From assembly GCF_000585335.1 (NCBI RefSeq), contig NZ_KK073872.1, positions 1,479,283 to 1,543,282 on the forward strand: DNA of 64,000 nt, written 5' to 3'. Both the position numbers and the translations under genes were made by a program. The DNA is from Cloacibacillus evryensis DSM 19522. Its GTDB lineage: Bacteria; Synergistota; Synergistia; Synergistales; Synergistaceae. Below are positions 1 through 64,000 of this stretch, piece by piece. The notes under the pieces were generated by a model that was given only the letters and a program-made list of their open reading frames with translations, was not told where the DNA came from and searched no databases. Numbering within the stretch: the stretch's first letter is position 1; the number at the start of each line of letters is the position of its first letter.

Positions 1-2
1 TC

Positions 3-848
3 GTCATCGTAGCCTATGAGGAGACCTGCAAACGCTGGAATGTGAAAGGGCCGGGATTCTCCCTCTGGTGCCACAACATAATCCCGCTCTGCCGCGGCCT
101 CGGCAGCTCCGCCGGCGCCGTCGTCGCCGGAGTCCTCATAGCCAAATATCTCACCGGCTATGAGGCCGGCGAGGACGAACTGCTGCGCGCGATGACCGTC
201 ATCGAGGGCCATCCTGACAACGTCGCTCCCTGCTACCTCGGCGGCATGGTCGTGAGCTGCTGGGACGGGCAGGACCTTCGCTACGTCAACCTGCCGGCGC
301 TGCCGCCAGAGGTGCTCTGCGTCGTCGCCGTACCCGACGAGAGGGTCAAGACCTCCGACGCGCGCAAGGCGCTTCCCAAAGAGGTCCCCTTCGGGGACGC
401 CGTTTTCAACGTAGGGCGCGCGGCGCTGCTCACCGCCGCCTGGGCCACCGGCAAATGGGATTACCTCAAATGGGGAATGGACGACAAGCTCCATCAGCCC
501 TACCGCAGCAAGCTTTTCTCCGGCGGCGAAGTCATCTTCTCGCGCGTGGAGGCGCTGCCGGAGTGCCTCAGCGTCGCGATCAGCGGTTCGGGGCCCAGCG
601 TCATCGCGCTCGTCAAGGGAACGACCCACCGTGTCGCGGAGGCGATGTGCCGCACATTCACCGAACATGGGGTGCGCTCGCAGTTCTTCGTTCTCGACGG
701 AAGTGCCCAGGGCGCGCGCGTCGACATAAGCATGGAGCTTAAGGAAGCGCTGGAAGCGGTAAATTCACCGGCAGGCCCGTCCTCGGAAATTTCCGCCGCT
801 CGCGCAGGCGAACAGGGGACTGCGAACAAAGCCGGGGGGTGCAGATAA
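3..848 (+). CDS. thrB: Homoserine kinase (5' end outside window)
   Basis: GHMP-family kinase phosphorylating homoserine to O-phosphohomoserine in threonine synthesis. The frame is open from base 3 with no stop, so the gene starts upstream of the window; 281 residues are visible. The ATP-binding GHMP motif (PLCRGLGSSAGAVVAG) lies near the visible N-terminus and the glycine-rich C-terminal motif (AISGSGPSVIAL) follows. The stop directly abuts the lysC start, and asd follows, so this is an aspartate-family operon. The last 30 or so residues (after IEL-like helix ...ALEAV) are not typical of the family and are encoded by a mini-element that recurs in livG (see 754-824). Identification is confident from motifs and context. 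Confidence 0.9.
   Translation, partial: VIVAYEETCKRWNVKGPGFSLWCHNIIPLCRGLGSSAGAVVAGVLIAKYLTGYEAGEDELLRAMTVIEGHPDNVAPCYLGGMVVSCWDGQDLRYVNLPALPPEVLCVVAVPDERVKTSDARKALPKEVPFGDAVFNVGRAALLTAAWATGKWDYLKWGMDDKLHQPYRSKLFSGGEVIFSRVEALPECLSVAISGSGPSVIALVKGTTHRVAEAMCRTFTEHGVRSQFFVLDGSAQGARVDISMELKEALEAVNSPAGPSSEISAARAGEQGTANKAGGCR
754..824 (+). repeat. In-frame mini-element copy in the 3' end of thrB
   Basis: This 71-bp stretch resembles the 78-bp tandem unit in the 3' end of livG (50176-50338). Shared blocks are aagcgg at the left, ggaaatttc in the middle and gcgaacaggggactgcg at the right. The reading frame is the same in both genes, giving shared residues EIS..RA..EQGTA. It is 6 bp (two codons) shorter than the livG unit, so frame is kept. 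The inner palindrome is degraded here compared with livG. I infer a small dispersed element; I do not recognise it as a named family. Confidence 0.65.
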
Positions 849-2081
849 ATGGAATGGGAAAAATTGCCGCTTACGGTCCTTAAATTCGGCGGCTCCTCGG
901 TCGCCGATTCCGAGAGGATGAAGCATGTGGCGCAGATAGTCAAAAAGATACGCGACAAGGGCTTCCGCGTCGCCGTCGTCGTCTCCGCGATGGGCAACAT
1001 GACGGACGAGCTGCTCGCACTCGCGAGCGACGTCGCCACGGAGAAGGACGGACGCGAGATGGACCAGCTGCTCGCCACAGGAGAGCAGCAGAGCGTGGCG
1101 CTGCTTTCGCTTGCGATAAAGCAGTACGGCATCCCGGCGCAGTCCTTCACGGCGCTGCAGGCCGGCATAAAGGCCGCGGGTTTCCCGATGGAGGGCCGTA
1201 TCTACAGAATAGAGCCTGATGCCGTGGAAAGGGCGCTTAACGAAGGCACCGTAGCCGTCATCACCGGATTTCAGGCGATAACGGACAACGGCGACGTCAT
1301 CACACTCGGACGCGGCGGCTCCGACCTTTCGGCGGTCGCGCTGGCGGCGGCGCTGGGGGCCGACTCATGTCAGCTACTTAAGGACGTAACGGGGATAATG
1401 ACCGGCGACCCGCGCGTCGTGAAAAAACCTAAAAAGCTGGCGCAACTCGGCTTTGACGAGTGCATGGAGATGGCGGTGCAGGGCGCGAAAGTGCTGCAGG
1501 CGCGCAGCGTCGAAATGGCGGCGCGCTACGAAATGCCGCTTTACGTCGGTTCAAGCTTTGTGGAAGAGGAGGGTACTTGGGTAATGAGCAATCCGGTAAC
1601 AGAGGGACTTATAATAAAAGCGGTCATACAGGACATGAAGGTGGCGAAGGTGGTGCTTCTCGGAGTGCCTGACATCCCCGGCATCGCGGCGCGCCTCTTT
1701 GCGAACCTTGCGGAGAAGGGCGTCGGCGCGGAGATGATAATTCAAAACAACATGCGCGGCGGCGTCAACGACATTGGCTTCCTCGTTAAAAAGACGAGTT
1801 TGGAGGTGGCGAGCCAGGTCTGCCGCGAACTTTGCCGCGAGATCGACGCGCAGGGCGTCTCCTTCGATACGGAGATCGCACGCGTCTCCATTGTCGGCGC
1901 CGGCATCGCGAACCACCCGGAGATACCTTCAAAAATGTTCAACATTCTCGCCGAGGCGGGCATCAACATCGAGATGATCGCCTCCACGGCGCTGTCCATC
2001 ACCTGCGTCGTCGGCTCGGCGCGCGCGGACGACGCCGTGCGCGAACTCCACGATCATTTTATCGACGAGGTGGCATTCTAA
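849..2081 (+). CDS. lysC: Aspartate kinase
   Basis: Phosphorylates L-aspartate, the committed step to lysine, threonine and methionine. At 410 residues it has the usual monofunctional length: an N-terminal amino acid kinase domain beginning with VLKFGGSSVAD, the LGRGGSDLSAVALAAAL substrate-binding segment, and two C-terminal ACT regulatory domains (about residues 265-410, including GGVNDIGFLV and INIEMIASTALSIT). The start codon immediately follows the thrB stop and the gene ends in TAATG, sharing one base with the asd start, which implies translational coupling. Feedback control by lysine or threonine is expected for this architecture but not shown by the sequence. Confidence 0.95.
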   Translation: MEWEKLPLTVLKFGGSSVADSERMKHVAQIVKKIRDKGFRVAVVVSAMGNMTDELLALASDVATEKDGREMDQLLATGEQQSVALLSLAIKQYGIPAQSFTALQAGIKAAGFPMEGRIYRIEPDAVERALNEGTVAVITGFQAITDNGDVITLGRGGSDLSAVALAAALGADSCQLLKDVTGIMTGDPRVVKKPKKLAQLGFDECMEMAVQGAKVLQARSVEMAARYEMPLYVGSSFVEEEGTWVMSNPVTEGLIIKAVIQDMKVAKVVLLGVPDIPGIAARLFANLAEKGVGAEMIIQNNMRGGVNDIGFLVKKTSLEVASQVCRELCREIDAQGVSFDTEIARVSIVGAGIANHPEIPSKMFNILAEAGINIEMIASTALSITCVVGSARADDAVRELHDHFIDEVAF

Positions 2082-3085
2082 TGGGCGCCAAGAGAGTGGC
2101 GGTGCTCGGAGCTACCGGGCTGGTCGGACGCGAGATGCTTTACACGCTGGAACAGAGAAAATTCCCCGTTTCAGAACTCATCCCGCTTGCCTCTCCGCGC
2201 TCCGCGGGCAAAAAGGTGGTATTCAACGGCGAAGAGATAGAGGTGCGGGCCGTTAACGAAGATTCCTTCAAGGGAGTCGACATCGCCCTCTTCTCGGCGG
2301 GCGGCAAGACCTCAAAACAGTGGGCGCCGGTCGCCGCGGCGAGCGGCGCGGTCGTCATCGACAACAGCTCCGCCTGGCGCATGGACCCGGAGGTGCCGCT
2401 CATCGTGCCGGAGATCAACGCCGGCGACGTCTCGATGGCGAAGAACAAGGGGATCATCGCGAACCCGAACTGCTCGACGATACAGGCCGTCGTCGTTCTC
2501 TATCCTCTTCACAAGGCAGCCGGACTGAAATACATAAACATCAGCACCTATCAGTCGGTCGCCGGTACCGGCAAGGCGGCGATCGAGTCGCTGCGCGACG
2601 GCGCGAAGGCGGCGATCAAGGGCGAAGAATACGGCGACGACGTCTATCCGCACAACATCGCCTTCAACCTCCTGCCTCACATCGGCCCCTTCGACGAAGA
2701 GGGCATATCTGAAGAGGAATGGAAGATGGTCAACGAATCGCGCAAGATCATGCACATCCCCGGCCTTCGCGTCAGCGGCATCACCGTGCGCGTACCGATC
2801 TTCCGCTGCCACGGCGAAAGCGTGACGGCGCAGTTTGAACGCCCGCTCAGCCCCGCCGAAGCGCGCGAAATACTGAAAAACGCCCCCGGCGTCGTCGTGC
2901 GCGACGACCCGAAAAACGCCGAATACCCGATGCCCATAGAGACGGCCGGCAAAGACGATGTCTGTGTCGGCCGCATACGCCGCGACACCGGCCTCGACAA
3001 CGCGCTCGCGATGTGGGTCGTAGGCGACAACCTCAGAAAAGGCGCGGCGCTCAACGCGGTGCAGATCGCGGAGAAGCTGCTTTAG
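2081..3085 (+). CDS. asd: Aspartate-semialdehyde dehydrogenase
   Basis: Reduces aspartyl phosphate to aspartate semialdehyde with NADPH. The 334-residue protein has the N-terminal dinucleotide-binding motif GATGLVGREM, the catalytic cysteine in NPNCSTIQ (Cys131) and the following SVAGTGKAAIESL segment typical of bacterial Asd. The start ATG overlaps the lysC stop by one base; an upstream in-frame extension lies wholly inside lysC and is rejected. It is the last gene of the thrB-lysC-asd operon; a hairpin follows about 40 bp downstream. Confidence 0.95.
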   Translation: MGAKRVAVLGATGLVGREMLYTLEQRKFPVSELIPLASPRSAGKKVVFNGEEIEVRAVNEDSFKGVDIALFSAGGKTSKQWAPVAAASGAVVIDNSSAWRMDPEVPLIVPEINAGDVSMAKNKGIIANPNCSTIQAVVVLYPLHKAAGLKYINISTYQSVAGTGKAAIESLRDGAKAAIKGEEYGDDVYPHNIAFNLLPHIGPFDEEGISEEEWKMVNESRKIMHIPGLRVSGITVRVPIFRCHGESVTAQFERPLSPAEAREILKNAPGVVVRDDPKNAEYPMPIETAGKDDVCVGRIRRDTGLDNALAMWVVGDNLRKGAALNAVQIAEKLL

Positions 3086-3123
3086 CGCAGGACAACAGAA
3101 ACCGGAATAAGTATTACGAACGG

Positions 3124-3158
3124 GCGGGAAGCCGCGGATAAAGTTTGCGGATTCCCGC
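3124..3158 (+). terminator. Hairpin downstream of asd
   Basis: Arms gcgggaagccgc and gcggattcccgc pair with a single mismatch around an 11-base loop. No T-run follows, so it may be a weak or factor-assisted terminator, or only an RNA 3' stabiliser. It separates the asd operon from the CRISPR locus. Confidence 0.4.
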
Positions 3159-3284
3159 TCGATTACTGATGCAGGGCGGGATGTATGCTTCCTCCTGTTT
3201 GTTGAAGTTCTGTTTATACGTTTTTTCTCGCCTATCCCTTTGCCTTTTTAACCGTATAGTTTCGTCAAGGTAATTCATTTTTTC

Positions 3285-3293
3285 TGCTATAAT
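3285..3293 (+). promoter_or_regulatory. Extended -10 promoter element upstream of csm6
   Basis: The sequence TGC-TATAAT is a perfect -10 hexamer with the TG of an extended -10 element. No convincing -35 hexamer is seen 16-18 bp upstream, which fits extended -10 promoters. Transcription would begin near 3300, so an ATG at 3295 cannot be the translation start of csm6. Confidence 0.6.
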
Positions 3294-3360
3294 CATGTGG
3301 GAAAACAAAAACAACTTAATACATTTTACACTTCAGCCTTATAAAAAGGACGGGACGCAG

Positions 3361-4713
3361 ATGCAAAAGGACAAGTCAGTTCTCTTCTCACCCATAGGCT
3401 CGACAGACCCCATCTCCAACTGCCGCGACGGAGGAATGCTCCACATTGCCAGAATATACAAACCCTCCAAAGTTATACTTTATTTTTCAGATGAAATGTT
3501 GGCTTTTGAAAAAACTGATCACCGTTACACACGCGCGCTCTCTCTGCTTGGCGAAAAACTTTCTCATGGATTCGATGTTGAGGTACAAAAATGTGCCGAT
3601 ATTACAGAGGTACATAAGTTTGACCTTTTTTATGAAGAATTTGAAAAACGCCTGAAAAAAATAAGTGATGAGAACCCGGAAAGCGAGATACTTGTCAACA
3701 TATCCTCCGGGACGCCGGCGATGAAGAGCGCACTGCAGTTTATAGCGGCGCTTGGCTCTGTAGAAAGACTCACGGCAATACAGGTAGCCACTCCTGAAAA
3801 AAAATGCAACAAACACAGAGCACCCGCAGTCAACTATGATCTTGAGACCGAATGGGCCTGCGACGAGGATAATGAAACAGAAACTTTTGAAGACCGCTCG
3901 GAAGTATCCGGCAGTCTGAATCTGGCCGCGCGGATAAAGAGGGAAACGCTTATCAAACATGTCGAGGCCTACGACTACCACGCCGCGCTTTCAATCGCCG
4001 TCGGACTGGGAGATAAAATCCCGCCTCTCGCCCTGAAACTCCTCGATGCCGCTGCGGCCAGAGCACAGCTTAATCTGAATAGAATCCAGATTTCCTTGAA
4101 GGAGACGGGGGTGAAAATCATCCCCGTAGAGAGTTCCGACCTTCGCAACATCGCCGAATACCTGCTTTGGCTCGACGTCAAACTGAAACGCGGCGAACTG
4201 GCCGATTTCATCCGCGGCCTCACGCCGTTGATCGCGGATCTGTTTGAATATTACATATCAAAGGTCTTGAAAATCGATATAAGAAAATATTGTGACAGCA
4301 GCGGCGAATACAGCCTAAAACTGAAACGTTACAAATTAGAGCGCACTTCAGAGGGAATGAAGATCCTCGAAATGCTTGATGCGCAGTTTAACTGCTATAA
4401 AGACGACTATCTGTCATCGAAGAACATGCTCTGCATTTTAAAAGCCTTCTGTGCCGATAAAATGGCGGCGGAACTCTTTGAAAACATCAGGAATGTGGAA
4501 TCTGCCGTCAGGAATATCGCCGCTCATGAGATCATCGCGATCACGCCGGAATTAATAGAGAAAAAAACCAGAGAAAATGGCTGTGCCTCCGCTCCGGCAG
4601 GGATCCTGAACATGCTCTTCAAGGCGGCGGAGCTTTATGGTATTCCGCAGGGAAAAATAAAAAATTCATACGGCGAGATGAACGAGCTTATAAAAGAGGC
4701 TCTAAAGGGATAG
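3361..4713 (+). CDS. csm6: Csm6-like CARF-HEPN ribonuclease
   Basis: Type III accessory RNase activated by cyclic oligoadenylate made by Cas10. From ATG 3361 the protein has 450 residues. The N-terminal CARF domain carries the conserved NISSGTPAMKSAL segment (residues 113-125), the family's ligand-binding signature. The C-terminal HEPN domain carries the catalytic R-x4-H motif as RNIAAH (residues 384-389). The start was set at 3361 because AAGGA lies 10 bases upstream; an in-frame ATG at 3295 sits on the predicted promoter. It lies 45 bp ahead of cas10 on the same strand and probably shares its transcript. Assignment to Csm6 rather than another CARF-HEPN family rests on these motifs and the csm neighbours. 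Confidence 0.88.
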   Translation: MQKDKSVLFSPIGSTDPISNCRDGGMLHIARIYKPSKVILYFSDEMLAFEKTDHRYTRALSLLGEKLSHGFDVEVQKCADITEVHKFDLFYEEFEKRLKKISDENPESEILVNISSGTPAMKSALQFIAALGSVERLTAIQVATPEKKCNKHRAPAVNYDLETEWACDEDNETETFEDRSEVSGSLNLAARIKRETLIKHVEAYDYHAALSIAVGLGDKIPPLALKLLDAAAARAQLNLNRIQISLKETGVKIIPVESSDLRNIAEYLLWLDVKLKRGELADFIRGLTPLIADLFEYYISKVLKIDIRKYCDSSGEYSLKLKRYKLERTSEGMKILEMLDAQFNCYKDDYLSSKNMLCILKAFCADKMAAELFENIRNVESAVRNIAAHEIIAITPELIEKKTRENGCASAPAGILNMLFKAAELYGIPQGKIKNSYGEMNELIKEALKG

Positions 4714-4758
4714 CAATTCTAAATAGATAGAAGATAACAAGAAACGGAAGGTGATCAA

Positions 4759-7149
4759 GTGACCAGTCGAAAAGAAACGGTGGCTGTAGGCGGTCTGCTC
4801 CATGACATCGGCAAAGTCATCTATCGTGCTGAGATAGAAAGCGGCAGCCACAGCGCCATCGGTTACAAATGGCTGAAGAATATCGCCGCATTCTCAGAGG
4901 CTTCCGAGATATTGGACTGTCTGCGATATCATCACGGAACGGCGATAAGAGGGGCCAAACTCCAGTCTTCCTCGCCGGCCTACATCGTATATATCGCTGA
5001 CAATATCGCGGCCGGAGCCGACCGTCGCGAAGAGATTCCCGAGGAAGGCGAAGCTCACGAGCGTGCGCCGTTTATACGCACAATGCCCCTTGCCTCGGTA
5101 TTCAATCTGCTGAACGGAGGCTCACGCAATTTGGCCTGCTGCCCGCGGAACCTATCACCGACGGCAAATTATCCGCGGGAAGATGCCGGTCAGCTTACGA
5201 CCGCGCTCTATCAGCAAAAAACGAGAGAGTTGAAACATGAGCTGGAGAGCATAGAGTTCAATGGCTCATATATTAACTCACTGCTCTGTCAGCTTGAAAG
5301 CACCTTATCCTTCATCCCATCAAGCACCTCGACAAAAGAGGTCGCCGACATCTCGCTCTTTGACCACGCCAAAATAACCGCGGCCGCGGCGGCCTCCATA
5401 TGCGCCTACCTTGAAGACGCCGGCAGGACGAACTACAAAATGGAGCTTCTGGACAAAGAAAAAGAATTCATGAAAGAGGAGGCTTTTCTCTTCTTCTCCT
5501 GCGACTTTTCGGGCATTCAAAAATTCATTTATCGAGTGGCCTCCAAAGAGGCGCTGAAATCACTGCGCAGCAGATCCTTCGTACTTGAGATGCTGATGGA
5601 ATACCTCATGGACGAGATACTTGAGGAGTGCGGCCTGTCGCGCGCGAATCTGATATACACGGGAGGCGGCCACAGCTACATGCTGCTCCCCAACACGCGG
5701 CAGTCCCGTACCGCGCTGGAAAAATTTGAGAAAAATACAAACCTATGGCTCCGGCGGCAGTTCGGCGACACGCTCTACCTTGCCTGCGGCTGGCTTCCCG
5801 TATCCGCGAACAGTCTTAAAAACACGCCGGCGGAAAAATCACCCTACACCGGCATCTACCGGTCGCTAAGCCGCCTGATCTCCGAGAAAAAGCTTCGCCG
5901 GTACGGCGCGGAAGAGCTTCGCGAACTCAACAAGGCGGGGAGTGAGAGCGGAGCGCGCGAGTGCAAAATCTGCGGCACTGCTGCGAAGCTGCGGCCCGAT
6001 GAGGAACTTTGCGAATGGTGTTCAACATTTGCCGGGATCTCTTCCGAGATACTAAAAAAGGAGATATTCGCCGTAGTTTTGGAAGATGACCAAGAGGGAG
6101 AAAAATATTTAAACGTTCCTAACATTTATACTGAAAAGCCAAGACACATACAATTTAAAAACCATGACGAAGCGCTGACAAAGATAAAGAATGGGGAGGC
6201 CGTTCGCGTCTACAGCAAAAACAGCCCGCACTCCGGCTACAACTACAGCACCAACCTTTATATGGGTGACTACGTCTACGATAAAGATCTCGAAAATCTG
6301 GCGGAAGAGGCAAACGGCGTAAAACGGATCGCCATCCTCCGCGCAGACGTGGACAACCTTGGCAGGACCTTCACTTCCGGCTTTGAACGCACCGGCAAGA
6401 CGCTGAGCGCGGAAGAGCGTGAGCGTTACAAAACGCTTTCTCGCACGGCGGCGCTCTCAAGACAGCTCTCCATGTTCTTCAAGTATCATTTAAACACATT
6501 GCTGAGCGGCAAGGACGGAGAACTCGCCCCCTTCCTGCTTTCGGGCGCCGGCGCCGCTAAAAAAGCGCTTATCGTCTATTCCGGAGGAGACGACATCTTC
6601 ATGGTGGGGGCATGGGACGATATACTGGAAAGCGCTGTCGACATACGCAATGCATTTAAGAAATTCACCGGCGGCGCTCTCACCATATCGGCTGGCATCG
6701 CGATATACCCTTACAAATATCCCATCTATAGAGGCGCGCATCTGGCGGCGGAGCTGGAAGAAAAATCGAAGCGGGTTCCGGGAAAAGATTCCCTTACGCT
6801 CTTCACCGCGGATGAGGGCTACACATATAAGTGGGATGACTTCTCATCGAGAGTGGTCCCTAAACTACGGCTGCTGGGCAAGTTTTTGGACGGGGAGGAC
6901 TCGGAACGGGGCAAGGCCTTCCTATATAAACTTCTTCAACTGCTGCGGCGGGCAGATAAAAAAATAAATATCGCGCGCTGCGCCTACCTGCTGACGCGTC
7001 TTGAGCCAAAAGAAGAGGGCGCAAAAAAGAGGGCCTACGGTGAATTCGCGAAACAAACATACCTGTGGATAACAGACGGTAAGGACAGAGGCGAACTCAT
7101 AACCGCCATCCAAATATATGTATATCTGACAAGAAAGAGGGGCGCGTAA
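4759..7149 (+). CDS. cas10: Cas10 (Csm1), type III-A effector large subunit
   Basis: Signature large subunit of the Csm complex. Of 796 residues, the N-terminus holds an HD nuclease domain (LLHDIGK, His15-Asp16, with YHHG after it), expected to cut DNA. A zinc-ribbon-like element follows (Cys402, Cys405, then a second pair in ELCEWC). The Palm domain has the intact GGDD motif (609-612), expected to make cyclic oligoadenylate from ATP, the signal for the adjacent Csm6. Start is GTG 4759, preceded by GGAAGGTG. Csm2 begins 4 bases after its stop. Both catalytic centres look intact, so the interference system looks functional. Confidence 0.95.
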   Translation: MTSRKETVAVGGLLHDIGKVIYRAEIESGSHSAIGYKWLKNIAAFSEASEILDCLRYHHGTAIRGAKLQSSSPAYIVYIADNIAAGADRREEIPEEGEAHERAPFIRTMPLASVFNLLNGGSRNLACCPRNLSPTANYPREDAGQLTTALYQQKTRELKHELESIEFNGSYINSLLCQLESTLSFIPSSTSTKEVADISLFDHAKITAAAAASICAYLEDAGRTNYKMELLDKEKEFMKEEAFLFFSCDFSGIQKFIYRVASKEALKSLRSRSFVLEMLMEYLMDEILEECGLSRANLIYTGGGHSYMLLPNTRQSRTALEKFEKNTNLWLRRQFGDTLYLACGWLPVSANSLKNTPAEKSPYTGIYRSLSRLISEKKLRRYGAEELRELNKAGSESGARECKICGTAAKLRPDEELCEWCSTFAGISSEILKKEIFAVVLEDDQEGEKYLNVPNIYTEKPRHIQFKNHDEALTKIKNGEAVRVYSKNSPHSGYNYSTNLYMGDYVYDKDLENLAEEANGVKRIAILRADVDNLGRTFTSGFERTGKTLSAEERERYKTLSRTAALSRQLSMFFKYHLNTLLSGKDGELAPFLLSGAGAAKKALIVYSGGDDIFMVGAWDDILESAVDIRNAFKKFTGGALTISAGIAIYPYKYPIYRGAHLAAELEEKSKRVPGKDSLTLFTADEGYTYKWDDFSSRVVPKLRLLGKFLDGEDSERGKAFLYKLLQLLRRADKKINIARCAYLLTRLEPKEEGAKKRAYGEFAKQTYLWITDGKDRGELITAIQIYVYLTRKRGA

Positions 7150-7153
7150 TAAG

Positions 7154-7648
7154 ATGGTTGGACCAGGGGGAAACAGGAACAATTACCAACGGCAAGATAC
7201 AAGGGCAGCATATAACAACAGACAGCCGCAGAGCGCGCAGCCGCAGCCGCAGCCGGTGCCCGCGGAAAAGCTGCCGGCAGAGTATGTCGACCAAGCGGAG
7301 GCCGTAATGCTCTCCCTGCGCACGACAGACAAGCATGGCAACCTTAAATTTAATATAACGGCCAGCAAAATCAGAAAGATACTGACGCTGGTGACAGATA
7401 TCCTGAATGAAGAGAGGTTTAACAAAAACGCGGAGCTGAATCAGGCAAACATACAAAGGCTGAGTATGGCTCGTGTCCGTATCGCTTACGACGCGGGGCG
7501 CGACAATGGTGTAAAAGAGTTTGCGGAAAAGGCAAAACTGCTGAACTACATCAAGGGTATCGGCAAAAGCAGGGCGGAATTTATCCGTTTTGCGGAATAT
7601 ATGGAAGCACTGGTAGCGTGGCACCGGTATCTGGGCGGGGAAAACTAG
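7154..7648 (+). CDS. csm2: Csm2, small subunit of the Csm complex
   Basis: A 164-residue protein placed between cas10 and csm3, the standard csm2 position. The first 40 residues are low-complexity and rich in Asn, Gln and Pro; the rest is predicted helical and ends with a lysine/arginine-rich segment (KAKLLNYIKGIGKSRAEFIRF) that resembles the C-terminal part of Csm2 proteins. Csm2 forms the small-subunit filament along the crRNA-target duplex. The Pro/Gln-rich N-terminal extension is longer than in many homologs. Confidence 0.85.
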   Translation: MVGPGGNRNNYQRQDTRAAYNNRQPQSAQPQPQPVPAEKLPAEYVDQAEAVMLSLRTTDKHGNLKFNITASKIRKILTLVTDILNEERFNKNAELNQANIQRLSMARVRIAYDAGRDNGVKEFAEKAKLLNYIKGIGKSRAEFIRFAEYMEALVAWHRYLGGEN

Positions 7649-7661
7649 AGGAGGCAGAGCA

Positions 7662-8336
7662 ATGAGAGGCAAAATAAAAATAACCACCACACTGAGAGTA
7701 CTGACGGGAATGCACATCGGAGGAAGCGATGCCTTCTCGCCGATAGGAGCTGTTGACAAGCCCGTAATCGACGACCCGCGCACAGGAAGGCCGATAATTC
7801 CCGGAAGCAGCCTCAAAGGAAAGCTGCGTTCGCTGCTTGCCGCACACTTGCAGGGTGACAAAAGGGCCGCCGAACCAAACCAGGACTGCGAAGCGATAAA
7901 GAGACTCTTCGGCGCCAGCGAACCGATAATGAGATCAAGGCTTCAGTTCTCGGACGCCTTCGTTTCCAACGCGGAGGAACTCGAAGCCGTCGGCCTGCGC
8001 GAGGTGAAATTTGAAAACGCGCTTGACCGGATCTCATGCCAGGCAAACCCGCGTCAGATAGAACGCGTGATAAGCGGCGCGGAGTTTTTAGCCGTCATCA
8101 CCTACAACATCCCCGAGAATGAAGAAGAGATAAAAGAGGACATGGCAAACCTAGCGGCGGCCATGCGCCTGCTTCAGATGGACTATCTAGGCGGCCACGG
8201 CAGCCGCGGCAGCGGGCGCGTCAGCTTTAAAAACATCAGGCTGACACAGTCTGGCGGCAGCCTTAAAGAGGAGGATGTGCGGCTTCTGAATGAGACCTTC
8301 AGGGAAATAGAGGAATATGAACTACTATCTATATAA
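7662..8336 (+). CDS. csm3: Csm3, RAMP backbone subunit with target-RNA cleavage site
   Basis: A 224-residue RAMP protein forming the Cas7-like backbone of the Csm complex. The N-terminal segment GAVDKPVIDDP contains Asp32, aligned with the catalytic Asp that cuts target RNA every six bases. It is followed by IIPGSSLKGKLR and, later, the glycine-rich GGHGSRGSGRVSF, both RAMP hallmarks. SD AGGAGG precedes ATG 7662. The last 20 bases overlap the start of csm4. Confidence 0.93.
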   Translation: MRGKIKITTTLRVLTGMHIGGSDAFSPIGAVDKPVIDDPRTGRPIIPGSSLKGKLRSLLAAHLQGDKRAAEPNQDCEAIKRLFGASEPIMRSRLQFSDAFVSNAEELEAVGLREVKFENALDRISCQANPRQIERVISGAEFLAVITYNIPENEEEIKEDMANLAAAMRLLQMDYLGGHGSRGSGRVSFKNIRLTQSGGSLKEEDVRLLNETFREIEEYELLSI

Positions 8337-9303
8337 AATTTCCTTTATAACGCCGCTTCACTGCGGAAGCGGGGAGAGCGCGAAATCACTTGAAAGTTCG
8401 CGCGCCTCGATTTGCGCCGACACGCTCTTCTCCGCCCTCTGCTGTGAAGCCGCGGCGGACGGCGGCGCGCAGGCCGTTTCCGACCTTTGCGAAGGGGCGA
8501 AAAGAGGTGACGTCCTATTCAGCGACCTCTTTCCATATCACGGAGACGATATCTACATTCCCAAGCCGGCCCTGCTGCCGAAGACCTTTGGCGAGGCGCT
8601 TGAGGCAGACCGAAAAAAAGCGATGAAAAGTCTGGAATACATCCCGCTGCTGCGGCTGGAAGAATATATAGACTCAATGGAGGGGCGGTCCCTTTTTGAG
8701 CCGGAGGGAATATTCAAAAACTTTGCGGAAACCGAAATTGTTGAAAAAGTATCCCTGAAAGGTCTGGAAAAGAGCAATCCATACTTTGTGACGACCTCTG
8801 TCTTCAACAGAGGATGCGGCCTCCACGGCCTCATCGCCTGCGGGGACGAAAAAAAATTGAAGACCGTAAAACGTCTGCTGAGGCTCCTCGGCATGGGAGG
8901 GATAGGCGGAAAAGTCAGCGCGGGGTACGGCAAATTTAAAATAGCCGACGAATATGACCTTACGTATGAGGAAGATGCCTACGACGAACAGACGAAGAGG
9001 CTGTGGCGTATGCTGACGACGGAAAAGGCTCAGGCATATCTCAGCCTTACCACCTCGCTTCCGTCGGACGAAGAGCTTGGGGAGGCTATGGAAGGTTCCC
9101 TGACCACGCTGCGGCGGCGCGGTGGATTTGTCGCCTCCGAAAGCTATGGCGCGTCGCGCAAAAAAGACACGCAGTACTTCTTGGGCGCCGGTTCGCTCTT
9201 CCGAAAAAAATATACCGGAACGCTCTATAATGTCGCGCGCGGCGGCGCGCACCCCGTTTACAGATATTCAAAGCCGATATTTCTGGGGGTGGACTACCAG
9301 TGA
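8317..9303 (+). CDS. csm4: Csm4, crRNA 5'-tag binding RAMP subunit
   Basis: A 328-residue RAMP (Cas5-like) protein. It begins NYYLYKISFITPLHCGSGESAKSL, resembling Csm4 N-termini that cap the 5' tag of crRNA, and carries a glycine-rich loop (GMGGIGGKVSAGYGKF, about residues 193-208). It overlaps csm3 by 20 bp and shares a GTGA overlap with csm5, so the genes are translationally coupled. Confidence 0.9.
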   Translation: MNYYLYKISFITPLHCGSGESAKSLESSRASICADTLFSALCCEAAADGGAQAVSDLCEGAKRGDVLFSDLFPYHGDDIYIPKPALLPKTFGEALEADRKKAMKSLEYIPLLRLEEYIDSMEGRSLFEPEGIFKNFAETEIVEKVSLKGLEKSNPYFVTTSVFNRGCGLHGLIACGDEKKLKTVKRLLRLLGMGGIGGKVSAGYGKFKIADEYDLTYEEDAYDEQTKRLWRMLTTEKAQAYLSLTTSLPSDEELGEAMEGSLTTLRRRGGFVASESYGASRKKDTQYFLGAGSLFRKKYTGTLYNVARGGAHPVYRYSKPIFLGVDYQ

Positions 9304-10388
9304 ACCAGCTCAAAAACTACAGGATAAAAATAACCGTAGCCACACCAGTCTTCATCGGGTCGGGGCTGAGCTACCAAAAAAATGAATACTTTTATGACAG
9401 AGATACACGGAAGATCCACATCATAAACCCAGAAATCCTGATGCGGTGGATCGTTGAAAAAGGGCGAATACAGAATTTTGAAAGCTTCTCGCTCTCCGGC
9501 GCGTCCCTTTCAAAATTCTTTGAAGATCTTCGCGTCCGTCCCGAAAGCATCCCCGGGCTTATCGAATACAGCGCCGACGCCGGCGCCGCCGTCGAACAGG
9601 GGAGGCTGATCGAGATCAAAGCCTTTATAAAAGACACCGCCAACCGCCCGTACATTCCCGGCAGCTCCCTGAAGGGCGCGCTGCGCACCGTCATCCTGAC
9701 AAAGATGCTGCGGGACGCCGGACGGGAAGAATTCCTGGATAATGAAAGAATAGCGAAGAAAAATCCCGCCGCTCAAATAGAAATAAAGCATCTCCACACG
9801 CTTGACAGAGCGGGGGAAAAGGCAAACGCTCTCAACAGCGTGATGTCGGCCCTCTCCATCTCCGACAGCGCGCCGCTTGCCCAGCCCTCGCTCACGCTGT
9901 GCCGGAAGATCGACGTATCCAAAGGCGGATATGAGGGGCGGCTGAACATTGCCCGCGAGTGCCTGTGTCCGGGGACGGAAGCCGAGTTCATCCTCACACT
10001 CAAGCCGGAGAGCGGAAAAATAGACGCCGGATATATCAAAAAGGCGGTTGAAGAATTCGGCGGATACTATAGCCGGACATACGCCGATAAATTCAGCCTT
10101 CCGCAGGGGGCTGTAAAAGAAGATTTCAGCAACTGCATCCTTCTCGGCGGAGGCTGCGGCTATTTCGGGAAAAACATCCTCTATCCCGGCAGGGATTATG
10201 AAAGCGCTCTGCGGCTTGCCGCCGCGCTGATGGCCAAAAAATACGCAAAACACAAACACGAAGGGGATGTGGAAACCGGCGTATCTCCGCATACCTTGAA
10301 ATACACGGAATATATAGAGCCGAACGGACGCGGCTCCGTCAAATGTCAGATGGGGATATGCCGTGTGGACATAGAGGAGCGCGCCTGA
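9300..10388 (+). CDS. csm5: Csm5, RAMP subunit at the crRNA 3' end
   Basis: A 362-residue RAMP protein. Csm5-like features are the N-terminal KITVATPVFIGSGLSYQKNEYF, the PYIPGSSLKGALRTVIL motif and a glycine-rich C-terminal part (LLGGGCGYFGKN). The GTG start overlaps the csm4 stop in GTGA. Cas6 starts one base after its stop. Csm5 lies at the 3' end of the crRNA and helps its maturation. Confidence 0.9.
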   Translation: MNQLKNYRIKITVATPVFIGSGLSYQKNEYFYDRDTRKIHIINPEILMRWIVEKGRIQNFESFSLSGASLSKFFEDLRVRPESIPGLIEYSADAGAAVEQGRLIEIKAFIKDTANRPYIPGSSLKGALRTVILTKMLRDAGREEFLDNERIAKKNPAAQIEIKHLHTLDRAGEKANALNSVMSALSISDSAPLAQPSLTLCRKIDVSKGGYEGRLNIARECLCPGTEAEFILTLKPESGKIDAGYIKKAVEEFGGYYSRTYADKFSLPQGAVKEDFSNCILLGGGCGYFGKNILYPGRDYESALRLAAALMAKKYAKHKHEGDVETGVSPHTLKYTEYIEPNGRGSVKCQMGICRVDIEERA

Positions 10389-10389
10389 A

Positions 10390-11145
10390 ATGATAAAAGA
10401 ATATACTCTGAGGCTGAAGCGGCGCGGCGGGGAGGCGCCGCTTGAATATGCGGACGCCTACCCCCTCTACGCGGCGCTGCTGGAGCTGGCGGGAACACGG
10501 ACCGCTCAGAACCTTCATGAGGAGGGACGCCCCTCCCTTTCGCAATACCTTATGCCCATGGAGGGCGGCGCCGGCGCTCTCTGGAGAATCACGCTGTGGA
10601 AAAAAGAAGAACAGGAAGAGATCGCCCCGCTGCTCACGAAAAACCGGGAATTTACCCTCAGATCGAAAAAAACAACGTTGACAGTGGAAGAAAAAAGCGT
10701 GATAGAAATAAGCAGCCTCTCCGAGCTGCTTGAGATCCCCGGCGCGAACCGTGACGCATCGAGGTTCTTCCTCCGTTTTCTCTCTCCCGCGTCCTACCGC
10801 AGCGGCGGCGAATACCAGATATTTCCGTCGGTGAGACATATTGTGCGCAGCGCCGCGCAGACATGGAATGATGTCTTTCCTGAAAATTCAATGGACGACG
10901 AAGAGGCGATGTCCATGCTGGAGGCCGGCGTAAAAATAACGGGCTATAATCTTAAAAGCGTTTACTATGCCTTGAAGGGAAACAAAATACCGGCTTTTTG
11001 CGGAACGGCCACGCTGAACGCGCGCCTTTCCGCGCCGATGCTGCAATTGCTGCGGGCGCTTCTCTCTCTGGGGACATTATGCGGCACGGGGATAAAGACG
11101 ACGCTTGGGATGGGCGGCATGAAAGCGACAGAATCTCCGCGATGA
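10390..11145 (+). CDS. cas6: Cas6 pre-crRNA endoribonuclease
   Basis: A 251-residue protein with the Cas6 C-terminal glycine-rich segment GTGIKTTLGMGGM and a RAMP-like N-terminus. Cas6 cuts the repeat on the 3' side of its hairpin, leaving an 8-base 5' tag, here expected to be ACGAAAAC. It ends the csm operon and lies 164 bp before the first repeat. The catalytic residues cannot be assigned by eye. Confidence 0.88.
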   Translation: MIKEYTLRLKRRGGEAPLEYADAYPLYAALLELAGTRTAQNLHEEGRPSLSQYLMPMEGGAGALWRITLWKKEEQEEIAPLLTKNREFTLRSKKTTLTVEEKSVIEISSLSELLEIPGANRDASRFFLRFLSPASYRSGGEYQIFPSVRHIVRSAAQTWNDVFPENSMDDEEAMSMLEAGVKITGYNLKSVYYALKGNKIPAFCGTATLNARLSAPMLQLLRALLSLGTLCGTGIKTTLGMGGMKATESPR

Positions 11146-11309
11146 TATGAGGTAAAAGCTCTAAAGGAGACGGACTGTTCGCGATGCTGATCATTCCTGT
11201 AAAAAAATAGATTTTCATGAAAAATACCGACCGTGTTTTGTATTAAAAATTGAAGTTCGCGGAAAACGATGGAAAAAATATTGCTGAAGCTGTATATTTT
11301 ACCGGTACC
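11146..11309 (+). promoter_or_regulatory. CRISPR leader
   Basis: This A+T-rich stretch between cas6 and the first repeat holds no credible gene. It is on the leader side because the opposite end of the array carries the degenerate terminal repeat, and because the repeat read on the + strand ends in a Csm-type crRNA tag. It should contain the array promoter, but no unambiguous -35/-10 pair is seen. Confidence 0.6.
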
Positions 11310-14148
11310 ATTTCAACTCACCCCCGCGAGGGGACGAAAACATCCCGATTTTACAGACGGTCGGCGATGCCGCGAATTTCAACTCACCCCCGCGAGGGGA
11401 CGAAAACCTATCTGAACTGCTCCCGGTATTTTCCCCTGCCGATTTCAACTCACCCCCGCGAGGGGACGAAAACTTTATGCTCTCGAAAGGGGGAGAAAAA
11501 GCAATGATTTCAACTCACCCCCGCGAGGGGACGAAAACACCTCCCTAATCGCGCCTTCACAGCCGTAGCCGAATTTCAACTCACCCCCGCGAGGGGACGA
11601 AAACTGTTTCGCGGCTTCTTCTGTATTGCCGTCATTCTCATTTCAACTCACCCCCGCGAGGGGACGAAAACAGGCATCGAGAATACGAAGCGGTAGCGCT
11701 TCGGATTTCAACTCACCCCCGCGAGGGGACGAAAACCCTCAAGGATTTGCCTTATATAGCGGTCAGGATTATTTCAACTCACCCCCGCGAGGGGACGAAA
11801 ACCAGTCAGGCCCGTAAAATCATTATGGAGTACTGCATTTCAACTCACCCCCGCGAGGGGACGAAAACATGTAGCCAAAGTAACAGCCGAGTTCTTCTTC
11901 TGATTTCAACTCACCCCCGCGAGGGGACGAAAACCCCTTTCCAAAATCAAAAGTATTGCCTATCCAATTTCAACTCACCCCCGCGAGGGGACGAAAACTT
12001 TATCCACACCCTATATATATAGTAGAGTATGGATTTCAACTCACCCCCGCGAGGGGACGAAAACGCGGTCGCGCAGGGATACAACGATTTCAAGGAATTT
12101 CAACTCACCCCCGCGAGGGGACGAAAACGCTCTCATTCTTGCGGCAGTAGACGCGGTACTTCATTTCAACTCACCCCCGCGAGGGGACGAAAACGCGCCC
12201 CATCGCTGATAAGGCAAATGGTGCGCCGATTTCAACTCACCCCCGCGAGGGGACGAAAACACCCAAAACGGAAAGAGAGCTTAATTAAGTTGATTTCAAC
12301 TCACCCCCGCGAGGGGACGAAAACCATTTTTCTTAATTTCCGTTACCATATCATTTCATTTCAACTCACCCCCGCGAGGGGACGAAAACATCGGTGTAAC
12401 AACTTTCTTCATCTCTGCCATTATTTCAACTCACCCCCGCGAGGGGACGAAAACCTCTGGCTCGGGCACCACTATCATCGCCGCCCAATTTCAACTCACC
12501 CCCGCGAGGGGACGAAAACATCGTCAACATGACCGAAACTACCACACTTCGAATTTCAACTCACCCCCGCGAGGGGACGAAAACTTTGGCCACTTACAAA
12601 TTTCGTCAGGTCCGTAATTTCAACTCACCCCCGCGAGGGGACGAAAACAATAACGCCGCGCAAAAAGATAGCGTAGCTCCTAATTTCAACTCACCCCCGC
12701 GAGGGGACGAAAACCTCATCGCCAGTTTCTGCGCTACGCGGTCGTAGATTTCAACTCACCCCCGCGAGGGGACGAAAACGCGGTACGCGTGACGGTCAGC
12801 TCAAGCATCTATATTTCAACTCACCCCCGCGAGGGGACGAAAACGGCGTCACGCCGTCGGCCGCAAAACCATCCATATTTCAACTCACCCCCGCGAGGGG
12901 ACGAAAACAAAACTCCCACACTTCGAGCAGTAGTCCATTTCGATTTCAACTCACCCCCGCGAGGGGACGAAAACGCAAGCGGGTAAATACCATGTACTAT
13001 GAGGCCATTTCAACTCACCCCCGCGAGGGGACGAAAACACAACGCCGAATCTCTTGATCGAAGGCGTGCTTCATTTCAACTCACCCCCGCGAGGGGACGA
13101 AAACATCATTGTTACGATTTTAACCCCGATTAGTTGATTTCAACTCACCCCCGCGAGGGGACGAAAACGAAAGGAGGTGAGGCGATGTGATAGATAAAGA
13201 AGATTTCAACTCACCCCCGCGAGGGGACGAAAACTAAACATCGCAAACATCACGAGCATGTAATTAATTTCAACTCACCCCCGCGAGGGGACGAAAACTT
13301 TCAAACTTAATACGGCGGCCATTTACTTTTACAATTTCAACTCACCCCCGCGAGGGGACGAAAACTGTAAGGTGAGATAATCAATTCTAACTTAATCATT
13401 TCAACTCACCCCCGCGAGGGGACGAAAACCTATCCTATTTCTACAGTGGATACACGGCAAGATTTCAACTCACCCCCGCGAGGGGACGAAAACGCCTATA
13501 GGCGGCATGGTATAAGCCCCTTAGTTAGATTTCAACTCACCCCCGCGAGGGGACGAAAACGTGAAAAGCTGTTATCTCAGCTTGGATACGTTGAATTTCA
13601 ACTCACCCCCGCGAGGGGACGAAAACTCAACGTCGCGTGCGCCATCCCCAAAAACATCAAATTTCAACTCACCCCCGCGAGGGGACGAAAACCAAGCTTG
13701 GGCAGGAAGAAACGGATATGAAATCGTAATTTCAACTCACCCCCGCGAGGGGACGAAAACACTCCAACCAGAGCGGCGGCGCTGAATACAATTATTTCAA
13801 CTCACCCCCGCGAGGGGACGAAAACGTCTGTGCAGTTTTTATCAACATCTAGCAGCTCGATTTCAACTCACCCCCGCGAGGGGACGAAAACATCGATGTG
13901 CGACAGGGGAGAGCTACCATACAATTTCAACTCACCCCCGCGAGGGGACGAAAACAAACGGTATTGATCGATACCTTAGTTTTATCGCATTTCAACTCAC
14001 CCCCGCGAGGGGGCGAAAACGTCGGTAGTTTTTTCGGGATCGGGCCCCTCTGCAATTTCAACTCACCCCCGCGAGGGGACGAAAACATCTCCGCGTCCGT
14101 TTCTCCGCTGATGAACAGATGATTTCAACTCACCCCCGCGAGGGGACG
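11310..14148 (+). CRISPR. Type III-A CRISPR array, 44 repeats, 43 spacers
   Basis: The repeat is 32 bp, starting atttcaactcac and ending gaggggacgaaaac. A cccc-gcga-gggg hairpin (GNRA tetraloop) precedes the last 8 bases. That end, ACGAAAAC, matches the form of the crRNA tag of Csm systems such as Staphylococcus epidermidis (ACGAGAAC), so crRNA is read from the + strand. I counted 44 repeats at a 64-68 bp period; spacers are 32-36 bp. All repeats look identical except the one at 13989-14020 (ggggg-cg instead of gggga-cg) and the last (14122-14148), which keeps only 27 bases and loses the tag. Open frames through the array are artefacts. Confidence 0.98.
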
Positions 14149-14162
14149 CAGGCGTGTCGTAT

Positions 14163-14200
14163 GGCGTATTGAAGTGATTGGATAGTTGTTTCAATACGCC
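14163..14200. repeat. Perfect 11-bp inverted repeat at the array/phage-remnant junction
   Basis: ggcgtattgaa (14163-14173) and ttcaatacgcc (14190-14200) are exact inverse complements separated by 16 bases. The element lies between the degenerate last repeat and the phage fragment. No T-run follows, so it is not a typical terminator. It could be an operator, a recombination scar or part of the phage sequence. Confidence 0.7.
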
Positions 14201-14760
14201 TCGCCCGCGACACCGGCGTCGAAGATCCCTACATGAAAGAGGCCTCCGACTTCCTCGACCGCCTCAAAGCCAGGACCCCGGGACTCTCCGCCGATCTGCC
14301 GACCCAATACTCATGGCTCACGGGAGAGGCCAGGACCTTCGGAGACTACAGCCTTGTCAACTTCGTACCTTACAAAGAGAGCACAGACGACCAGATACAC
14401 GCCGAACTCCTCTCCTACGGCGCGAAACTCGGAGGGCCGTCCAGGACCCAAAACGGCGTCCGTCTATCCGACGAACAATACAGCCGCCTCTGCGAACTCC
14501 ACGGCACGTTGAAAATCGGAGGCCTCACGCTCATGCAGGCCCTCGAACGCGAGGCCTGCTCCGCAACATACCAGAAAGTGCCCGAAGGCGACGCACGCAT
14601 GAAAGAACTCAACTCCGTCATCGGCAAATACCGCATAGAAGCCAGAAACCGGCTCAAACGCGAATTTCCAGAACTTGCGCCTAAATCTGCCTGGCGGTAT
14701 AATCAGTCAAATACAGCCGAGACAGACCTGCAAAAACTGATACGTTACGGGCAGTCGTAA
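14173..14760 (+). pseudogene. 3' remnant of a large phage structural-type protein
   Basis: The frame is open from 14173 and reads coherently from about ARDTGVEDPYM (14203) to the stop at 14758-14760. There is no proper start or ribosome site upstream of ATG 14233; upstream lies the inverted repeat and the CRISPR array. The C-terminal segment (VRLSDEQYSRLCELHG... then a charged helix ending RLKREFPELAPK) resembles the ends of very large phage virion proteins, which commonly close with an LTxEEYxxxxxxxG helix pair. I infer a truncated prophage gene. A de novo intact gene from ATG 14233 (175 residues) is possible but less likely. Confidence 0.6.
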
Positions 14761-14773
14761 AGAAAGGTAAGTG

Positions 14774-14956
14774 ATGTCGATGTCAAAAGTGATAATAGCG
14801 TGCGGACCTGGTGGATGCAAAATGTATGAAGCCCCAGAAGGATACACTCTCGAAGAGGCACAAAGACAAGGCATCCTTCGCGAAGTCAAAGAGCATAAGC
14901 CCAAAAGAAAACATATCAAACAATACTGGCAGAACAAAGAAGAACATATAGACTAG
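14774..14956 (+). CDS. Small protein of unknown function, phage-remnant associated
   Basis: A 60-residue ORF starting MSMSKVIIACGPGGCKMYEAPEGYTL, with a lysine-rich end (KPKRKHIKQYWQNKEEHID). GAAAGG lies about 8 bases upstream of ATG 14774; GTG 14771 and ATG 14780 are alternatives. It sits 13 bp after the phage remnant on the same strand and is followed by a strong terminator, which suggests it is or was the last gene of a phage transcript. I do not recognise a family. Confidence 0.5.
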   Translation: MSMSKVIIACGPGGCKMYEAPEGYTLEEAQRQGILREVKEHKPKRKHIKQYWQNKEEHID

Positions 14957-14984
14957 CCAGTCTTGACATTCCATAACCAACCAA

Positions 14985-15024
14985 ACGCCCTCCCCTGACA
15001 AACCCAGTCACGGAGGGTGTTTTT
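14985..15024 (+). terminator. Rho-independent terminator after the phage remnant
   Basis: Arms acgccctcc and ggagggtgt pair over nine positions with one G-T wobble, followed by TTTTT. It closes the short transcript of the phage fragment and the small ORF. Confidence 0.8.
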
Positions 15025-15493
15025 CATTATGGTGCATTATAAGAAGAAGAAACAATTATAACTGACTAAAAGAGGTGATAACAATCTCCATAATAACAAA
15101 AACCATCTACACAGCGGACGCCGCAGCCCCTGTCTTTATCGTCTCTTTTCGTATACCTTTCGAGATTTCACACCAACATCTTTTCTGCCGGAGCGCCATG
15201 ATAAACGCACCAGCAAATTGACAGAGTATAAATTTATGCTTGTAAGCGATTGCGAGAGAATGGTAAATTGCGATTTAGCGCTCTGCCCTTCCGTCGCTCC
15301 GGCCTCCGAGCTGGAGCCGAGTGGCGTTGGTTTTTGTTTTACAATCGATGTTGGAACAAACCTGAAGCCACTGGATGCCGGGGCAAGCCCGGCATGACAA
15401 GATAAACCCCAATTTGTCGTTCTCTCATAATCACTTATAAAAGCCAATTTATCCTCTGTGACCTGTCGATGCGTCCGCCAGGCGCATATGTCT
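15025..15493. other. Intergenic region with a palindromic repeat
   Basis: No credible gene is seen in about 470 bp. At 15375-15395 arms atgccggg and cccggcat pair around gcaag; this motif (tgccggg-cttgc-cccggca on the other strand) recurs between genes in many bacteria and causes spurious predictions translating as SCHAGLAPASS. A weaker dyad lies near 15300 (ggcctcc/ggagcc). The stretch is compatible with decayed prophage or repeat DNA. Confidence 0.55.
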
Positions 15494-15522
15494 TTGACGT
15501 TCCCACGCCGCTGTTATACAAT
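15494..15522 (+). promoter_or_regulatory. Sigma-70-type promoter for the nif3-trpS-scpAB cluster
   Basis: TTGACG and TACAAT are separated by 17 bp, close to consensus on both hexamers. The -10 ends 30 bp before the Nif3-like start codon. Confidence 0.75.
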
Positions 15523-15552
15523 TATCTGATGTAATAGAGCGGGGGTGCGGAG

Positions 15553-16335
15553 ATGAAGCTTTCTGAGGTTATTTCAAGGATAGAAAAAAGAATACCGAAG
15601 AGCTGGGCGGAGCCGTGGGATAATCCCGGCCTTGCCGCGGGCGCTCCTGGTGCGGAGGTATCGCGGATCGCCCTCTCGCTTGACGCGACGCCGGAGACGG
15701 TCGCCGCCGCGGCTTCGCTTAGCTGCGGGTTGCTCGTTACTCACCATCCGCTGATCTTTCACCCGCTGAAGTCTGTGGTGAACGATGACTATGTGGGGCG
15801 CACGCTCTTTTCCGCGATCCGGCAGGAGGTCGCGGTATACGCGGCGCATACCAACTGGGACTCGTCGCCGGAGGGCGTGAATTTTGAGCTGGCTTCGTTG
15901 CTGGGGGTGGAGAAGGCCAAACCGCTGGTCCCCGCGGACAGCGGCGCGTGGGGGATGGGGGCGGCGGGGGAGCTTCCCTCTGCCGTCAGGCTTGCCGAAC
16001 TTTCGGATCTGCTGCATGAGCGATGGCGTCTCTCTAATTTTACCATCTACGGCGGCGATCGGATGATAAGGAGCGTCGCGCTCGGCGGCGGGGCCTGTCA
16101 GGAATTCTGGCGCGAGGCACTGGCGTCTGGCGCGGATTGTTTCATTACCGCAGACCTATCCTATCACTACCGGCAGGAGGCGCTCGACGCCGGGCTCGCG
16201 CTCGTGAGCGCCGACCACGGCGAGATGGAGCGGGCTTCGCTGCCGGCATTGAGAGCTGTGATCGAGGCCGAGACGGGCCTTCCCGTCACGCTTATCGAAG
16301 AAAAAACCGCGCCTTTTGAACATGGGCGCATATAA
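15553..16335 (+). CDS. Nif3-like dinuclear metal-center protein (DUF34)
   Basis: A 260-residue member of the Nif3/YqfO/YbgI family, which forms hexameric toroids with a two-metal site. Seen motifs are SWAEPWDNPGL near the N-terminus, LLVTHHPLIFHPLKSV with the paired metal-binding histidines, YAAHTNWDSSPEGVN, and a C-terminal SADHGEME segment carrying the remaining ligands. It has the short form without the inserted PII-like domain. GGGGTGCGGAG lies just upstream of the start. In many bacteria the gene is next to rpoD/dnaG; here it leads a group with trpS. Biochemical role is unsettled for the family. Confidence 0.88.
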   Translation: MKLSEVISRIEKRIPKSWAEPWDNPGLAAGAPGAEVSRIALSLDATPETVAAAASLSCGLLVTHHPLIFHPLKSVVNDDYVGRTLFSAIRQEVAVYAAHTNWDSSPEGVNFELASLLGVEKAKPLVPADSGAWGMGAAGELPSAVRLAELSDLLHERWRLSNFTIYGGDRMIRSVALGGGACQEFWREALASGADCFITADLSYHYRQEALDAGLALVSADHGEMERASLPALRAVIEAETGLPVTLIEEKTAPFEHGRI

Positions 16336-16368
16336 TTTACAAATGTAATTGAAAGGATGTTTTGTGTG

Positions 16369-17364
16369 ATGGATGAGAGAAAGAGGATTTTCAGCGGTAT
16401 GAGGCCCACGGGGCGCCTCCATTACGGCCACATGGCGGGAGCGCTCATCAACTGGGTGAAGCTGCAGAATGAATATAATTGCTTCTGGGGCATCGTCGAC
16501 TGGCACGCGATGATGTCGGATTACGCGGACCCGAGCAAGGTGAAGGAGAATTGCTACGAGATATTGCTCGACTGGCTCGCGGTTGGCGTCGATCCCGAGA
16601 AGTCCTCGATCTTCATCCAGTCGCACGTTAAGCAGCACGCGGAGATCCACCTCGCTCTTTCGATGATCACGCCGCTCGGCTGGCTCCAGCGCTGCCCGAC
16701 TTATAAAGAGCAGATACTCAATCTGCAGAATAAGGACCTTTCGACCTATGCCTTCCTCGGTTATCCCGTGCTGATGGCGGGGGACATCCTGCTCTATAAA
16801 TCATGGGGGGTGCCGGTAGGCGAGGACCAGAGCGCGCATCTTGAGCTGACGCGCGAGGTGGCGCGCCGCTTCAACGGCTTCTACGGCGAGGTCTTCCCGG
16901 AACCGGAGACGCTGCTGACGCCAGCCGCGAAGATGCCGGGGACAGACGGCCGCAAGATGAGCAAATCTTACGGAAATTCGCTGCAGATCGCCGAGGATAT
17001 GGAGACGATCTGGGGCAAGGTGCGCACGATGATGACCGACCCGGCGCGCGAACGCCGGACGGATAAGGGAACGCCCGAAAAGTGTCCCGTTTGGGATGTA
17101 CACAAGTTCTTCAATAAGGACGCGCAGGAGCTTGCCGAGATACACGAGGGCTGTCTGAACGCCGGCATCGGCTGTGTCGACTGTAAGAAGAAGCTGATGG
17201 CGCATCTCACGGAGATGATGGACCCCATCCAGAAGCGCCGCGCGGAGCTTGCGAAGCGCCCCGACGATCTCAAGCAGATACTTGAGACGGGCGCGGCGCG
17301 CGCGCGCAAGGTCGCGGAGGGCACGATGGAAAACGTCTATTCGGCGATGAACCTCATACATTAG
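16369..17364 (+). CDS. trpS: Tryptophanyl-tRNA synthetase
   Basis: Class I synthetase charging tRNA-Trp. From ATG 16369 it has 331 residues, with the HIGH-type motif HYGH (18-21) in GMRPTGRLHYGH and the intact KMSKS loop (196-200). The G-x-x-P-T-G-x-x-H opening is that of TrpRS rather than TyrRS. An in-frame ATG at 16357 lies on the AAAGGA ribosome site and is rejected; GTG 16366 is an alternative. Transcribed with the Nif3-like gene 20-30 bp upstream and scpA just downstream. Confidence 0.95.
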   Translation: MDERKRIFSGMRPTGRLHYGHMAGALINWVKLQNEYNCFWGIVDWHAMMSDYADPSKVKENCYEILLDWLAVGVDPEKSSIFIQSHVKQHAEIHLALSMITPLGWLQRCPTYKEQILNLQNKDLSTYAFLGYPVLMAGDILLYKSWGVPVGEDQSAHLELTREVARRFNGFYGEVFPEPETLLTPAAKMPGTDGRKMSKSYGNSLQIAEDMETIWGKVRTMMTDPARERRTDKGTPEKCPVWDVHKFFNKDAQELAEIHEGCLNAGIGCVDCKKKLMAHLTEMMDPIQKRRAELAKRPDDLKQILETGAARARKVAEGTMENVYSAMNLIH

Positions 17365-17371
17365 GGAAGTC

Positions 17372-18163
17372 TTGGTGGAAGAGGAAAAGACTGTAGAAAA
17401 CAGCGGAGAAAATAAGGCGGCTGGATTTGAGGTCCGACTGGGCAGCTTTTCCGGACCGCTTGATTTGCTCTGCCATTTGGTGGAATCCCGCGAGATGGAC
17501 GCGCTGAAGCTGAATCTCACGGAGCTTGTCACGCAGTACATAAACTTTCTCGTGCAGGCGAAGGGGGCTACCCTCAACGAAATGGCTGAGTTTTTCTCCT
17601 TCGCGAGCCGCTTGCTGCTGCGCAAGGTGCATTCACTGTTTCCGGGGCAGGAGCCGGAGGAGCCCGACGACTCCCTCGCCGGTGATTATATCGAGACGGA
17701 GGAAGAACTCGAAGCGATCATCAGGAGGTATCGCCCTTTTCGCGCCGCGGCGCGCCGGCTGGCCGCCGCTAAGGAACGGCGCGAGCGATGTTTCCTGCGC
17801 GTGACGGACGAAGAGGACAATTATTATTACGATATCGGTGATCTTGAGACGCTCGCCGCGAAGTGGTGGGAGATACTGGCCCTCTATGAGGAGCGGACGC
17901 GCGCCGCGGAATACGAGGAGGACACGGTGCTTTGGGACGAGATCCCCGACGCGGTCCCCGAGGAGCGGCAGATCGAGGAGCGCATGGACGAACTGCTCCG
18001 CATCGTACGCGGGCGGCGGCTCTCTCTGAGAGAGCTGCTCTCCGACAGGAACCCGAAGACGCTGATCGTCACCCTGCTGGCGCTGCTTGAAATGTCGCGC
18101 CTCGGTATGGTGCATATCATACAGACGGAGACACTTGGAGGTGTTGAGATTGCCGCAGATTGA
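17372..18163 (+). CDS. scpA: Segregation and condensation protein A
   Basis: Kleisin subunit that bridges SMC heads and binds ScpB. The 263-residue protein opens with the family segment FEVRLGSFSGPLDLLCHLVESREMDAL, followed by an acidic middle, and ends with a winged-helix (about 195-263). Start is TTG 17372 or GTG 17375 behind AGGGAAG. It overlaps scpB, the usual partner arrangement. Confidence 0.93.
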   Translation: MVEEEKTVENSGENKAAGFEVRLGSFSGPLDLLCHLVESREMDALKLNLTELVTQYINFLVQAKGATLNEMAEFFSFASRLLLRKVHSLFPGQEPEEPDDSLAGDYIETEEELEAIIRRYRPFRAAARRLAAAKERRERCFLRVTDEEDNYYYDIGDLETLAAKWWEILALYEERTRAAEYEEDTVLWDEIPDAVPEERQIEERMDELLRIVRGRRLSLRELLSDRNPKTLIVTLLALLEMSRLGMVHIIQTETLGGVEIAAD

Positions 18164-18776
18164 AGAAAATGAAAATATGGGGCTTCTCGAACGGCAGATA
18201 GAGGCGCTGCTTTTTGTTTCGCCGCAGCCGGTCTCATCGGTGACGATGGCCGACCATCTGGGGGTCTCGCCCGAACGCGTGGATCGCGCCGTTGCCGCGA
18301 TAAAGAGCCTCTATGCGAAGGGCAGAGGGCTGACGCTGCTGAACCTGGCCGGCGGCTGGCAGATGGCGACGGCCCCCGACCTTGCCGACACTGTGGAGAG
18401 CTTTTCCGCCTACCTTTCGATGCAGCGTATCAGGCTGTCGCGCGCGGCTCTTGAGACGCTCTCCGTGATCGCCTACAATCAGCCGATCACGATGGCGGAG
18501 ATCGAGGAGATCCGTTCCGTGCGATGCGACCGTGTCGTCGAAACGCTGCTGAAAAACGGCCTTATCGACAGGCCTCGCCGCGAGAACAGGAGAAAATCAT
18601 TGCGGCGCTACCGTACCACCAACAAATTTCTTGAAATATTCGGGCTCTCCAGCATCAGCGCGCTGCCGACGCTGGAAGAGCTGCGCGAGGAGTGCGAAGC
18701 GGACGAGGAGCTTTCCGCCATTGGCGACGGAGAGGCTTCGTGCGGGGAAGGGGAGAGTGAGCTGGGCGATGAGTGA
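18150..18776 (+). CDS. scpB: Segregation and condensation protein B
   Basis: Winged-helix partner of ScpA in the SMC complex. Core motifs are LERQIEALLFVSPQPVS, LSRAALETLSVIAYNQPITMAEIEEIRSV and the RPRRENRR... segment. I chose TTG 18150 because GGAGGTG ends 6 bases before it, overlapping the scpA stop by 14 bp; the first ATG in frame is 18177. That gives 208 residues, ending in an acidic tail. It overlaps the downstream pseudouridine synthase by 8 bp. Confidence 0.9.
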   Translation: MPQIEENENMGLLERQIEALLFVSPQPVSSVTMADHLGVSPERVDRAVAAIKSLYAKGRGLTLLNLAGGWQMATAPDLADTVESFSAYLSMQRIRLSRAALETLSVIAYNQPITMAEIEEIRSVRCDRVVETLLKNGLIDRPRRENRRKSLRRYRTTNKFLEIFGLSSISALPTLEELREECEADEELSAIGDGEASCGEGESELGDE

Positions 18777-19500
18777 GGAAAACGTCCGCCTTAACAGATA
18801 TCTGGCTATGTGCGGCGCGGGAGCGCGCCGTAAGGTCGAAGAATATATAACCGCGGGACGGGTAAAGATAAACGGCGAGACCGTATGCGAGCCGGGCCGT
18901 CAGGTGGTCCCGGGCGACAGCGTGGAGCTCGACGGCCGTGCCGTCGCACCCGTGGAACAGCGCTATCTTATCTTTCATAAGCCGAAGGGCGTTCTCTGCG
19001 CCGTCGAAGATTCGCGCGAACGTACGGTGATCGACATTTTGCCGCCGGAGCTGGACCGTTTCCGTCTCTTCCCCGTAGGGAGGCTCGACCGCGACAGCGA
19101 GGGGCTCATCATCCTTACTAACGACGGGATATTCTCCCAGGAACTGATCCACCCGAGGAACGGCTTTACGAAGACCTACGAGGTCGAGCTGCGCAAGCCG
19201 CTGGACGAGGAGCGCCTCATACGCTGGAGCGGGGGCGTGCGGGCGGAGGAACATTTTCTCAAACCGATATCCGTGCGCCGCATGGGGCGTACGCCGCTTC
19301 AATGCTGGTTCGAGGTGGTGTTGGGCGAGGGTGTCAAACGCGAAATACGCCTGATGGCGAGAGCGCTCGATAACGACGTCCGCCGCCTCTTCCGCAGGAA
19401 GATAGGCAAGCTCACATTAAAGGATCTTCCGTCCGGGGAATTCCTCTCCGTGGAGCGTGACGCCCTCTGGGACTATATCAAAAACGGCAGGACCGTATAA
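18769..19500 (+). CDS. rluB: RluB/RsuA-type pseudouridine synthase
   Basis: 243 residues. An N-terminal S4 RNA-binding domain (VRLNRYLAMCGAGARRKVEEYI) is followed by the RsuA-family catalytic domain with VGRLDRDSEGLIILTND, where the Asp of GRLD is catalytic. Position next to scpAB is the common home of rluB, which modifies 23S rRNA (U2605 region in E. coli). RluF or RsuA specificity cannot be excluded by sequence reading alone. ATG 18769 overlaps the scpB stop. Confidence 0.88.
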   Translation: MSEENVRLNRYLAMCGAGARRKVEEYITAGRVKINGETVCEPGRQVVPGDSVELDGRAVAPVEQRYLIFHKPKGVLCAVEDSRERTVIDILPPELDRFRLFPVGRLDRDSEGLIILTNDGIFSQELIHPRNGFTKTYEVELRKPLDEERLIRWSGGVRAEEHFLKPISVRRMGRTPLQCWFEVVLGEGVKREIRLMARALDNDVRRLFRRKIGKLTLKDLPSGEFLSVERDALWDYIKNGRTV

Positions 19501-19602
19501 CTGGAGCGGGGATAATAGTATCAACGCTCCCTGCTTTTATATTGCGGCGTCCCTAAGAGGGCGGCACCTGACCGCCGGTCGCTCCTGGCAGATACTTCGC
19601 GC

Positions 19603-20361
19603 CTATTCATTCAGCATTCCCTCAGGCCAGCTTTCATTTTCCCTGAGGTGTCTCAGCGCGTGCGCGATGTTGCTCTTGAGCTCGGGGATCTCCTTTTCGA
19701 GCGAGGCGACTATCTCCTTCGTGCTTTTGCGCTTCGACTTGTCGCCGTAGGGACAGCAGGAGCTTATCACCGGCAGCGCGAGCCGTTCCGCCTCTAATCT
19801 TATCCGGCGCTCCTCAACGTAGACAAAAGGGCGGATGACGCGTATCCCTGTGCGGCTCATGTAAAGGTGGGGGTGGAAGCATTTGAAGCGCCCGCCGTAA
19901 AAGAGGTTCATCAAGACCGTCTCCGCCGCGTCGTCCTTATGATGGCCGAGGGCGATCACGCCGCAGCCAAGCTCCTTCGAGCTGTTGGCGAGGATGCCGC
20001 GCCTCATGTTCGCGCAGAGGCTGCAGGGGGAGCGTTCGTCGCGTTCCTTCATGATCTGGTACGTCGGATGTTTTATGATCGTCAGCGGAATGCCGAGCGT
20101 CTCCAGATATTCAGCCAGAAGCTCCGGCTCCATCGCGCCGTTGGATTGGTCTATGAGGCAGGCCCGCAGCGAAAAGCGCACTGGGCTGCGTTTTTTCAGC
20201 GCCGCCAGCGCCAGCGCCAGCAAAAGGCTGTCTTTTCCGCCCGAAAGTCCGATCAGTATGCTGTCATTGGGGCGTATCATGCTATAATCCCTTATGGCTT
20301 CTCCTGTGAAGCGCGATATTTTTTTTGATAAGGGATAAAGTTCCTCAAAGTTCTGTTTCAG
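19603..20361 (-). CDS. ttcA: TtcA-like tRNA thiolation PP-loop ATPase, apparent CTG start
   Basis: PP-loop enzyme resembling TtcA, which makes 2-thiocytidine in tRNA. Motifs are the ATP-binding LSGGKDSLL, the first cysteine pair CSLC in SPCSLCANMRRGIL, and ALGHHKDD; a further Cys pair occurs in SSCCPYG. The first ATG (20280) lies too late: the preceding 27 codons encode FEELYPLSKKISRFTGEAIRDY, which aligns with the conserved N-terminus of TtcA (RNVGEAIADFNM in E. coli). That stretch, back to a stop, contains no ATG, GTG or TTG. CTG at 20359-20361 lies 8 bases after AAAGGAGG and is the best start, giving 252 residues. It is divergent from the LuxR-type gene. Confidence 0.82.
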   Translation of the reverse strand: MKQNFEELYPLSKKISRFTGEAIRDYSMIRPNDSILIGLSGGKDSLLLALALAALKKRSPVRFSLRACLIDQSNGAMEPELLAEYLETLGIPLTIIKHPTYQIMKERDERSPCSLCANMRRGILANSSKELGCGVIALGHHKDDAAETVLMNLFYGGRFKCFHPHLYMSRTGIRVIRPFVYVEERRIRLEAERLALPVISSCCPYGDKSKRKSTKEIVASLEKEIPELKSNIAHALRHLRENESWPEGMLNE

Positions 20362-20449
20362 AAAAAATGCCTCCTTTAGGCTGGTGTAACTGATATAATT
20401 TTATAATCCTATCACAGAATGTCTCATAATGAGCGGAAGGGATGGCGGC

Positions 20450-21136
20450 ATGAAAAAAAATAGGATAATTCTCGCGGATACAAACTCACTATTTACAGAC
20501 GCGCTTCGCTTTGTGCTTGCGCAGGAAGCTGATTTTGAGATAGAGACGCGAAACGAGACCGATGCCGACGCCATCCGCGGAATCCTTGCCGCCAGGCCGG
20601 ATGTGATGGTCATACACCAACTGCGGCCGGACTCAGGCGTGGTCCAGATACTGCGCGAAGTTAAGCGCCGCCTGAAAGACATGCACATCCTCTTTATTGT
20701 AAGGGAGACCACCGCCGAGCTTTTCTCGCTTGCTAGCGAGAGCTCCAGCGTGGGCATCATGTCTGAAAGCACCGACCTGCGGGAATTCATGAACGCCCTT
20801 AGCGCCGTCTCCCGCGGCGAGCGTTATATCAGCAAGTACATCCTTTCCGCGGTCGGCGCGCAGGACGAGGACGAATTTTACGACGACCCGCTGAACGAGA
20901 TAACGCCGCGCGAGCGCGAGGTGCTCTACTGGCTGTCCCACGGCCTGACAAACAAGGAAATAGCGCAGCGGATGATACTTTCGGAAAAGACCGTGAAAAA
21001 CCACGTCAGCCATCTGCTGAAAAAACTCGACCTGACCGATCGTACGAAGGCGGCCGCGCTCGCCTGGAAAGAAGGGCTTCCGCAGATAGCCGAGGAATTT
21101 TTCTCGCTTCCCGCCGTACAGCCTATGTTAAAATAG
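20450..21136 (+). CDS. LuxR/NarL-type regulator with degenerate receiver domain
   Basis: From ATG 20450 (GGAAGGG 9 bases upstream; ATG 20429 is the longer option) the protein has 228 residues. The C-terminus is a canonical LuxR helix-turn-helix (ITPREREVLYWLSHGLTNKEIAQRM...TVKNHVSHLLKKL). The N-terminus has receiver-like layout, but the phosphoacceptor Asp position is His56 (PDVMVIH), only one of the acidic pair is kept (Asp10), and the conserved Lys position reads Ser105-Glu106. Phosphorylation is therefore unlikely. No histidine kinase is adjacent. Downstream neighbours are two membrane proteins. Confidence 0.85.
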   Translation: MKKNRIILADTNSLFTDALRFVLAQEADFEIETRNETDADAIRGILAARPDVMVIHQLRPDSGVVQILREVKRRLKDMHILFIVRETTAELFSLASESSSVGIMSESTDLREFMNALSAVSRGERYISKYILSAVGAQDEDEFYDDPLNEITPREREVLYWLSHGLTNKEIAQRMILSEKTVKNHVSHLLKKLDLTDRTKAAALAWKEGLPQIAEEFFSLPAVQPMLK

Positions 21137-21183
21137 TCTGCATATGATAAGATAAACGCCGTGTTTACCGGGGAGGGCAGATT

Positions 21184-22257
21184 TTGACCGTCCAAAAAAG
21201 CTTTACCATATTTGTAGCGATAGTCATACTATCTATAATTGGAGTATTGTTATGGAGTATAGACGCCTCGACATTCGTGATGCTGAAAAACGCGGACCCC
21301 GGGCTTCTGTTCTGCGCCGCTGGCCTCGTCATACTTGGCTGGATACTTGACGCGTTCAAATTCATGACGCTTTCCCGCGCCGCCGGCGAAAAACTTTCCT
21401 TCAGATCCACACTTGCCGTCGTCTGGATAAATTACTTCGGCTGCGCCATCACCCCGATGCAGAGCGGCGGTGGCCCCTTTCAGATATATCTGCTCTATAA
21501 AGACGGCGTATCTATCGGGAAATCGGTGGCGATCACGCTTGTGCGCACGCTGCAGATACTTTTTTTGCTTGCCCTCGTGGTGCCCTTCTCCCTTCTCGCT
21601 GATCCTGAGATCATCAAAAAATATGTCTATATGCGCTGGTATGTCTGTTACGTCGTGATATTCATCATACTCTGCGCCTTCCTGCTCATAGTCAGCGTCA
21701 TCCGTCCGCAATGGATGAAACATTGGGTCAACGCCGTCCTCGTATGGATAAAGCGCATGGGGATATTGAAGTCGAGATATCTGCTGAACGCGGTACGTTG
21801 GGTAAGCCGGGAAATCGACGCCTACAACACGAATATCAAGCTCTTCTCATCTACAGGCAAATGGTGGCTTCTGCTCTCCGCGGTTCTCGCCATCATCCAT
21901 CTGATAGTCTACATGTCGATAATGCCCTGCCTTATCAAGGCGGCGGGGTTCAACGTAAATTACATACAATGCCTGCTCGCCGAATCCCTGCTCCTCTTTA
22001 TGCTCTACTTCGTGCCCACTCCCGGCGCGAGCGGGGCGGCCGAGGGCGGGGCCGTTGCCGTCTTCGGACTGTTCGTACCGTGGAGCGTGGCGGGCGTCAT
22101 GGCCGTAACCTGGAGGCTGCTCTCGGAATACACAGGCATCGCGCTCGGGACATTTATCGTCGTCCGTATGCTGGGCTGGTGCGGGGCGAATAAGGTCATG
22201 ATCGCTGAACAAGAAGCTATAAAAAAAACAAAGGAGTCGGAGAATGAAGGTAAATAA
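21184..22257 (+). CDS. UPF0104 / lysylphosphatidylglycerol synthase TM-region family membrane protein
   Basis: A 357-residue polytopic protein with about eight predicted membrane segments. Family hallmarks are the early LLFCAAGLVILGWILDAFKF, INYFGCAITPMQSGGGPFQIYLLYKDG and the late FVPTPGASGAAEGG motif. Relatives include MprF N-terminal flippase domains and AglD/YbhN. The likely role is lipid handling, but substrate is unknown. TTG 21184 follows GGGAGG by 7 bases and is the chosen start. The gene overlaps the downstream methyltransferase-like gene by 14 bp. Confidence 0.82.
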   Translation: MTVQKSFTIFVAIVILSIIGVLLWSIDASTFVMLKNADPGLLFCAAGLVILGWILDAFKFMTLSRAAGEKLSFRSTLAVVWINYFGCAITPMQSGGGPFQIYLLYKDGVSIGKSVAITLVRTLQILFLLALVVPFSLLADPEIIKKYVYMRWYVCYVVIFIILCAFLLIVSVIRPQWMKHWVNAVLVWIKRMGILKSRYLLNAVRWVSREIDAYNTNIKLFSSTGKWWLLLSAVLAIIHLIVYMSIMPCLIKAAGFNVNYIQCLLAESLLLFMLYFVPTPGASGAAEGGAVAVFGLFVPWSVAGVMAVTWRLLSEYTGIALGTFIVVRMLGWCGANKVMIAEQEAIKKTKESENEGK

Positions 22258-22828
22258 GAAGATAAGCTCGCTTGCGTTTAAGGGAAGGGGCCTTTTCTGG
22301 GGACTATTTGCCGCAGGTATACTCATTTTCCCCGGAGAATTTGACGTTTCCAGATTCATGGTGGGGCTGCTGCTCGTACTGGCGGGACAGATGCTGCGCT
22401 TCTGGGCCGCCGGCTTTATTCCCAAATACCGCACCGAGGTGATAGGCGCCCCGGTGTTGATCACCTGGGGGCCCTACAGTTGGGTCAGGAATCCGCTCTA
22501 TGCGGGGAACGCTCTGATGGGTCTCGGATGGTCCCTCATGGTCAGCTGGGGCTGGGTCGGAGCCTTTGTGATCGCCTTTTTGCTGCTTTATTCGCTGATC
22601 GTGATACCGGCGGAAGAAGATTTTCTTGCGGAGAAGTTTGGCGCCGAATACGCCGACTACAAAAGAGTCGTTCCTGCGCTGTTCCCGTGGCCCAGAAGGG
22701 GCTTCCCCCCGGCGTCCGCCAATGAAAAGCCGTTTGACGCGAAAAGGGCGCGTGAAGAGGAGATATATTCGATACGCGTCAATATTGTGGTCACACTGGT
22801 GATAGTCGCGAGGCTCTTTTTTCTGTAG
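22244..22828 (+). CDS. Isoprenylcysteine/phospholipid methyltransferase-like membrane protein
   Basis: 194 residues with four or five membrane segments. The signature GPYSWVRNPLYAGNALMGLGW and the later EEDFLAEKFGAEYADYKRVVP match the ICMT/PEMT methyltransferase family that uses SAM at the membrane. The start follows AAAGGAG and overlaps the previous gene, so the two are co-translated. Lipid is a more likely substrate than protein in bacteria; this is inference. Confidence 0.82.
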   Translation: MKVNKKISSLAFKGRGLFWGLFAAGILIFPGEFDVSRFMVGLLLVLAGQMLRFWAAGFIPKYRTEVIGAPVLITWGPYSWVRNPLYAGNALMGLGWSLMVSWGWVGAFVIAFLLLYSLIVIPAEEDFLAEKFGAEYADYKRVVPALFPWPRRGFPPASANEKPFDAKRAREEEIYSIRVNIVVTLVIVARLFFL

Positions 22829-22970
22829 ATCCGCGGCAGGAAGACTGACATGCCGGGAACGCTGATTTTCTCCCGCCTTTAATGGCGCGAACATCATAAA
22901 TACCTGGCGGCGGCGGGGGTCCGGCTTTACCGCGAGCCGCAGCGCCCTTAAAAAAAGTGCCTCATACCGG

Positions 22971-22998
22971 TTGACATCTCGGGAAAAATCCGTATAAT
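22971..22998 (+). promoter_or_regulatory. Strong promoter of the tRNA operon
   Basis: Perfect TTGACA and TATAAT hexamers, 16 bp apart, 43 bp upstream of tRNA-Val. The strength fits stable-RNA transcription. Confidence 0.88.
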
Positions 22999-23040
22999 AT
23001 TCAACGTTGTCGCTGATGCGGTACGACACCGGGAAATGTT

Positions 23041-23115
23041 GGGCGGGTAGCTCAGCGGGAGAGCATCTGCCTTACACGCAGAGGGTCGTAGGTTCGAAAC
23101 CTATCCCGCCCACCA
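23041..23115 (+). tRNA. tRNA-Val (TAC)
   Basis: Cloverleaf with 7-bp acceptor gggcggg/cccgccc, anticodon TAC in cttacac, T-loop ttcgaaa and an encoded CCA. First gene of a four-tRNA operon. Confidence 0.97.
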
Positions 23116-23130
23116 TAGGACAACAAGAGT

Positions 23131-23208
23131 GGAGCTGTAGCTCAATTCGGTTAGAGCGCCGGCCTGTCACGCCGGAGGTCGCGGGTTCAAGTCCCGTCAG
23201 CTCCGCCA
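23131..23208 (+). tRNA. tRNA-Asp (GTC)
   Basis: Acceptor ggagctg/cagctcc, anticodon GTC in ctgtcac, T-loop ttcaagt, discriminator G and encoded CCA. Confidence 0.97.
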
Positions 23209-23233
23209 CTTTAAAAAGTTTCGCCTTCGGGAT

Positions 23234-23309
<76 letters not shown>

Positions 23310-23335
23310 CTAAAAATTGAATAGTTCGTAACAAT

Positions 23336-23410
23336 GCGGAAGTAGCTCAGGGGTAGAGCACAACCTTGCCAAGGTTGGGGTCGCGGGTCCGAATCCCGTC
23401 TTCCGCTCCA
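23336..23410 (+). tRNA. tRNA-Gly (GCC)
   Basis: Acceptor gcggaag/cttccgc, anticodon GCC in ttgccaa, T-arm gcggg/cccgt with wobble, discriminator T and encoded CCA. A run of seven T follows directly and may end the operon. Confidence 0.96.
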
Positions 23411-23520
23411 TTTTTTTATAGTCATCCCCTAAGTGAAAATATAACTTTTCTTGCCCTGTGATAGAGCCGCCATACGTCGTTGCATTGTTCCGAGTCGTAT
23501 ATTTTTACCGCACGGCTTTG

Positions 23521-23544
23521 TTTAGGCGGCTCTCGCCGCCTAAA
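23521..23544 (-). terminator. Hairpin just after the YgiQ stop
   Basis: tttaggcggc and gccgcctaaa pair perfectly over 10 bp with a TCTC loop. It begins one base after the stop on the minus strand. No U-run follows, so termination is plausible but not certain. Confidence 0.5.
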
Positions 23545-23545
23545 G

Positions 23546-25423
23546 TCAATATACCAGCGCCTTCGGGCCGCGGCCGATCAGGTCCTTTCTTCCCGCCTTT
23601 ATCAGCGCTTTGCGCACGTACTCCCTGTTTTCCGGCATCCAATACTGCAGGAGCGCGCGCTGCATCTTGCGCTCCTCATGGTCCTTCGGTACATAGACTG
23701 GCTGCATCGTGAGCGGATCGATGGCCGTATGATATATGCAGGTCGAGAGCGAGCCGGGGGTCGGCGTGAAATCCTGCACCTGCTCGGGGCGCAGGCCGCT
23801 GTCGCGGATAAATTCCGCCAGCTCGACCGCCTCCTTCAGCGTCGAACCGGGGTGCGCGGACATGAAGTAGGGGACGAGAAATTGTTTCATTCCAAGTTTG
23901 GCGTTCATCTCCGCGTACCTCTTCAGGAATTCTTCCGTCACAGCGCGCGGCGGTTTGCGCATATACCGGAGCACGCCCTCGCTTACATGTTCGGGGGCGA
24001 TCTTAAGCTGGCCGCTGATGTGATAACGGCAGAGCTCCTCGAGAAAATCCCCCTTTTTGTCCGCGAGGATGTAGTCGTAGCGAAGGCCGGAGCGGATGAA
24101 CACCTTTTTTATCCGCGGCAGCGCGCGCACCTTGCGCAGCAGCGTGATGTAATCCTCGTGGCCGGCGCGCAGTTTCTTGCAGGGCTGCGGATAGAGGCAG
24201 GATTTTCCTTTGCAGGAGCCGCGTTTGACGGACTCCTGACAGGAGGGGACGGTGAAATTAGCCGTAGGGCCGCCGATATCATGGATGTAGCCTTTGAAAT
24301 CGGGCATCTTCGTCAGCAGCCCGGCCTCTTTTATGATGGACTCGTCGCTCCTTCTCTGGATGATGCGCCCCTGATGGGAGGATATCGCGCAGAAGCCGCA
24401 TTCGCCGAAGCAGCCGCGGTGGCTCGTGATGCTGAACTTTACCTCGTCAAAGGCCGGCACGCCGCCCGCAGCGTCATAGTCCGGGTGCCAGGCGCGCGTA
24501 TAGGGCAGCGCGTATATCCTGTCCATCTCGGGCGTCGTAAGCGGCCTTGCCGGCCTGTTTTGGACGACATGCCAGGCGCCCTGGTCCTGAATGAGCCGCT
24601 TGCCGCGTATGCCGTCGTTTTCGTCATAGAAGAGCTTGAAAGAGGCGGCGAACTTTGTCTTGTCGGCGCTCACCTCGGCGAACGGGTCCAGTGTCACCGC
24701 GTCGTTGGCCGCCGCCGGGTCGTGTGTCTTCCAGCAGGTTCCGGCGACGTCACTTATCGAGGAGATCTCTTCTCCCTCCGCCAGTCTGCGCGCGATCTCC
24801 AGCGAGGCGAGCTCGCCCATGCCAAAGACGAGAAGGTCGGCGCGGCTGTCCGTCAGTATGGAACGCCTGACGCTGTCGCTCCAGTAGTCATAGTGCGCGA
24901 AGCGGCGCAGGCTGGCCTCGATGCCGCCGATAACCAGGGGGATGTCGCCCCAAAGCTCGCGGACCCTATTTGCGTAGACGATCGTGGCCCTGTCCGGTCT
25001 GCGTCCAGCCGCCCCTCCGGGGGTGTAATCGTCGCGGCGGCGTTTTTTGCCGGAGGCGGTGTAGTGGTTGAGCATCGAGTCGAGGTTGCCCGCCGAAAGC
25101 ATCACGCAGAGGCGCGGGCGGCCTAGCTTCGCGAACTCCTCCGTGCCGCGCCAGTCCGGCTGGGAGACGACGCCGACACGAAAGCCGTGCGCCTCGAGCC
25201 AGCGCGCGATTATCGCATGGCCGAAGCTCGGGTGGTCCACATAGGCGTCGCCCGTGACGATGAGGATGTCGAGCTCTTCCCAGCCGCGCGATGCCATGTC
25301 GGCCAAGCTCACGGGGAGGAATGCCTTTCTCGGCGGGGAGGAGGGCGCTTTCTGCGGCTGCTTCGTGCGAATTTTATTTTTATTTTCAGGATGGCGTATT
25401 GCGCCGGTCTTTTCAGCGGGCAT
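23546..25423 (-). CDS. YgiQ-family radical SAM protein
   Basis: A 625-residue member of the UPF0313/YgiQ family. The radical SAM cluster motif C-x3-C-x2-C is seen as CFGECGFC within SHRGCFGECGFCAISSHQG. Upstream are the characteristic LDILIVTGDAYVDHPSFG and IGGIEASLRRFAHYDYWSD; downstream, LKIAPEHVSEGVLRYMRKP and FTPTPGSLSTCIYHT. The reaction is unknown for the family. The first 40 residues are basic and proline-rich, unlike the rest. GGAG precedes ATG 25423. Confidence 0.92.
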   Translation of the reverse strand: MPAEKTGAIRHPENKNKIRTKQPQKAPSSPPRKAFLPVSLADMASRGWEELDILIVTGDAYVDHPSFGHAIIARWLEAHGFRVGVVSQPDWRGTEEFAKLGRPRLCVMLSAGNLDSMLNHYTASGKKRRRDDYTPGGAAGRRPDRATIVYANRVRELWGDIPLVIGGIEASLRRFAHYDYWSDSVRRSILTDSRADLLVFGMGELASLEIARRLAEGEEISSISDVAGTCWKTHDPAAANDAVTLDPFAEVSADKTKFAASFKLFYDENDGIRGKRLIQDQGAWHVVQNRPARPLTTPEMDRIYALPYTRAWHPDYDAAGGVPAFDEVKFSITSHRGCFGECGFCAISSHQGRIIQRRSDESIIKEAGLLTKMPDFKGYIHDIGGPTANFTVPSCQESVKRGSCKGKSCLYPQPCKKLRAGHEDYITLLRKVRALPRIKKVFIRSGLRYDYILADKKGDFLEELCRYHISGQLKIAPEHVSEGVLRYMRKPPRAVTEEFLKRYAEMNAKLGMKQFLVPYFMSAHPGSTLKEAVELAEFIRDSGLRPEQVQDFTPTPGSLSTCIYHTAIDPLTMQPVYVPKDHEERKMQRALLQYWMPENREYVRKALIKAGRKDLIGRGPKALVY

Positions 25424-25516
25424 CTCTTTTAATCTCCATTTTTTTCATTTTTGCGCATAAAAATAAAGGGGCGCAATGCCTTATAATTTTACCATCATTG
25501 ATATATTATATGTCTC

Positions 25517-26221
25517 ATGATAAATGATTATATCGCCGTAGATGGGATAAGATATGAGTTAAGGAGAAACGCGAGGAGGAAGCGGGTCGCGATCGGGGTA
25601 GACGGTGATAGTAATTTTTTCATCGCCGCGCCGGTATACACCCCGCGGAAAGAGCTTGAACGCATATTGCGGGAAAATGCCGCCTCGTTTATAGATAAGG
25701 TCGCGAAGACAAGGTCATGTCTGCCGGCGGCTGAGCGGAGGTATGAGGAAGGCGGCCTGTTTTATTTTCGCGGCCGGCAATATCCGTTGAGAATTGACCG
25801 CGGCCTTGCCGCCGGCAGCCTGAGCTTTGAGGCGGGAGAATTTTTGTCCGCCCCGTTCGACGACGACGACGAAGCGATTCGCCGCCGCTTTGAGCTCTGG
25901 TACTTTCACAGGCTGCGGGAGTTGATACAGGCGGAGTTTCCCGCGTGGTGCAAGCGTATCGGCGTCGGCCCTAAGAGGGTGGCGCTGAAAAACGTAAAAA
26001 CTCTGTGGGGCAGCTGCTCAAGCTCGCAGAGCATCACCTTCAGCGTCCGTCTCGCCCTGGTACCGCCGGCGCTGATGGAATATGTGATGGTACATGAGCT
26101 ATGCCACATGCTTGAGATGAACCATTCCGCAAAATTTTGGACCTTGGTCGGACGCTTCTGCGGCGACTATGAGGCAAGGCGGGCCGAGTTGAAGCGGGAT
26201 GGAGGCAAATACAAATGGTGA
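25517..26221 (+). CDS. YgjP-like metallopeptidase-domain protein
   Basis: 234 residues with the SprT/YgjP zinc motif HELCH (193-197) followed by MLEMNHSAKFW, and the upstream KTLWGSCSS segment typical of the YgjP (M48-like) family. It probably binds zinc; substrate is unknown. The ribosome site before ATG 25517 is weak. The end overlaps the next gene by 23 bp. Confidence 0.85.
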   Translation: MINDYIAVDGIRYELRRNARRKRVAIGVDGDSNFFIAAPVYTPRKELERILRENAASFIDKVAKTRSCLPAAERRYEEGGLFYFRGRQYPLRIDRGLAAGSLSFEAGEFLSAPFDDDDEAIRRRFELWYFHRLRELIQAEFPAWCKRIGVGPKRVALKNVKTLWGSCSSSQSITFSVRLALVPPALMEYVMVHELCHMLEMNHSAKFWTLVGRFCGDYEARRAELKRDGGKYKW

Positions 26222-27089
26222 GGCGCTTGGTTTGGCAGAGACAGACGGATTTTCCTATCCTGAAAATTTCATAAAATATATCGGCACAAGCGGAGGGCGC
26301 TTTTCCATGATAAAGCAGGCGCGCAGCACGGGCGGGCTCTGGTTCCGCTACGGCGGCCTCCAGGGAGTGATCGACCCCGGCCCGGGGAGCCTGGCGCACA
26401 TCTGCGCCGCCGTCCCGCCGCTTGCCGCCGACGCGATAGACCTTGTGATGCTGACGCACAAGCATTTGGATCACAGCACCGACGTTAACGTGCTCATTGA
26501 ATGTATGACGCACGGCGGGTTTGACGACAGGGGGCTCCTTGTCGCGCCCGGGGACGCGCTTGCCGGCGAGGACCCGGTCGTCCTGAAGTATTCGCAGAAG
26601 CGGGTCTCCCGCGTCGCGATTCCGGACGACGGCAAACGAATAGAGCTGGGCCGCGGCGTGACGGCGGAGGCGGTGGCGCATATCCACCACGGCGTCGAAT
26701 GCTTCGGCTACATATTTCGCCGCGCGGGCCTGAACGACTGGGGGCTCATCAGCGACAGCAGGCTGATGCCCTGCTTTGCCGAAAGGTACGCCGGATGCCG
26801 CTTTCTCTCGCTGAATGCCACCTTTCCCAACGCTAAAAGCCGCCTCGACCACATGTCGATCGAAGAGGCGCGCTCCCTGCTCGCGGTGCTGCATCCGCGA
26901 ATCGCGGCCCTGACGCACCTTGGCGCGATGCTGACCTCTCCTGAGGGAGGACATTTCCTGACGGAGCTCGATACGGAGGAGACGCACGCCGTCGCGGCTA
27001 CCGACGGTATGGTCGTTGACCTCGATTCCTTGGAGATATACAGGAAGATGGACGAAGCGCCGGCCGCCGCAGTCTATGAGGCATGCTGA
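26199..27089 (+). CDS. MBL-fold metal-dependent hydrolase
   Basis: 296 residues with the metallo-beta-lactamase-fold motif THKHLDH (His87, His89, Asp91, His92). Later histidines (VAHIHHGVECFGY, ISDSRLM, THLGAML) supply further metal ligands. The domain resembles small UlaG-like hydrolases; substrate unknown. ATG 26199 overlaps the upstream gene by 23 bp and lacks a strong ribosome site, so a somewhat later start is possible. Confidence 0.82.
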   Translation: MEANTNGEALGLAETDGFSYPENFIKYIGTSGGRFSMIKQARSTGGLWFRYGGLQGVIDPGPGSLAHICAAVPPLAADAIDLVMLTHKHLDHSTDVNVLIECMTHGGFDDRGLLVAPGDALAGEDPVVLKYSQKRVSRVAIPDDGKRIELGRGVTAEAVAHIHHGVECFGYIFRRAGLNDWGLISDSRLMPCFAERYAGCRFLSLNATFPNAKSRLDHMSIEEARSLLAVLHPRIAALTHLGAMLTSPEGGHFLTELDTEETHAVAATDGMVVDLDSLEIYRKMDEAPAAAVYEAC

Positions 27090-27174
27090 ATCCGCCAGCG
27101 TTTTTGCGGTTCACGCTTGCGTCTCTGATATTTCTGTGATAATATCGCCCGGAGACAGTTTAAGGAGAAGATTC

Positions 27175-27237
27175 ATGAACGTTTGCCGTTTTTACAACGC
27201 AAAATCAAATATAAACGGATGGTGGCGCGGTTTTTGA
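27175..27237 (+). CDS. trpL: trp leader peptide
   Basis: A 20-residue ORF, MNVCRFYNAKSNINGWWRGF, with AAGGAG 7 bases upstream of ATG. Tandem Trp codons (27220-27225) lie four codons before the stop, the classic layout of a trp attenuator leader. It is followed by competing hairpins and then trpB. Ribosome stalling at the Trp codons when charged tRNA-Trp is scarce should favour the antiterminator. Confidence 0.9.
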   Translation: MNVCRFYNAKSNINGWWRGF

Positions 27238-27242
27238 TCGCT

Positions 27243-27305
27243 CCACGGTTTCTTCGCGCAAGTTCGGGAGACCTGGAGAAAAGACCGGGTCTCTTTTGTT
27301 TTTTA
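27243..27305 (+). promoter_or_regulatory. Trp-responsive transcription attenuator
   Basis: Terminator hairpin: gagacctgg (27268-27276) pairs with ccgggtctc (27285-27293) with one wobble, followed by TTTTGTTTTTT. Antiterminator: ccacggtttc (27243-27252) can pair with the same gagacctgg arm with one bulge. The Trp-codon region (GTGG at 27222-27225) can in turn pair with CCAC of the antiterminator strand. This gives the four-segment logic of classical attenuation. Confidence 0.85.
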
Positions 27306-27312
27306 GAAAAGA

Positions 27313-27347
27313 AACGAAAGAGGAGAAAAGGACCTCTTTCGTTTTTT
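27313..27347 (+). terminator. Second intrinsic terminator before trpB
   Basis: aacgaaagagg and cctctttcgtt pair perfectly over 11 bp, followed by a T-run. It lies after the attenuator and 43 bp before trpB. A strong terminator here means transcription must read through two hairpins, or a promoter or further regulation lies between. Confidence 0.85.
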
Positions 27348-27390
27348 TATAGAGAGGAATCAGACAAGACAAGATCAGGAGGAGTTTATT

Positions 27391-28590
27391 ATGAGAGACG
27401 AGATAAGAGCGGGATTTCCCGACGGGGCGATGTATGGCGGGTTTGGAGGGTCGTACATTCCCGAGAATCTGGAACCGGTCATGGATGAGATCGCGCGCGA
27501 GTATGAAAAATGCCGCGCGGACGCCTCTTTCAAAGAGGAGTATCTGCGCCTGCTGAAGGAATATGTCGGACGGCCGTCGGCGCTTACGGAGTGCCTCAAT
27601 CTTTCAAAAGAGGCGCGCGGCGTGCGCATTTTCCTCAAACGCGAAGACCTCAACCACACGGGTGCGCATAAAATAAACAACTGCATCGGGCAGGCGCTGC
27701 TGGCCAGACGCATGGGGAAAAAGAAGCTCATCGCGGAGACGGGAGCGGGGATGCACGGCGTCGCCACGGCGACCGTAGCCGCGCTGATGGGCATGGAATG
27801 CGACATATACATGGGAGCTGTGGACATCGGCCGCCAGGCGCCGAACGTGCTGCGCATGAGGGCGCTGGGCGCGAATGTGGTTTCGGTGGAAGAGGGGCAG
27901 AGGACGCTCAAAGAGGCGGTCGACGCCGCTTTGGCCGCGCTCTGCGCCGACACGTCGCTCTTTTACCTCATCGGTTCGGCGGTCGGGCCGCATCCATACC
28001 CGACGATGGTACAGGATTTTCAGCGTATAATCGGCGACGAGGCGCGCGCGCAGATACTCGAGCGCGAAGGGCGTCTGCCGAACGCCGTCGTCGCCTGCGT
28101 AGGTGGCGGAAGCAACGCGATCGGCGCCTTCACGGCCTTCATCGCGGACACGGAGGTCCGCCTCATTGGAGTGGAACCGGCGGGGCGCGGCCTCACATAC
28201 GGCAATCATGCGGCGACGCTTACGATGGGAGCGCCCGGCGTCCTGCACGGATTCAGAAGCTATCTGCTCACCGACGGGGCGGGAAATCCCGCGGAAGTCT
28301 ATTCGATCGCGGCGGGGCTGGATTACCCTTCGGTCGGCCCGGCGCACGCAGACCTCAAAGCCAGCGGGCGCGGGGAATACATCTGTGCCGGGGACAAAGA
28401 GGCGCTGGACGCCTTCAAATTGCTCTGCCGCACGGAGGGTATAATCCCGGCGCTTGAAAGCTCGCACGCCCTTGCCGGCGCGCTGGCCGCAGCCAAAGAG
28501 ATGAATCCCGGCGACATTGTGATAGTGAACCTTTCAGGCCGCGGGGACAAGGACATGGAGACGATCGCGAAGCTCGGCATCATCGGGTAA
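27391..28590 (+). CDS. trpB: Tryptophan synthase beta chain (orphan)
   Basis: PLP enzyme joining indole and serine to form tryptophan. At 399 residues it is of the TrpB1 type; PLP lysine is Lys94 in HTGAHKINN, with AETGAGMHGVATATVAALMG, GGGSNAIGAF phosphate loop and HGFRSYLL. AGGAGG precedes ATG 27391. No trpA or other trp gene is nearby; both neighbours belong to other processes. It may use free indole, or partner with a distant TrpA. Control is by the leader and attenuator upstream. Confidence 0.95.
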   Translation: MRDEIRAGFPDGAMYGGFGGSYIPENLEPVMDEIAREYEKCRADASFKEEYLRLLKEYVGRPSALTECLNLSKEARGVRIFLKREDLNHTGAHKINNCIGQALLARRMGKKKLIAETGAGMHGVATATVAALMGMECDIYMGAVDIGRQAPNVLRMRALGANVVSVEEGQRTLKEAVDAALAALCADTSLFYLIGSAVGPHPYPTMVQDFQRIIGDEARAQILEREGRLPNAVVACVGGGSNAIGAFTAFIADTEVRLIGVEPAGRGLTYGNHAATLTMGAPGVLHGFRSYLLTDGAGNPAEVYSIAAGLDYPSVGPAHADLKASGRGEYICAGDKEALDAFKLLCRTEGIIPALESSHALAGALAAAKEMNPGDIVIVNLSGRGDKDMETIAKLGIIG

Positions 28591-28609
28591 GGTAAGGCAG
28601 GGACAAACA

Positions 28610-28638
28610 TTAAGGCCGTACGCGAAGTACGGCCTTAA
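28610..28638 (+). terminator. Perfect 12-bp hairpin after trpB
   Basis: ttaaggccgtac and gtacggccttaa pair exactly around GCGAA. It lies between the convergent trpB and HdeD-like genes. There is no T-run on the + strand; on the minus strand the next bases are TGTTTGT. It probably serves both 3' ends. Confidence 0.6.
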
Positions 28639-28680
28639 CTGAAAAACGTTCGGTCGAATATCGTGAAGAGGTCGTTCCTG

Positions 28681-29241
28681 TCACATTTTCTTGGACATAT
28701 CGGAGCAGCCGCGTCCCAGCAGGATGAGCCCCATGCCGCTGAAGATGAGGTCTATCCCGAGGATTATTCCGATCACCGCCGCGCCGGTGAAGAAGTTCTT
28801 CCACATCATGAAGGCCAGCACCACGCCGAGCACGCCCGACAGCAGTATCCACAGCGAACCGCCGATGGCTTTTACCCGGAAGTATTCGATTATCTTTGTG
28901 ATCCCGTCGACAAGGAAGTAGGCGGCGAGCAGGATGCTGAGCGTCATTACTCCCGCGAGCGGGTGCGCGAGGAAAACGATGCCCGCGGCGATGGATATTA
29001 CCGCCATGAAGGCCTGCTGCCAGGGGCTGTCTCCCGAGCGGATCGCCGAATAGGCGCCGAAGGCGTTGCCGAAGCCTATCGCGAGCAGAAAGAAGCCAAG
29101 CAGCGTCTCTATCGCGAAGGAGGCCAGCATCGGCATCGACAGTGAGAGGAAGCCTATTACGAGCATAATGCCGCCGACCCAGTAGAATCTCTTCTTACTC
29201 TTTGCGAGGTCGTCCTTTGAGAAATTTCCCGTAAATAACAT
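28681..29241 (-). CDS. HdeD-family (DUF308) membrane protein
   Basis: 186 residues with six predicted membrane helices in three repeated pairs (for example VGGIMLVIGFLSLSMPMLAS and ILLSGVLGVVLAFMMWKNF), as in HdeD-like acid-resistance proteins. Function outside enterobacteria is unknown. AGGAGG lies upstream of ATG 29241. Confidence 0.85.
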   Translation of the reverse strand: MLFTGNFSKDDLAKSKKRFYWVGGIMLVIGFLSLSMPMLASFAIETLLGFFLLAIGFGNAFGAYSAIRSGDSPWQQAFMAVISIAAGIVFLAHPLAGVMTLSILLAAYFLVDGITKIIEYFRVKAIGGSLWILLSGVLGVVLAFMMWKNFFTGAAVIGIILGIDLIFSGMGLILLGRGCSDMSKKM

Positions 29242-29405
29242 TATCTACATCCTCCCTATTCATATAGCGGACTTTTACGGTTTAAAACCGATCTCATATT
29301 GCGCTTTACAGTATAACATAATGGCTGAAAGGGCAACGTAAAAGCGCTGAAAAGAAAGTTTTGTGATATTCTTAGGAAAATATGCTGAGAAAGCGTGGAT
29401 GAGAA

Positions 29406-29870
29406 ATGGGAGTCGATTGCGAGCGAATACTTGTCAGCGCCTGTCTGTTGGGGATGAATTGCCGTTACTGCGGCGGAGGTTGTGAGGACGAGCGCGCCGC
29501 GGAGCTTCTGGCGCAGTATTGCCTGCTGCCCGTCTGCCCCGAACAGCTCGGCGGACTGCCGACTCCGCGCGAGCCTGACGAGATATTGAACGGCCGCGTG
29601 ATAGGCAGGAGCGGCCAGGACAACACGGAGGCCTTTGAACTCGGCGCGAGAGAGGCGCTGCGGGCGGCTAAACTTTTCAACTGCCGTTTCGCGCTTCTCA
29701 AGGAGCGCAGCCCCTCCTGCGGTTCAAATGTGATATATGACGGCAGCTTTACCGGCAGGCGGATCGCAGGCGCCGGAGTCACGGCGCGCCTGCTCGCCGC
29801 GGAGGGAATAAAGGTTTTCAGCGAGGAACATATAGACGAATTGAAGGAGGCGCTAAAATGCCGCGCGTAG
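29406..29870 (+). CDS. DUF523 family protein
   Basis: 154 residues matching the DUF523 (YbbK) layout: VSACLLGMNCRYCGG at the N-terminus, PVCPEQLGGLPTPREP, and LLKERSPSCGSNVIYDGSF. The conserved cysteines suggest metal or sulfur chemistry, but the role is unknown. Its end overlaps hutD by 13 bp. Confidence 0.88.
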   Translation: MGVDCERILVSACLLGMNCRYCGGGCEDERAAELLAQYCLLPVCPEQLGGLPTPREPDEILNGRVIGRSGQDNTEAFELGAREALRAAKLFNCRFALLKERSPSCGSNVIYDGSFTGRRIAGAGVTARLLAAEGIKVFSEEHIDELKEALKCRA

Positions 29871-30478
29871 ATATCAATGTGGTGCGCAAGGATGAACTCG
29901 AACATAAAAGGTGGAGCGGAGGCGTTACGACGCAGCTCGCGATATGGCCGGAGGATGCGGACTATGCCGCGAGAAAATTTGACTGGCGCATAAGTTCGGC
30001 GGTCGTCGAGGATGAAGAATCCACCTTTACGCCGCTTCCGGGGATACACCGGCACCTGATGCTGCTGGAGGGCGGCATCGAGCTCGCCCATGAAGGGGTC
30101 GGAAGCCGGCTGATGATACCGCTCGCTGATGTCGCCGAATTTGAAGGCGGATGGGAGACGAGATCTTCCGGCAGATGCGTTGACTTTAACCTCATGACAG
30201 CCAAAGATTATGAGGGCAAAATGGAACCAGTAGCCGCAAATAAAAAAATAAAACTGCCCATGCCCCCGGCGTCACGCTGCTGGTACGGATTTTATTCCAT
30301 CGCTGACGGCGTTGCGGCGGATATTGAGAAGGATGGCCGTTTCGCAAGGGTGACGCTGGATAGAGGGGATTTTCTTCTCATATCGTATCTGCCGGCGCCC
30401 GGCGATGAGCTGTCCGTCACGCTCGGCTCACAGGCGGAGATCCCGGCCGTGAGCGCCGCAGTCTGGCGGAAGAGCTGA
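29858..30478 (+). CDS. hutD: HutD/Ves family protein
   Basis: 206-residue cupin-like protein with the HutD opening KRWSGGVTTQLAIWP and FDWRISSAVVE..STFTPLPGIHR.LMLLEGG. HutD is linked to histidine utilisation, perhaps as a governor of the pathway, though its biochemistry is unsettled. It overlaps the DUF523 gene and is followed within 2 bp by an unknown gene; a formimidoylglutamase gene lies just beyond, convergent, which supports a histidine-degradation neighbourhood. Confidence 0.85.
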   Translation: MPRVDINVVRKDELEHKRWSGGVTTQLAIWPEDADYAARKFDWRISSAVVEDEESTFTPLPGIHRHLMLLEGGIELAHEGVGSRLMIPLADVAEFEGGWETRSSGRCVDFNLMTAKDYEGKMEPVAANKKIKLPMPPASRCWYGFYSIADGVAADIEKDGRFARVTLDRGDFLLISYLPAPGDELSVTLGSQAEIPAVSAAVWRKS

Positions 30479-30479
30479 T

Positions 30480-31115
30480 TTGCTGCCGCCCGAGACGGTT
30501 GGCTGCAGGATAGAGGCGCTCCAATTCGCGCCGGAATCACGCTGGGAGGAGGCTCTTGCCGTCAGGGCGGACGGCGATCCTGAATCGACGAAGGCGTGGC
30601 TGGCTCGCTTTTGCGACAGGCGGCTCGGCGTGGAGCTGTTTTTCAAACAGCCGCATACCGGCGGCCTGCGGGCCTTTATCGGCGTGCGGCTGGATTTTTC
30701 GGAAGATGCCGGCGCCGCCGCCGTCGAGATCTCTGAAATGTTCGTTTCCCGGCGTTTATGCACGGTCGGAGATTTTTTGTCCTTTACGGAACGCAGGCTG
30801 GGCTTGCCGCTCTTCGCCGGCTCTCCCTCTTTTATGGAGCTCGGCCTCGTCAACCTTTGGAAATCTTTCGGGGCCGTGACCTTCTGGCGCGCGGGCGGAG
30901 CGGCTCCCTTTGAAAAATTTAAGGACGCGCTTTCCGCCGAGCCGCGTTATCTTCAAAAACTGCCCGCGCCGCCGGCGATAGAGACGGCATATTCCGAGCC
31001 TGTTCCTCACTGGCTCGGAATATATGTCGGCTCCACACTTGCGGACGGGAGCTGTATCTTGGATATGGACGCCGCGGCCCGCTGTTTGAAGGCGGATGGG
31101 AGCCATCCGGCGTGA
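30480..31115 (+). CDS. Protein of unknown function next to hutD
   Basis: A 211-residue frame starting at TTG 30480, one base after the hutD stop. I recognise no family. It has mixed alpha/beta-type composition, no signal peptide and no membrane segment. Codon use and GC at third positions match its neighbours, and the frame is tightly packed against hutD, so it looks real. A later start cannot be excluded since no clear ribosome site precedes the TTG. Convergent hutG ends 10 bp away. Confidence 0.6.
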   Translation: MLPPETVGCRIEALQFAPESRWEEALAVRADGDPESTKAWLARFCDRRLGVELFFKQPHTGGLRAFIGVRLDFSEDAGAAAVEISEMFVSRRLCTVGDFLSFTERRLGLPLFAGSPSFMELGLVNLWKSFGAVTFWRAGGAAPFEKFKDALSAEPRYLQKLPAPPAIETAYSEPVPHWLGIYVGSTLADGSCILDMDAAARCLKADGSHPA

Positions 31116-31125
31116 CGTACCGCCT

Positions 31126-32097
31126 TTACCTCTCGCAGAGCCCCCGGAAGAAGGAGAACAGCGCCGAGGCGGCGAGCGCCGCGGTGCGGTGGTCTTCGTC
31201 GAGGATCGGCGAGACCTCCATTATATCGAGATACTTTACTTTTATGCTGCGTCCCGCGAGGTAGGCTATCTTGTCCAGCTCCGGGGCCTTGAGCCCGCTC
31301 GGATTGCTGGCGGAGGCTCCCGGCGCCTCCGTGCTGCGGACGGCGTCGATGTCCAGAGAGACGGCGATCGACCGGCTGTTTTTTCCGGCGGCGTTGAGCG
31401 CCTGCAGGAAGAATTCCATCACCCTCTCCGAGACTTCGCGCAGCGTGATGACGTGTCCGCCCTGTTCGAGCACCCAGTTATAATAATAGGGAGAATTGTA
31501 CTGTTCCTGAATGCCGAATTCGACGAAAGCCTCTCCGCGAAGTGCTTTGTCCGGCAGCTGCGTCAGCGCGCGATAGAAAGAGGTCCCGCTGTTGATGCCG
31601 TTTTCGTCGCTGCGCACGTCTAGGTGAGCGTCGACGTTTATCAGCCCCATGCCGTCATGTCCGATATTGGCTCCTTTCACCAACCCCGCGACCCCGGGAT
31701 AGGTGAGGTCATGGCCGCCGCCGAGGACTATCGGCAGTCCGCCGCGGGCCGTTATTTCGGCGACCGCCTCGGTCTCCGCCTGATGGACCTCTTCAAGTGT
31801 GAGGTCCTTTGTCCTTATGTTGCCGACGTCGGCGATCCGCAGACGGTGAAAATCCGCGCTGAATCCGGGCGTCAGCCGATAGAGCCGGCGTCTGATATCG
31901 TCGGGGCCGTCCGCGGCTCCCGCGCGTCCCTTGTTAGCCGTTATCCCGCGGTCCTCGGGGACGCCGATGATCGCGACGGTCCCCTCTTCCACTTCCTTGA
32001 CGTTTATGCGCGACACCAGTTCGCCGAGCCTGCGGTCCTTGGGGTCGTTCCGGCTGTAAAAAAGATCTCTGGCCGCCGGATCTATTTTGTATCTCAT
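31126..32097 (-). CDS. hutG: Arginase-family formimidoylglutamase
   Basis: Ureohydrolase-fold enzyme expected to hydrolyse formimidoylglutamate to glutamate and formamide in histidine degradation. Manganese ligands are in VLGGGHDLTYPG, NVDAHLDVRSD and SLDIDAV. I chose the second in-frame ATG (32097) because GAGGAGG lies 8 bases upstream, giving 323 residues; the longer ATG (32127) lacks a site. The HutD gene nearby supports this function over agmatinase or arginase. Confidence 0.85.
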   Translation of the reverse strand: MRYKIDPAARDLFYSRNDPKDRRLGELVSRINVKEVEEGTVAIIGVPEDRGITANKGRAGAADGPDDIRRRLYRLTPGFSADFHRLRIADVGNIRTKDLTLEEVHQAETEAVAEITARGGLPIVLGGGHDLTYPGVAGLVKGANIGHDGMGLINVDAHLDVRSDENGINSGTSFYRALTQLPDKALRGEAFVEFGIQEQYNSPYYYNWVLEQGGHVITLREVSERVMEFFLQALNAAGKNSRSIAVSLDIDAVRSTEAPGASASNPSGLKAPELDKIAYLAGRSIKVKYLDIMEVSPILDEDHRTAALAASALFSFFRGLCER

Positions 32098-32271
32098 AGC
32101 GTTTTCCTCCTCAAATGGGTGGTGCAATCATTAGATTTTATCCCCGGCGGCTTAGGAACACAAGGCGCGGCATAATAATAACGTCAAAAGGCGGCTCTGG
32201 TATACTCTCGCCAGGCGGCGTAAAAGTTATATAATATTAGCCAATATGAAAAACCAAGGATGGTGGCAGCT

Positions 32272-32535
32272 ATGAAAGAACTGAAGATGTTTATGTTTGA
32301 GGGATGCCCGCACTGCAAACGGGCCAAGGAGATGATATCGGAGCTGCTTGCCGGGCATCCGGAGTATAAAGATGTTCCGTTCGTGATGATCGACGAGAAG
32401 AAGGAGCCCGCCGTCGCGGATAAGTACGATTATTATTATGTCCCGACCTTCTTTGCCGGCGACGAGAAGATAGCAGAGGGCGTTCCCACCAAAGAGGGTG
32501 TGGAAAAGGCTTTCCGCGCGGCCTATAACGGATAG
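32272..32535 (+). CDS. Thioredoxin/glutaredoxin-fold small protein
   Basis: 87 residues with redox motif CPHC in MFMFEGCPHCKRAKEM and the cis-proline segment YVPTFF. The in-frame ATG at 32260 overlaps the AAGGA ribosome site, so ATG 32272 is preferred. A TATAAT lies at 32230. It precedes cysteine synthase by 12 bp, suggesting a link to thiol metabolism. Confidence 0.87.
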   Translation: MKELKMFMFEGCPHCKRAKEMISELLAGHPEYKDVPFVMIDEKKEPAVADKYDYYYVPTFFAGDEKIAEGVPTKEGVEKAFRAAYNG

Positions 32536-32547
32536 GCGGCCGGACCG

Positions 32548-33474
32548 TTGAAGAACGTTGACGATCTGGAAATAATGGAGCTGGTGGGCGGTACTCCGCT
32601 CTATCGGCTCAAAGGGGACAGCGGCGGCGCCGAGGTCTGGGTAAAGCTCGAAGGGGCGAATCCCGGCGGCTCGATAAAGGACCGCGCCGCGTGGGGGATG
32701 CTAAAAGATGCTCAGCGCCGGGGACTGCTCACGGAAAAGACGGTGATCGTTGAGCCGACCAGCGGGAACACTGGCATCGGTCTCGCGATGCTGGGGCGCG
32801 CGCTGGGCCTCCCCGTGATCCTGACGATGCCCGAATCGATGTCCAAAGAACGCCGTGCGGTGCTTGCCGCCTTTGGCGCGCGGCTGGTGCTTACACCGGC
32901 CTCCGCGGGAATGGCCGGCGCGGTGGACGAGGCGAAGCGGATATTGAGCGAGGATAAAAACGCGCTGCTGCTTGACCAGTTTTCGAATCCGGGCAATCCG
33001 CGCGCTCATGAAGAGACTACGGGGCCGGAGATATTGGCTCAGCTGCCGGAGGGCAAAAGGCTCGCGGCCTTTGTCGCCTCCTTCGGTACGGGGGCCACTG
33101 TGACGGGCGTCGGGCGCGCTTTGCGCAAGGATTTTCCCGATGTGAGGATCGTCGCCGTCGAGCCGGCCTCCAGCCCGCTGATCACGAAGGGGAAGGCGGG
33201 GCCGCATAAGATACAGGGCATCGGCGCGAACTTCGTTCCCGCCAATCTCGCCGTATCGGAGATAGACGAGTTTATGACGGTCACCGACGGCGACGCTCTG
33301 GAGACCGCACGCAGGCTGGCCGCCGAGGAGGGGTTGTTCAGCGGCATCTCCACCGGGGCGAACGTCTGGGCGGCGCTGAAGATCGCGAAAGAGCTGCCGC
33401 GTGACAGCCTCGTCGTTACCGTCCAGCCTGACCGCGGCGATAAATACCTGAGCGTTTTTTCCGAGGGCGCTTAG
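32548..33474 (+). CDS. cysK: Cysteine synthase (O-acetylserine sulfhydrylase)
   Basis: 308-residue PLP enzyme. Lys44 in NPGGSIKDRAAWGM binds PLP; EPTSGNTGIGLAM and the phosphate loop FGTGATVTGVGR follow. The residues fit CysK/CysM; the two cannot be separated reliably here. TTG 32548 is the only start consistent with the N-terminus (VDDLEIMELVGGTPLYRL). Cotranscribed with the thioredoxin-fold gene. Confidence 0.92.
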   Translation: MKNVDDLEIMELVGGTPLYRLKGDSGGAEVWVKLEGANPGGSIKDRAAWGMLKDAQRRGLLTEKTVIVEPTSGNTGIGLAMLGRALGLPVILTMPESMSKERRAVLAAFGARLVLTPASAGMAGAVDEAKRILSEDKNALLLDQFSNPGNPRAHEETTGPEILAQLPEGKRLAAFVASFGTGATVTGVGRALRKDFPDVRIVAVEPASSPLITKGKAGPHKIQGIGANFVPANLAVSEIDEFMTVTDGDALETARRLAAEEGLFSGISTGANVWAALKIAKELPRDSLVVTVQPDRGDKYLSVFSEGA

Positions 33475-33781
33475 CGGCTTGCCGCCGGCGTGTTTTGAAA
33501 AGCGCCGTTTATTGATATGTAAACGCGGCGTGCCCGCGTTCCCCTGAACGCCGCGGCCGCATTTGGCACCGGCCGTCTTAGAGAGAGTTTTTTCGGGACG
33601 GCCGGTTGCTGTTGCCGGGCAATCGGCGCGGGATATTTTTTTCTTGGACGTATTTTCTTTTCTTTTTCGTAATATATGTATGGCAGATCCATAAAATTCT
33701 GTATAATAGTCAATCAGGAGCTGTACAAAACAACTCGTTGCTGATATTTTATTAGTGTAAATAAAGTCGCGGAGGAATTCT
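33475..33781. other. Intergenic region with hairpins and a -10 element
   Basis: No gene is seen. Alternative stems occur at 33522-33556 (cgcggcgt can pair with acgccgcg, or aacgcgg with ccgcgtt). A 10-bp perfect stem accggccgtc/gacggccggt spans 33568-33606 with a 20-base loop and no trailing T-run. TATAAT at 33702-33707 may drive the methyltransferase gene. Confidence 0.55.
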
Positions 33782-34360
33782 ATGCCTTTGGTACAGGTCG
33801 ATAAAAACTTGAAGGAAAAGATGCTTTTCATAAAAAAATTTGTCTCAGAACCGCGTATTATCGGCAGCATAACCCCGAGCTCGCCGCAGCTTGTCGCCTC
33901 TATGCTCTGTAATGTGGACTGGGAGCGCGTGGGCGCGATCGCGGAGTTCGGCGCCGGTACCGGCGTGGTGACGAAGGCGATAATAAAGAATAAACGGCCG
34001 CAGAGCAGGCTCTTTGTATTTGAGATAGAGAGCGACCTCCGGCAAAAGCTGAGCCGCGACACGGGGCTTGACATCTATGACGATGCCGCTAAGCTGCCGC
34101 GTGTGCTCGAGGATGAGAGGTTAAAGAAGGTGGACCTGATAGTTTCCGGCCTGCCCTACGCTGTTTTGCCGCAATGCGTCACCGCCTCCGTGCTTGACGG
34201 GATATCACGGACGCTGGACGACGACGGGATGTTCGTCGCCTTCCAGTATTCCCTTCACATGAAGGGAGCATTCGAGCGGATCTTCAAAGAAGTAAGGACG
34301 AGGTTTGTGATGATGAACATTCCCCCCGCTTTTGTCTATGAGTGCCGGGGGCTGAAATAG
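33782..34360 (+). CDS. SAM-dependent methyltransferase (PmtA/rRNA dimethylase-like)
   Basis: 192 residues with SAM-binding motif IAEFGAGTGVVTKAI, acidic VFEIE, and the catalytic-type motif VSGLPYAVLP. The N-terminal FIKKFVSEPRIIGSITPSS resembles bacterial phosphatidylethanolamine N-methyltransferases of the PmtA type. GCGGAGG precedes ATG. Phospholipid methylation is the best guess, with moderate certainty. Confidence 0.78.
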   Translation: MPLVQVDKNLKEKMLFIKKFVSEPRIIGSITPSSPQLVASMLCNVDWERVGAIAEFGAGTGVVTKAIIKNKRPQSRLFVFEIESDLRQKLSRDTGLDIYDDAAKLPRVLEDERLKKVDLIVSGLPYAVLPQCVTASVLDGISRTLDDDGMFVAFQYSLHMKGAFERIFKEVRTRFVMMNIPPAFVYECRGLK

Positions 34361-34414
34361 GGGATATCGCGGTTTTATTCTAAAATCTGACCGCTTCCGC
34401 AGGGAGTTTACGCC

Positions 34415-34455
34415 GACAAGGGCCTCGCGTATGTGCGGGCCCTTGTCGATTTGTT
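34415..34455. terminator. Bidirectional hairpin between convergent genes
   Basis: gacaagggcc and ggcccttgtc pair perfectly over 10 bp with a 13-base loop; a T-rich stretch follows on the + strand. It separates the methyltransferase gene from the 3' end of the purine operon. Confidence 0.65.
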
Positions 34456-34463
34456 ATTATGAG

Positions 34464-34976
34464 TTAATAGGCCTCCGCCGGAGCCGCTGGCAGGTTTTCG
34501 AGCTTTTTGCGGCTTTCGCGCACCTTGCGTGCCTCTTTCGCGGCGTAGGCTTCGAGCTTTGCCGTCAGTTCGTCGTCGCTCGCGGCGACGATGCGCGCCG
34601 CCAGCAGGCAGGCGTTTTTCGCGCCGTTGAGTCCCACTGAGGCCGCGGGAACGCCGGGAGGCATCTGCGTGATCGAGAGCAGCGCGTCGAGGCCGTCAAG
34701 AGCGCCGCCCTTGACGGGAACGCCGATCACGGGCAGAGTGGTGGCGGCTGCGACAACGCCGGGCAGTGCCGCCGAGAGGCCGGCGACGGCGATGATCGCC
34801 CTTATGCCGCGCCTGCGCGCGCCCTTTGCGTAGTTTTCAACGTCCGCCGGCGTGCGGTGCGCCGAGGCGATCGCAACTTCAAATTCTATGCCGAGCTCCT
34901 CAAGGATGGGCGTCCCCTTTTCCACGACGGGAATGTCGGAGGCGGAGCCCATGATTATACCGATTTTTGCCGTCAT
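34464..34976 (-). CDS. purE: PurE, N5-CAIR mutase or AIR carboxylase
   Basis: 170-residue PurE at the end of the purine operon. The N-terminal GIIMGSASDIPV and SAHRTP (His40) are typical. The segment that reads AGAGGAAHLPG in class I enzymes reads VAGLSAALPG here (about 64-73), lacking the second His and resembling the AGRSNALSG of class II AIR carboxylases; the rest (PVIGVPV, LDGLDALLSITQMPPGVP) is class I-like. No purK is in the operon. It starts one base after the purD stop. Confidence 0.9.
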   Translation of the reverse strand: MTAKIGIIMGSASDIPVVEKGTPILEELGIEFEVAIASAHRTPADVENYAKGARRRGIRAIIAVAGLSAALPGVVAAATTLPVIGVPVKGGALDGLDALLSITQMPPGVPAASVGLNGAKNACLLAARIVAASDDELTAKLEAYAAKEARKVRESRKKLENLPAAPAEAY

Positions 34977-34977
34977 C

Positions 34978-36255
34978 TTATTTCCCCCTCTTCAGCGATT
35001 TGTCGCCGATGTCGTTTCTGTAGTGGGCCTTTGCGAAATGTATCTTTTTTACCCGCCCGTAGGCGCGTTCACGCGCCGTTGGCAGGTCGTCCGCGAGGCC
35101 GACTACGGTGAGGACGCGGCCGCCGTTGGTGACGAGTTCGCCCTTATCGTTGAGTTTCGTGCCGGCGTGGTAGACGAAGGTGTTTTCTATCTCTTCGTCC
35201 GCGCCGCTGATCGTACAGCCTTTCTCGAAGGCGTCGGGATATCCGCCGGAGGCCATGACGACCCCCAGCGCGACGCATTTGGCGCCGGGCCATTCCGTAT
35301 CCGCCAGCTCGCCCTTGGCGCAGGCAAGGATGACTTCGCCGAAGTCGCCGCCGAAGGCGGGCAGCACGACCTGCGTCTCCGGGTCTCCGAGGCGCACGTT
35401 ATATTCGAGGACTGACAGCGAACCGTCCGGCTTTATCATGATGCCGGCGTAGATGACGCCGCAGAAGGGGATATCTTCGGCTTTGAGCCCGTCGACCGTC
35501 GGGGTGAGGACCTCGTCGGTGACCTTCTTCATGAAGGCCTCGTCTACCCACGGAACGGGCGAGTAGGCTCCCATGCCGCCTGTGTTGTTGCCCTTGTCGC
35601 CGTCGAGCGCCCGCTTGTGGTCCTGGCTGGAGGGGAGGATGCGCACCGTCTTGCCGTCTGTGAGGGCGAGCACGGTCATCTCCATTCCCTGGACGTAGTC
35701 TTCGACGACTATCAGGTTGCCCGCACTGCCGAGTTTCTGCTCCTCAAGCATCATGCGGCAGGTGGCGACGGCCTCATCGTAACTTTCGGGGAGAAAGGCC
35801 CCTTTGCCGGCCGCGAGGCCGTCCGCCTTGACTACGAACGGCGCGCTGCGCTTCGCAAGGGCGGCCTTGCATTCGTCGAGGTCGGTGCAGAGGTCGAAGT
35901 CGGAGGTTGGAATGCCGTGCCTTTTCATGAACTGCTTGGAGAAAGCTTTGCTGCCCTCAAGGCGGGCGCCTGAAGCTCCCGGCCCCATGACGAGGATGCC
36001 CGCCGCGCGCAGCGCGTCCGCCGTGCCGGCCACGAGAGGTGCTTCCGGTCCGATGAAGACGAGTTCAATGCCGAGTTCGCGGCAGAGCCCGACCATGGCC
36101 TGCGGATCGCAGGGATCTCCGGCGTGGCAGCGCGCGAGCTTCGCGATTCCAGGGTTGCCGGGGCAGCAGTGCAGTCCGCCCGTTATCTTTGATTGGGAAA
36201 ATGCATGGACGACCGCGTGTTCTCTGCCGCCGCCGCCTAATACCATTACCTTCAT
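34978..36255 (-). CDS. purD: Phosphoribosylamine-glycine ligase
   Basis: 425-residue ATP-grasp enzyme making GAR from phosphoribosylamine, glycine and ATP. The N-terminus MKVMVLGGGGREHA, GPEAPLVAG, ATP-grasp segment FVVKADGLAAGKGAFL and C-terminal EYNVRLGDPETQVVLP are all standard. Next to purH (11 bp gap). Confidence 0.96.
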   Translation of the reverse strand: MKVMVLGGGGREHAVVHAFSQSKITGGLHCCPGNPGIAKLARCHAGDPCDPQAMVGLCRELGIELVFIGPEAPLVAGTADALRAAGILVMGPGASGARLEGSKAFSKQFMKRHGIPTSDFDLCTDLDECKAALAKRSAPFVVKADGLAAGKGAFLPESYDEAVATCRMMLEEQKLGSAGNLIVVEDYVQGMEMTVLALTDGKTVRILPSSQDHKRALDGDKGNNTGGMGAYSPVPWVDEAFMKKVTDEVLTPTVDGLKAEDIPFCGVIYAGIMIKPDGSLSVLEYNVRLGDPETQVVLPAFGGDFGEVILACAKGELADTEWPGAKCVALGVVMASGGYPDAFEKGCTISGADEEIENTFVYHAGTKLNDKGELVTNGGRVLTVVGLADDLPTARERAYGRVKKIHFAKAHYRNDIGDKSLKRGK

Positions 36256-36266
36256 TTTGGGAGCCC

Positions 36267-37802
36267 CTAATGCCTGAAGGTGCGGCTTCCGCCGGCAAAG
36301 AGGCTCAGTCCGAGCTCTTCCGCTTTCTTGAAGACCTCGTTGTCGCGTATCGAGCCGCCGGGTTCGATGACTGCGACGACTCCGGCCTTATGGGCCAGCT
36401 CGACGGAATCGGCGAAGGGGAAGAAAGCGTCCGAGGCCATGACCGAGCCTTTCGCCTTGTCTCCCGCTAGCTTGATCGCGTACTCCGCGGCGTCGACGCG
36501 GTTCGTGAAGCCGCCGCCGATGCCGACCGCGGCGCCGTCCTTGACAAGCACGATGGCGTTGCTCTTGGTGATCGCGGCTGTCTTCCAGGCAAAGATGATG
36601 TCGTCCCAGAGGTCCGGCCGCGGCGTGCCGTGCCATTCTCCCTCGGCCTCCAGCGGCAGGGCCGGTAGCCTGTCCTCCTGAACGAGGAAGCCGCAGCGGT
36701 TGCCGATTATCTGGAGCTTAGGCGCGTAGCCGGGGAGTATTTTGAGGACGCGGAGGTTGGGCTTTTTTTCTTTCAGATATTCGACGGCGCCATCCTCAAA
36801 ATCGGGGGCGGCGAGTATCTCGAAGAAGGTCTCGGAGACAGTCTTGGCGGTTTCAAGGTCGACCTTGCGCGTCATGCCGATGATGCCGCCGAAGGCCGAA
36901 ACGGGGTCGCAGGCAAGCGCTTTTTTGAAGGCCTCTATCGGCGTGTCCGCGCAGGCGGTGCCGCAGGGCGTCGTATGTTTGACTATCGTGCAGGCGCAGC
37001 TGTCCTGAAAGACGGAGCAGCCGCGAAGCAGCGTGTCGAGATCCAGCAGGTTGTTATATGAGAGCTCTTTGCCCGAAAGCTGCTCGAAGGGACGCTCTTC
37101 AAGCGGCGGCATAAAGAGCGCCGCCTGCTGGTGCGGGTTTTCCCCGTAACGAAGCTTCTGCTCCATGCGCAGCGGCAGCACCTTGTCGCCCTCGACGCCG
37201 TCGGCGACGCCAAGTTCGCGGCAGAGGCCGCGATAGATTATGGAATCGTATGACGCCGTGCTGCGGAAGGCTTTGAGTGCCAGCTCCTGCTTAAATTCGA
37301 GAGTAAATTCCTGCTTCTTTTCAAGTTCGTCGATGACGCGCGCGTAGTCGCCGATCTCGGTGACTACCGCGACGTGGTAATAGTTTTTCGCGGCGGCGCG
37401 AATGAGCGATACTCCGCCGATGTCTATCTTCTCTATTAGCTGGTCGAGCTCCGCGCCGCTCTTCGCCGTCTCCTCAAATGGATATAGCGTGCAGACGACG
37501 ACGTCGATGAGCGGGATGTTGAACTTCTCCCGGTCCTCGTTGTCCTGTGCGAGTCCGCGTCTGGCAAGGATGCCGCCCATTATTGTCGGGTGCAGGGTTT
37601 TGACCCTGCCTCCGAGGATCGCTGGAAGTCCCGTAAGGTCCACGACTTCGGTGACTTTGACTCCGCCCTCTTCGAGGTGCTTGGCGGTGCCGGAGCTTGA
37701 TACGATTTCATAACCGTGGGCGGCGAGCCCCTTCGCGAGTTCAAGTATGCCCGTCTTGTCCCAGACGGAGATGAGCGCCTTTCTAGTTTCCATCTTTTCC
37801 AT
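36267..37802 (-). CDS. purH: Bifunctional AICAR transformylase/IMP cyclohydrolase
   Basis: 511 residues catalysing the last two steps to IMP. N-terminal IMP cyclohydrolase domain: ALISVWDKTGILELAKGL, SSGTAKHLEEGGVKV, GRVKTLHPTIMGGIL. C-terminal transformylase domain: KHTTPCGTA and the late SDAFFPFADSVELAHKAGV. GGAGGG lies 8 bases before ATG 37802, which overlaps purN by 20 bp. Confidence 0.96.
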   Translation of the reverse strand: MEKMETRKALISVWDKTGILELAKGLAAHGYEIVSSSGTAKHLEEGGVKVTEVVDLTGLPAILGGRVKTLHPTIMGGILARRGLAQDNEDREKFNIPLIDVVVCTLYPFEETAKSGAELDQLIEKIDIGGVSLIRAAAKNYYHVAVVTEIGDYARVIDELEKKQEFTLEFKQELALKAFRSTASYDSIIYRGLCRELGVADGVEGDKVLPLRMEQKLRYGENPHQQAALFMPPLEERPFEQLSGKELSYNNLLDLDTLLRGCSVFQDSCACTIVKHTTPCGTACADTPIEAFKKALACDPVSAFGGIIGMTRKVDLETAKTVSETFFEILAAPDFEDGAVEYLKEKKPNLRVLKILPGYAPKLQIIGNRCGFLVQEDRLPALPLEAEGEWHGTPRPDLWDDIIFAWKTAAITKSNAIVLVKDGAAVGIGGGFTNRVDAAEYAIKLAGDKAKGSVMASDAFFPFADSVELAHKAGVVAVIEPGGSIRDNEVFKKAEELGLSLFAGGSRTFRH

Positions 37803-38406
37803 CCTGTTCTCCCTCCAATTGATCGATATCCACCGGATTCTTTTCCAGAAATTCCTTTAGAGCGCGTTTATAAAGCTGATGTTCCGCCGCGTGTATCTTG
37901 GCCTCAAGGCTTTCAAGCGTATCCTCGGGGGTGCGCCGGACCCTCTCCTGTGCCAGGATCGGCCCGTGGTCGACCTCTTCGTCGACGATGTGGACGGTGA
38001 CTCCCGTCTCCGGCACGCCGGCGTTCCAGGCGTCGAGTATCCCGTGCGCGCCGGGAAAGGCCGGAAGCAGCGCCGGGTGGATGTTTATGATCCGCCCCTT
38101 GAAGCGGCGGACGAATTCCGGCGAGAGTATGCGCATAAAGCCGGCGAGCACGATCCAGTCGCTGGCTGTCTCATCGACGGCCTTCGCGATGGCCTCTTCG
38201 GCCGCCGTTTTGCCGTCGCGCCGGTAAAAAAAGACCCGTGTGGGCGCTCCCAGCGCGGCAGCCGTCGAAAGCCCCTTGGCCTCCAGCCGGTCGCTGCCGA
38301 CGAAGGAGACCTGCGCGGGCAGCTCGCCGGTAATGGAGGCCTTTAAAATGGCCTCCATGTTCGTTCCCGTTCCCGATATGAGTATCGCTATTCGCGGGAG
38401 GTACAT
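37783..38406 (-). CDS. purN: Phosphoribosylglycinamide formyltransferase
   Basis: 207-residue folate-dependent GAR transformylase. Motifs: IAILISGTGTNMEAIL, GFMRILSPEFVRRFKGRIINIHPALLPAFPG with the catalytic Asn/His region, and HIVDEEVDHGPILAQ with the catalytic Asp. It overlaps purM by 19 bp and purH by 20 bp. Confidence 0.95.
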   Translation of the reverse strand: MYLPRIAILISGTGTNMEAILKASITGELPAQVSFVGSDRLEAKGLSTAAALGAPTRVFFYRRDGKTAAEEAIAKAVDETASDWIVLAGFMRILSPEFVRRFKGRIINIHPALLPAFPGAHGILDAWNAGVPETGVTVHIVDEEVDHGPILAQERVRRTPEDTLESLEAKIHAAEHQLYKRALKEFLEKNPVDIDQLEGEQDGKDGN

Positions 38407-39401
38407 TTGATGACCTCGCCGATGACGGCCGGCTTTTCGCCTAACGGGGCCAGCGCCGCCTCGAGAGTTTTAAGGTCTTCGGCCGCGATGACGAATACGT
38501 AGCCGATGCCGAGGTTGAATACCCGCCGCATCTCTTCTTCGTCGATGCCCGCGCTCTGGATCAGGCCGAATATCGCGGGCCGCTCCCATGATTTGAAGTC
38601 CACCGCGATGTCGAGGTGCTTGGGGATTATGCGGATGACGTTGCCGTACATCCCGCCGCCCGTGACGTGGGCCATGCCGCGGACGATACCCGTTTTGACG
38701 GCCGCGAGCGCCGCCTTTACGTAAAGCCTGGTCGGGCGCATCGCCGCCGCGGCGACGTTTTCTTTCCAGCCGGCGGGGACGCTGTCGAGGGGGATGTCGA
38801 GGCCGTCCTTGCCGAGCGCGCTGCGTACGAGGCTGTAGCCGTTGCTGTGGACCCCGGAACTGGGCAGGCCGACGAGGAGGTCTCCTTCGTGAATATCGCC
38901 GCCGTCTATGATCTTATCCTCGTCTACGATGCCGACCGAGAAGCCGGCTAGGTCGAAGCCGTCTGTTCCGTAGACGCCGGGCATTTCGGCGGTCTCGCCG
39001 CCGAGCAGGGCGCAGAGGCTTTCGCCGCAGGCGTCGATGACTCCTTCGACTATCTCTCCCAGTATCTTTTCGTCAAGTTTACCGCAGGCCGCGTAATCGA
39101 GGAAGAATAGAGGGCGCGCGCCGACCGTAACAAGATCGTTGACATTCATCGCCACCAGGTCCTGTCCGAGCCCCTTATAGAGGCCCGTGGCCTTGGCCAG
39201 TTCGAGCTTGGTCCCCACGCCGTCGCAGCAGGCCGCAAGGCATTGCCCCCCGCCTATCCGGTAGAGGCCGGCGAAACCGCCGACGCCGCCGACGCAGTTT
39301 TTATCCTTGGGGTGTCTGGCAAGCAACCCCTTTATAGTTTCGACCCAGGCGTCTCCGCCGCTTATGCTGACTCCGGATTTTTCATAACTTAGCTTACTCA
39401 T
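38388..39401 (-). CDS. purM: AIR synthase (phosphoribosylformylglycinamidine cyclo-ligase)
   Basis: 337 residues from ATG 39401, which follows ATAGGAG by 10 bases; a longer TTG start inside purF is rejected. Motifs: GVGGFAGLYRI, CCDGVGTKLELA, AMNVNDLVTVGARPLFFLDY, GGETAEMPGVY and HVTGGGMYGNVIRI. ATP-dependent ring closure of FGAM to AIR. Confidence 0.95.
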   Translation of the reverse strand: MSKLSYEKSGVSISGGDAWVETIKGLLARHPKDKNCVGGVGGFAGLYRIGGGQCLAACCDGVGTKLELAKATGLYKGLGQDLVAMNVNDLVTVGARPLFFLDYAACGKLDEKILGEIVEGVIDACGESLCALLGGETAEMPGVYGTDGFDLAGFSVGIVDEDKIIDGGDIHEGDLLVGLPSSGVHSNGYSLVRSALGKDGLDIPLDSVPAGWKENVAAAAMRPTRLYVKAALAAVKTGIVRGMAHVTGGGMYGNVIRIIPKHLDIAVDFKSWERPAIFGLIQSAGIDEEEMRRVFNLGIGYVFVIAAEDLKTLEAALAPLGEKPAVIGEVIKCTSRE

Positions 39402-39414
39402 CGGCTCTTTTCTC

Positions 39415-40764
39415 CTATCCTTCAAGATATTTGCCGGTGAAGCAGGCGGTGCAAAGCTTATCCTCCGGCAACCCTATCGCCGCGACGAGGTCCTCTTCCG
39501 TCAGGTAGTCGAGCGAATCGGCCCCAACCTTTTTGCAGAGTTCGTCGAGCGTCATGCGCACCGCGGCTAGAGTCTCCTCTTTACGCGTGTCGATGCCGTA
39601 ACGGCAGGGATGGAGCACAGGCGGCGAGGCTATGCGGAGGTGTACCTCCGCCGCGCCGCAGTTGCGTATCATCGAGACGATGCGTTCGGCGGTGGTGCCG
39701 CGCACGATCGAGTCATCGACGATGACGGCCTTTTTATCTTTGAATATCCCGGCGATGGGATTCAGCTTGATTTTCACGCCGAGTTCGCGTACCTTCTGTG
39801 TCGGCTGGATGAAGGTGCGGCCGACATAACGGTTGCGGACGACCCCCATCTCAAAGGGTGTGCCTGCCGCCTGCGCGTAGCCTATCGCCGATATCGTGCC
39901 GCTGTCGGGCATACCCGCCGCGAGATCCGCCTCTCCGCAGGGCGACTTGCGGGCCAGGCGGCGCCCCATCTCTTTTCTCGCCTCGTAGACCGAACGGCCG
40001 TCGATGATGCTGTCCGGGCGTGCGGTGTAGACATATTCAAAGGCACAGTGCATGCAGCGTCCGCACCTCTCCTGGCGGACGCGGAGGCTCTTGACGCCCT
40101 TCGCGCCGATGACGACGATCTCTCCGGGCTCGACGTCGCGCAGCAGCTTCGCGCCGACGATGTCGAGCGCGCATGATTCGGAGGCGGCGTAATAAGTGCC
40201 GCCGCGCTCTCCGATCACGAGAGGCTTGAAGCCGTAGGGGTCGCGGGCGGCGACGAGCGAGTCCTCAAGCAGCACCGCGATGGCGTAGGAGCCCTCGAGT
40301 TTCTTGAGAGCATCTACTAGCGCGTCGATCGGCTGCATATGTGATTTCTGGGCCATCATATGGAGGATGGCCTCGGAGTTGGTCGAGGATTGGAATATCG
40401 CGCCGCGCTGTTCAAGCTGGCGCGTCAGCTCCGCGAGGTTCGTCACCAGCCCGTCATGGGCGATAGCCACGGGGCCTCGCGCGTAGTTCGCGCATATCGG
40501 CAGCACGTTCTGCAGCTGCGAACTTTCGAGCGGCACGTAACGCACGTGGCCGATCGCGCAGTTCGCGCTCTCGCCGGCCAGGCGCTGCTGGTCTATAGCG
40601 TTGTGGAGAAGTCCCATCCCGCGCAAAGAGGCTACATGCCCATCCTCGGCCCAGGCGATGCCCGCGGATTCCTGCCCGCGGTGCTGAAGCGCGTAAAGGC
40701 CCAGGTAGACCTCTTCGAGGACGGGCTTATTGGTGGTGCTGTAAGCGCCAAAAATTCCGCTCAT
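39415..40764 (-). CDS. purF: PurF paralog with degenerate glutaminase domain (Cys1 to Ser)
   Basis: 449 residues aligned over their whole length with amidophosphoribosyltransferase. The residue after Met, normally the catalytic Cys, is Ser (MSGIFGAYS). Other glutamine-site positions also differ from the adjacent intact copy: Val77-Pro78 for Ala-Thr after HVRY, Asp104-Gly-Leu106 for Asn-Gly-Asn, and Asn129 for Asp. The PRPP-binding loop is intact (AVIVDDSIVRGTTAERIV) and so are the Fe-S type cysteines (CAFEYVY, PCRYGID, LCTACF). It could use free ammonia, or act with the intact paralog. Lies between purC and purM. Confidence 0.93.
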   Translation of the reverse strand: MSGIFGAYSTTNKPVLEEVYLGLYALQHRGQESAGIAWAEDGHVASLRGMGLLHNAIDQQRLAGESANCAIGHVRYVPLESSQLQNVLPICANYARGPVAIAHDGLVTNLAELTRQLEQRGAIFQSSTNSEAILHMMAQKSHMQPIDALVDALKKLEGSYAIAVLLEDSLVAARDPYGFKPLVIGERGGTYYAASESCALDIVGAKLLRDVEPGEIVVIGAKGVKSLRVRQERCGRCMHCAFEYVYTARPDSIIDGRSVYEARKEMGRRLARKSPCGEADLAAGMPDSGTISAIGYAQAAGTPFEMGVVRNRYVGRTFIQPTQKVRELGVKIKLNPIAGIFKDKKAVIVDDSIVRGTTAERIVSMIRNCGAAEVHLRIASPPVLHPCRYGIDTRKEETLAAVRMTLDELCKKVGADSLDYLTEEDLVAAIGLPEDKLCTACFTGKYLEG

Positions 40765-40770
40765 GGCGTC

Positions 40771-41484
40771 TTATGCGGATATTCTCTTCCAGATTTCCTC
40801 GTATGCTCCGAGAACGTCGCCGAGGTCCTTGCGGAAGCGGTCCTTGTCGAGGTGGTCGCCTGTGGAGCTGTCCCAGAAGCGGCAGGTGTCCGGCGATATC
40901 TCGTCGGCGAGGATGAGGCTGCCCTGCATGTCCTTGCCGAATTCAAGCTTGAAGTCGACGAGCACGACGCCCTTCTTCGCGAAGTAATCCTTAAGGATCG
41001 CGTTGACGCGCAGCGAGATATCCTTGATCTTGTCGAGCTCTTCCTTCGTGGCCCAGCCGAAGAGCAGCGCGTGATCCTCGATGATGAAGGGATCTCCGAG
41101 CGCGTCGTCCTTGTAGCACATCTCAAAAAGCGGGCGGGGAAGGACCTTGCCCTCTTCGACGCCGAGGCGCTTGCAGAGCGAGCCGGTGGTGATGTTGCGC
41201 ACGATGACCTCAAGCGGCACGATCTTGACGCGTTTGACGATCTGGTTCGTTTCGTCTATCTGTTCGACGAAATGCGACTCCACGCCGTTATCGGCGAGGA
41301 CTTTGAAGAGTTTTGACGATATCTTGTTGTTGAGCACGCCCTTGCCGCTCATCGTCGCCTTTTTGAGGCCGTTGAAGGCCGTGAAGCTGTCCTTGTATTC
41401 GACGATCACATAGTTCGGGTCCTCTGTGGTGTAAAGCCTCTTTGCCTTGCCTTCGTAGATGAAATCTTTCTTTGTCAGGTTCAT
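40771..41484 (-). CDS. purC: SAICAR synthase
   Basis: 237-residue ATP-dependent ligase joining CAIR and aspartate. Motifs: KDFIYEGKAKRLYTTEDP, GVESHFVEQ, VEVIVRN-type segment (PLEVIVRNITTGSLCKRLG), LVDFKLEFG and LADEISPDTCRFWD. It sits between the two purF copies, 6 bp from purF1. Confidence 0.96.
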   Translation of the reverse strand: MNLTKKDFIYEGKAKRLYTTEDPNYVIVEYKDSFTAFNGLKKATMSGKGVLNNKISSKLFKVLADNGVESHFVEQIDETNQIVKRVKIVPLEVIVRNITTGSLCKRLGVEEGKVLPRPLFEMCYKDDALGDPFIIEDHALLFGWATKEELDKIKDISLRVNAILKDYFAKKGVVLVDFKLEFGKDMQGSLILADEISPDTCRFWDSSTGDHLDKDRFRKDLGDVLGAYEEIWKRISA

Positions 41485-41539
41485 TTTCGATGCGCCTCCG
41501 CATATTTTAATTTTTATCGGGCAGTTTTTTATTCTGTTT

Positions 41540-42913
41540 TTAGACTTCCAGTAATGTTTGGTCGTCTTCTTCCTCTAAATAGTTCCCGTCGAAGCAGGCG
41601 GTGCAGAGCTCTGTGCGCGGCAGTCCGATCGCCTCGCAGAGGGCTTCGCAGCTGATGTACCGCAGCGTGTCCGCGCCGATTTTTTCGCATAGCTCCGGGA
41701 TATCCATCTGCGCGGCGACAAGCTCCTCGGAGCTCGGGGTGTCGATGCCGTAGTAACAGGGATAGCAGACCGGCGGCGAGGCGATGCGCATATGCACCTT
41801 CTCGGCGCCGCTCTCGCGTATCATCGAGACGATGCGTCCGGCGGTCGTGCCGCGGACCAGCGAATCGTCGACGATGACCGCCTCCTTGCCGTCGAATATC
41901 CCCGGCTGGGGATTGAGTTTGATCTTTACGCCGGCGTCGCGCACGCGCTGGGTCGGCTGGATGAAGGTGCGGCCGACGTAGCGGTTGCGGACGACGCCTG
42001 ATTCAAAATCGACTCCCGCCGCTTCCGCGAGGCCGAGCGCCGCCAGCGTACCGCTGTCAGGCATCCCAGCGACGACCGCGTTTGCCGGGCAGCCGCCGCA
42101 TTCAGCCAGGCAGGCGCCGAGCTTTTTTCTCGCGCCGTAAACAGAGCGGCCGTCTATCACGCTGTCCGGCCGCGCGAAGTAGACATATTCAAAGGCGCAG
42201 CGGTGGTGGCGCTGCGCCTGCTTGGGCAGTTTGCGCGAGATGATGCCGCGTCTGTCGATGACAAGTATCTCGCCCGGTTCCACGTCACGGATGAGCTCGG
42301 CGCCGATGATGTCCAGCGCGCATGATTCCGAGGCCACAAAGTAGGTGTCGTCACGGCGTCCAAGCACCAGAGGTCTGAACCCCCAGGGGTCGCGCGCCGC
42401 GATCAGGCAGTCGTTGAGCAGTACGGTAAGGCTGTAGGCTCCCTTTATCTTCGCCAGCGCCGTCTCCAGCGCCTCAAGCTGCACCGTTCCCGGCTGGTGG
42501 GCCATCAGCTGTATGATGGTCTCCGTGTCGCATGAGGTCTGAAATATCGCCCCGCGGTTCGCGAGGTAGCTTGAGAGCGCCACGGCGTTTGTAAGGTTGC
42601 CGTTATGCGCGATCGCGATCGGTCCCTGCGCATAGTTCGCGCCGAGCGGCTGGCTGTTTTCGGGGCGGGTGCCTCCGGCGGTGGCGTAGCGCACGTGGCC
42701 GATGGCCGTGTGCGTCCCGATCTTCGCGAGTTCGCTCTGGGAAAGGGCCTCATGGACGAGGCCCAGTCCCTTCTTTATGTGTACGGAACCGCCGTCGATC
42801 CAGGCTACGCCCGCCGACAGCTGCCCCCTGTGCTGGAGGGCGCAAAGTCCGAGGTATATATCCTCAAGTACGGCCGTGCCGCTCTGACTGTACGCTCCGA
42901 ATACTCCGCACAT
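41540..42913 (-). CDS. purF: Amidophosphoribosyltransferase, intact copy
   Basis: 457 residues catalysing the first step of purine synthesis. Catalytic Cys follows Met (MCGVFGAYS), so no long propeptide is present. Glutamine-site residues are conserved: HVRYATAGG, AHNGNLTN and SCDTE. PRPP loop is AVIVDDSLVRGTTAGRIV. Cysteines in RCAFEYVYFARPDS, YPCYYGID and LCTACF match the 4Fe-4S type of Bacillus. It starts 3 bp after the purL stop. Confidence 0.96.
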   Translation of the reverse strand: MCGVFGAYSQSGTAVLEDIYLGLCALQHRGQLSAGVAWIDGGSVHIKKGLGLVHEALSQSELAKIGTHTAIGHVRYATAGGTRPENSQPLGANYAQGPIAIAHNGNLTNAVALSSYLANRGAIFQTSCDTETIIQLMAHQPGTVQLEALETALAKIKGAYSLTVLLNDCLIAARDPWGFRPLVLGRRDDTYFVASESCALDIIGAELIRDVEPGEILVIDRRGIISRKLPKQAQRHHRCAFEYVYFARPDSVIDGRSVYGARKKLGACLAECGGCPANAVVAGMPDSGTLAALGLAEAAGVDFESGVVRNRYVGRTFIQPTQRVRDAGVKIKLNPQPGIFDGKEAVIVDDSLVRGTTAGRIVSMIRESGAEKVHMRIASPPVCYPCYYGIDTPSSEELVAAQMDIPELCEKIGADTLRYISCEALCEAIGLPRTELCTACFDGNYLEEEDDQTLLEV

Positions 42914-42916
42914 ATA

Positions 42917-45067
42917 TTATTTTTCCTCCGTGAAGGCCTTTTCAAGCTCTTCAATGGGCAGAGAGAAGATGCCCTGCCAGTCGAATCTGTCTCCTCCGGC
43001 CTCTCCCGCTTTGACGCAGGGGAAGCCGCTCCAGGCATCCTCGAAGGCGGCCGCCTTTTCCGGTGATACCGAGTAGACGGCGCGCGCGCCGCCCTCGGAG
43101 AACAGGAGCGCCTCGACGTTGCCGCGCGGGGCGAGCTCTATCTTCATCCCGACCCCGGAGGCGATCGCCTCGTTCGCGAGTGCCGCCGCCAGGCCGCCGC
43201 CGGCGACGACGCGTCCGGAACGGGCGAGCTGCCGCTGCGCGGTCTTTATCGCGCCGTCACGGAATGCTTTTTCCGCTTCGGGGGCGGGGTCTACCGTTTT
43301 GCCGAGCGGCCTGCCGTCTTTAGCCTGCTGGTAGCGCGTCGCGCCGAGCGATCCCTCGGGGCCGCCTACCAGATAGATGAAGTCTCTCTCTTTTGTGCGT
43401 CCGGCGCGGATGGTCTTGTCGCGGTCGGTCACGAGTCCCGCCGTAACGACGAGCGGCGTCGGGTAAATACGGTCTGTCGCCGTCTCGTTGTAGAGGCTGA
43501 CGTTGCCGGATACCACCGGGCAGTCAAGGGCGCGGCAGGTGTCGGCAAGCCCGCGCAGGCATTCTTTCAGTTCGTAAAATTTTTCGGGCATCTCAGGCGA
43601 GGCGAAGTTGAGGCAGTTCGTCATGCCGAGGGCGTCGGCCCCCGTGAGCCAGAGGCCGCGCAGCGAGAGCGCCATCGCCTCGGAGGCTCCCGTGTAGGGA
43701 TCTGTCCAGCATTTATAGGGTTCGGCCTCCATCGTGAGGACGCAGGCGCGTCGCGTATCGGGGACTTCTACGATCGCCGCCGGTTCGCCGGGGCCGGCGA
43801 TCGTATGGAGCTGCACCATAGAGTCGTACTGCTCCCAGATCGCGTTCTTGCGGCGGCCGTTGGGGCAGGAGAGCATCTCAAGAAGGTCTTTTGCCGGATC
43901 GGCGCTTTTGAGCGCTGAAAGTTCGATAGCCTGACGCGCTGGTAAGTCTTTAGGTTCTTCGGCGGGCCAGAATATTTCAGGCGTGTCTCCGAGGATAGAG
44001 GTCGGCAGCTCCGCCTCGAGCGCGCCGTTTTTATAAACGCGGTAGCGCTTGCTGTCCGTCATCTCGCCGACGATCGCGCAGTCAAGGCCGTAATGCTTCG
44101 CCATCGCGAAGACCGGTTCCAGCTTCTCTTCCTCGACTATGAGCAGCATGCGCTCCTGTGATTCGGAGAGGAATATCTCCCAGGGAAGCATGTCCGCCTC
44201 GCGCAGGGGGATCTTCTCGACCTGGATGTCGATGCCGCAGCCGCTCTTGTGGGCGATCTCGCTTGAAGAGGAGAGAATGCCGGCGGCGCCCATGTCCTGC
44301 ATCGAGGCGATGAGCTTCTTGTCAAGCAGGTCCATGCAGCACTCGATGAGCAGCTTTTCCTCAAAGGGGTCTCCGATCTGGATCTGCGGTTTGCTGGCCT
44401 TTGAATCCTCGTCAAGTTCGCGAGAGGCGAACGAGGCTCCGGCTATGCCGTCGCGTCCCGTCTTGGAGCCGAGCAACACCGCGTAATCTCCCGGCTTCGC
44501 CGTCTGCGAGCTCGCCATCTTATCCAGCCGCACGAAACCGGCGCTGAAGGCGTTGACGAGCGGGTTGTCATTATAGCAGGGCGAGTAAAATGTCTTGCCG
44601 CCGACGATCGGCACGCCGACAGCGTTCCCGTAGGCGCCTATGCCTTCGACGATGCCTTTGGCGAGGTTCTTCGTCTTGCGCTGCGAGGCGTCGCCGAAGA
44701 AGAGTCCGTCCATCGAAACGGAGGGGCGCGCGCCCATCGCGATTATGTCGCGGATGATGCCGCCGACTCCCGTAGCCGCCCCCTGAAAGGGAGCCACCGC
44801 GGAGGGGTGGTTGTGGCTCTCTACCTTAAAGGCGAAGCCCCAGCCCTCGCCCATATCGACGACGCCCGCGTTTTCCCCCTGTCCCTGAAGGACGTATTTC
44901 CCTTTTGAGGGGAAGGTGCGCAGCAGCGGGCGCGTTGATTTATAACTGCAGTGTTCCGACCACATAACGCCGATGAGCTCGAGCTCGAGCTCGTTAGGTT
45001 CGCGGCCGAGCAGTTCTATTATCCTCTTATATTCCGACTCGGAGAGTCCTACTTCGCGAAAGCCCAT
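42917..45067 (-). CDS. purL: FGAM synthase large subunit PurL
   Basis: 716 residues, the small-PurL type that works with PurQ and PurS. Motifs: GVMWSEHCSYKSTRPLLRTFP, KVESHNHPSAVAPFQGAATGVGGIIRDI, ARPSVSMDGLFFGD and MQDMGAAGILSSSSEIA. The ATG overlaps the purQ stop by one base (TAATG). Confidence 0.96.
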   Translation of the reverse strand: MGFREVGLSESEYKRIIELLGREPNELELELIGVMWSEHCSYKSTRPLLRTFPSKGKYVLQGQGENAGVVDMGEGWGFAFKVESHNHPSAVAPFQGAATGVGGIIRDIIAMGARPSVSMDGLFFGDASQRKTKNLAKGIVEGIGAYGNAVGVPIVGGKTFYSPCYNDNPLVNAFSAGFVRLDKMASSQTAKPGDYAVLLGSKTGRDGIAGASFASRELDEDSKASKPQIQIGDPFEEKLLIECCMDLLDKKLIASMQDMGAAGILSSSSEIAHKSGCGIDIQVEKIPLREADMLPWEIFLSESQERMLLIVEEEKLEPVFAMAKHYGLDCAIVGEMTDSKRYRVYKNGALEAELPTSILGDTPEIFWPAEEPKDLPARQAIELSALKSADPAKDLLEMLSCPNGRRKNAIWEQYDSMVQLHTIAGPGEPAAIVEVPDTRRACVLTMEAEPYKCWTDPYTGASEAMALSLRGLWLTGADALGMTNCLNFASPEMPEKFYELKECLRGLADTCRALDCPVVSGNVSLYNETATDRIYPTPLVVTAGLVTDRDKTIRAGRTKERDFIYLVGGPEGSLGATRYQQAKDGRPLGKTVDPAPEAEKAFRDGAIKTAQRQLARSGRVVAGGGLAAALANEAIASGVGMKIELAPRGNVEALLFSEGGARAVYSVSPEKAAAFEDAWSGFPCVKAGEAGGDRFDWQGIFSLPIEELEKAFTEEK

Positions 45068-45780
45068 TAGAGTGCCTCCCTCTTTGCAAAATCTTGTGCG
45101 ATCGAACGCCAGAAGTCTCCTCCGTCCGTGCCGCCGTTGAGGTGCGCGACCGTCGAACGCTCCGGGTGCGGCATGAGCCCAAGGATGTTTCCTCCCTTAT
45201 TGCAGATGCCGGCGATGCCGTTAAGCGCGCCGTTGGGCGCATATTCGGCGCCGGCGGAACCGGTCTTCGGATCGGCGTAGCGGAATACGACCTGTCCGGC
45301 CTCTTCGAGCTCCTGAAGTTCACGCGGGGGCAGGAAATAGAGGCCCTCGTGGTGCGCGATCGGATACTGGACGATGTCGCCTTTTTTGAAGCCGGAGGTG
45401 AAGCGGTTGTCGGTCCGCTCCACGCGCATCCAGCATTTTTTGCAGATAAAAGTGGTGCTGGTGTTTGCCAGCAGCGCTCCGGGAAGGAGCTTCGTCTCCG
45501 TCAGCACCTGGAAGCCGTTGCATATGCCGAGCAGGAGCTTTCCGGCCTCCGCGTGCCGTCTCACCGCTTCGATGATCGGCGAGCGCGCGGCCATCGCGCC
45601 GGAGCGCAGATAGTCCCCATAGGAGAATCCTCCGGGGAGAATGACAAGGTCCGGCTCCGAGGCGAATCCGCGCTCCTCATGCCAGACCATCTCCACTGAT
45701 GTCTTTAACGTTTCGGCGACCGCGCGCTGAACGTCGCGGTCGCAGTTGCTTCCGGGGAAAACGACAACGGCGGTTCTCAT
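45067..45780 (-). CDS. purQ: FGAM synthase glutaminase subunit PurQ
   Basis: 237-residue class I glutamine amidotransferase. The nucleophile is Cys87 in LLLGICNGFQVL; the catalytic His-x-Glu pair is in LMPHPERS near the end. It supplies ammonia to PurL. Located between purS and purL. Confidence 0.96.
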   Translation of the reverse strand: MRTAVVVFPGSNCDRDVQRAVAETLKTSVEMVWHEERGFASEPDLVILPGGFSYGDYLRSGAMAARSPIIEAVRRHAEAGKLLLGICNGFQVLTETKLLPGALLANTSTTFICKKCWMRVERTDNRFTSGFKKGDIVQYPIAHHEGLYFLPPRELQELEEAGQVVFRYADPKTGSAGAEYAPNGALNGIAGICNKGGNILGLMPHPERSTVAHLNGGTDGGDFWRSIAQDFAKREAL

Positions 45781-45782
45781 CG

Positions 45783-46034
45783 TTACGCTTCCCGGACCGA
45801 TATCTTATAAGTCTCTATCAGGTCGTTGGCCAGAAGGTCCTGACACATATTTTTCACAGCTTCCGCCGCCGCGTCGCCGTCCTTCGCCTCGAGCCGCATC
45901 GTTACGATGCGTCCGACGCGCACTTCGCCAAGGCCCTCGTAGCCAAGATGAGTCAGCGTTTTCTCTACAGCCTTGCCCTGTGTGTCAAGAACTCCCTCGC
46001 GTGGGGTGATTACGGCCTCTGCATGGAAAATCAT
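45783..46034 (-). CDS. purS: FGAM synthase subunit PurS
   Basis: 83 residues, typical PurS length, with the VLDTQGKAVEKTLTHLGYEGLGEVRVGRIV-type core. First gene of the eleven-gene purine operon. AAGGAGG lies upstream of ATG 46034. It bridges PurQ and PurL in the FGAM synthase complex. Confidence 0.94.
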   Translation of the reverse strand: MIFHAEAVITPREGVLDTQGKAVEKTLTHLGYEGLGEVRVGRIVTMRLEAKDGDAAAEAVKNMCQDLLANDLIETYKISVREA

Positions 46035-46075
46035 TGAATAACATCCTCCTTGAGATGTTTATTTGGTTTAATTGT

Positions 46076-46089
46076 GTGGAATTGTCCAC
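46076..46089. promoter_or_regulatory. Inverted repeat in the pur leader
   Basis: gtgga-attg-tccac is a perfect 5-bp dyad about 15 bases downstream of the predicted pur -10. It could be an operator or the base of an RNA hairpin. I do not recognise a PurR box. Confidence 0.4.
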
Positions 46090-46101
46090 GGTGATGCTAA
46101 G

Positions 46102-46130
46102 AATATACCGCTCATGTTAGTAAATGTCAA
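46102..46130 (-). promoter_or_regulatory. Promoter of the purine operon
   Basis: On the minus strand, TTGACA (46130-46125) and TATATT (46107-46102) are 17 bp apart. Transcript would begin near 46095, about 60 bases before purS. Confidence 0.82.
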
Positions 46131-46164
46131 TGATGTGTCAGTTCAGAAAAATAGGAACAAAAAA

Positions 46165-46192
46165 TTGACTCTATATCAAAAAACAGTATAAT
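46165..46192 (+). promoter_or_regulatory. Promoter of the liv operon
   Basis: TTGACT and TATAAT are 16 bp apart. Just downstream, at 46200-46220, agggca and tgccct form a small hairpin in the 5' leader before livK. Confidence 0.85.
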
Positions 46193-46244
46193 ATTGAGCA
46201 GGGCACAAATATTTTGCCCTAAAAAAAGGGAGGTAGATGTAAAC

Positions 46245-47510
46245 ATGAAACTAAGTAAGCGTACCACCGTTGTCGTTATGTTGGTTCTTTGCACCGCCCT
46301 CTTTGCGTCGACGGCGGCCTTTGCCGCCGAAGAGATCAGGATCGGCGCCCTCTTCCCGCTGACGGGGCCCGCGGCCGTATCCGGACAGAACTGCGTGAAC
46401 TCCGTCCTCGCGGCGGCGGATGTCATCAATAAGAAGAATCCCGATATCAAGGCGCCTCTCGCGGCCGGCGAGGGACTTCTCGGCGGCAAGTACGTCATCA
46501 AGGTCGTTCCCGCGGACCATCAGGGCAAACCCGACGTCGCCAAATCGGAGGCCGAACGTCTTTACAATCAGGAGAAGGTCTTCGCGATAATCGGATGCTA
46601 TAACAGCGCCGCCACCAAGCCGGCAAGCGCCGTCGCGGAACGCGCGAAAAAAATATTCATGTGCGGCTGTTCAAGCTCGGCTGCGCTCACTGAGCGCGGC
46701 TATAAGTATTTCTTCCGCCACGCTCCGACGGACGCCATCGAATCGGTCGAATTTGTTGATTATATCGGATACCTTAATAAGGAAAAGAAGGCCGGCATAA
46801 AGACACTCGGACTTATTTACGAAAACACGGAATTCGGCAAGCACGCCGCAGACGAGGCTCGCAAGGCCGCGAAGAAGATCGACCTTAAGGTCGTAGCCGA
46901 CGTCCCCTTCAACAACGGCGCGACGAACCTCAACAGCGAAGTCCAGAAGCTTAAGTCGGCCAACCCCGACGCGGTGTTCGGCGCGGCGCTCGGCGGAGAC
47001 TATTCGCTGTGGGTGCGCACGATGAAGCAGGTCAACTGGCTTCCGAAGATCTCCCTCAACTACTGCACCGGCTATCAGAACCCGGCGGTGCAGAAGGAGC
47101 TCGGTTCGGACGGAAACTACTTCATGGGCGGCATGGGCTATTCTCCTGAGCTCGCGAAGAAATTCATGCCCGAAGCGATAAAGATCCAGGACAAGTATTA
47201 CACGCCGAGAAGCAACCAGCCTTTCGACAGCGACTCGATCCAGGAAGCGGTCATGCTCATGGTCCTCGCGCAGGCGATAGAGAAGGCCGGAGGCCCGGAC
47301 ACGGAAAAGGTCCTCAAGATAATCCAGACGGAGGATTTCCCTTCTGTCATGTCGCTGAGCGGCTCTGTGAAGTTCGGCCCGGACGGTCAGAACGTCAAGG
47401 CTCTTTCCGTCATCACGCAGCTCGACGAGCAGAAGTACAACACGGTATTCCCGCTTAAATACAAAGATTCCGAACCCGTCGTCCCGATGGTTCCCTGGAA
47501 CAAAAGGTAG
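46245..47510 (+). CDS. livK: Branched-chain amino acid ABC transporter, substrate-binding protein
   Basis: 421-residue periplasmic-binding protein of the Leu/Ile/Val type. Signal peptide of about 27 residues (KLSKRTTVVVMLVLCTALFASTAAFA), without a lipobox. The mature protein opens EEIRIGALFPLTGPAAVSG, typical of the family, with EKVFAIIGCYNSAATKPASAVAE after it. GGGAGG precedes ATG 46245; an upstream ATG at 46194 is inside the promoter and is rejected. Ligand specificity is not determined by sequence. Confidence 0.92.
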   Translation: MKLSKRTTVVVMLVLCTALFASTAAFAAEEIRIGALFPLTGPAAVSGQNCVNSVLAAADVINKKNPDIKAPLAAGEGLLGGKYVIKVVPADHQGKPDVAKSEAERLYNQEKVFAIIGCYNSAATKPASAVAERAKKIFMCGCSSSAALTERGYKYFFRHAPTDAIESVEFVDYIGYLNKEKKAGIKTLGLIYENTEFGKHAADEARKAAKKIDLKVVADVPFNNGATNLNSEVQKLKSANPDAVFGAALGGDYSLWVRTMKQVNWLPKISLNYCTGYQNPAVQKELGSDGNYFMGGMGYSPELAKKFMPEAIKIQDKYYTPRSNQPFDSDSIQEAVMLMVLAQAIEKAGGPDTEKVLKIIQTEDFPSVMSLSGSVKFGPDGQNVKALSVITQLDEQKYNTVFPLKYKDSEPVVPMVPWNKR

Positions 47511-47533
47511 TCTGCGACCCTAAATCAACACTC

Positions 47534-47568
47534 GGCGGGGCATTTGTCATAATGCCTCGCCTTTTTTT
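47534..47568 (+). terminator. Intrinsic terminator between livK and livH
   Basis: ggcggggcatt and aatgcctcgcc pair over 11 positions with one wobble, followed by seven T. Partial read-through would give more binding protein than membrane subunits. Confidence 0.85.
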
Positions 47569-47583
47569 CAAGGAGGTCATTGC

Positions 47584-48444
47584 ATGAGCAATTTTCTGCA
47601 GGTCCTGATCGACGGCATACTCAGCGGTCTGCTGTACGCCCTGGTCGCCGCCGGCCTCAGCATGATATGGGGCGTGATGGACGTTATAAACTTTGCCCAC
47701 GGGGAGTTCCTTATGGTGGCGATGTACATCTGCTACTGGATGGGCTTTATACTCGGGGTCGATCCGTTATTTACCTGGGCCGCGGCCGGCATTTTCCTGT
47801 TTATTCTGGGAGGGCTCACCTATAAATGGATCATCAAGAGAAGTCTCGGCAAGGCGGCGATGGCTCCGCTGCTTGCCACCTTCGGCCTCTCTATGCTCCT
47901 GAAAAATTTTTGCATGAACCGCTTCTCGCCGAACTTCCGCCTTCTCTCCGGCACCATTCTTGACGGGAAGACATTCGAGGTCGGCGGGGCCATCGTCTCC
48001 GTTCCCCAGCTTGTGACCGGCATCTTCGCCCTTGCGGTGCTCGCCGCCGTCTATTGGCTCGTAAAGAGGACCCGCCTCGGCTGGGCGATACAGGCTACGG
48101 CGATGGATAAAGAGGCGGCGGAGCTCATGGGCATCGACACGGAAAAGATCTATCTGCTCGTCTTTGGCATCGGCGGGGCCTGCGTCGGCATCGCCGGCGG
48201 ACTTATGACCACGTACCTCGCCGTCCATCCTGAGGTAGGCGGCCTGTCCAGCCTCATCGCCTTCGTCGTCGTCGCGCTCGGAGGCTTCGGCAGCATACCG
48301 GGAGCGCTCTTCGCGGCGCTTCTCATCGGCCTGGTCGAATCATTTACCGGTTTCTATGTCGCGGCGGTCCTGAAATATGTCGCTGTCTTTGCGATATATC
48401 TTATCGTTATACTTGTGCGCCCCAAGGGCCTCTTCGGGTGGTGA
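47584..48444 (+). CDS. livH: Branched-chain amino acid ABC transporter permease LivH
   Basis: 286 residues, eight or so membrane segments. Starts FLQVLIDGILSGLLYALVAAGLSMIWGVMDVINFAHGEF, the LivH hallmark; ends VRPKGLFGW. AAGGAGG precedes ATG. Overlaps livM by 7 bp if the GTG start is used. Confidence 0.94.
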   Translation: MSNFLQVLIDGILSGLLYALVAAGLSMIWGVMDVINFAHGEFLMVAMYICYWMGFILGVDPLFTWAAAGIFLFILGGLTYKWIIKRSLGKAAMAPLLATFGLSMLLKNFCMNRFSPNFRLLSGTILDGKTFEVGGAIVSVPQLVTGIFALAVLAAVYWLVKRTRLGWAIQATAMDKEAAELMGIDTEKIYLLVFGIGGACVGIAGGLMTTYLAVHPEVGGLSSLIAFVVVALGGFGSIPGALFAALLIGLVESFTGFYVAAVLKYVAVFAIYLIVILVRPKGLFGW

Positions 48445-49448
48445 CGGCGATGCGGCTGAACAAAAGGGACAAACTCTGGTATGGTTTCATCGCGGCGGCG
48501 CTGATACTGCCCTGCATTCCCGGCGTCATCGGCGGGGCCTCCTTCTTCGGCCACGTGGCGACGATGGTCCTGCTCTACGCCTCCATGGCGCAGTCCTGGA
48601 ACATCATCAGCGGCTATGGCGGGCAGGTCTCCTTCGGCCACTCTGTATTCTTCGGGATCGGAGCCTACGGCGCCGGCCTCGCGGTCGTCACATTCGGATC
48701 GCTGCCGTGGTACGGCGCTCCGCTCGGAATGTTGGCTGCGGCGGCGGTATCCATCCTGATAAGCTATCCCTGCTTCCGGCTCAAAGGACATTACTTCGCC
48801 ATCGCCACCTTCGCCATCGTTGAGATATTCAACCGCCTCTTCATGATCTGGGACGCGGTCGGAGGCGCGCTCGGACTGGACTATCCGATACTGCCGGACG
48901 GCTGGAAAAACTTCTCCTGGTCTGAGACAAAGACAGGTTATTACCTCGGGGCGCTGGCAATATTCATCCTGGTCTACGGCATCGTGCGCTGGATAGAGAA
49001 AAACCGCATGGGCTACTATCTGCTCGCCGTGCGCGAAGGGCAGGAGACGGCGGAATCCCTCGGTGTCAACAGTACCTTCGTCAAGCTCGGCGCGATGGCC
49101 CTCTCCGCGGCGCTGGCGGCCCTCTGCGGCGCCTTCTTCGCCCAGTATAACTACCGCGTCGATCCCCCGATGGTAATGTCGCTCGATATGTCGATGAAAT
49201 TTGTCCTGATAACGATACTCGGCGGCATCGGCACCTTCTGGGGGCCGTTCCTCGGAGCCCTGGTCCTCATACCCTTGCAGGAGTACACGCGGGCCTATCT
49301 CTCGCACCTCGGCGCGGGCATCGACCTGATCATCTTCGGCGTCATAATCATCATCGTTATGATAAAAGAGCCGCGCGGCATCATGGGGCTGCTCTCATAT
49401 TTCACGAAGAATCACGCCGGCGGCAAGAGAGAGGAGGCAAAGTTCTGA
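48438..49448 (+). CDS. livM: Branched-chain amino acid ABC transporter permease LivM
   Basis: 336 residues from GTG 48438; GTG 48441 or ATG 48450 are alternatives (332 residues). Family segments: QSWNIISGYGGQVSFGHSVFFGIGAYGAGL, RLKGHYFAIATFAI and ILGGIGTFWGPFLGA. Ends in TGATG, sharing a base with the livG start. Confidence 0.93.
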   Translation: MVTAMRLNKRDKLWYGFIAAALILPCIPGVIGGASFFGHVATMVLLYASMAQSWNIISGYGGQVSFGHSVFFGIGAYGAGLAVVTFGSLPWYGAPLGMLAAAAVSILISYPCFRLKGHYFAIATFAIVEIFNRLFMIWDAVGGALGLDYPILPDGWKNFSWSETKTGYYLGALAIFILVYGIVRWIEKNRMGYYLLAVREGQETAESLGVNSTFVKLGAMALSAALAALCGAFFAQYNYRVDPPMVMSLDMSMKFVLITILGGIGTFWGPFLGALVLIPLQEYTRAYLSHLGAGIDLIIFGVIIIIVMIKEPRGIMGLLSYFTKNHAGGKREEAKF

Positions 49449-50368
49449 TGGCCCTGCTTGAAGTTAGAGAGATCACCATGAAATTCGGCTCGCTGCTTGC
49501 GAACAGCGACGTCTCCTTTGATGTTGAGAAGGGGACCATCGTCGGCCTTATCGGTCCCAACGGCGCCGGCAAAACGACGCTCTTCAACTGTGTGGCCGGC
49601 CTCTACACGCCCACCGCGGGAAAGGTGTTCTTCAAAGGAGAGGACGTGACGGAGCTGCCGGCTTACAAAATGGCGCGCCGCGGCGTCGCCCGCACCTTCC
49701 AGGTGGTGCGCCCGCTCAAAGAGATGACCGTATTCGAGAATATCCTCGTCGGGGCCTACATGCGTACAGGAGACAGCGCGAAGGCTAAAGATATCGCCGA
49801 ACGCTGCATGGATCTATGTTTCCTCAAAGAACACGGAGGCCGCCTCGCGGGCGGTTTGACTATCGGCAATAAGAAACGGCTCGAAGTAGCGCGCGCCCTC
49901 GCCACCGAACCTGAGCTGCTGCTGCTTGACGAGGCGGTGGCGGGACTCACCTCCACGGAGGTCAGAGAGATGGTGGACGTCATAGTCCGTCTTCGCGAAG
50001 AGGGCGTCACCATCCTTATGGTCGAACACATCATGGAGGCGATAATGCCGATCGCCGACAAGATCGTCGTCCTTGCGAGCGGCAAGAAAATCGCGGAGGG
50101 CGCTCCGGCGGAGATCGTCAAAGACCCGGTGGTCATTACCGCCTATTTCGGTGAAAAATTCAGCAAAAGACTAAATGCGCAAGCGGCAGACGCATCCGCA
50201 TGCTTGTCCCCGAAGGAAGTTTCTGGTGTTCGCGCGGAGCGCGAACAGGGGACTGCGCAAGCGGCAGACGCATCCGCATGCTTGCCCCCAGAGGAAATTT
50301 CTGATGTTCGCGCAAAGCGCGAACAGGGGACTGCGCAAGGGAGGGAAAATAATGGCGGCGATGCTTGA
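49448..50368 (+). CDS. livG: Branched-chain amino acid ABC transporter ATPase LivG with extended C-terminus
   Basis: ABC ATPase with Walker A GPNGAGKTTLFN, Walker B LLLLDEAVAGL and the LivG-type C-terminal GEGAPAEIV-like segment (AEGAPAEIVKDPVVITAYFGE), where most LivG end. This protein runs about 60 residues further. The extra tail holds two 26-residue tandem repeats, QAADASACL.P.E.S.VRA.REQGTA, encoded by the 78-bp element at 50176-50338. The signature motif in AGGLTIGNKKRLEVARAL is unusual (TIGNKK for LSGGQ-like), as in LivG proteins where it reads LPYGxQR. It overlaps the livF start by 17 bp. Confidence 0.92.
   Translation: MALLEVREITMKFGSLLANSDVSFDVEKGTIVGLIGPNGAGKTTLFNCVAGLYTPTAGKVFFKGEDVTELPAYKMARRGVARTFQVVRPLKEMTVFENILVGAYMRTGDSAKAKDIAERCMDLCFLKEHGGRLAGGLTIGNKKRLEVARALATEPELLLLDEAVAGLTSTEVREMVDVIVRLREEGVTILMVEHIMEAIMPIADKIVVLASGKKIAEGAPAEIVKDPVVITAYFGEKFSKRLNAQAADASACLSPKEVSGVRAEREQGTAQAADASACLPPEEISDVRAKREQGTAQGRENNGGDA
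50176..50338 (+). repeat. Tandem 78-bp palindromic mini-element inside livG
   Basis: Two full 78-bp copies (50176-50253, 50254-50331) and a 7-base start of a third (tgcgcaa). The length is a multiple of three, so frame is kept. Each unit contains a perfect dyad tgttcgcg...cgcgaaca (copy 1) nested inside gtcccc...ggggac. A related copy lies at the 3' end of thrB (754-824). The copies differ at about 9 positions. Confidence 0.85.
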
Positions 50369-51065
50369 GGTAAAAGATATACGCTGCGCCTATGATCAGG
50401 TCCCCGTCATCCACGGCATCTCGCTGCATGTGAACGAGGGAGAGGTCGTGGCTATTCTTGGCGCCAACGGCGCGGGAAAATCCACGATGATGCGCACGAT
50501 AGCAGGGCTCATGCACCCGACCGCCGGTTCGATTTCATTCGGCGGCAGCGATATCACGAAGATGCCCGCCTCGAAGAGCATAAAACTGGGACTGAGCTAT
50601 GTCCCGGAGGGACGCAGACTCTTCTCGAAGCTCACCGTGCGTGAGAACCTGGAGCTGGGCGCTTTTTCCAGCGGCGATAAAGGCAGCGTTAAGGACCGCC
50701 TTGAGGAGATGTACGAACTGTTCCCGATATTGAAGAGCCGCTCCAATCAGACGGCGGAGACGATGAGCGGCGGCGAGCAGCAGATGTGCGCCATCGCGCG
50801 CGGCCTGATGTCCCGCCCGAAGCTGATAATGCTCGACGAACTTTCGCTGGGCCTGCAGCCCAGCCTTGTGGAGAGGGTCTTTGAGGCGGTCACGGAGATA
50901 AGGAGGCGCGGCGTTACGATCCTGCTTGTCGAACAGATGGTCCAGGAGGCTCTGGAGATCGCCGACCGCGGCTATGTCTTGCAAACCGGGCGCGTCGTAC
51001 AAGAGGGTACGGCACAGGAGCTGCTTGATTCGGACGAGGTGCGCAAAGCATATATGGGCATATGA
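50352..51065 (+). CDS. livF: Branched-chain amino acid ABC transporter ATPase LivF
   Basis: 237 residues from ATG 50352 (GGGAGGG 7 bases upstream; a longer frame only runs back through the repeat). Walker A GANGAGKSTMMR, signature MSGGEQQMCAIARGL, Walker B LIMLDELSLGLQP. It pairs with LivG to power LivHM. Last gene of the operon; a 7-bp stem cgggagc/gctcccg lies about 50 bp downstream without a clear T-run. Confidence 0.94.
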   Translation: MAAMLEVKDIRCAYDQVPVIHGISLHVNEGEVVAILGANGAGKSTMMRTIAGLMHPTAGSISFGGSDITKMPASKSIKLGLSYVPEGRRLFSKLTVRENLELGAFSSGDKGSVKDRLEEMYELFPILKSRSNQTAETMSGGEQQMCAIARGLMSRPKLIMLDELSLGLQPSLVERVFEAVTEIRRRGVTILLVEQMVQEALEIADRGYVLQTGRVVQEGTAQELLDSDEVRKAYMGI

Positions 51066-51181
51066 TTTTGCCGCTTGGGCGCAAAGCGGCCTGACTGTCT
51101 GTTTTGAATAAAGGCGGGAGCTGCTCCGATCAGGCGGCTCCCGTCATATATTGCGGCTGCGTTTTTGTAATTTTACGGCGC

Positions 51182-51709
51182 TCAGCCGCGGAGGTCGGCC
51201 CCTTCGCAGCAGTCGAGGCATAAGAACTTTCCGTCTTTAACGCGGAGCCACGGCTCGGCGGTGCGCTCTCCGCAGCGCGCGCACCGGCGGGAGATATAGA
51301 TGGCCGCCTCGCGCGGCGCGGCGCAGCGTACCTCTCCTATGCTGAAGATATCAGAAGATGGGGCCTCGTTCATAAATGCCAGTTTTTCTTCTTTTGAAGA
51401 GAATTCCCGCTCATTTAAAACTATCCTGAACGATTTTCCGCTCCTGCGGTCGAAAAATGTGAACGCCTGCTTGCCGCGCAGCCGCAGGATCAGGTTGCCC
51501 TTTCCGGCGGTGCAGCCCAGCAGGGCCTGTATCGCGTCGATGCCGCAGGCGTCGTTTTCTGCGATACAGACAAGCTCCTCGTCCGGTGACGGCTCTGATA
51601 TCCCAAACTGTTCCATAGCGCAGAGCGCCGCGCGGAAGCCTATAAGCAGGCCGCCGCAGCTGTGGCCGTGAAAATCAACACACTTCTTGTAGAGGCTTTC
51701 TTTATCCAT
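51182..51709 (-). CDS. FmdE-family protein
   Basis: 175 residues. N-terminal FmdE domain with CVDFHGHSCGGLLIGFRAA and ENDACGIDAIQALLGCTAGKGNL; C-terminal zinc ribbon CARC...CLDC. Such proteins occur near molybdenum/tungsten formylmethanofuran dehydrogenase genes in methanogens, but are also common alone in anaerobic bacteria. Function unknown. Divergent from lysA. Confidence 0.85.
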   Translation of the reverse strand: MDKESLYKKCVDFHGHSCGGLLIGFRAALCAMEQFGISEPSPDEELVCIAENDACGIDAIQALLGCTAGKGNLILRLRGKQAFTFFDRRSGKSFRIVLNEREFSSKEEKLAFMNEAPSSDIFSIGEVRCAAPREAAIYISRRCARCGERTAEPWLRVKDGKFLCLDCCEGADLRG

Positions 51710-51845
51710 TTATTATCTGCTCCTCCGTAAATTGCAGCTTGTTTCATTAGAGTTATTATATCGAATAAAGATAAAAAAGATAATTTGCAATTCAACTTAT
51801 ATGGGGTTAAACTTTTTTCATTGGAATTATGCGGAGGTATGGAAA

Positions 51846-51980
51846 ATGAGAAAATACAAAATTATGGTAACGCCTGACATGTTCCCTGAGTCCAGGCGCG
51901 AAAAGGGTTGCGGGCGCCTGTTGGCTCCAGCGGCAAAAATGTCTTGGACTGCGCTGAAAAGTGCCTGTGAAAGTATGTAA
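51846..51980 (+). CDS. Possible 44-residue leader ORF or gene remnant upstream of lysA
   Basis: MRKYKIMVTPDMFPE... to the stop at 51978-51980. GGAGGT lies 9 bases upstream of ATG, a stronger site than that of lysA itself, 11 bp further on. The first residues resemble the N-terminus of hydroxyacid dehydrogenases, so it could be a remnant; or its translation may couple to lysA. There is no run of lysine codons to suggest classical attenuation. Confidence 0.35.
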   Translation: MRKYKIMVTPDMFPESRREKGCGRLLAPAAKMSWTALKSACESM

Positions 51981-51991
51981 AGGTTACGGCG

Positions 51992-53215
51992 ATGTTCCTG
52001 AAAAACGAAGAGGCTTTTGAAATAGTCAGGGAATTCGGTTCGCCGGTCTATGTCTACAGTGAGGATATCCTGAGGCAGAGGTGCCGCGAGCTTATCGACG
52101 CCTTTGACGGACGCCTCTCTCCAAGCTTTTCCATCAAGGCGAATTCCAATATCTCTCTGCTGAACATAATCCGCGAAGAGGGGATAGGCGCCGACGCGAT
52201 GTCTCATGGCGAGATATTTGTCCTTGAGCACGCCGGATTCAGCAGCGACGAGATATTTTATATCGGGAACAACGTCTCCGCCGACGAACTGCGTTACTGC
52301 ATCGACAGGGGGATACTCGTCAGCGCCGACTCGCTCTCCCAGCTGGAGAGTCTCGGACGCATCAACCGCGGCGGACGCGTCGCCCTCCGCTTCAACCCAG
52401 GGATCGGCGCCGGCCACTGTGAAAAGGTGGTGACCGCGGGGCACAAGACCAAGTTCGGCATCGATCCGCGGTTTTGCGCGCAGGCGAAGGAACTGCTCTC
52501 GAAATATGATATGAAGCTTGTCGGTATCAACCAGCATATCGGTTCTCTCTTTCTTGAACCCGCCCCCTACGTCGAAGCGGCGGAAAATTTGCTGGAAATG
52601 GTGCTAGATAATTTCCCCGGCCTTGATTTTGTCGATTTTGGCGGCGGTTTCGGCGTTCCCTACCGTCCGGACGAATCGCGGCTGGACTTCGGGAAGCTGC
52701 GTGAGATGCTCTTCCCCGTTCTTGATTCGTTTATGGAACGGTACGACAACAAGTATGTTCACTTCAAATGCGAGCCCGGACGTTATCTTGTGGCCGAGTG
52801 CGGCCTTCTTCTTGGAACGGTTCACGCCGTAAAGGAAAATTACGGAGAGGCCTACGTGGGGACTGATATCGGCTTCAACGTGCTGATGCGCCCCGTCCTC
52901 TACGATTCATACCACGAGGTCAAGCTGCTCAGAAACAGCGACGAAACGCGAAAAGGTGCGGACGATAAAGCTTCGCCGGCAACGATCGTCGGCAATATCT
53001 GTGAAAGCGGAGATATTCTGGCGGCGAAACGGCTGCTGGGGGACGCGCGTGAAAATGACATTATCGCGGTCGAGAACGCCGGCGCGTACGGTTACTCAAT
53101 GGCCTCGAACTATAACTGCCGCCTGCGCCCCGCCGAGGTGCTGAAGACGGCACAGGGTGAAGTAAAGCTCATCCGCGCCGCGGATACCCTGGAAAGCCTG
53201 ATCGAGAATTTTTAG
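51992..53215 (+). CDS. lysA: Diaminopimelate decarboxylase
   Basis: 407-residue fold III PLP enzyme making lysine from meso-diaminopimelate. PLP lysine is Lys49 in FSIKANSN; GINQHIGSL, VDFGGGFGVPY, CEPGRYLVAECG and ICESGD follow, with ENAGAYGYSMASNYN at the C-terminus. The residues fit LysA better than ornithine or carboxynorspermidine decarboxylases. Links to the thrB-lysC-asd operon metabolically, not physically. Confidence 0.92.
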   Translation: MFLKNEEAFEIVREFGSPVYVYSEDILRQRCRELIDAFDGRLSPSFSIKANSNISLLNIIREEGIGADAMSHGEIFVLEHAGFSSDEIFYIGNNVSADELRYCIDRGILVSADSLSQLESLGRINRGGRVALRFNPGIGAGHCEKVVTAGHKTKFGIDPRFCAQAKELLSKYDMKLVGINQHIGSLFLEPAPYVEAAENLLEMVLDNFPGLDFVDFGGGFGVPYRPDESRLDFGKLREMLFPVLDSFMERYDNKYVHFKCEPGRYLVAECGLLLGTVHAVKENYGEAYVGTDIGFNVLMRPVLYDSYHEVKLLRNSDETRKGADDKASPATIVGNICESGDILAAKRLLGDARENDIIAVENAGAYGYSMASNYNCRLRPAEVLKTAQGEVKLIRAADTLESLIENF

Positions 53216-53324
53216 GCTGAAATGGCCTTAGCGGATACCGGCCGTCGTGCGGGCGCACATCGAGGAAGCACGCAATGCCTTCATGTAATCGGCCTATAAT
53301 TCTATTGGAACGGTTAAAAAATAA

Positions 53325-53359
53325 AAAATCCCGCGGCGTTATCATTGCCGCGGGATTTT
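53325..53359. terminator. Bidirectional terminator between lysA and the beta-propeller gene
   Basis: aaaatcccgcggc and gccgcgggatttt pair perfectly over 13 bp. A T-rich tract follows on both strands, strongest on the minus strand (TTTTTTATTTTTT). Confidence 0.9.
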
Positions 53360-53384
53360 AGGTTTTTGAATGCCGGCGTCCCGT

Positions 53385-54488
53385 TTACTTTATCGAGCAG
53401 ACATTGCCGGCCGCCGTCGGTACGATGAGGCGTTCGCCCGTGATCGCCGGAGTGGCGATGATATCGCCCTCGAGGGTAAGCTGCCAGGCCGGGTTTCCCG
53501 TGTTTATATCAAGCGCGTAGAGTTTGTCGCTGTTTGAACCGACATAGACCCTGTCGCCAAACGCCGCCGCCGAGGAAAAGACGGAGCCGCCGGTGTTATA
53601 GCTCCATGCCTTCGAGCCGTTCTGTGCGTTGAGGGCCGTCACGTTTCCTGAGATGTCGCCGAATACCACCTTGCCGTTATGTACGAGCGGCGAGGTCTCG
53701 ATCTGCGCCTTCGCGTCGTAGCGCCAGATCACAGCCTGATGTTTGATGCGCGCACAATAGATCTTTCCGTCCTGGCTTGTGAAATAGAGGAGACCGTCGG
53801 CTGCGGCGGGCCCCGCCGTTATCGGTCCGCCGACGATGGCGCGCCATTTCAGCTTTCCCGTAGAGGCGTCGATCGCGTACATCTTTCCGTTGCGGTTCCC
53901 GATATAGACCACGCCGTCAGCAACCACCGGCGAACCGGTGACGGCGGCGTCTGTTTTGTATTTCCACTTCTGCCAGCCCGTCTTGATCGAAACCGCGTAG
54001 ACATTTCCGTCGTTCGAGCCGAAGTATACCGCGTCATCGGCGACGGCGGGAGAGGTCTGTATGCTGTTGGAGGTGGTGAACTTCCATATCATCTCCCCCG
54101 TATCGGCGTTAAGGCAATAGAGCCTGCTGTCAAAGCTGCCGACATAGAGCCGGCCATTGACTACGGCGGGGGAAGATGTGACCCAATTGTCGGTGGAAAA
54201 CTTCCATAACTGCTCTCCGGTGTAAAGGTTGAGCGCGTAGACCACGCCGTCATTCGAACCGAAATATACTTTTTCCTTGTAGACGGCGGGCGAAGAGGCG
54301 ATATTCTGCCACAGCTGCGTCGTCCACTCGCGCTGCCCCGCGAAACGTACGGACGAAGCCATCTCCGTCGACATCGTGCCGTTGCGAAGGCCGTTGTTTT
54401 TGAAGAGCGGCCAATTCTCCGCGCAGGCGGACGTCGCCGCGCAGGCTATCGCCGCTATGGCGATAATGAGTTGTATGCGTCTTTTCAT
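53385..54488 (-). CDS. Secreted PQQ-type beta-propeller repeat protein
   Basis: 367 residues from ATG 54488 (GGAGG 10 bases upstream; ATG 54494 is an alternative). Signal peptide KRRIQLIIAIAAIACAATSACA, then seven or eight repeats of the form SPAV..G.VY.GS.DG..YALN..TG...W.., as in BamB-like and quinoprotein-like propellers. No catalytic domain is attached. It is probably a periplasmic scaffold; the ligand is unknown. Confidence 0.85.
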   Translation of the reverse strand: MKRRIQLIIAIAAIACAATSACAENWPLFKNNGLRNGTMSTEMASSVRFAGQREWTTQLWQNIASSPAVYKEKVYFGSNDGVVYALNLYTGEQLWKFSTDNWVTSSPAVVNGRLYVGSFDSRLYCLNADTGEMIWKFTTSNSIQTSPAVADDAVYFGSNDGNVYAVSIKTGWQKWKYKTDAAVTGSPVVADGVVYIGNRNGKMYAIDASTGKLKWRAIVGGPITAGPAAADGLLYFTSQDGKIYCARIKHQAVIWRYDAKAQIETSPLVHNGKVVFGDISGNVTALNAQNGSKAWSYNTGGSVFSSAAAFGDRVYVGSNSDKLYALDINTGNPAWQLTLEGDIIATPAITGERLIVPTAAGNVCSIK

Positions 54489-54626
54489 AATCATGCTACC
54501 TCCATTAATCATTTATTTTGGCGTGATTATACACTTTTCCCCGGAAAATTGCCCACTGCCGCCTGCGGTTATCTTTAATGGTAACGGCAGATTTTTTTAA
54601 GGTGCGATGTGGTATAATCGCCGGCC

Positions 54627-55670
54627 TCAGTCTCTGTAGTCGCCGCGCTCCGTCACCACTTCGTAGCCGATGGCGCGCATCCTTCTCTCAAGCGATGCCC
54701 GCGCTTCGGCGGCCTCGTCGCCTGTGCTTATTTTATTGTCATAAAGCATGTACTTCCTGCGCACGTTGAGCGGAGACAGATTCGGCATTACGACATTGCA
54801 GCCCGCGAGCACGCCAAGTTCCCTTCCGTTGTCCTCTATCGTGCCGAGCGCCGTAGTCGCCGGCAGCAGCACCTTGGGGTTCATCAGACGGACGATGGCG
54901 AGAAGGAAGAGCGTGAGTTCGGCGGTTCCCGCGCGCTTATCGGCAAACGGAGTTTCGTGGTGGGGGATGAAGGGCCCCATGCCCACCATCTGCGGCGCGA
55001 AGCCCTTTATGAACAGCAAGTCCTCCACGACATTATCCAGCGTCTGATAGGGAGAGCCGACCATCGAGCCGCAGCCCACCTGATATCCGATCTCCTTCAG
55101 GCTGCGCAGGCATTCGATCCTGTTTGCGAGCGAAAGTTCCGCCGGGTGCAGCTTCGCGTAGTGTTCGGGAGTCGCCGTCTCGTGGCGCAGCAGGTAGCGG
55201 TCGGCTCCGGCGTCATAAAGGCGCTGATAGCTCTCCCGCGTTTTTTCGCCGAGAGAGAGCGTTATCGCGCAGTCCGGATACGCGGAGCGAATGGCGCCGA
55301 TGATGTCCGCCATTATATCGTCTGTGTAGTACATATCCTCTCCGCCCTGAAGCACGAAGGTGCGGAAGCCGAGGCCGTAGCCCGACTCACAGCAGCGCAT
55401 GATATCCTCCTTCGTCAGGCGGTAGCGCTGAGCCGCGGCGTTGCCGCGGCGAATGCCGCAGTAATAGCAATCGTTCCGGCAATAATTTGTCATTTCGATG
55501 AGTCCGCGTACATATATCTTGTTCCCGAAATGCGCGCGCGCGGCGGCGCTTGCCAGCTCGAAGAGCCTTTGGGAAACATCCTCATTGCGGTTCTCTATGA
55601 GCCAGCGCAGCTCCTCGCGCGAGGCGTCGTGATTCCGGTAAAGGGATTCTATTATCTCTGCCGCTTTCAT
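54627..55670 (-). CDS. hydE: [FeFe] hydrogenase H-cluster maturase HydE
   Basis: 347-residue radical SAM enzyme. The cluster motif C-x3-C-x2-C is CRNDCYYC in LIEMTNYCRNDCYYCGIRRGN, matching HydE, and FVLQGGED and HHETPFAD follow. HydE acts with HydF and HydG to build the H-cluster; those genes are not in this window. I chose ATG 55670, with GGGAGTG before it, over the longer 55715 start. PylB-like function is less likely given the close match to HydE motifs. Confidence 0.88.
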   Translation of the reverse strand: MKAAEIIESLYRNHDASREELRWLIENRNEDVSQRLFELASAAARAHFGNKIYVRGLIEMTNYCRNDCYYCGIRRGNAAAQRYRLTKEDIMRCCESGYGLGFRTFVLQGGEDMYYTDDIMADIIGAIRSAYPDCAITLSLGEKTRESYQRLYDAGADRYLLRHETATPEHYAKLHPAELSLANRIECLRSLKEIGYQVGCGSMVGSPYQTLDNVVEDLLFIKGFAPQMVGMGPFIPHHETPFADKRAGTAELTLFLLAIVRLMNPKVLLPATTALGTIEDNGRELGVLAGCNVVMPNLSPLNVRRKYMLYDNKISTGDEAAEARASLERRMRAIGYEVVTERGDYRD

Positions 55671-55810
55671 AGTATTCACTCCCGTATTGAAAAACATTCT
55701 AAATGCTCGCGGCAATTATAGCTTATTTGCGGTAAAAATATGCTAAAATAATCTGTCTGCATTACCTATTTAAATATTAAGGCCGTCTTTCGGGGAAAGA
55801 AAGGGTCGCC

Positions 55811-57106
55811 ATGTTTGTAAATGATTCAGCTTTCAGCATAACAAAAGATGTATTGTCGCTGATCAATGATAAACTCATCGACCACGGCATCCGCACCGCC
55901 TACATACTTAAATCCATGCTGACCCTGCACGGCGGCCTCGACAGGGAGGAGATGAAAAATATACTCTTCCTCGGCATCTTTCATGACGTCGGCGCGAACA
56001 AGACAGAGGAGATCGCCAACCTGCAGAAGTTTGAAACCACAGAGACGCTTCCGCATTCGATATATGGGTATCTGTTTCTCAAATACCTCTCCTGCCTTGG
56101 AGAGAACGCCGAGGCGGTCCTCTACCACCATATTGCCTACGCCGAACGGGGAAGCTGCCGCTCCAAATACCTGAACCTCGCCCTCAAACTGCACCTCGCG
56201 GACAGAGTCGATATCTGCGCGCTCTGTGACGCCTCCGATCGGAGTGTGGCTGAAAGTGTGGCAAATCTGGCCGGGGAGCAGTTCGACCCGGCGGACATCG
56301 AACTGTTCAAAGAGGCCGACGAAAGATTCCACATTATGGATAATATTCGCGGCGGAGGTTATGAGGAGGATATAAAAGGGTGTTACCGCGCGCTTGCCTT
56401 CCTTGAGGACGAGCTTATGGACCTTGTACAGACGCTGGTCTTCTCGATAGATTTCCGCAGCGAACAGACTGTGCTGCACACGATACAGACGGCGAACTAC
56501 GCCGCGATGCTGGGCGAGGTACTGGGGCTCCGCGGGGACGACTGCAAAAAACTTTACTACGCGGGGCTGCTGCACGACATCGGCAAGATAAAGGTACCGG
56601 TGGCGATACTCGAGAAACCCGGCGGACTGACGCGCGAGGAGATGACGGAGATGCGCAGGCACGCCATCTACACCAGGCAGATCATCGAGAGTCACGTAGA
56701 CGGCGAAGTGTTGGAGATCGCCGCGCGTCACCACGAAAAGCTGAACGGCTCCGGCTACCCAGACAAACTTACCGCCGCGGAGCTGACTCTGCCGCAGCGC
56801 ATCATGGCGGGCGCCGATATTGCCAGTGCTCTCTACAGCCGCCGTTCCTACCGCGAAAAGATGCCGAAATCTGACGTCCTGAAAATCGTGGGCGAAATGG
56901 CGGGCAACGGCCAGTTGGACAGTATGGTCGTGTCCGTGATGACGGAAAAATACGACGAAATGATCGAAGCCGGCGCCGCCAGATCGTCAGATATCATCTG
57001 CCGCTACGAGGCGCTGAAAGCCGAATACGCGCGGCGTATAGGAACACATGAGGCCGGTTCCGCAAATACCCGCGTCAGTTCAGGATTCTCCTTCAATCGC
57101 TCCTGA
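55811..57106 (+). CDS. Tandem HD-domain protein with C-terminal HD-GYP (c-di-GMP phosphodiesterase-like)
   Basis: 431 residues. The N-terminal half has an HD motif (FHDVG, His58-Asp59) with YHH later; the C-terminal half has a full HD-GYP domain: LLHDIGKIKVP (His255-Asp256), then HHEKLNGSGYP (307-317), the signature of c-di-GMP phosphodiesterases. No receiver or membrane domain is present. The first HD domain may be regulatory. Cyclic-di-GMP breakdown is inferred from the motif. Confidence 0.87.
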   Translation: MFVNDSAFSITKDVLSLINDKLIDHGIRTAYILKSMLTLHGGLDREEMKNILFLGIFHDVGANKTEEIANLQKFETTETLPHSIYGYLFLKYLSCLGENAEAVLYHHIAYAERGSCRSKYLNLALKLHLADRVDICALCDASDRSVAESVANLAGEQFDPADIELFKEADERFHIMDNIRGGGYEEDIKGCYRALAFLEDELMDLVQTLVFSIDFRSEQTVLHTIQTANYAAMLGEVLGLRGDDCKKLYYAGLLHDIGKIKVPVAILEKPGGLTREEMTEMRRHAIYTRQIIESHVDGEVLEIAARHHEKLNGSGYPDKLTAAELTLPQRIMAGADIASALYSRRSYREKMPKSDVLKIVGEMAGNGQLDSMVVSVMTEKYDEMIEAGAARSSDIICRYEALKAEYARRIGTHEAGSANTRVSSGFSFNRS

Positions 57107-57296
57107 GCTGGGCCGTCCCTCCGCGATGCTCCGCGGAATTGCATAATTACGCCATAAGATATATGAAAAATTTGCCGGCTGATACTAAACTGGGGCAAAC
57201 GCGTCAATTTCAATATAAAGCGAGCGCGAAGAGCCTCCATTGCGATATTATATTATGAAGCGCGCGAAAATTTTCTTGCGGGGAGATGTCAGTTAT

Positions 57297-60170
57297 ATGC
57301 CTCTAACAGTCGAAACCTACTACAACATCGCCGAGAAACGTGACCGTTTGCGGGGCATTTACGACGAATACGGCGAAAATGCCGTTTTTATCGTTCCCGC
57401 CGGGCTTGATAAGGACGCGCTGCTGGATCTGATCTGCGGCGGCACGCCATATTTTGGCGAGAGGCCGCTGGTGTGGACCGTGGGCGATCTGTATAAGGAG
57501 CTTACGCGCTCTTCCGCTTCACGGCTGCGCGTCATCGACCCGCCAGACCATAATCTGATCCTGCGCTGGCTGCTCGACGGTTTCCTCGCGGAAATGGGGG
57601 AACTTGGCGTGAAGCTTGCACCGGGCGTTTACCATAAGGGCTTTGTTTCGGTGCTTGGCGATAATATCAAGGACCTGCTCGCGGAGGAGGTCTCAAGCGG
57701 CAAGCTTTCGGCGGCGCTGTTTGAAGAGGGGGAAGCTGACCCGGCGCTGCCGGAGTCTATCCTCATCTCTCTCTACGAAAGATATACGGATTACCTCGAA
57801 GAGTACGGCCTCGCCGACGCGGCGCAGCTGCCTACGCTGGCGCGGAAGGCGATTGATTCGGCGCGCGCGCTCGATTTCATTAAAGATAAGAAGATCGTCC
57901 TCGCCGGTTTTCTCTCCTTTACCGGCGCGCAGCTGAAGCTCGCGCGCGCGCTGTCCGACGCGGCGGAGGTGCTGATGCTTCAGCCGGAGACGGGGCTTGA
58001 CGATTTTCACGACGGCATCAAACAGCTGGAAACGGAGTATAAGGAACGCCCCGAATGGGACATTCCCGTCGTCAGGCTGGAGGCGAGCAACGCGCACCTG
58101 GAGCTTGAGATGCTGGCGCGCGACGTCGCGCTGTGGATAAACGGAGAGGGCGGCTTGACCGCCCTCGGAGCTTTGGACGATTACGGCGACGTGGGGCTTC
58201 TGACGCTCCCCGATAGGCTGCCGGTGATGGAATACGCGCTTTCGCGCTACAAGATACCTTATAACGTCCGGGTGCGTGGCACGGTGCGCGAAACGCCGGC
58301 CGGCGAGCTGCCGGCGATGATCTGGCGCGCGTGGAGCTCGAACTGGGACTATTACAATACTTCGATCCTGCTTGCCGATCCGCTGCTCTTTGACTGCGGG
58401 GAGGAAGGCGCGGAGCTCTATAAGGCCGATTCTTTCCCCGAAGGGTATGAGGCGTGGCGCAGAGCCCTCGCGCCGCGCGCGAGGGGGCGGTTTGCCGACC
58501 TTCGGGAGCTGTGCCGCTCCTTTGAAAGGGGCGGAACTCCGGTTGAGATCCTCGCGTTCTGGCGCGATTTTCTGAAAAAGGCCGGCGTCGTGGAACGGGC
58601 GGCGCGCACCGCCGGCGGGGAAGCCTCGCTTGACGAGATGGTGAGGAATATTTCGCACGCGCTCTTTGAGCTGGAAAAGAAGATCAAAATCCTCAGCGAC
58701 GACGCCAAGCACATCGGCCCAGCCTCGGGGGCGGCTCTGCGAGGCGCGGAGGCCGTGGCTTTCGTCAGCGACTGGGGGGAGACGGCCACGCTGCCGATAC
58801 AGCTCCCTCAGAGCCATTCTTTGACTCTCTACGCGGGGATGCCGCCGATCCTCACCTCGCACCGTTTCTGGCTGATGACCGACATAGACTACAACAGCTG
58901 GCCCGGTATGCTGCGCGAGTCGCTGCTGCTGCGCAACGAGAATAAGGTCAAGTTCAACGCCGGTTCCGGCGAGGGCGGGGAACGTCCCCACCTGCCGGAG
59001 CTGCGCGAGGAGCGCGAGCAGAAGGAGGCGGTGTTCCGCCGTCTGCTCGCGACGGGCAGGGACGGAGTGGTGATCGCGCGTTCCCTGACTGACAGCAGTA
59101 AAGACCCGGTGGGGGAGTCGCAGTTCGTTACCTCCATCTTTGCCGAAAAAGAGGCGAGAAGGTGTTGGCGCAGCGTGGGAGAGCTCCGCTATCCGCTGGA
59201 GGAAAGCCTTCCTGACGGCGGCGAGCCTTGGTTCCCCAGCGCGGAAGTCATCTGTACCCCGGTCAGCTCCGGGAAGCAGCACAAGATACCGGAAGGGCGC
59301 GGAGAGGCGGCTGAGAAGCCGGTCGTCCGCATCAGCGATATCGATACGTGGCTTGCCTGCCCCTATCTTTACTGGTGCCGGCGCAGCCTCAGATTTGACA
59401 AACCGCGGAGCGAGCTTTACGACCCGAGAACCGCCGGCACGCTCACTCACTATGTATGGGAAGAGTCTCTGCGCGCGAAATCCGCCGAGCCGCAGCTATC
59501 GATCCAACGATATGTGATGGAAAACTGGTGGCGTTTCAAAGACGAGCGCTACCCGGCGCTTGACGCCGATCCCCGCCTCGCGCGTCATGAAAAAAGGCTC
59601 ATGCGGCAGATATTCGAGATGGCGGCCATGCAGGACGACATCGAGGCGCGTATCCCCCCCGAAGCGCGGCTTTCGCTGGTCACGGAAAATTCGCTTGACG
59701 TCTTTGAGGTGGACGGCGTCGTTTTCAGCGGGCAGGCGGACAGGATAGACCGCTACCGGGACGGATGCGTCGTTATCGACTATAAGCTCGGCAGGAGCGA
59801 GAATCACGATAAGGAACTGCAGGTGCCGGCCTATGGCGCGATCTTGAGAGCCGCGGGAGAGGATGTCGGCGGCGTGGCGTGGTTTGGCCATGCCGACTGC
59901 TCAGTGAGCGGTTATTTCTGTGATCCCTATTTTGGCATTTACGGGACGGCGGCGACAAAAAGGAGCAAAACGACTCTCGGCGAAAAGCTGGACGAGGCGC
60001 TGGAGGCAATGGCCGCAATGGCGGCCTCTGTCAAAAACGGGATATACAGACCAAAATATGACGTTAAAGACCCAAAGTGTATAAACTGCGCCTTTTACGT
60101 GCTCTGCCGTAAGCGCGAGAATCAGGGATACTCTGCCGTCGAGGACGAGGAGGATGGAAGCGATGAATGA
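57297..60170 (+). CDS. addB: AddB-like helicase-nuclease subunit (PD-(D/E)XK)
   Basis: 957 residues from ATG 57297 (GGGGAG 11 bases upstream; ATG 57240 lacks a site). The C-terminus is a RecB-type nuclease: SGQADRIDRY, VVIDYKLG and QVPAYGAIL, with iron-sulfur cysteines Cys688 and Cys928-x2-Cys931-x5-Cys937, as in AddB and Cas4. The N-terminus (ENAVFIVPAGLDKDALLDLI) holds no Walker A GKT, so the helicase half is probably inactive. Overlaps the AddA-like gene by 8 bp. Role: DNA-end resection for recombination. Confidence 0.85.
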   Translation: MPLTVETYYNIAEKRDRLRGIYDEYGENAVFIVPAGLDKDALLDLICGGTPYFGERPLVWTVGDLYKELTRSSASRLRVIDPPDHNLILRWLLDGFLAEMGELGVKLAPGVYHKGFVSVLGDNIKDLLAEEVSSGKLSAALFEEGEADPALPESILISLYERYTDYLEEYGLADAAQLPTLARKAIDSARALDFIKDKKIVLAGFLSFTGAQLKLARALSDAAEVLMLQPETGLDDFHDGIKQLETEYKERPEWDIPVVRLEASNAHLELEMLARDVALWINGEGGLTALGALDDYGDVGLLTLPDRLPVMEYALSRYKIPYNVRVRGTVRETPAGELPAMIWRAWSSNWDYYNTSILLADPLLFDCGEEGAELYKADSFPEGYEAWRRALAPRARGRFADLRELCRSFERGGTPVEILAFWRDFLKKAGVVERAARTAGGEASLDEMVRNISHALFELEKKIKILSDDAKHIGPASGAALRGAEAVAFVSDWGETATLPIQLPQSHSLTLYAGMPPILTSHRFWLMTDIDYNSWPGMLRESLLLRNENKVKFNAGSGEGGERPHLPELREEREQKEAVFRRLLATGRDGVVIARSLTDSSKDPVGESQFVTSIFAEKEARRCWRSVGELRYPLEESLPDGGEPWFPSAEVICTPVSSGKQHKIPEGRGEAAEKPVVRISDIDTWLACPYLYWCRRSLRFDKPRSELYDPRTAGTLTHYVWEESLRAKSAEPQLSIQRYVMENWWRFKDERYPALDADPRLARHEKRLMRQIFEMAAMQDDIEARIPPEARLSLVTENSLDVFEVDGVVFSGQADRIDRYRDGCVVIDYKLGRSENHDKELQVPAYGAILRAAGEDVGGVAWFGHADCSVSGYFCDPYFGIYGTAATKRSKTTLGEKLDEALEAMAAMAASVKNGIYRPKYDVKDPKCINCAFYVLCRKRENQGYSAVEDEEDGSDE

Positions 60171-63100
60171 AGCCCCGCGGTGGCATTCGCTTGTCAACGG
60201 AACGGAGGCGCAGGTCGAGGCGCTCACGAGCGGCAAGCCTCTCACGGTGGTCAGCGCCGGAGCCGGTACGGGAAAGACCCAGACGCTGGCCCAGCGCTTC
60301 GCCTGGCTACTGGCCTCGGACCCGGATTGCGGCGTCGACCAGATACTGGTGCTTACTTTTACGAAAAAGGCGGCGCGCGAGATGCGCGAACGGATCAGGG
60401 ACACGCTCGCCGCTTGGTATAAACAATGCCCGCAGGAATTGGCGCACCTGAAGGGCAGGATCGATAATATCGAAGAGGCTTATATTTCAACGATACACTC
60501 ATTCTCCATGAAGCTGATACGCGAGTCGGGGCTTGTGCTTGACATCGACCCCACAGCTTCGATCATGCCCGCGCCCAAGGCCGACATCTGGTGGCGCGAA
60601 TTCGAGTCGATGCTCTCTTCCGCTTCCAGAGGGCGCATCATGGCGGCGCTGCCCCCCCTCTGGCGGCGGCGCGCGGAGGAACTCATGCTTGAGCCCCTGT
60701 TTATGGATACGCTCAATAATTTCGGCCCGAAGGAGCTCGCGGAAGCGGTGAGGAGCTGCGCCGAGAAGCTATACTGCGCGGGCCAGAGCGCCGATACGCT
60801 CTGGTGTGACAACGGCGCGGCGCTGCTGGCCTCGGTGGACTCGCTGAGGGACCTTAAAAAGGATATCTATACGCTGTGGACGCGCGACGTCATTCCCGCC
60901 GTGCTTTCGTCCCCGGACTTTACCGACTTGAAGAAAAAGCCCACAAAGAGCAGGGAACGCCTTGAACCATTTATCGGAAGATGGCGTGAGCGCGGCGCGG
61001 AGGACGCGGAGGTGTATGAAGAATTTGTCAGAGACCTCTTTGAAAACGTGCTTTCGCCGATACCGGGCGGAAAAATAAAAGAGGCTATCAACGAGGCGCT
61101 GGGCGTGAACGTGACGGAATGGCGGAACGAGAAGATCGAGCTGATGGCGCTTTCGCTCCCGCCGACAGAGGAAGAGGAAAAAATCAATTCGCTGCTGCGC
61201 CGTATCTGCGCCGTCGGCTGGGCCTGTTGGGACGAATTCCGGCGCAGGGAAAACACGCTCTCTCTCGCCGACCTCATCTATCACGCCTCGGCGGTGCTGC
61301 GCTCCTCGGCGGAATATAAGCGTAAATTCAAACATATCATGGTAGACGAATTCCAGGATACCGACCCGCTGCAAAACACGCTCATAGAATCGCTGTGGGC
61401 GCCGCCGGGCGAGGAGGGGGATTTTCACAACACGCTCTTCGTGGTAGGCGACCAGAAACAGTCCATCTACCGTTTCCGCCATGCGGACCTTACCCTCTTC
61501 CGCGATTACATAGAGCGCTGCCGCGGCGGCGCGGAGGAATACTGCAAATATATATCACTCGACCGGAACTTCCGCACCGACGGCGGGCTGCTGGAAAGGT
61601 TCAACGACGTCTTCGGCGCTCTCTGGGGCGCCGGCGATTCTTCTATTCTATACGAGGCGCTGCTGCCGCCGGACGGCGAAGAGGCGGCGCGGCGCGGCAC
61701 GGCGGCGCAAAAACCTCAGTTTGAACTGCTGCGCGCCGTCGCCCCGTACGGGGAAAACGGCGGCGGCGCCAAGGAAGCGGAACTGCGCCTGCGTCTTTAC
61801 GGTAAATTAGGGTGCAAGATAGCGCGCATGGTAGAGGAGAAAACCCCAGTATGGGACAAGGGCAAAAAAGATTACCGCCCAGCCTCCTGGGGAGACTTCG
61901 CGGTGCTCGTGCCGGCGCGCGGCGAATACGCGGCCATCGAGAAAGCCTTTGACCGCCTCGGCCTGCCCTATATCCTTTCGACAAATAAAAGCTACTTCGC
62001 GCGCGGGGAGACCGGAGACATGATAAATCTCGTCTCGCTGCTGGCGGAGCCGGAAAACGCACTGTACCTCGGCGGCTGGCTCGCCTCGCCCTTCAGCGGT
62101 GTTCCCCAGGAAGAGACGGAATGGCTGCTGGCGGCCGCGCTCTCCCGCGGCGGCGGCCAATTGCCTCTGGCACAGGTCGTGCGCGGCGAACGTCCGCAGT
62201 TATGGACGCGGCTGGACGCGCTTCGCCGCAGGGCGCTGCTGGCCGGTGCCTCCTCCGTGATACTCGAAGTGCTGAAAGAGCCCTATTTCCTTGAAAATTA
62301 CAGCGGCCTGCGCCGGCGGCGCGTCAACGCCAATATCATACATCTCGCCCAGCTTGCCGAGGAATATGAAAAATCGCAGGGCAAATCTTTAAAGGGATGC
62401 GCCGAATACCTGCTCTCCGAGGCCGCGTCGCAGGGGGCTAAGGAAGAGCCGGATTACGCCGACGAAGACACTGACGCCATTCGCGTAATGACGATCCACG
62501 CCTCGAAGGGGCTGGAATTTCCCGTCGTCGCCCTTAAATACGCTGATAAAAACAAGACGGAGGGCGGCAAGATCCTAGTCTCAAAAAAATATGGCATCAC
62601 GGCGAAGGATATCCCCGCCTTTATCCTCGACGGCGGCACATCAGGCGGAAAAACCGTCGCCGCCGGCTGGGAGCTAAGAGAAGAAAAGGCGGCCGAGGCC
62701 GAAGAACGCGAGCGCCTGTGGTACGTTGGATTCACGCGCGCGAAAGACAAGCTCATAGTCTGCTCCACATATAAGGAGCCTAAAGACCCAAAAACGGAAA
62801 GAACGACCTTCCTAAGCCGCATAATCAAAGAAGGGACCTTTGAAAACGCCATCAACGTGACGGAGGACGCGGAGCCTGCCGCTAAATACGCAGGGTACCG
62901 CGGCAAAAGCCCCGCGCGCGAACTTGAGCTTAAAACCGTCAGCCCCGCAAAGCTGGCCCGTATCTCGGCTTCGGCCTACGCGCTTATCTCGTGGTGTCCG
63001 GCCTCCTACCGTACCGTATACCGCCAGGGCAGGACTCTGAGATGGACGGTAAAGGGCGGAGAGGGCGGCGGTTCCGATTTCGGCTCTTTGACGCACTGGC

Positions 63101-63732
63101 TCCTGGCGCGTTGGGATTTTCGCGCCGAGAGCCTGCCCCGCTGGCTGCCATTCAATCGTGGGGGAGAGCTGTACGAATCGCTGATGAGCCGCGTGCCGGT
63201 CGAGCTCAGAGAAGAATTCGCCTCCAACGCCAAACGCCGCGAGATACGCGAACTTCTGCTCGAATATGCGAAAAGCGGGGAATGTTCCCGTTTCGCGGAA
63301 CTTGCGTCTGATGAGGGCGCGGCCCGGCTCTTTCGTGAGACGCCCTTCCGCGTGCCAGACCGGGGAACCGTCCTTATCGGCGCGACGGACCTTTTCTGGC
63401 GCGACGCCTCCGGGCTCCACCTGCGCGACTGGAAAAGCTCGCCCGAGGAATACGCTCCCTCTTACTACTACGAGCGTCAGCTTGAGTTCTATGCCTACGC
63501 CCTGCACAAATTCTTTGAACCGCGCGGCGGCGCCGTTCCCATCGACTCCGCCGTCATATACCTGCGCTCACCGGAGGAAGGCAGAGCTGTGCGTATATAT
63601 CGTCCCGACGATATCGCGGCGGTCGGCGACTCGATAGAGGCGGCGGCTGTCGCCGCGCTCTCCGGAACGTTTAACGGCAGAGAGGATAGGTGCGCGGTCT
63701 GCCCATGGCGCGGCGAGTGCGCGGGGCGATAG
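60163..63732 (+). CDS. addA: AddA-like UvrD-family helicase with Fe-S nuclease domain
   Basis: 1189 residues from ATG 60163 (GAGGAGG 9 bases upstream). UvrD/Rep helicase motifs: VSAGAGTGKTQTLAQRF (Walker A), TFTKKAAREMRERI, VDEFQDTDPLQ (Walker B), QKQSIYRFRHADL, VMTIHASKGLEFPVV and WYVGFTRAKDKL. A RecB-type nuclease follows, with GATDLFW and LRDWKSS and QLEFYAYAL. Unusually for AddA, four cysteines fit an iron-sulfur pattern: Cys945 and Cys1177-x2-Cys1180-x5-Cys1186. Coupled to addB by overlap. Confidence 0.88.
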   Translation: MNEAPRWHSLVNGTEAQVEALTSGKPLTVVSAGAGTGKTQTLAQRFAWLLASDPDCGVDQILVLTFTKKAAREMRERIRDTLAAWYKQCPQELAHLKGRIDNIEEAYISTIHSFSMKLIRESGLVLDIDPTASIMPAPKADIWWREFESMLSSASRGRIMAALPPLWRRRAEELMLEPLFMDTLNNFGPKELAEAVRSCAEKLYCAGQSADTLWCDNGAALLASVDSLRDLKKDIYTLWTRDVIPAVLSSPDFTDLKKKPTKSRERLEPFIGRWRERGAEDAEVYEEFVRDLFENVLSPIPGGKIKEAINEALGVNVTEWRNEKIELMALSLPPTEEEEKINSLLRRICAVGWACWDEFRRRENTLSLADLIYHASAVLRSSAEYKRKFKHIMVDEFQDTDPLQNTLIESLWAPPGEEGDFHNTLFVVGDQKQSIYRFRHADLTLFRDYIERCRGGAEEYCKYISLDRNFRTDGGLLERFNDVFGALWGAGDSSILYEALLPPDGEEAARRGTAAQKPQFELLRAVAPYGENGGGAKEAELRLRLYGKLGCKIARMVEEKTPVWDKGKKDYRPASWGDFAVLVPARGEYAAIEKAFDRLGLPYILSTNKSYFARGETGDMINLVSLLAEPENALYLGGWLASPFSGVPQEETEWLLAAALSRGGGQLPLAQVVRGERPQLWTRLDALRRRALLAGASSVILEVLKEPYFLENYSGLRRRRVNANIIHLAQLAEEYEKSQGKSLKGCAEYLLSEAASQGAKEEPDYADEDTDAIRVMTIHASKGLEFPVVALKYADKNKTEGGKILVSKKYGITAKDIPAFILDGGTSGGKTVAAGWELREEKAAEAEERERLWYVGFTRAKDKLIVCSTYKEPKDPKTERTTFLSRIIKEGTFENAINVTEDAEPAAKYAGYRGKSPARELELKTVSPAKLARISASAYALISWCPASYRTVYRQGRTLRWTVKGGEGGGSDFGSLTHWLLARWDFRAESLPRWLPFNRGGELYESLMSRVPVELREEFASNAKRREIRELLLEYAKSGECSRFAELASDEGAARLFRETPFRVPDRGTVLIGATDLFWRDASGLHLRDWKSSPEEYAPSYYYERQLEFYAYALHKFFEPRGGAVPIDSAVIYLRSPEEGRAVRIYRPDDIAAVGDSIEAAAVAALSGTFNGREDRCAVCPWRGECAGR

Positions 63733-63796
63733 GTATTTTTATCATCTTTGTGCAGCGACACAAAAATTAAGAAACTCACAGATTGCTGTAAACAAG

Positions 63797-63828
63797 GAGG
63801 CCGGCAAGTTCAGCCCGGCCTCTTTTTT
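63797..63828 (+). terminator. Rho-independent terminator after addBA
   Basis: gaggccgg and ccggcctc pair over 8 bp with a 10-base loop, followed by TTTTTT. Confidence 0.88.
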
Positions 63829-64000
63829 CTGACCTGTTTTCTGCGGAATAGAGATAGCCGTTGACTTGTAAAAAGTATTCGGATAATAAAAGTCGAAATT
63901 TCGTCAGCTTTTATAAAAAATGTAAGGCACGTTCCGTTATTAGGCGTATAAAATAGCGTCCTTGTTGAACTTTAACAGTTGTTTATCTTTACATACTCTT
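63829..64000. other. Right-end intergenic stretch
   Basis: A+T-rich, no gene seen. TTGACT at about 63872 followed by TAATAA 17 bases later could be a promoter for a gene beyond the window. Confidence 0.35.

Follow-up and report, generated by a model that had tools for sequence, protein, structure and literature searches.

Upstream of the solitary trpB gene in the window (the whole 64,000-nucleotide stretch of DNA analysed here) lie a short leader ORF, two intrinsic terminators, T1 and T2, and six strands, numbered 1 to 6, from which the alternative helices of the leader RNA can be built (Table 1). The window belongs to a Synergistota genome of 3.49 Mb in a single contig (G000). The encoded TrpB matches TIGR00263 with 565.5 bits against a cut-off of 392.5. 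Its best solved relative is the LBCA TrpB (5ey5), and its closest named relative comes from a Synergistaceae MAG (86% identity). A tRNA cluster, Val-Asp-Phe-Gly, is located at 23041-23410 of the window.

Table 1. Features of the solitary trpB locus, in window coordinates.
Feature	Position	Strand	Basis
Candidate extended -10 promoter element TGTGATAAT, with a weak -35 TTGCGT at 27117-27122	27135-27143	+	inferred from sequence
Shine-Dalgarno of the leader peptide, AAGGAG	27162-27167	+	sequence
Leader peptide MNVCRFYNAKSNINGWWRGF and stop, 20 codons, tandem Trp codons at 27220-27225	27175-27237	+	sequence; like leaders in 50 Synergistota genomes
1:2 hairpin; 5' arm formed by the Trp codons, stop codon in the loop region	27219-27249	+	fold; co-adaptation z -6.0, 25 genera
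2:3 antiterminator of T1, 27241-27254 with 27266-27278, 13 bp, -17.9 kcal/mol	27241-27278	+	duplex energy; co-adaptation z -6.8, held-out z -7.4
T1, first intrinsic terminator, 3:4 hairpin 27266-27295 and U-tract	27266-27305	+	fold; helix covariation
Proposed relay helix 4:5, 27291-27304 CUCUUUUGUUUUUU with 27309-27322 AAGAAACGAAAGAG, 14 bp, -15.8 kcal/mol	27291-27322	+	duplex energy; co-adaptation
T2, second intrinsic terminator, 5:6 hairpin 27308-27323 with 27333-27348, 16 bp, then U-tract	27308-27348	+	fold; kept in 45 of 50 solo-trpB loci
Shine-Dalgarno of trpB, AGGAGGAG	27377-27384	+	sequence
Solitary trpB, TrpB1 type, 399 aa, monocistronic	27391-28590	+	TIGR00263; convergent gene next
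Hairpin after trpB, TTAAGGCCGTACGCGAAGTACGGCCTTAA, possible transcript end	28610-28638	+	sequence

The leader is a short translatable ORF with its own Shine-Dalgarno sequence and tandem cognate codons, as expected of a ribosome-mediated attenuator; the Trp codons are a tandem UGG, and the peptide ends in GWWRGF followed by the stop codon. A first-pass annotation of this DNA had described a 20-codon leader with tandem Trp codons, an antiterminator (27243-27252 with 27268-27276), a terminator and a second strong terminator (27313-27347) ahead of trpB. All of these are present with coordinates correct to within a few bases, the antiterminator being slightly longer than described. The annotation had also proposed folding the leader RNA and comparing relatives for Trp codons and covariation; the segment 27158-27390 is more stably folded than every one of 200 dinucleotide shuffles (z -3.7), and the comparison finds a Trp leader in 50 genomes, with co-adapted helices. 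A consensus promoter scan of the region returns no site at or above its threshold, the candidate -10 element included. At the gathering threshold, Rfam gives no match on the window element or on 15 trp loci, and the Trp_leader family RF00513 leaves the window element unmatched even up to E 5.

Across 188 Synergistota genomes surveyed for solo trpB and other trp genes, a Trp leader lies directly upstream in every readable solo-TrpB locus (47 loci plus L216, L227 and L237, making 50 genomes). The Trp run ranges from WW to WWWW, ends 0-4 codons before the stop codon in nearly all loci and forms the 5' arm of 1:2. Upstream of 35 TrpA-linked trpB genes, only two weak leader candidates are seen. T1 is kept in all 50 genomes and is followed by T2 in 45 of the 50 loci; a terminator scan of the region after T1 is positive at 41 of the 47 loci scanned, compared with 11 of 235 shuffles. 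Five solo-trpB loci are without T2, leaving T1 as the sole terminator, and T2 is thus not essential. A Synergistaceae sub-clade (L007, L008, L010, L032 and L033) lacks T2, in effect a natural deletion of it, and the U-tract of its T1 is long. In a quick tree, 46 of the 47 leader-bearing TrpBs fall into one supported clade adjoining Bacillota TrpBs; the exception, L063, has a TrpB of the TrpA-linked kind and a leader too. No comparable leader was found at close TrpB relatives outside the phylum (L092-L170). Two of these, beta-proteobacterial MAGs (L092, L093), carry a solo TrpB 76% identical to that of the window, placed inside the Synergistota clade and lacking the leader, a placement that may reflect horizontal transfer or mis-binning. 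In L065 and L066, the gene order is trpB-trpA-trpB, with trpA flanked by two TrpB copies.

The 2:3 antiterminator and the 3:4 terminator hairpin of T1 are mutually exclusive, and together with 1:2 they are borne out by folds, co-adaptation and covariation. Among 33 sequences, two-sided changes occur in 11 of the 12 pairs of the T1 helix, a result reached by 0 of 500 shuffles. T2 ends about 43 nt before the trpB ATG, a gap too short for a second promoter, so that trpB expression must cross T2. The first-pass annotation, which had recorded this second terminator, gave it no role, although every trpB transcript has to pass through it. The U-tracts of the two terminators are equal, with a mean of 6.5 U for T1 and 6.4 U for T2 in the 8-nt tail and at least 5 U in both for 77 of 79 elements. 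This equality bears on the reading in which T1 is only a relay hairpin, equivalent to C:D in the strand names of the his leader, and T2 the one working terminator. Such an attenuator would share its topology with a known system, the his leader, also of six strands, in which an additional hairpin follows the pause hairpin and precedes the terminator (PMC1183508). Against it stand the U-tract of T1, as good as that of T2, and the loci without T2, where no terminator but T1 is present. We consider this reading quite unlikely.

Strand 4, the 3' arm of T1, is complementary by eye to strand 5, the 5' arm of T2, and the sequences differ among genera: the arm pairs are CUCUUUUG/CGAAAGAG in the window, GCGGCU/AGCCGC in L015, AGCCCCUUAA/UUAAGGGGCU in L043 and GCCCCC/GGGGGC in L017. 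The strand pairs were compared by setting the duplex energy of each with its own partner against that with a partner swapped from another genus, using 25 genera that are not fully independent of one another, 10,000 permutations and strands cut without shared bases. The pairs 1:2 (z -6.0), 2:3 (z -6.8) and 4:5 (z -5.4) each reach values attained by 0 of 10,000 permutations. The control pairs are null across the same 25 genera (3:5 z -0.3, 4:6 z -0.1, 2:4 z -0.5, 2:5 z +1.2). With GC content and length regressed out, 4:5 remains at z -5.1, and it is better than the pairing with unrelated terminators from this clade that were matched for GC (Wilcoxon p 7e-5). In the window alone, 4:5 is unexceptional, with 2 of 29 window terminators pairing with strand 4 equally well or better; this modest excess means that the case for 4:5 rests on the whole set, in which the own pairing is no better than the mean foreign pairing in 8 of the 25 genera. 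Some of the 4:5 complementarity could stem from a duplication of T1 into T2. A T2 that is a simple copy of T1 would be expected to show equal strength in 3:6, which is only weak (z -2.4, and -1.7 after regression of GC and length). The helices 1:2, 2:3, 3:4 and 4:5 are thus co-adapted across conserved elements, and both the anatomy and the comparative evidence lend good support to the annotated reading, in which a lone trpB is under ribosome-mediated Trp attenuation.

A covariance model of the leader-to-T1 part was used to find further full-length elements in other genomes, and these held-out elements took no part in forming the relay idea. They sit before trpD operons, trpE operons, TrpB2-type genes, TrpP transporters, an NSS-type transporter, TIGR04076 proteins and a PaaK-like ligase; the profile matches behind them include the TrpB2 type NF009057 (466 bits) and TrpP PF17099 (36.9 bits, cut-off 27.2). 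T1 and T2 are both present in all of them with one exception. In this set, 4:5 reaches z -3.9 (0 of 10,000 permutations) and 2:3 reaches z -7.4, with the controls 3:5 and 4:6 null. The 2:4 control departs from null here (z -3.9), probably owing to an A-tract before T1 that falls within strand 2 as cut there. R1-model matches limited to the T1 half (positions ~39-87) are ordinary terminators and were set aside; L238, whose candidate leader is the end of a longer ORF, and L240, which has no leader, were rejected as elements.

Several of the held-out contexts merit description in their own right. TrpB2-type TrpB genes stand behind a like attenuator in L206, L209, L210 and L212 (genera g16 and g18). 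In L203 and L233, an attenuator of the Trp-leader type precedes proteins of the TIGR04076 family, whose function is not assigned; the L233 protein is fused to a ferredoxin-like part, and no leader ORF was located at L203. This placement suggests that TIGR04076 proteins may act near tryptophan metabolism. In L217, a Trp leader and two terminators precede a gene resembling phenylacetate-CoA ligase, for which a part in indoleacetate salvage is possible.

The recurrence of 4:5 co-adaptation in two separate sets bears on how T2 is to be understood. The first-pass annotation had called the attenuator classical, which holds for the leader and for 1:2, 2:3 and 3:4 and is incomplete beyond them, with T2 in most loci and an apparent 4:5 link between T1 and T2 that lies outside the four-strand scheme. 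A four-strand Trp attenuator could account for the locus if T2, whether a leaky terminator of its own or a hairpin with a stabilising role, had no connection to the leader and merely lowered expression: T1 with 2:3 suffices for classical attenuation, T2 resembles any terminator, and some loci do without it. Against this stand the co-adaptation of 4:5 in both sets and the quality of the T2 U-tract, as good as that of T1, with which an uncontrolled T2 would block the gene. We judge this reading unlikely. It is very improbable that T2 answers a second signal (protein, tRNA or metabolite) in a two-input gate like that of mgtCBR. Tandem attenuators with separate signals are known (PMC3641672); in the window, however, no second ORF or known riboswitch was found in the leader region, and T1 and T2 are close together and linked by 4:5.

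The predicted folds follow the position of the ribosome. When the RNA is exposed from 27236, as with a ribosome stalled on the second Trp codon, 2:3 forms first, T1 appears transiently at 27300-27318, and for transcript ends 27324-27342 the lowest energy belongs to 2:3 with 4:5. When the ribosome is at the stop codon and the RNA is exposed from 27249, strand 4 folds into T1 once it emerges, and T2 joins T1 once strand 6 is out. At full-length equilibrium, T1 and T2 together (-40.6) are favoured over the relay fold (-36.8) by 3.8 kcal/mol. Because equilibrium prefers T1 with T2 and the stalled fold transits T1, a relay would need kinetic control. Control of the folding choice by kinetics is a property of known attenuators.

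From these features, the element is probably a Trp-responsive, ribosome-mediated attenuator of a solitary trpB, in which six strands make up a relay over two serial intrinsic terminators. In the presence of charged tRNA-Trp, the ribosome would reach the leader stop codon and cover strand 2, and T1 (3:4) would form and terminate transcription. Polymerases leaking past T1 would then meet T2 (5:6), which would be active as long as T1 keeps hold of strand 4. With tRNA-Trp uncharged, a ribosome stalled on the Trp codons would let 2:3 form, and T1 would fail; the freed strand 4 would pair with strand 5, causing T2 to fail too, and trpB would be transcribed. TrpB would then make Trp from indole and serine, in G000 as a supplement to the complete trp operon. 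The expected gain of the relay is low basal read-through. We further lean, with somewhat less assurance, towards a so far undescribed architecture: a single ribosome stall would switch two successive terminators by way of a helix cascade, 2:3 and then 4:5, and this arrangement would control the whole Synergistota Trp regulon (solo trpB, trpB2, the trpD and trpE operons, the TrpP and NSS transporters, the TIGR04076 protein and the PaaK-like ligase). A literature search, with most subscription journals outside its reach, yielded no account of Trp leaders with tandem terminators in Synergistota.

The first-pass annotation had stated that this trpB has no trpA, which holds at the window locus and fails for the genome as a whole; its alternative, a TrpA elsewhere, is what the genome search finds. 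The trpA gene at 1,936,871-1,937,608 adjoins another trpB in a complete operon, trpEGDCFBA, at 1.937 Mb, 431 kb from the window trpB. The window gene is an additional, solitary copy whose product shares 55% identity with the operon TrpB. The operon lies behind a T-box (RF00230; 71.9 bits, E 8.8e-16, UGG before ACC in the specifier region; L047, 8337-8578, minus strand), a score below the gathering score of 93 and seen only with an E-value threshold. No Trp leader ORF was found at this operon locus, and across G000 the R1 model gives one convincing full-length element only, that of the window. Tryptophan genes of one genome are thus served by two kinds of tRNA-Trp sensor that differ in mechanism, a T-box and a leader peptide.

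With a trpA present in G000, the lone TrpB might act as a back-up beta subunit for the TrpA of the trp operon rather than in indole salvage. The residues tied to TrpA-independent activity are in line with such a role: at the LBCA-Res6 stand-alone positions, the window TrpB has S, L, S, S, F and R, where LBCA has E, E, T, S, A and M, and with 1 of 6 retained, activity without TrpA is not predicted by the LBCA marker. The trp operon, however, has a trpB of its own, and the wider set of genomes points the other way. Among near-complete genomes (at least 90% complete, at most 5% contaminated), 17 combine an attenuated solo trpB with the absence of any trpA above the cut-off; trpC (IGPS) is missing as well from 16 of them. 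These 16 genomes, lacking trpA and trpC, would be unable to produce indole along the standard pathway; this is consistent with salvage of indole from outside and agrees with the regulated indole salvage suggested in the first-pass annotation. The back-up role is doubtful, though it keeps some chance. Tryptophanase-family genes (NF009709) occur in 49 of the 188 genomes, and the same search of G000 found none; PF01212 was dropped as a marker for mixing in threonine aldolases. In bifidobacteria, TrpB converts indole to Trp (PMC11085991), and Thermococcus TrpB1 and TrpB2 serve indole salvage, as cited in the same paper. For genes of this kind, regulated indole salvage is the predicted role, in gut and in anaerobic Synergistota.

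The architecture can be placed beside several known systems. By this comparison, Synergistota would join the few phyla for which leader-peptide attenuation is named in the literature consulted (Proteobacteria, Actinobacteria and some Firmicutes). Like the E. coli trp leader (RF00513), the window element has a short peptide with tandem Trp codons, a choice among 1:2, 2:3 and 3:4, and a terminator with a U-tract; unlike it, with its four strands and one terminator before a full trp operon that is also under a repressor, the Synergistota loci in 45 of 50 cases have more than a single terminator between leader and gene. This suggests a means of limiting the leak of a single terminator without a repressor, namely two serial terminators that a single ribosome event releases together. 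The T-box (RF00230), present on the trp operon of G000, likewise senses tRNA-Trp charging through termination, and differs in that the RNA binds tRNA directly and translation is not needed; G000 would be a genome in which a T-box and a leader peptide run two tryptophan routes side by side. In mgtCBR, two attenuation steps are also arranged in series within one leader (PMC3641672), with two ORFs, two signals (ATP and proline) and no intrinsic terminators, as opposed to one ORF and one signal for both terminators in the window element. The rimP-leader of some Gammaproteobacteria shares a second terminator in tandem, and the accessible part of its description presents no comparable amino-acid leader peptide (PMC2965389). 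The TrpB2 of Thermococcus kodakarensis, as cited in PMC11085991, is likewise a second TrpB for indole salvage; the window protein differs in being of the TrpB1 type (TIGR00263) and in having an attenuator.

The six-strand topology is like that of the his leader of Salmonella and E. coli, where a further hairpin likewise separates the leader hairpin from the terminator and gives a relay. To our knowledge, this extra hairpin is not itself a terminator, a feature that we take as defining the his leader. The window element shares the pairing of strand 4 with strand 5 as a pairing potential (z -5.4 across the 25 genera; held-out z -3.9), and differs in its codons, Trp instead of His, and in its middle hairpin, 3:4, which has a full U-tract. 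Elf and Ehrenberg proposed that the extra hairpin of the his leader lowers basal read-through (PMC1183508). In conclusion, the anatomy of the window element points to a ribosome-mediated attenuator, and what appears to be new against the his leader is that its middle hairpin would also be a terminator.
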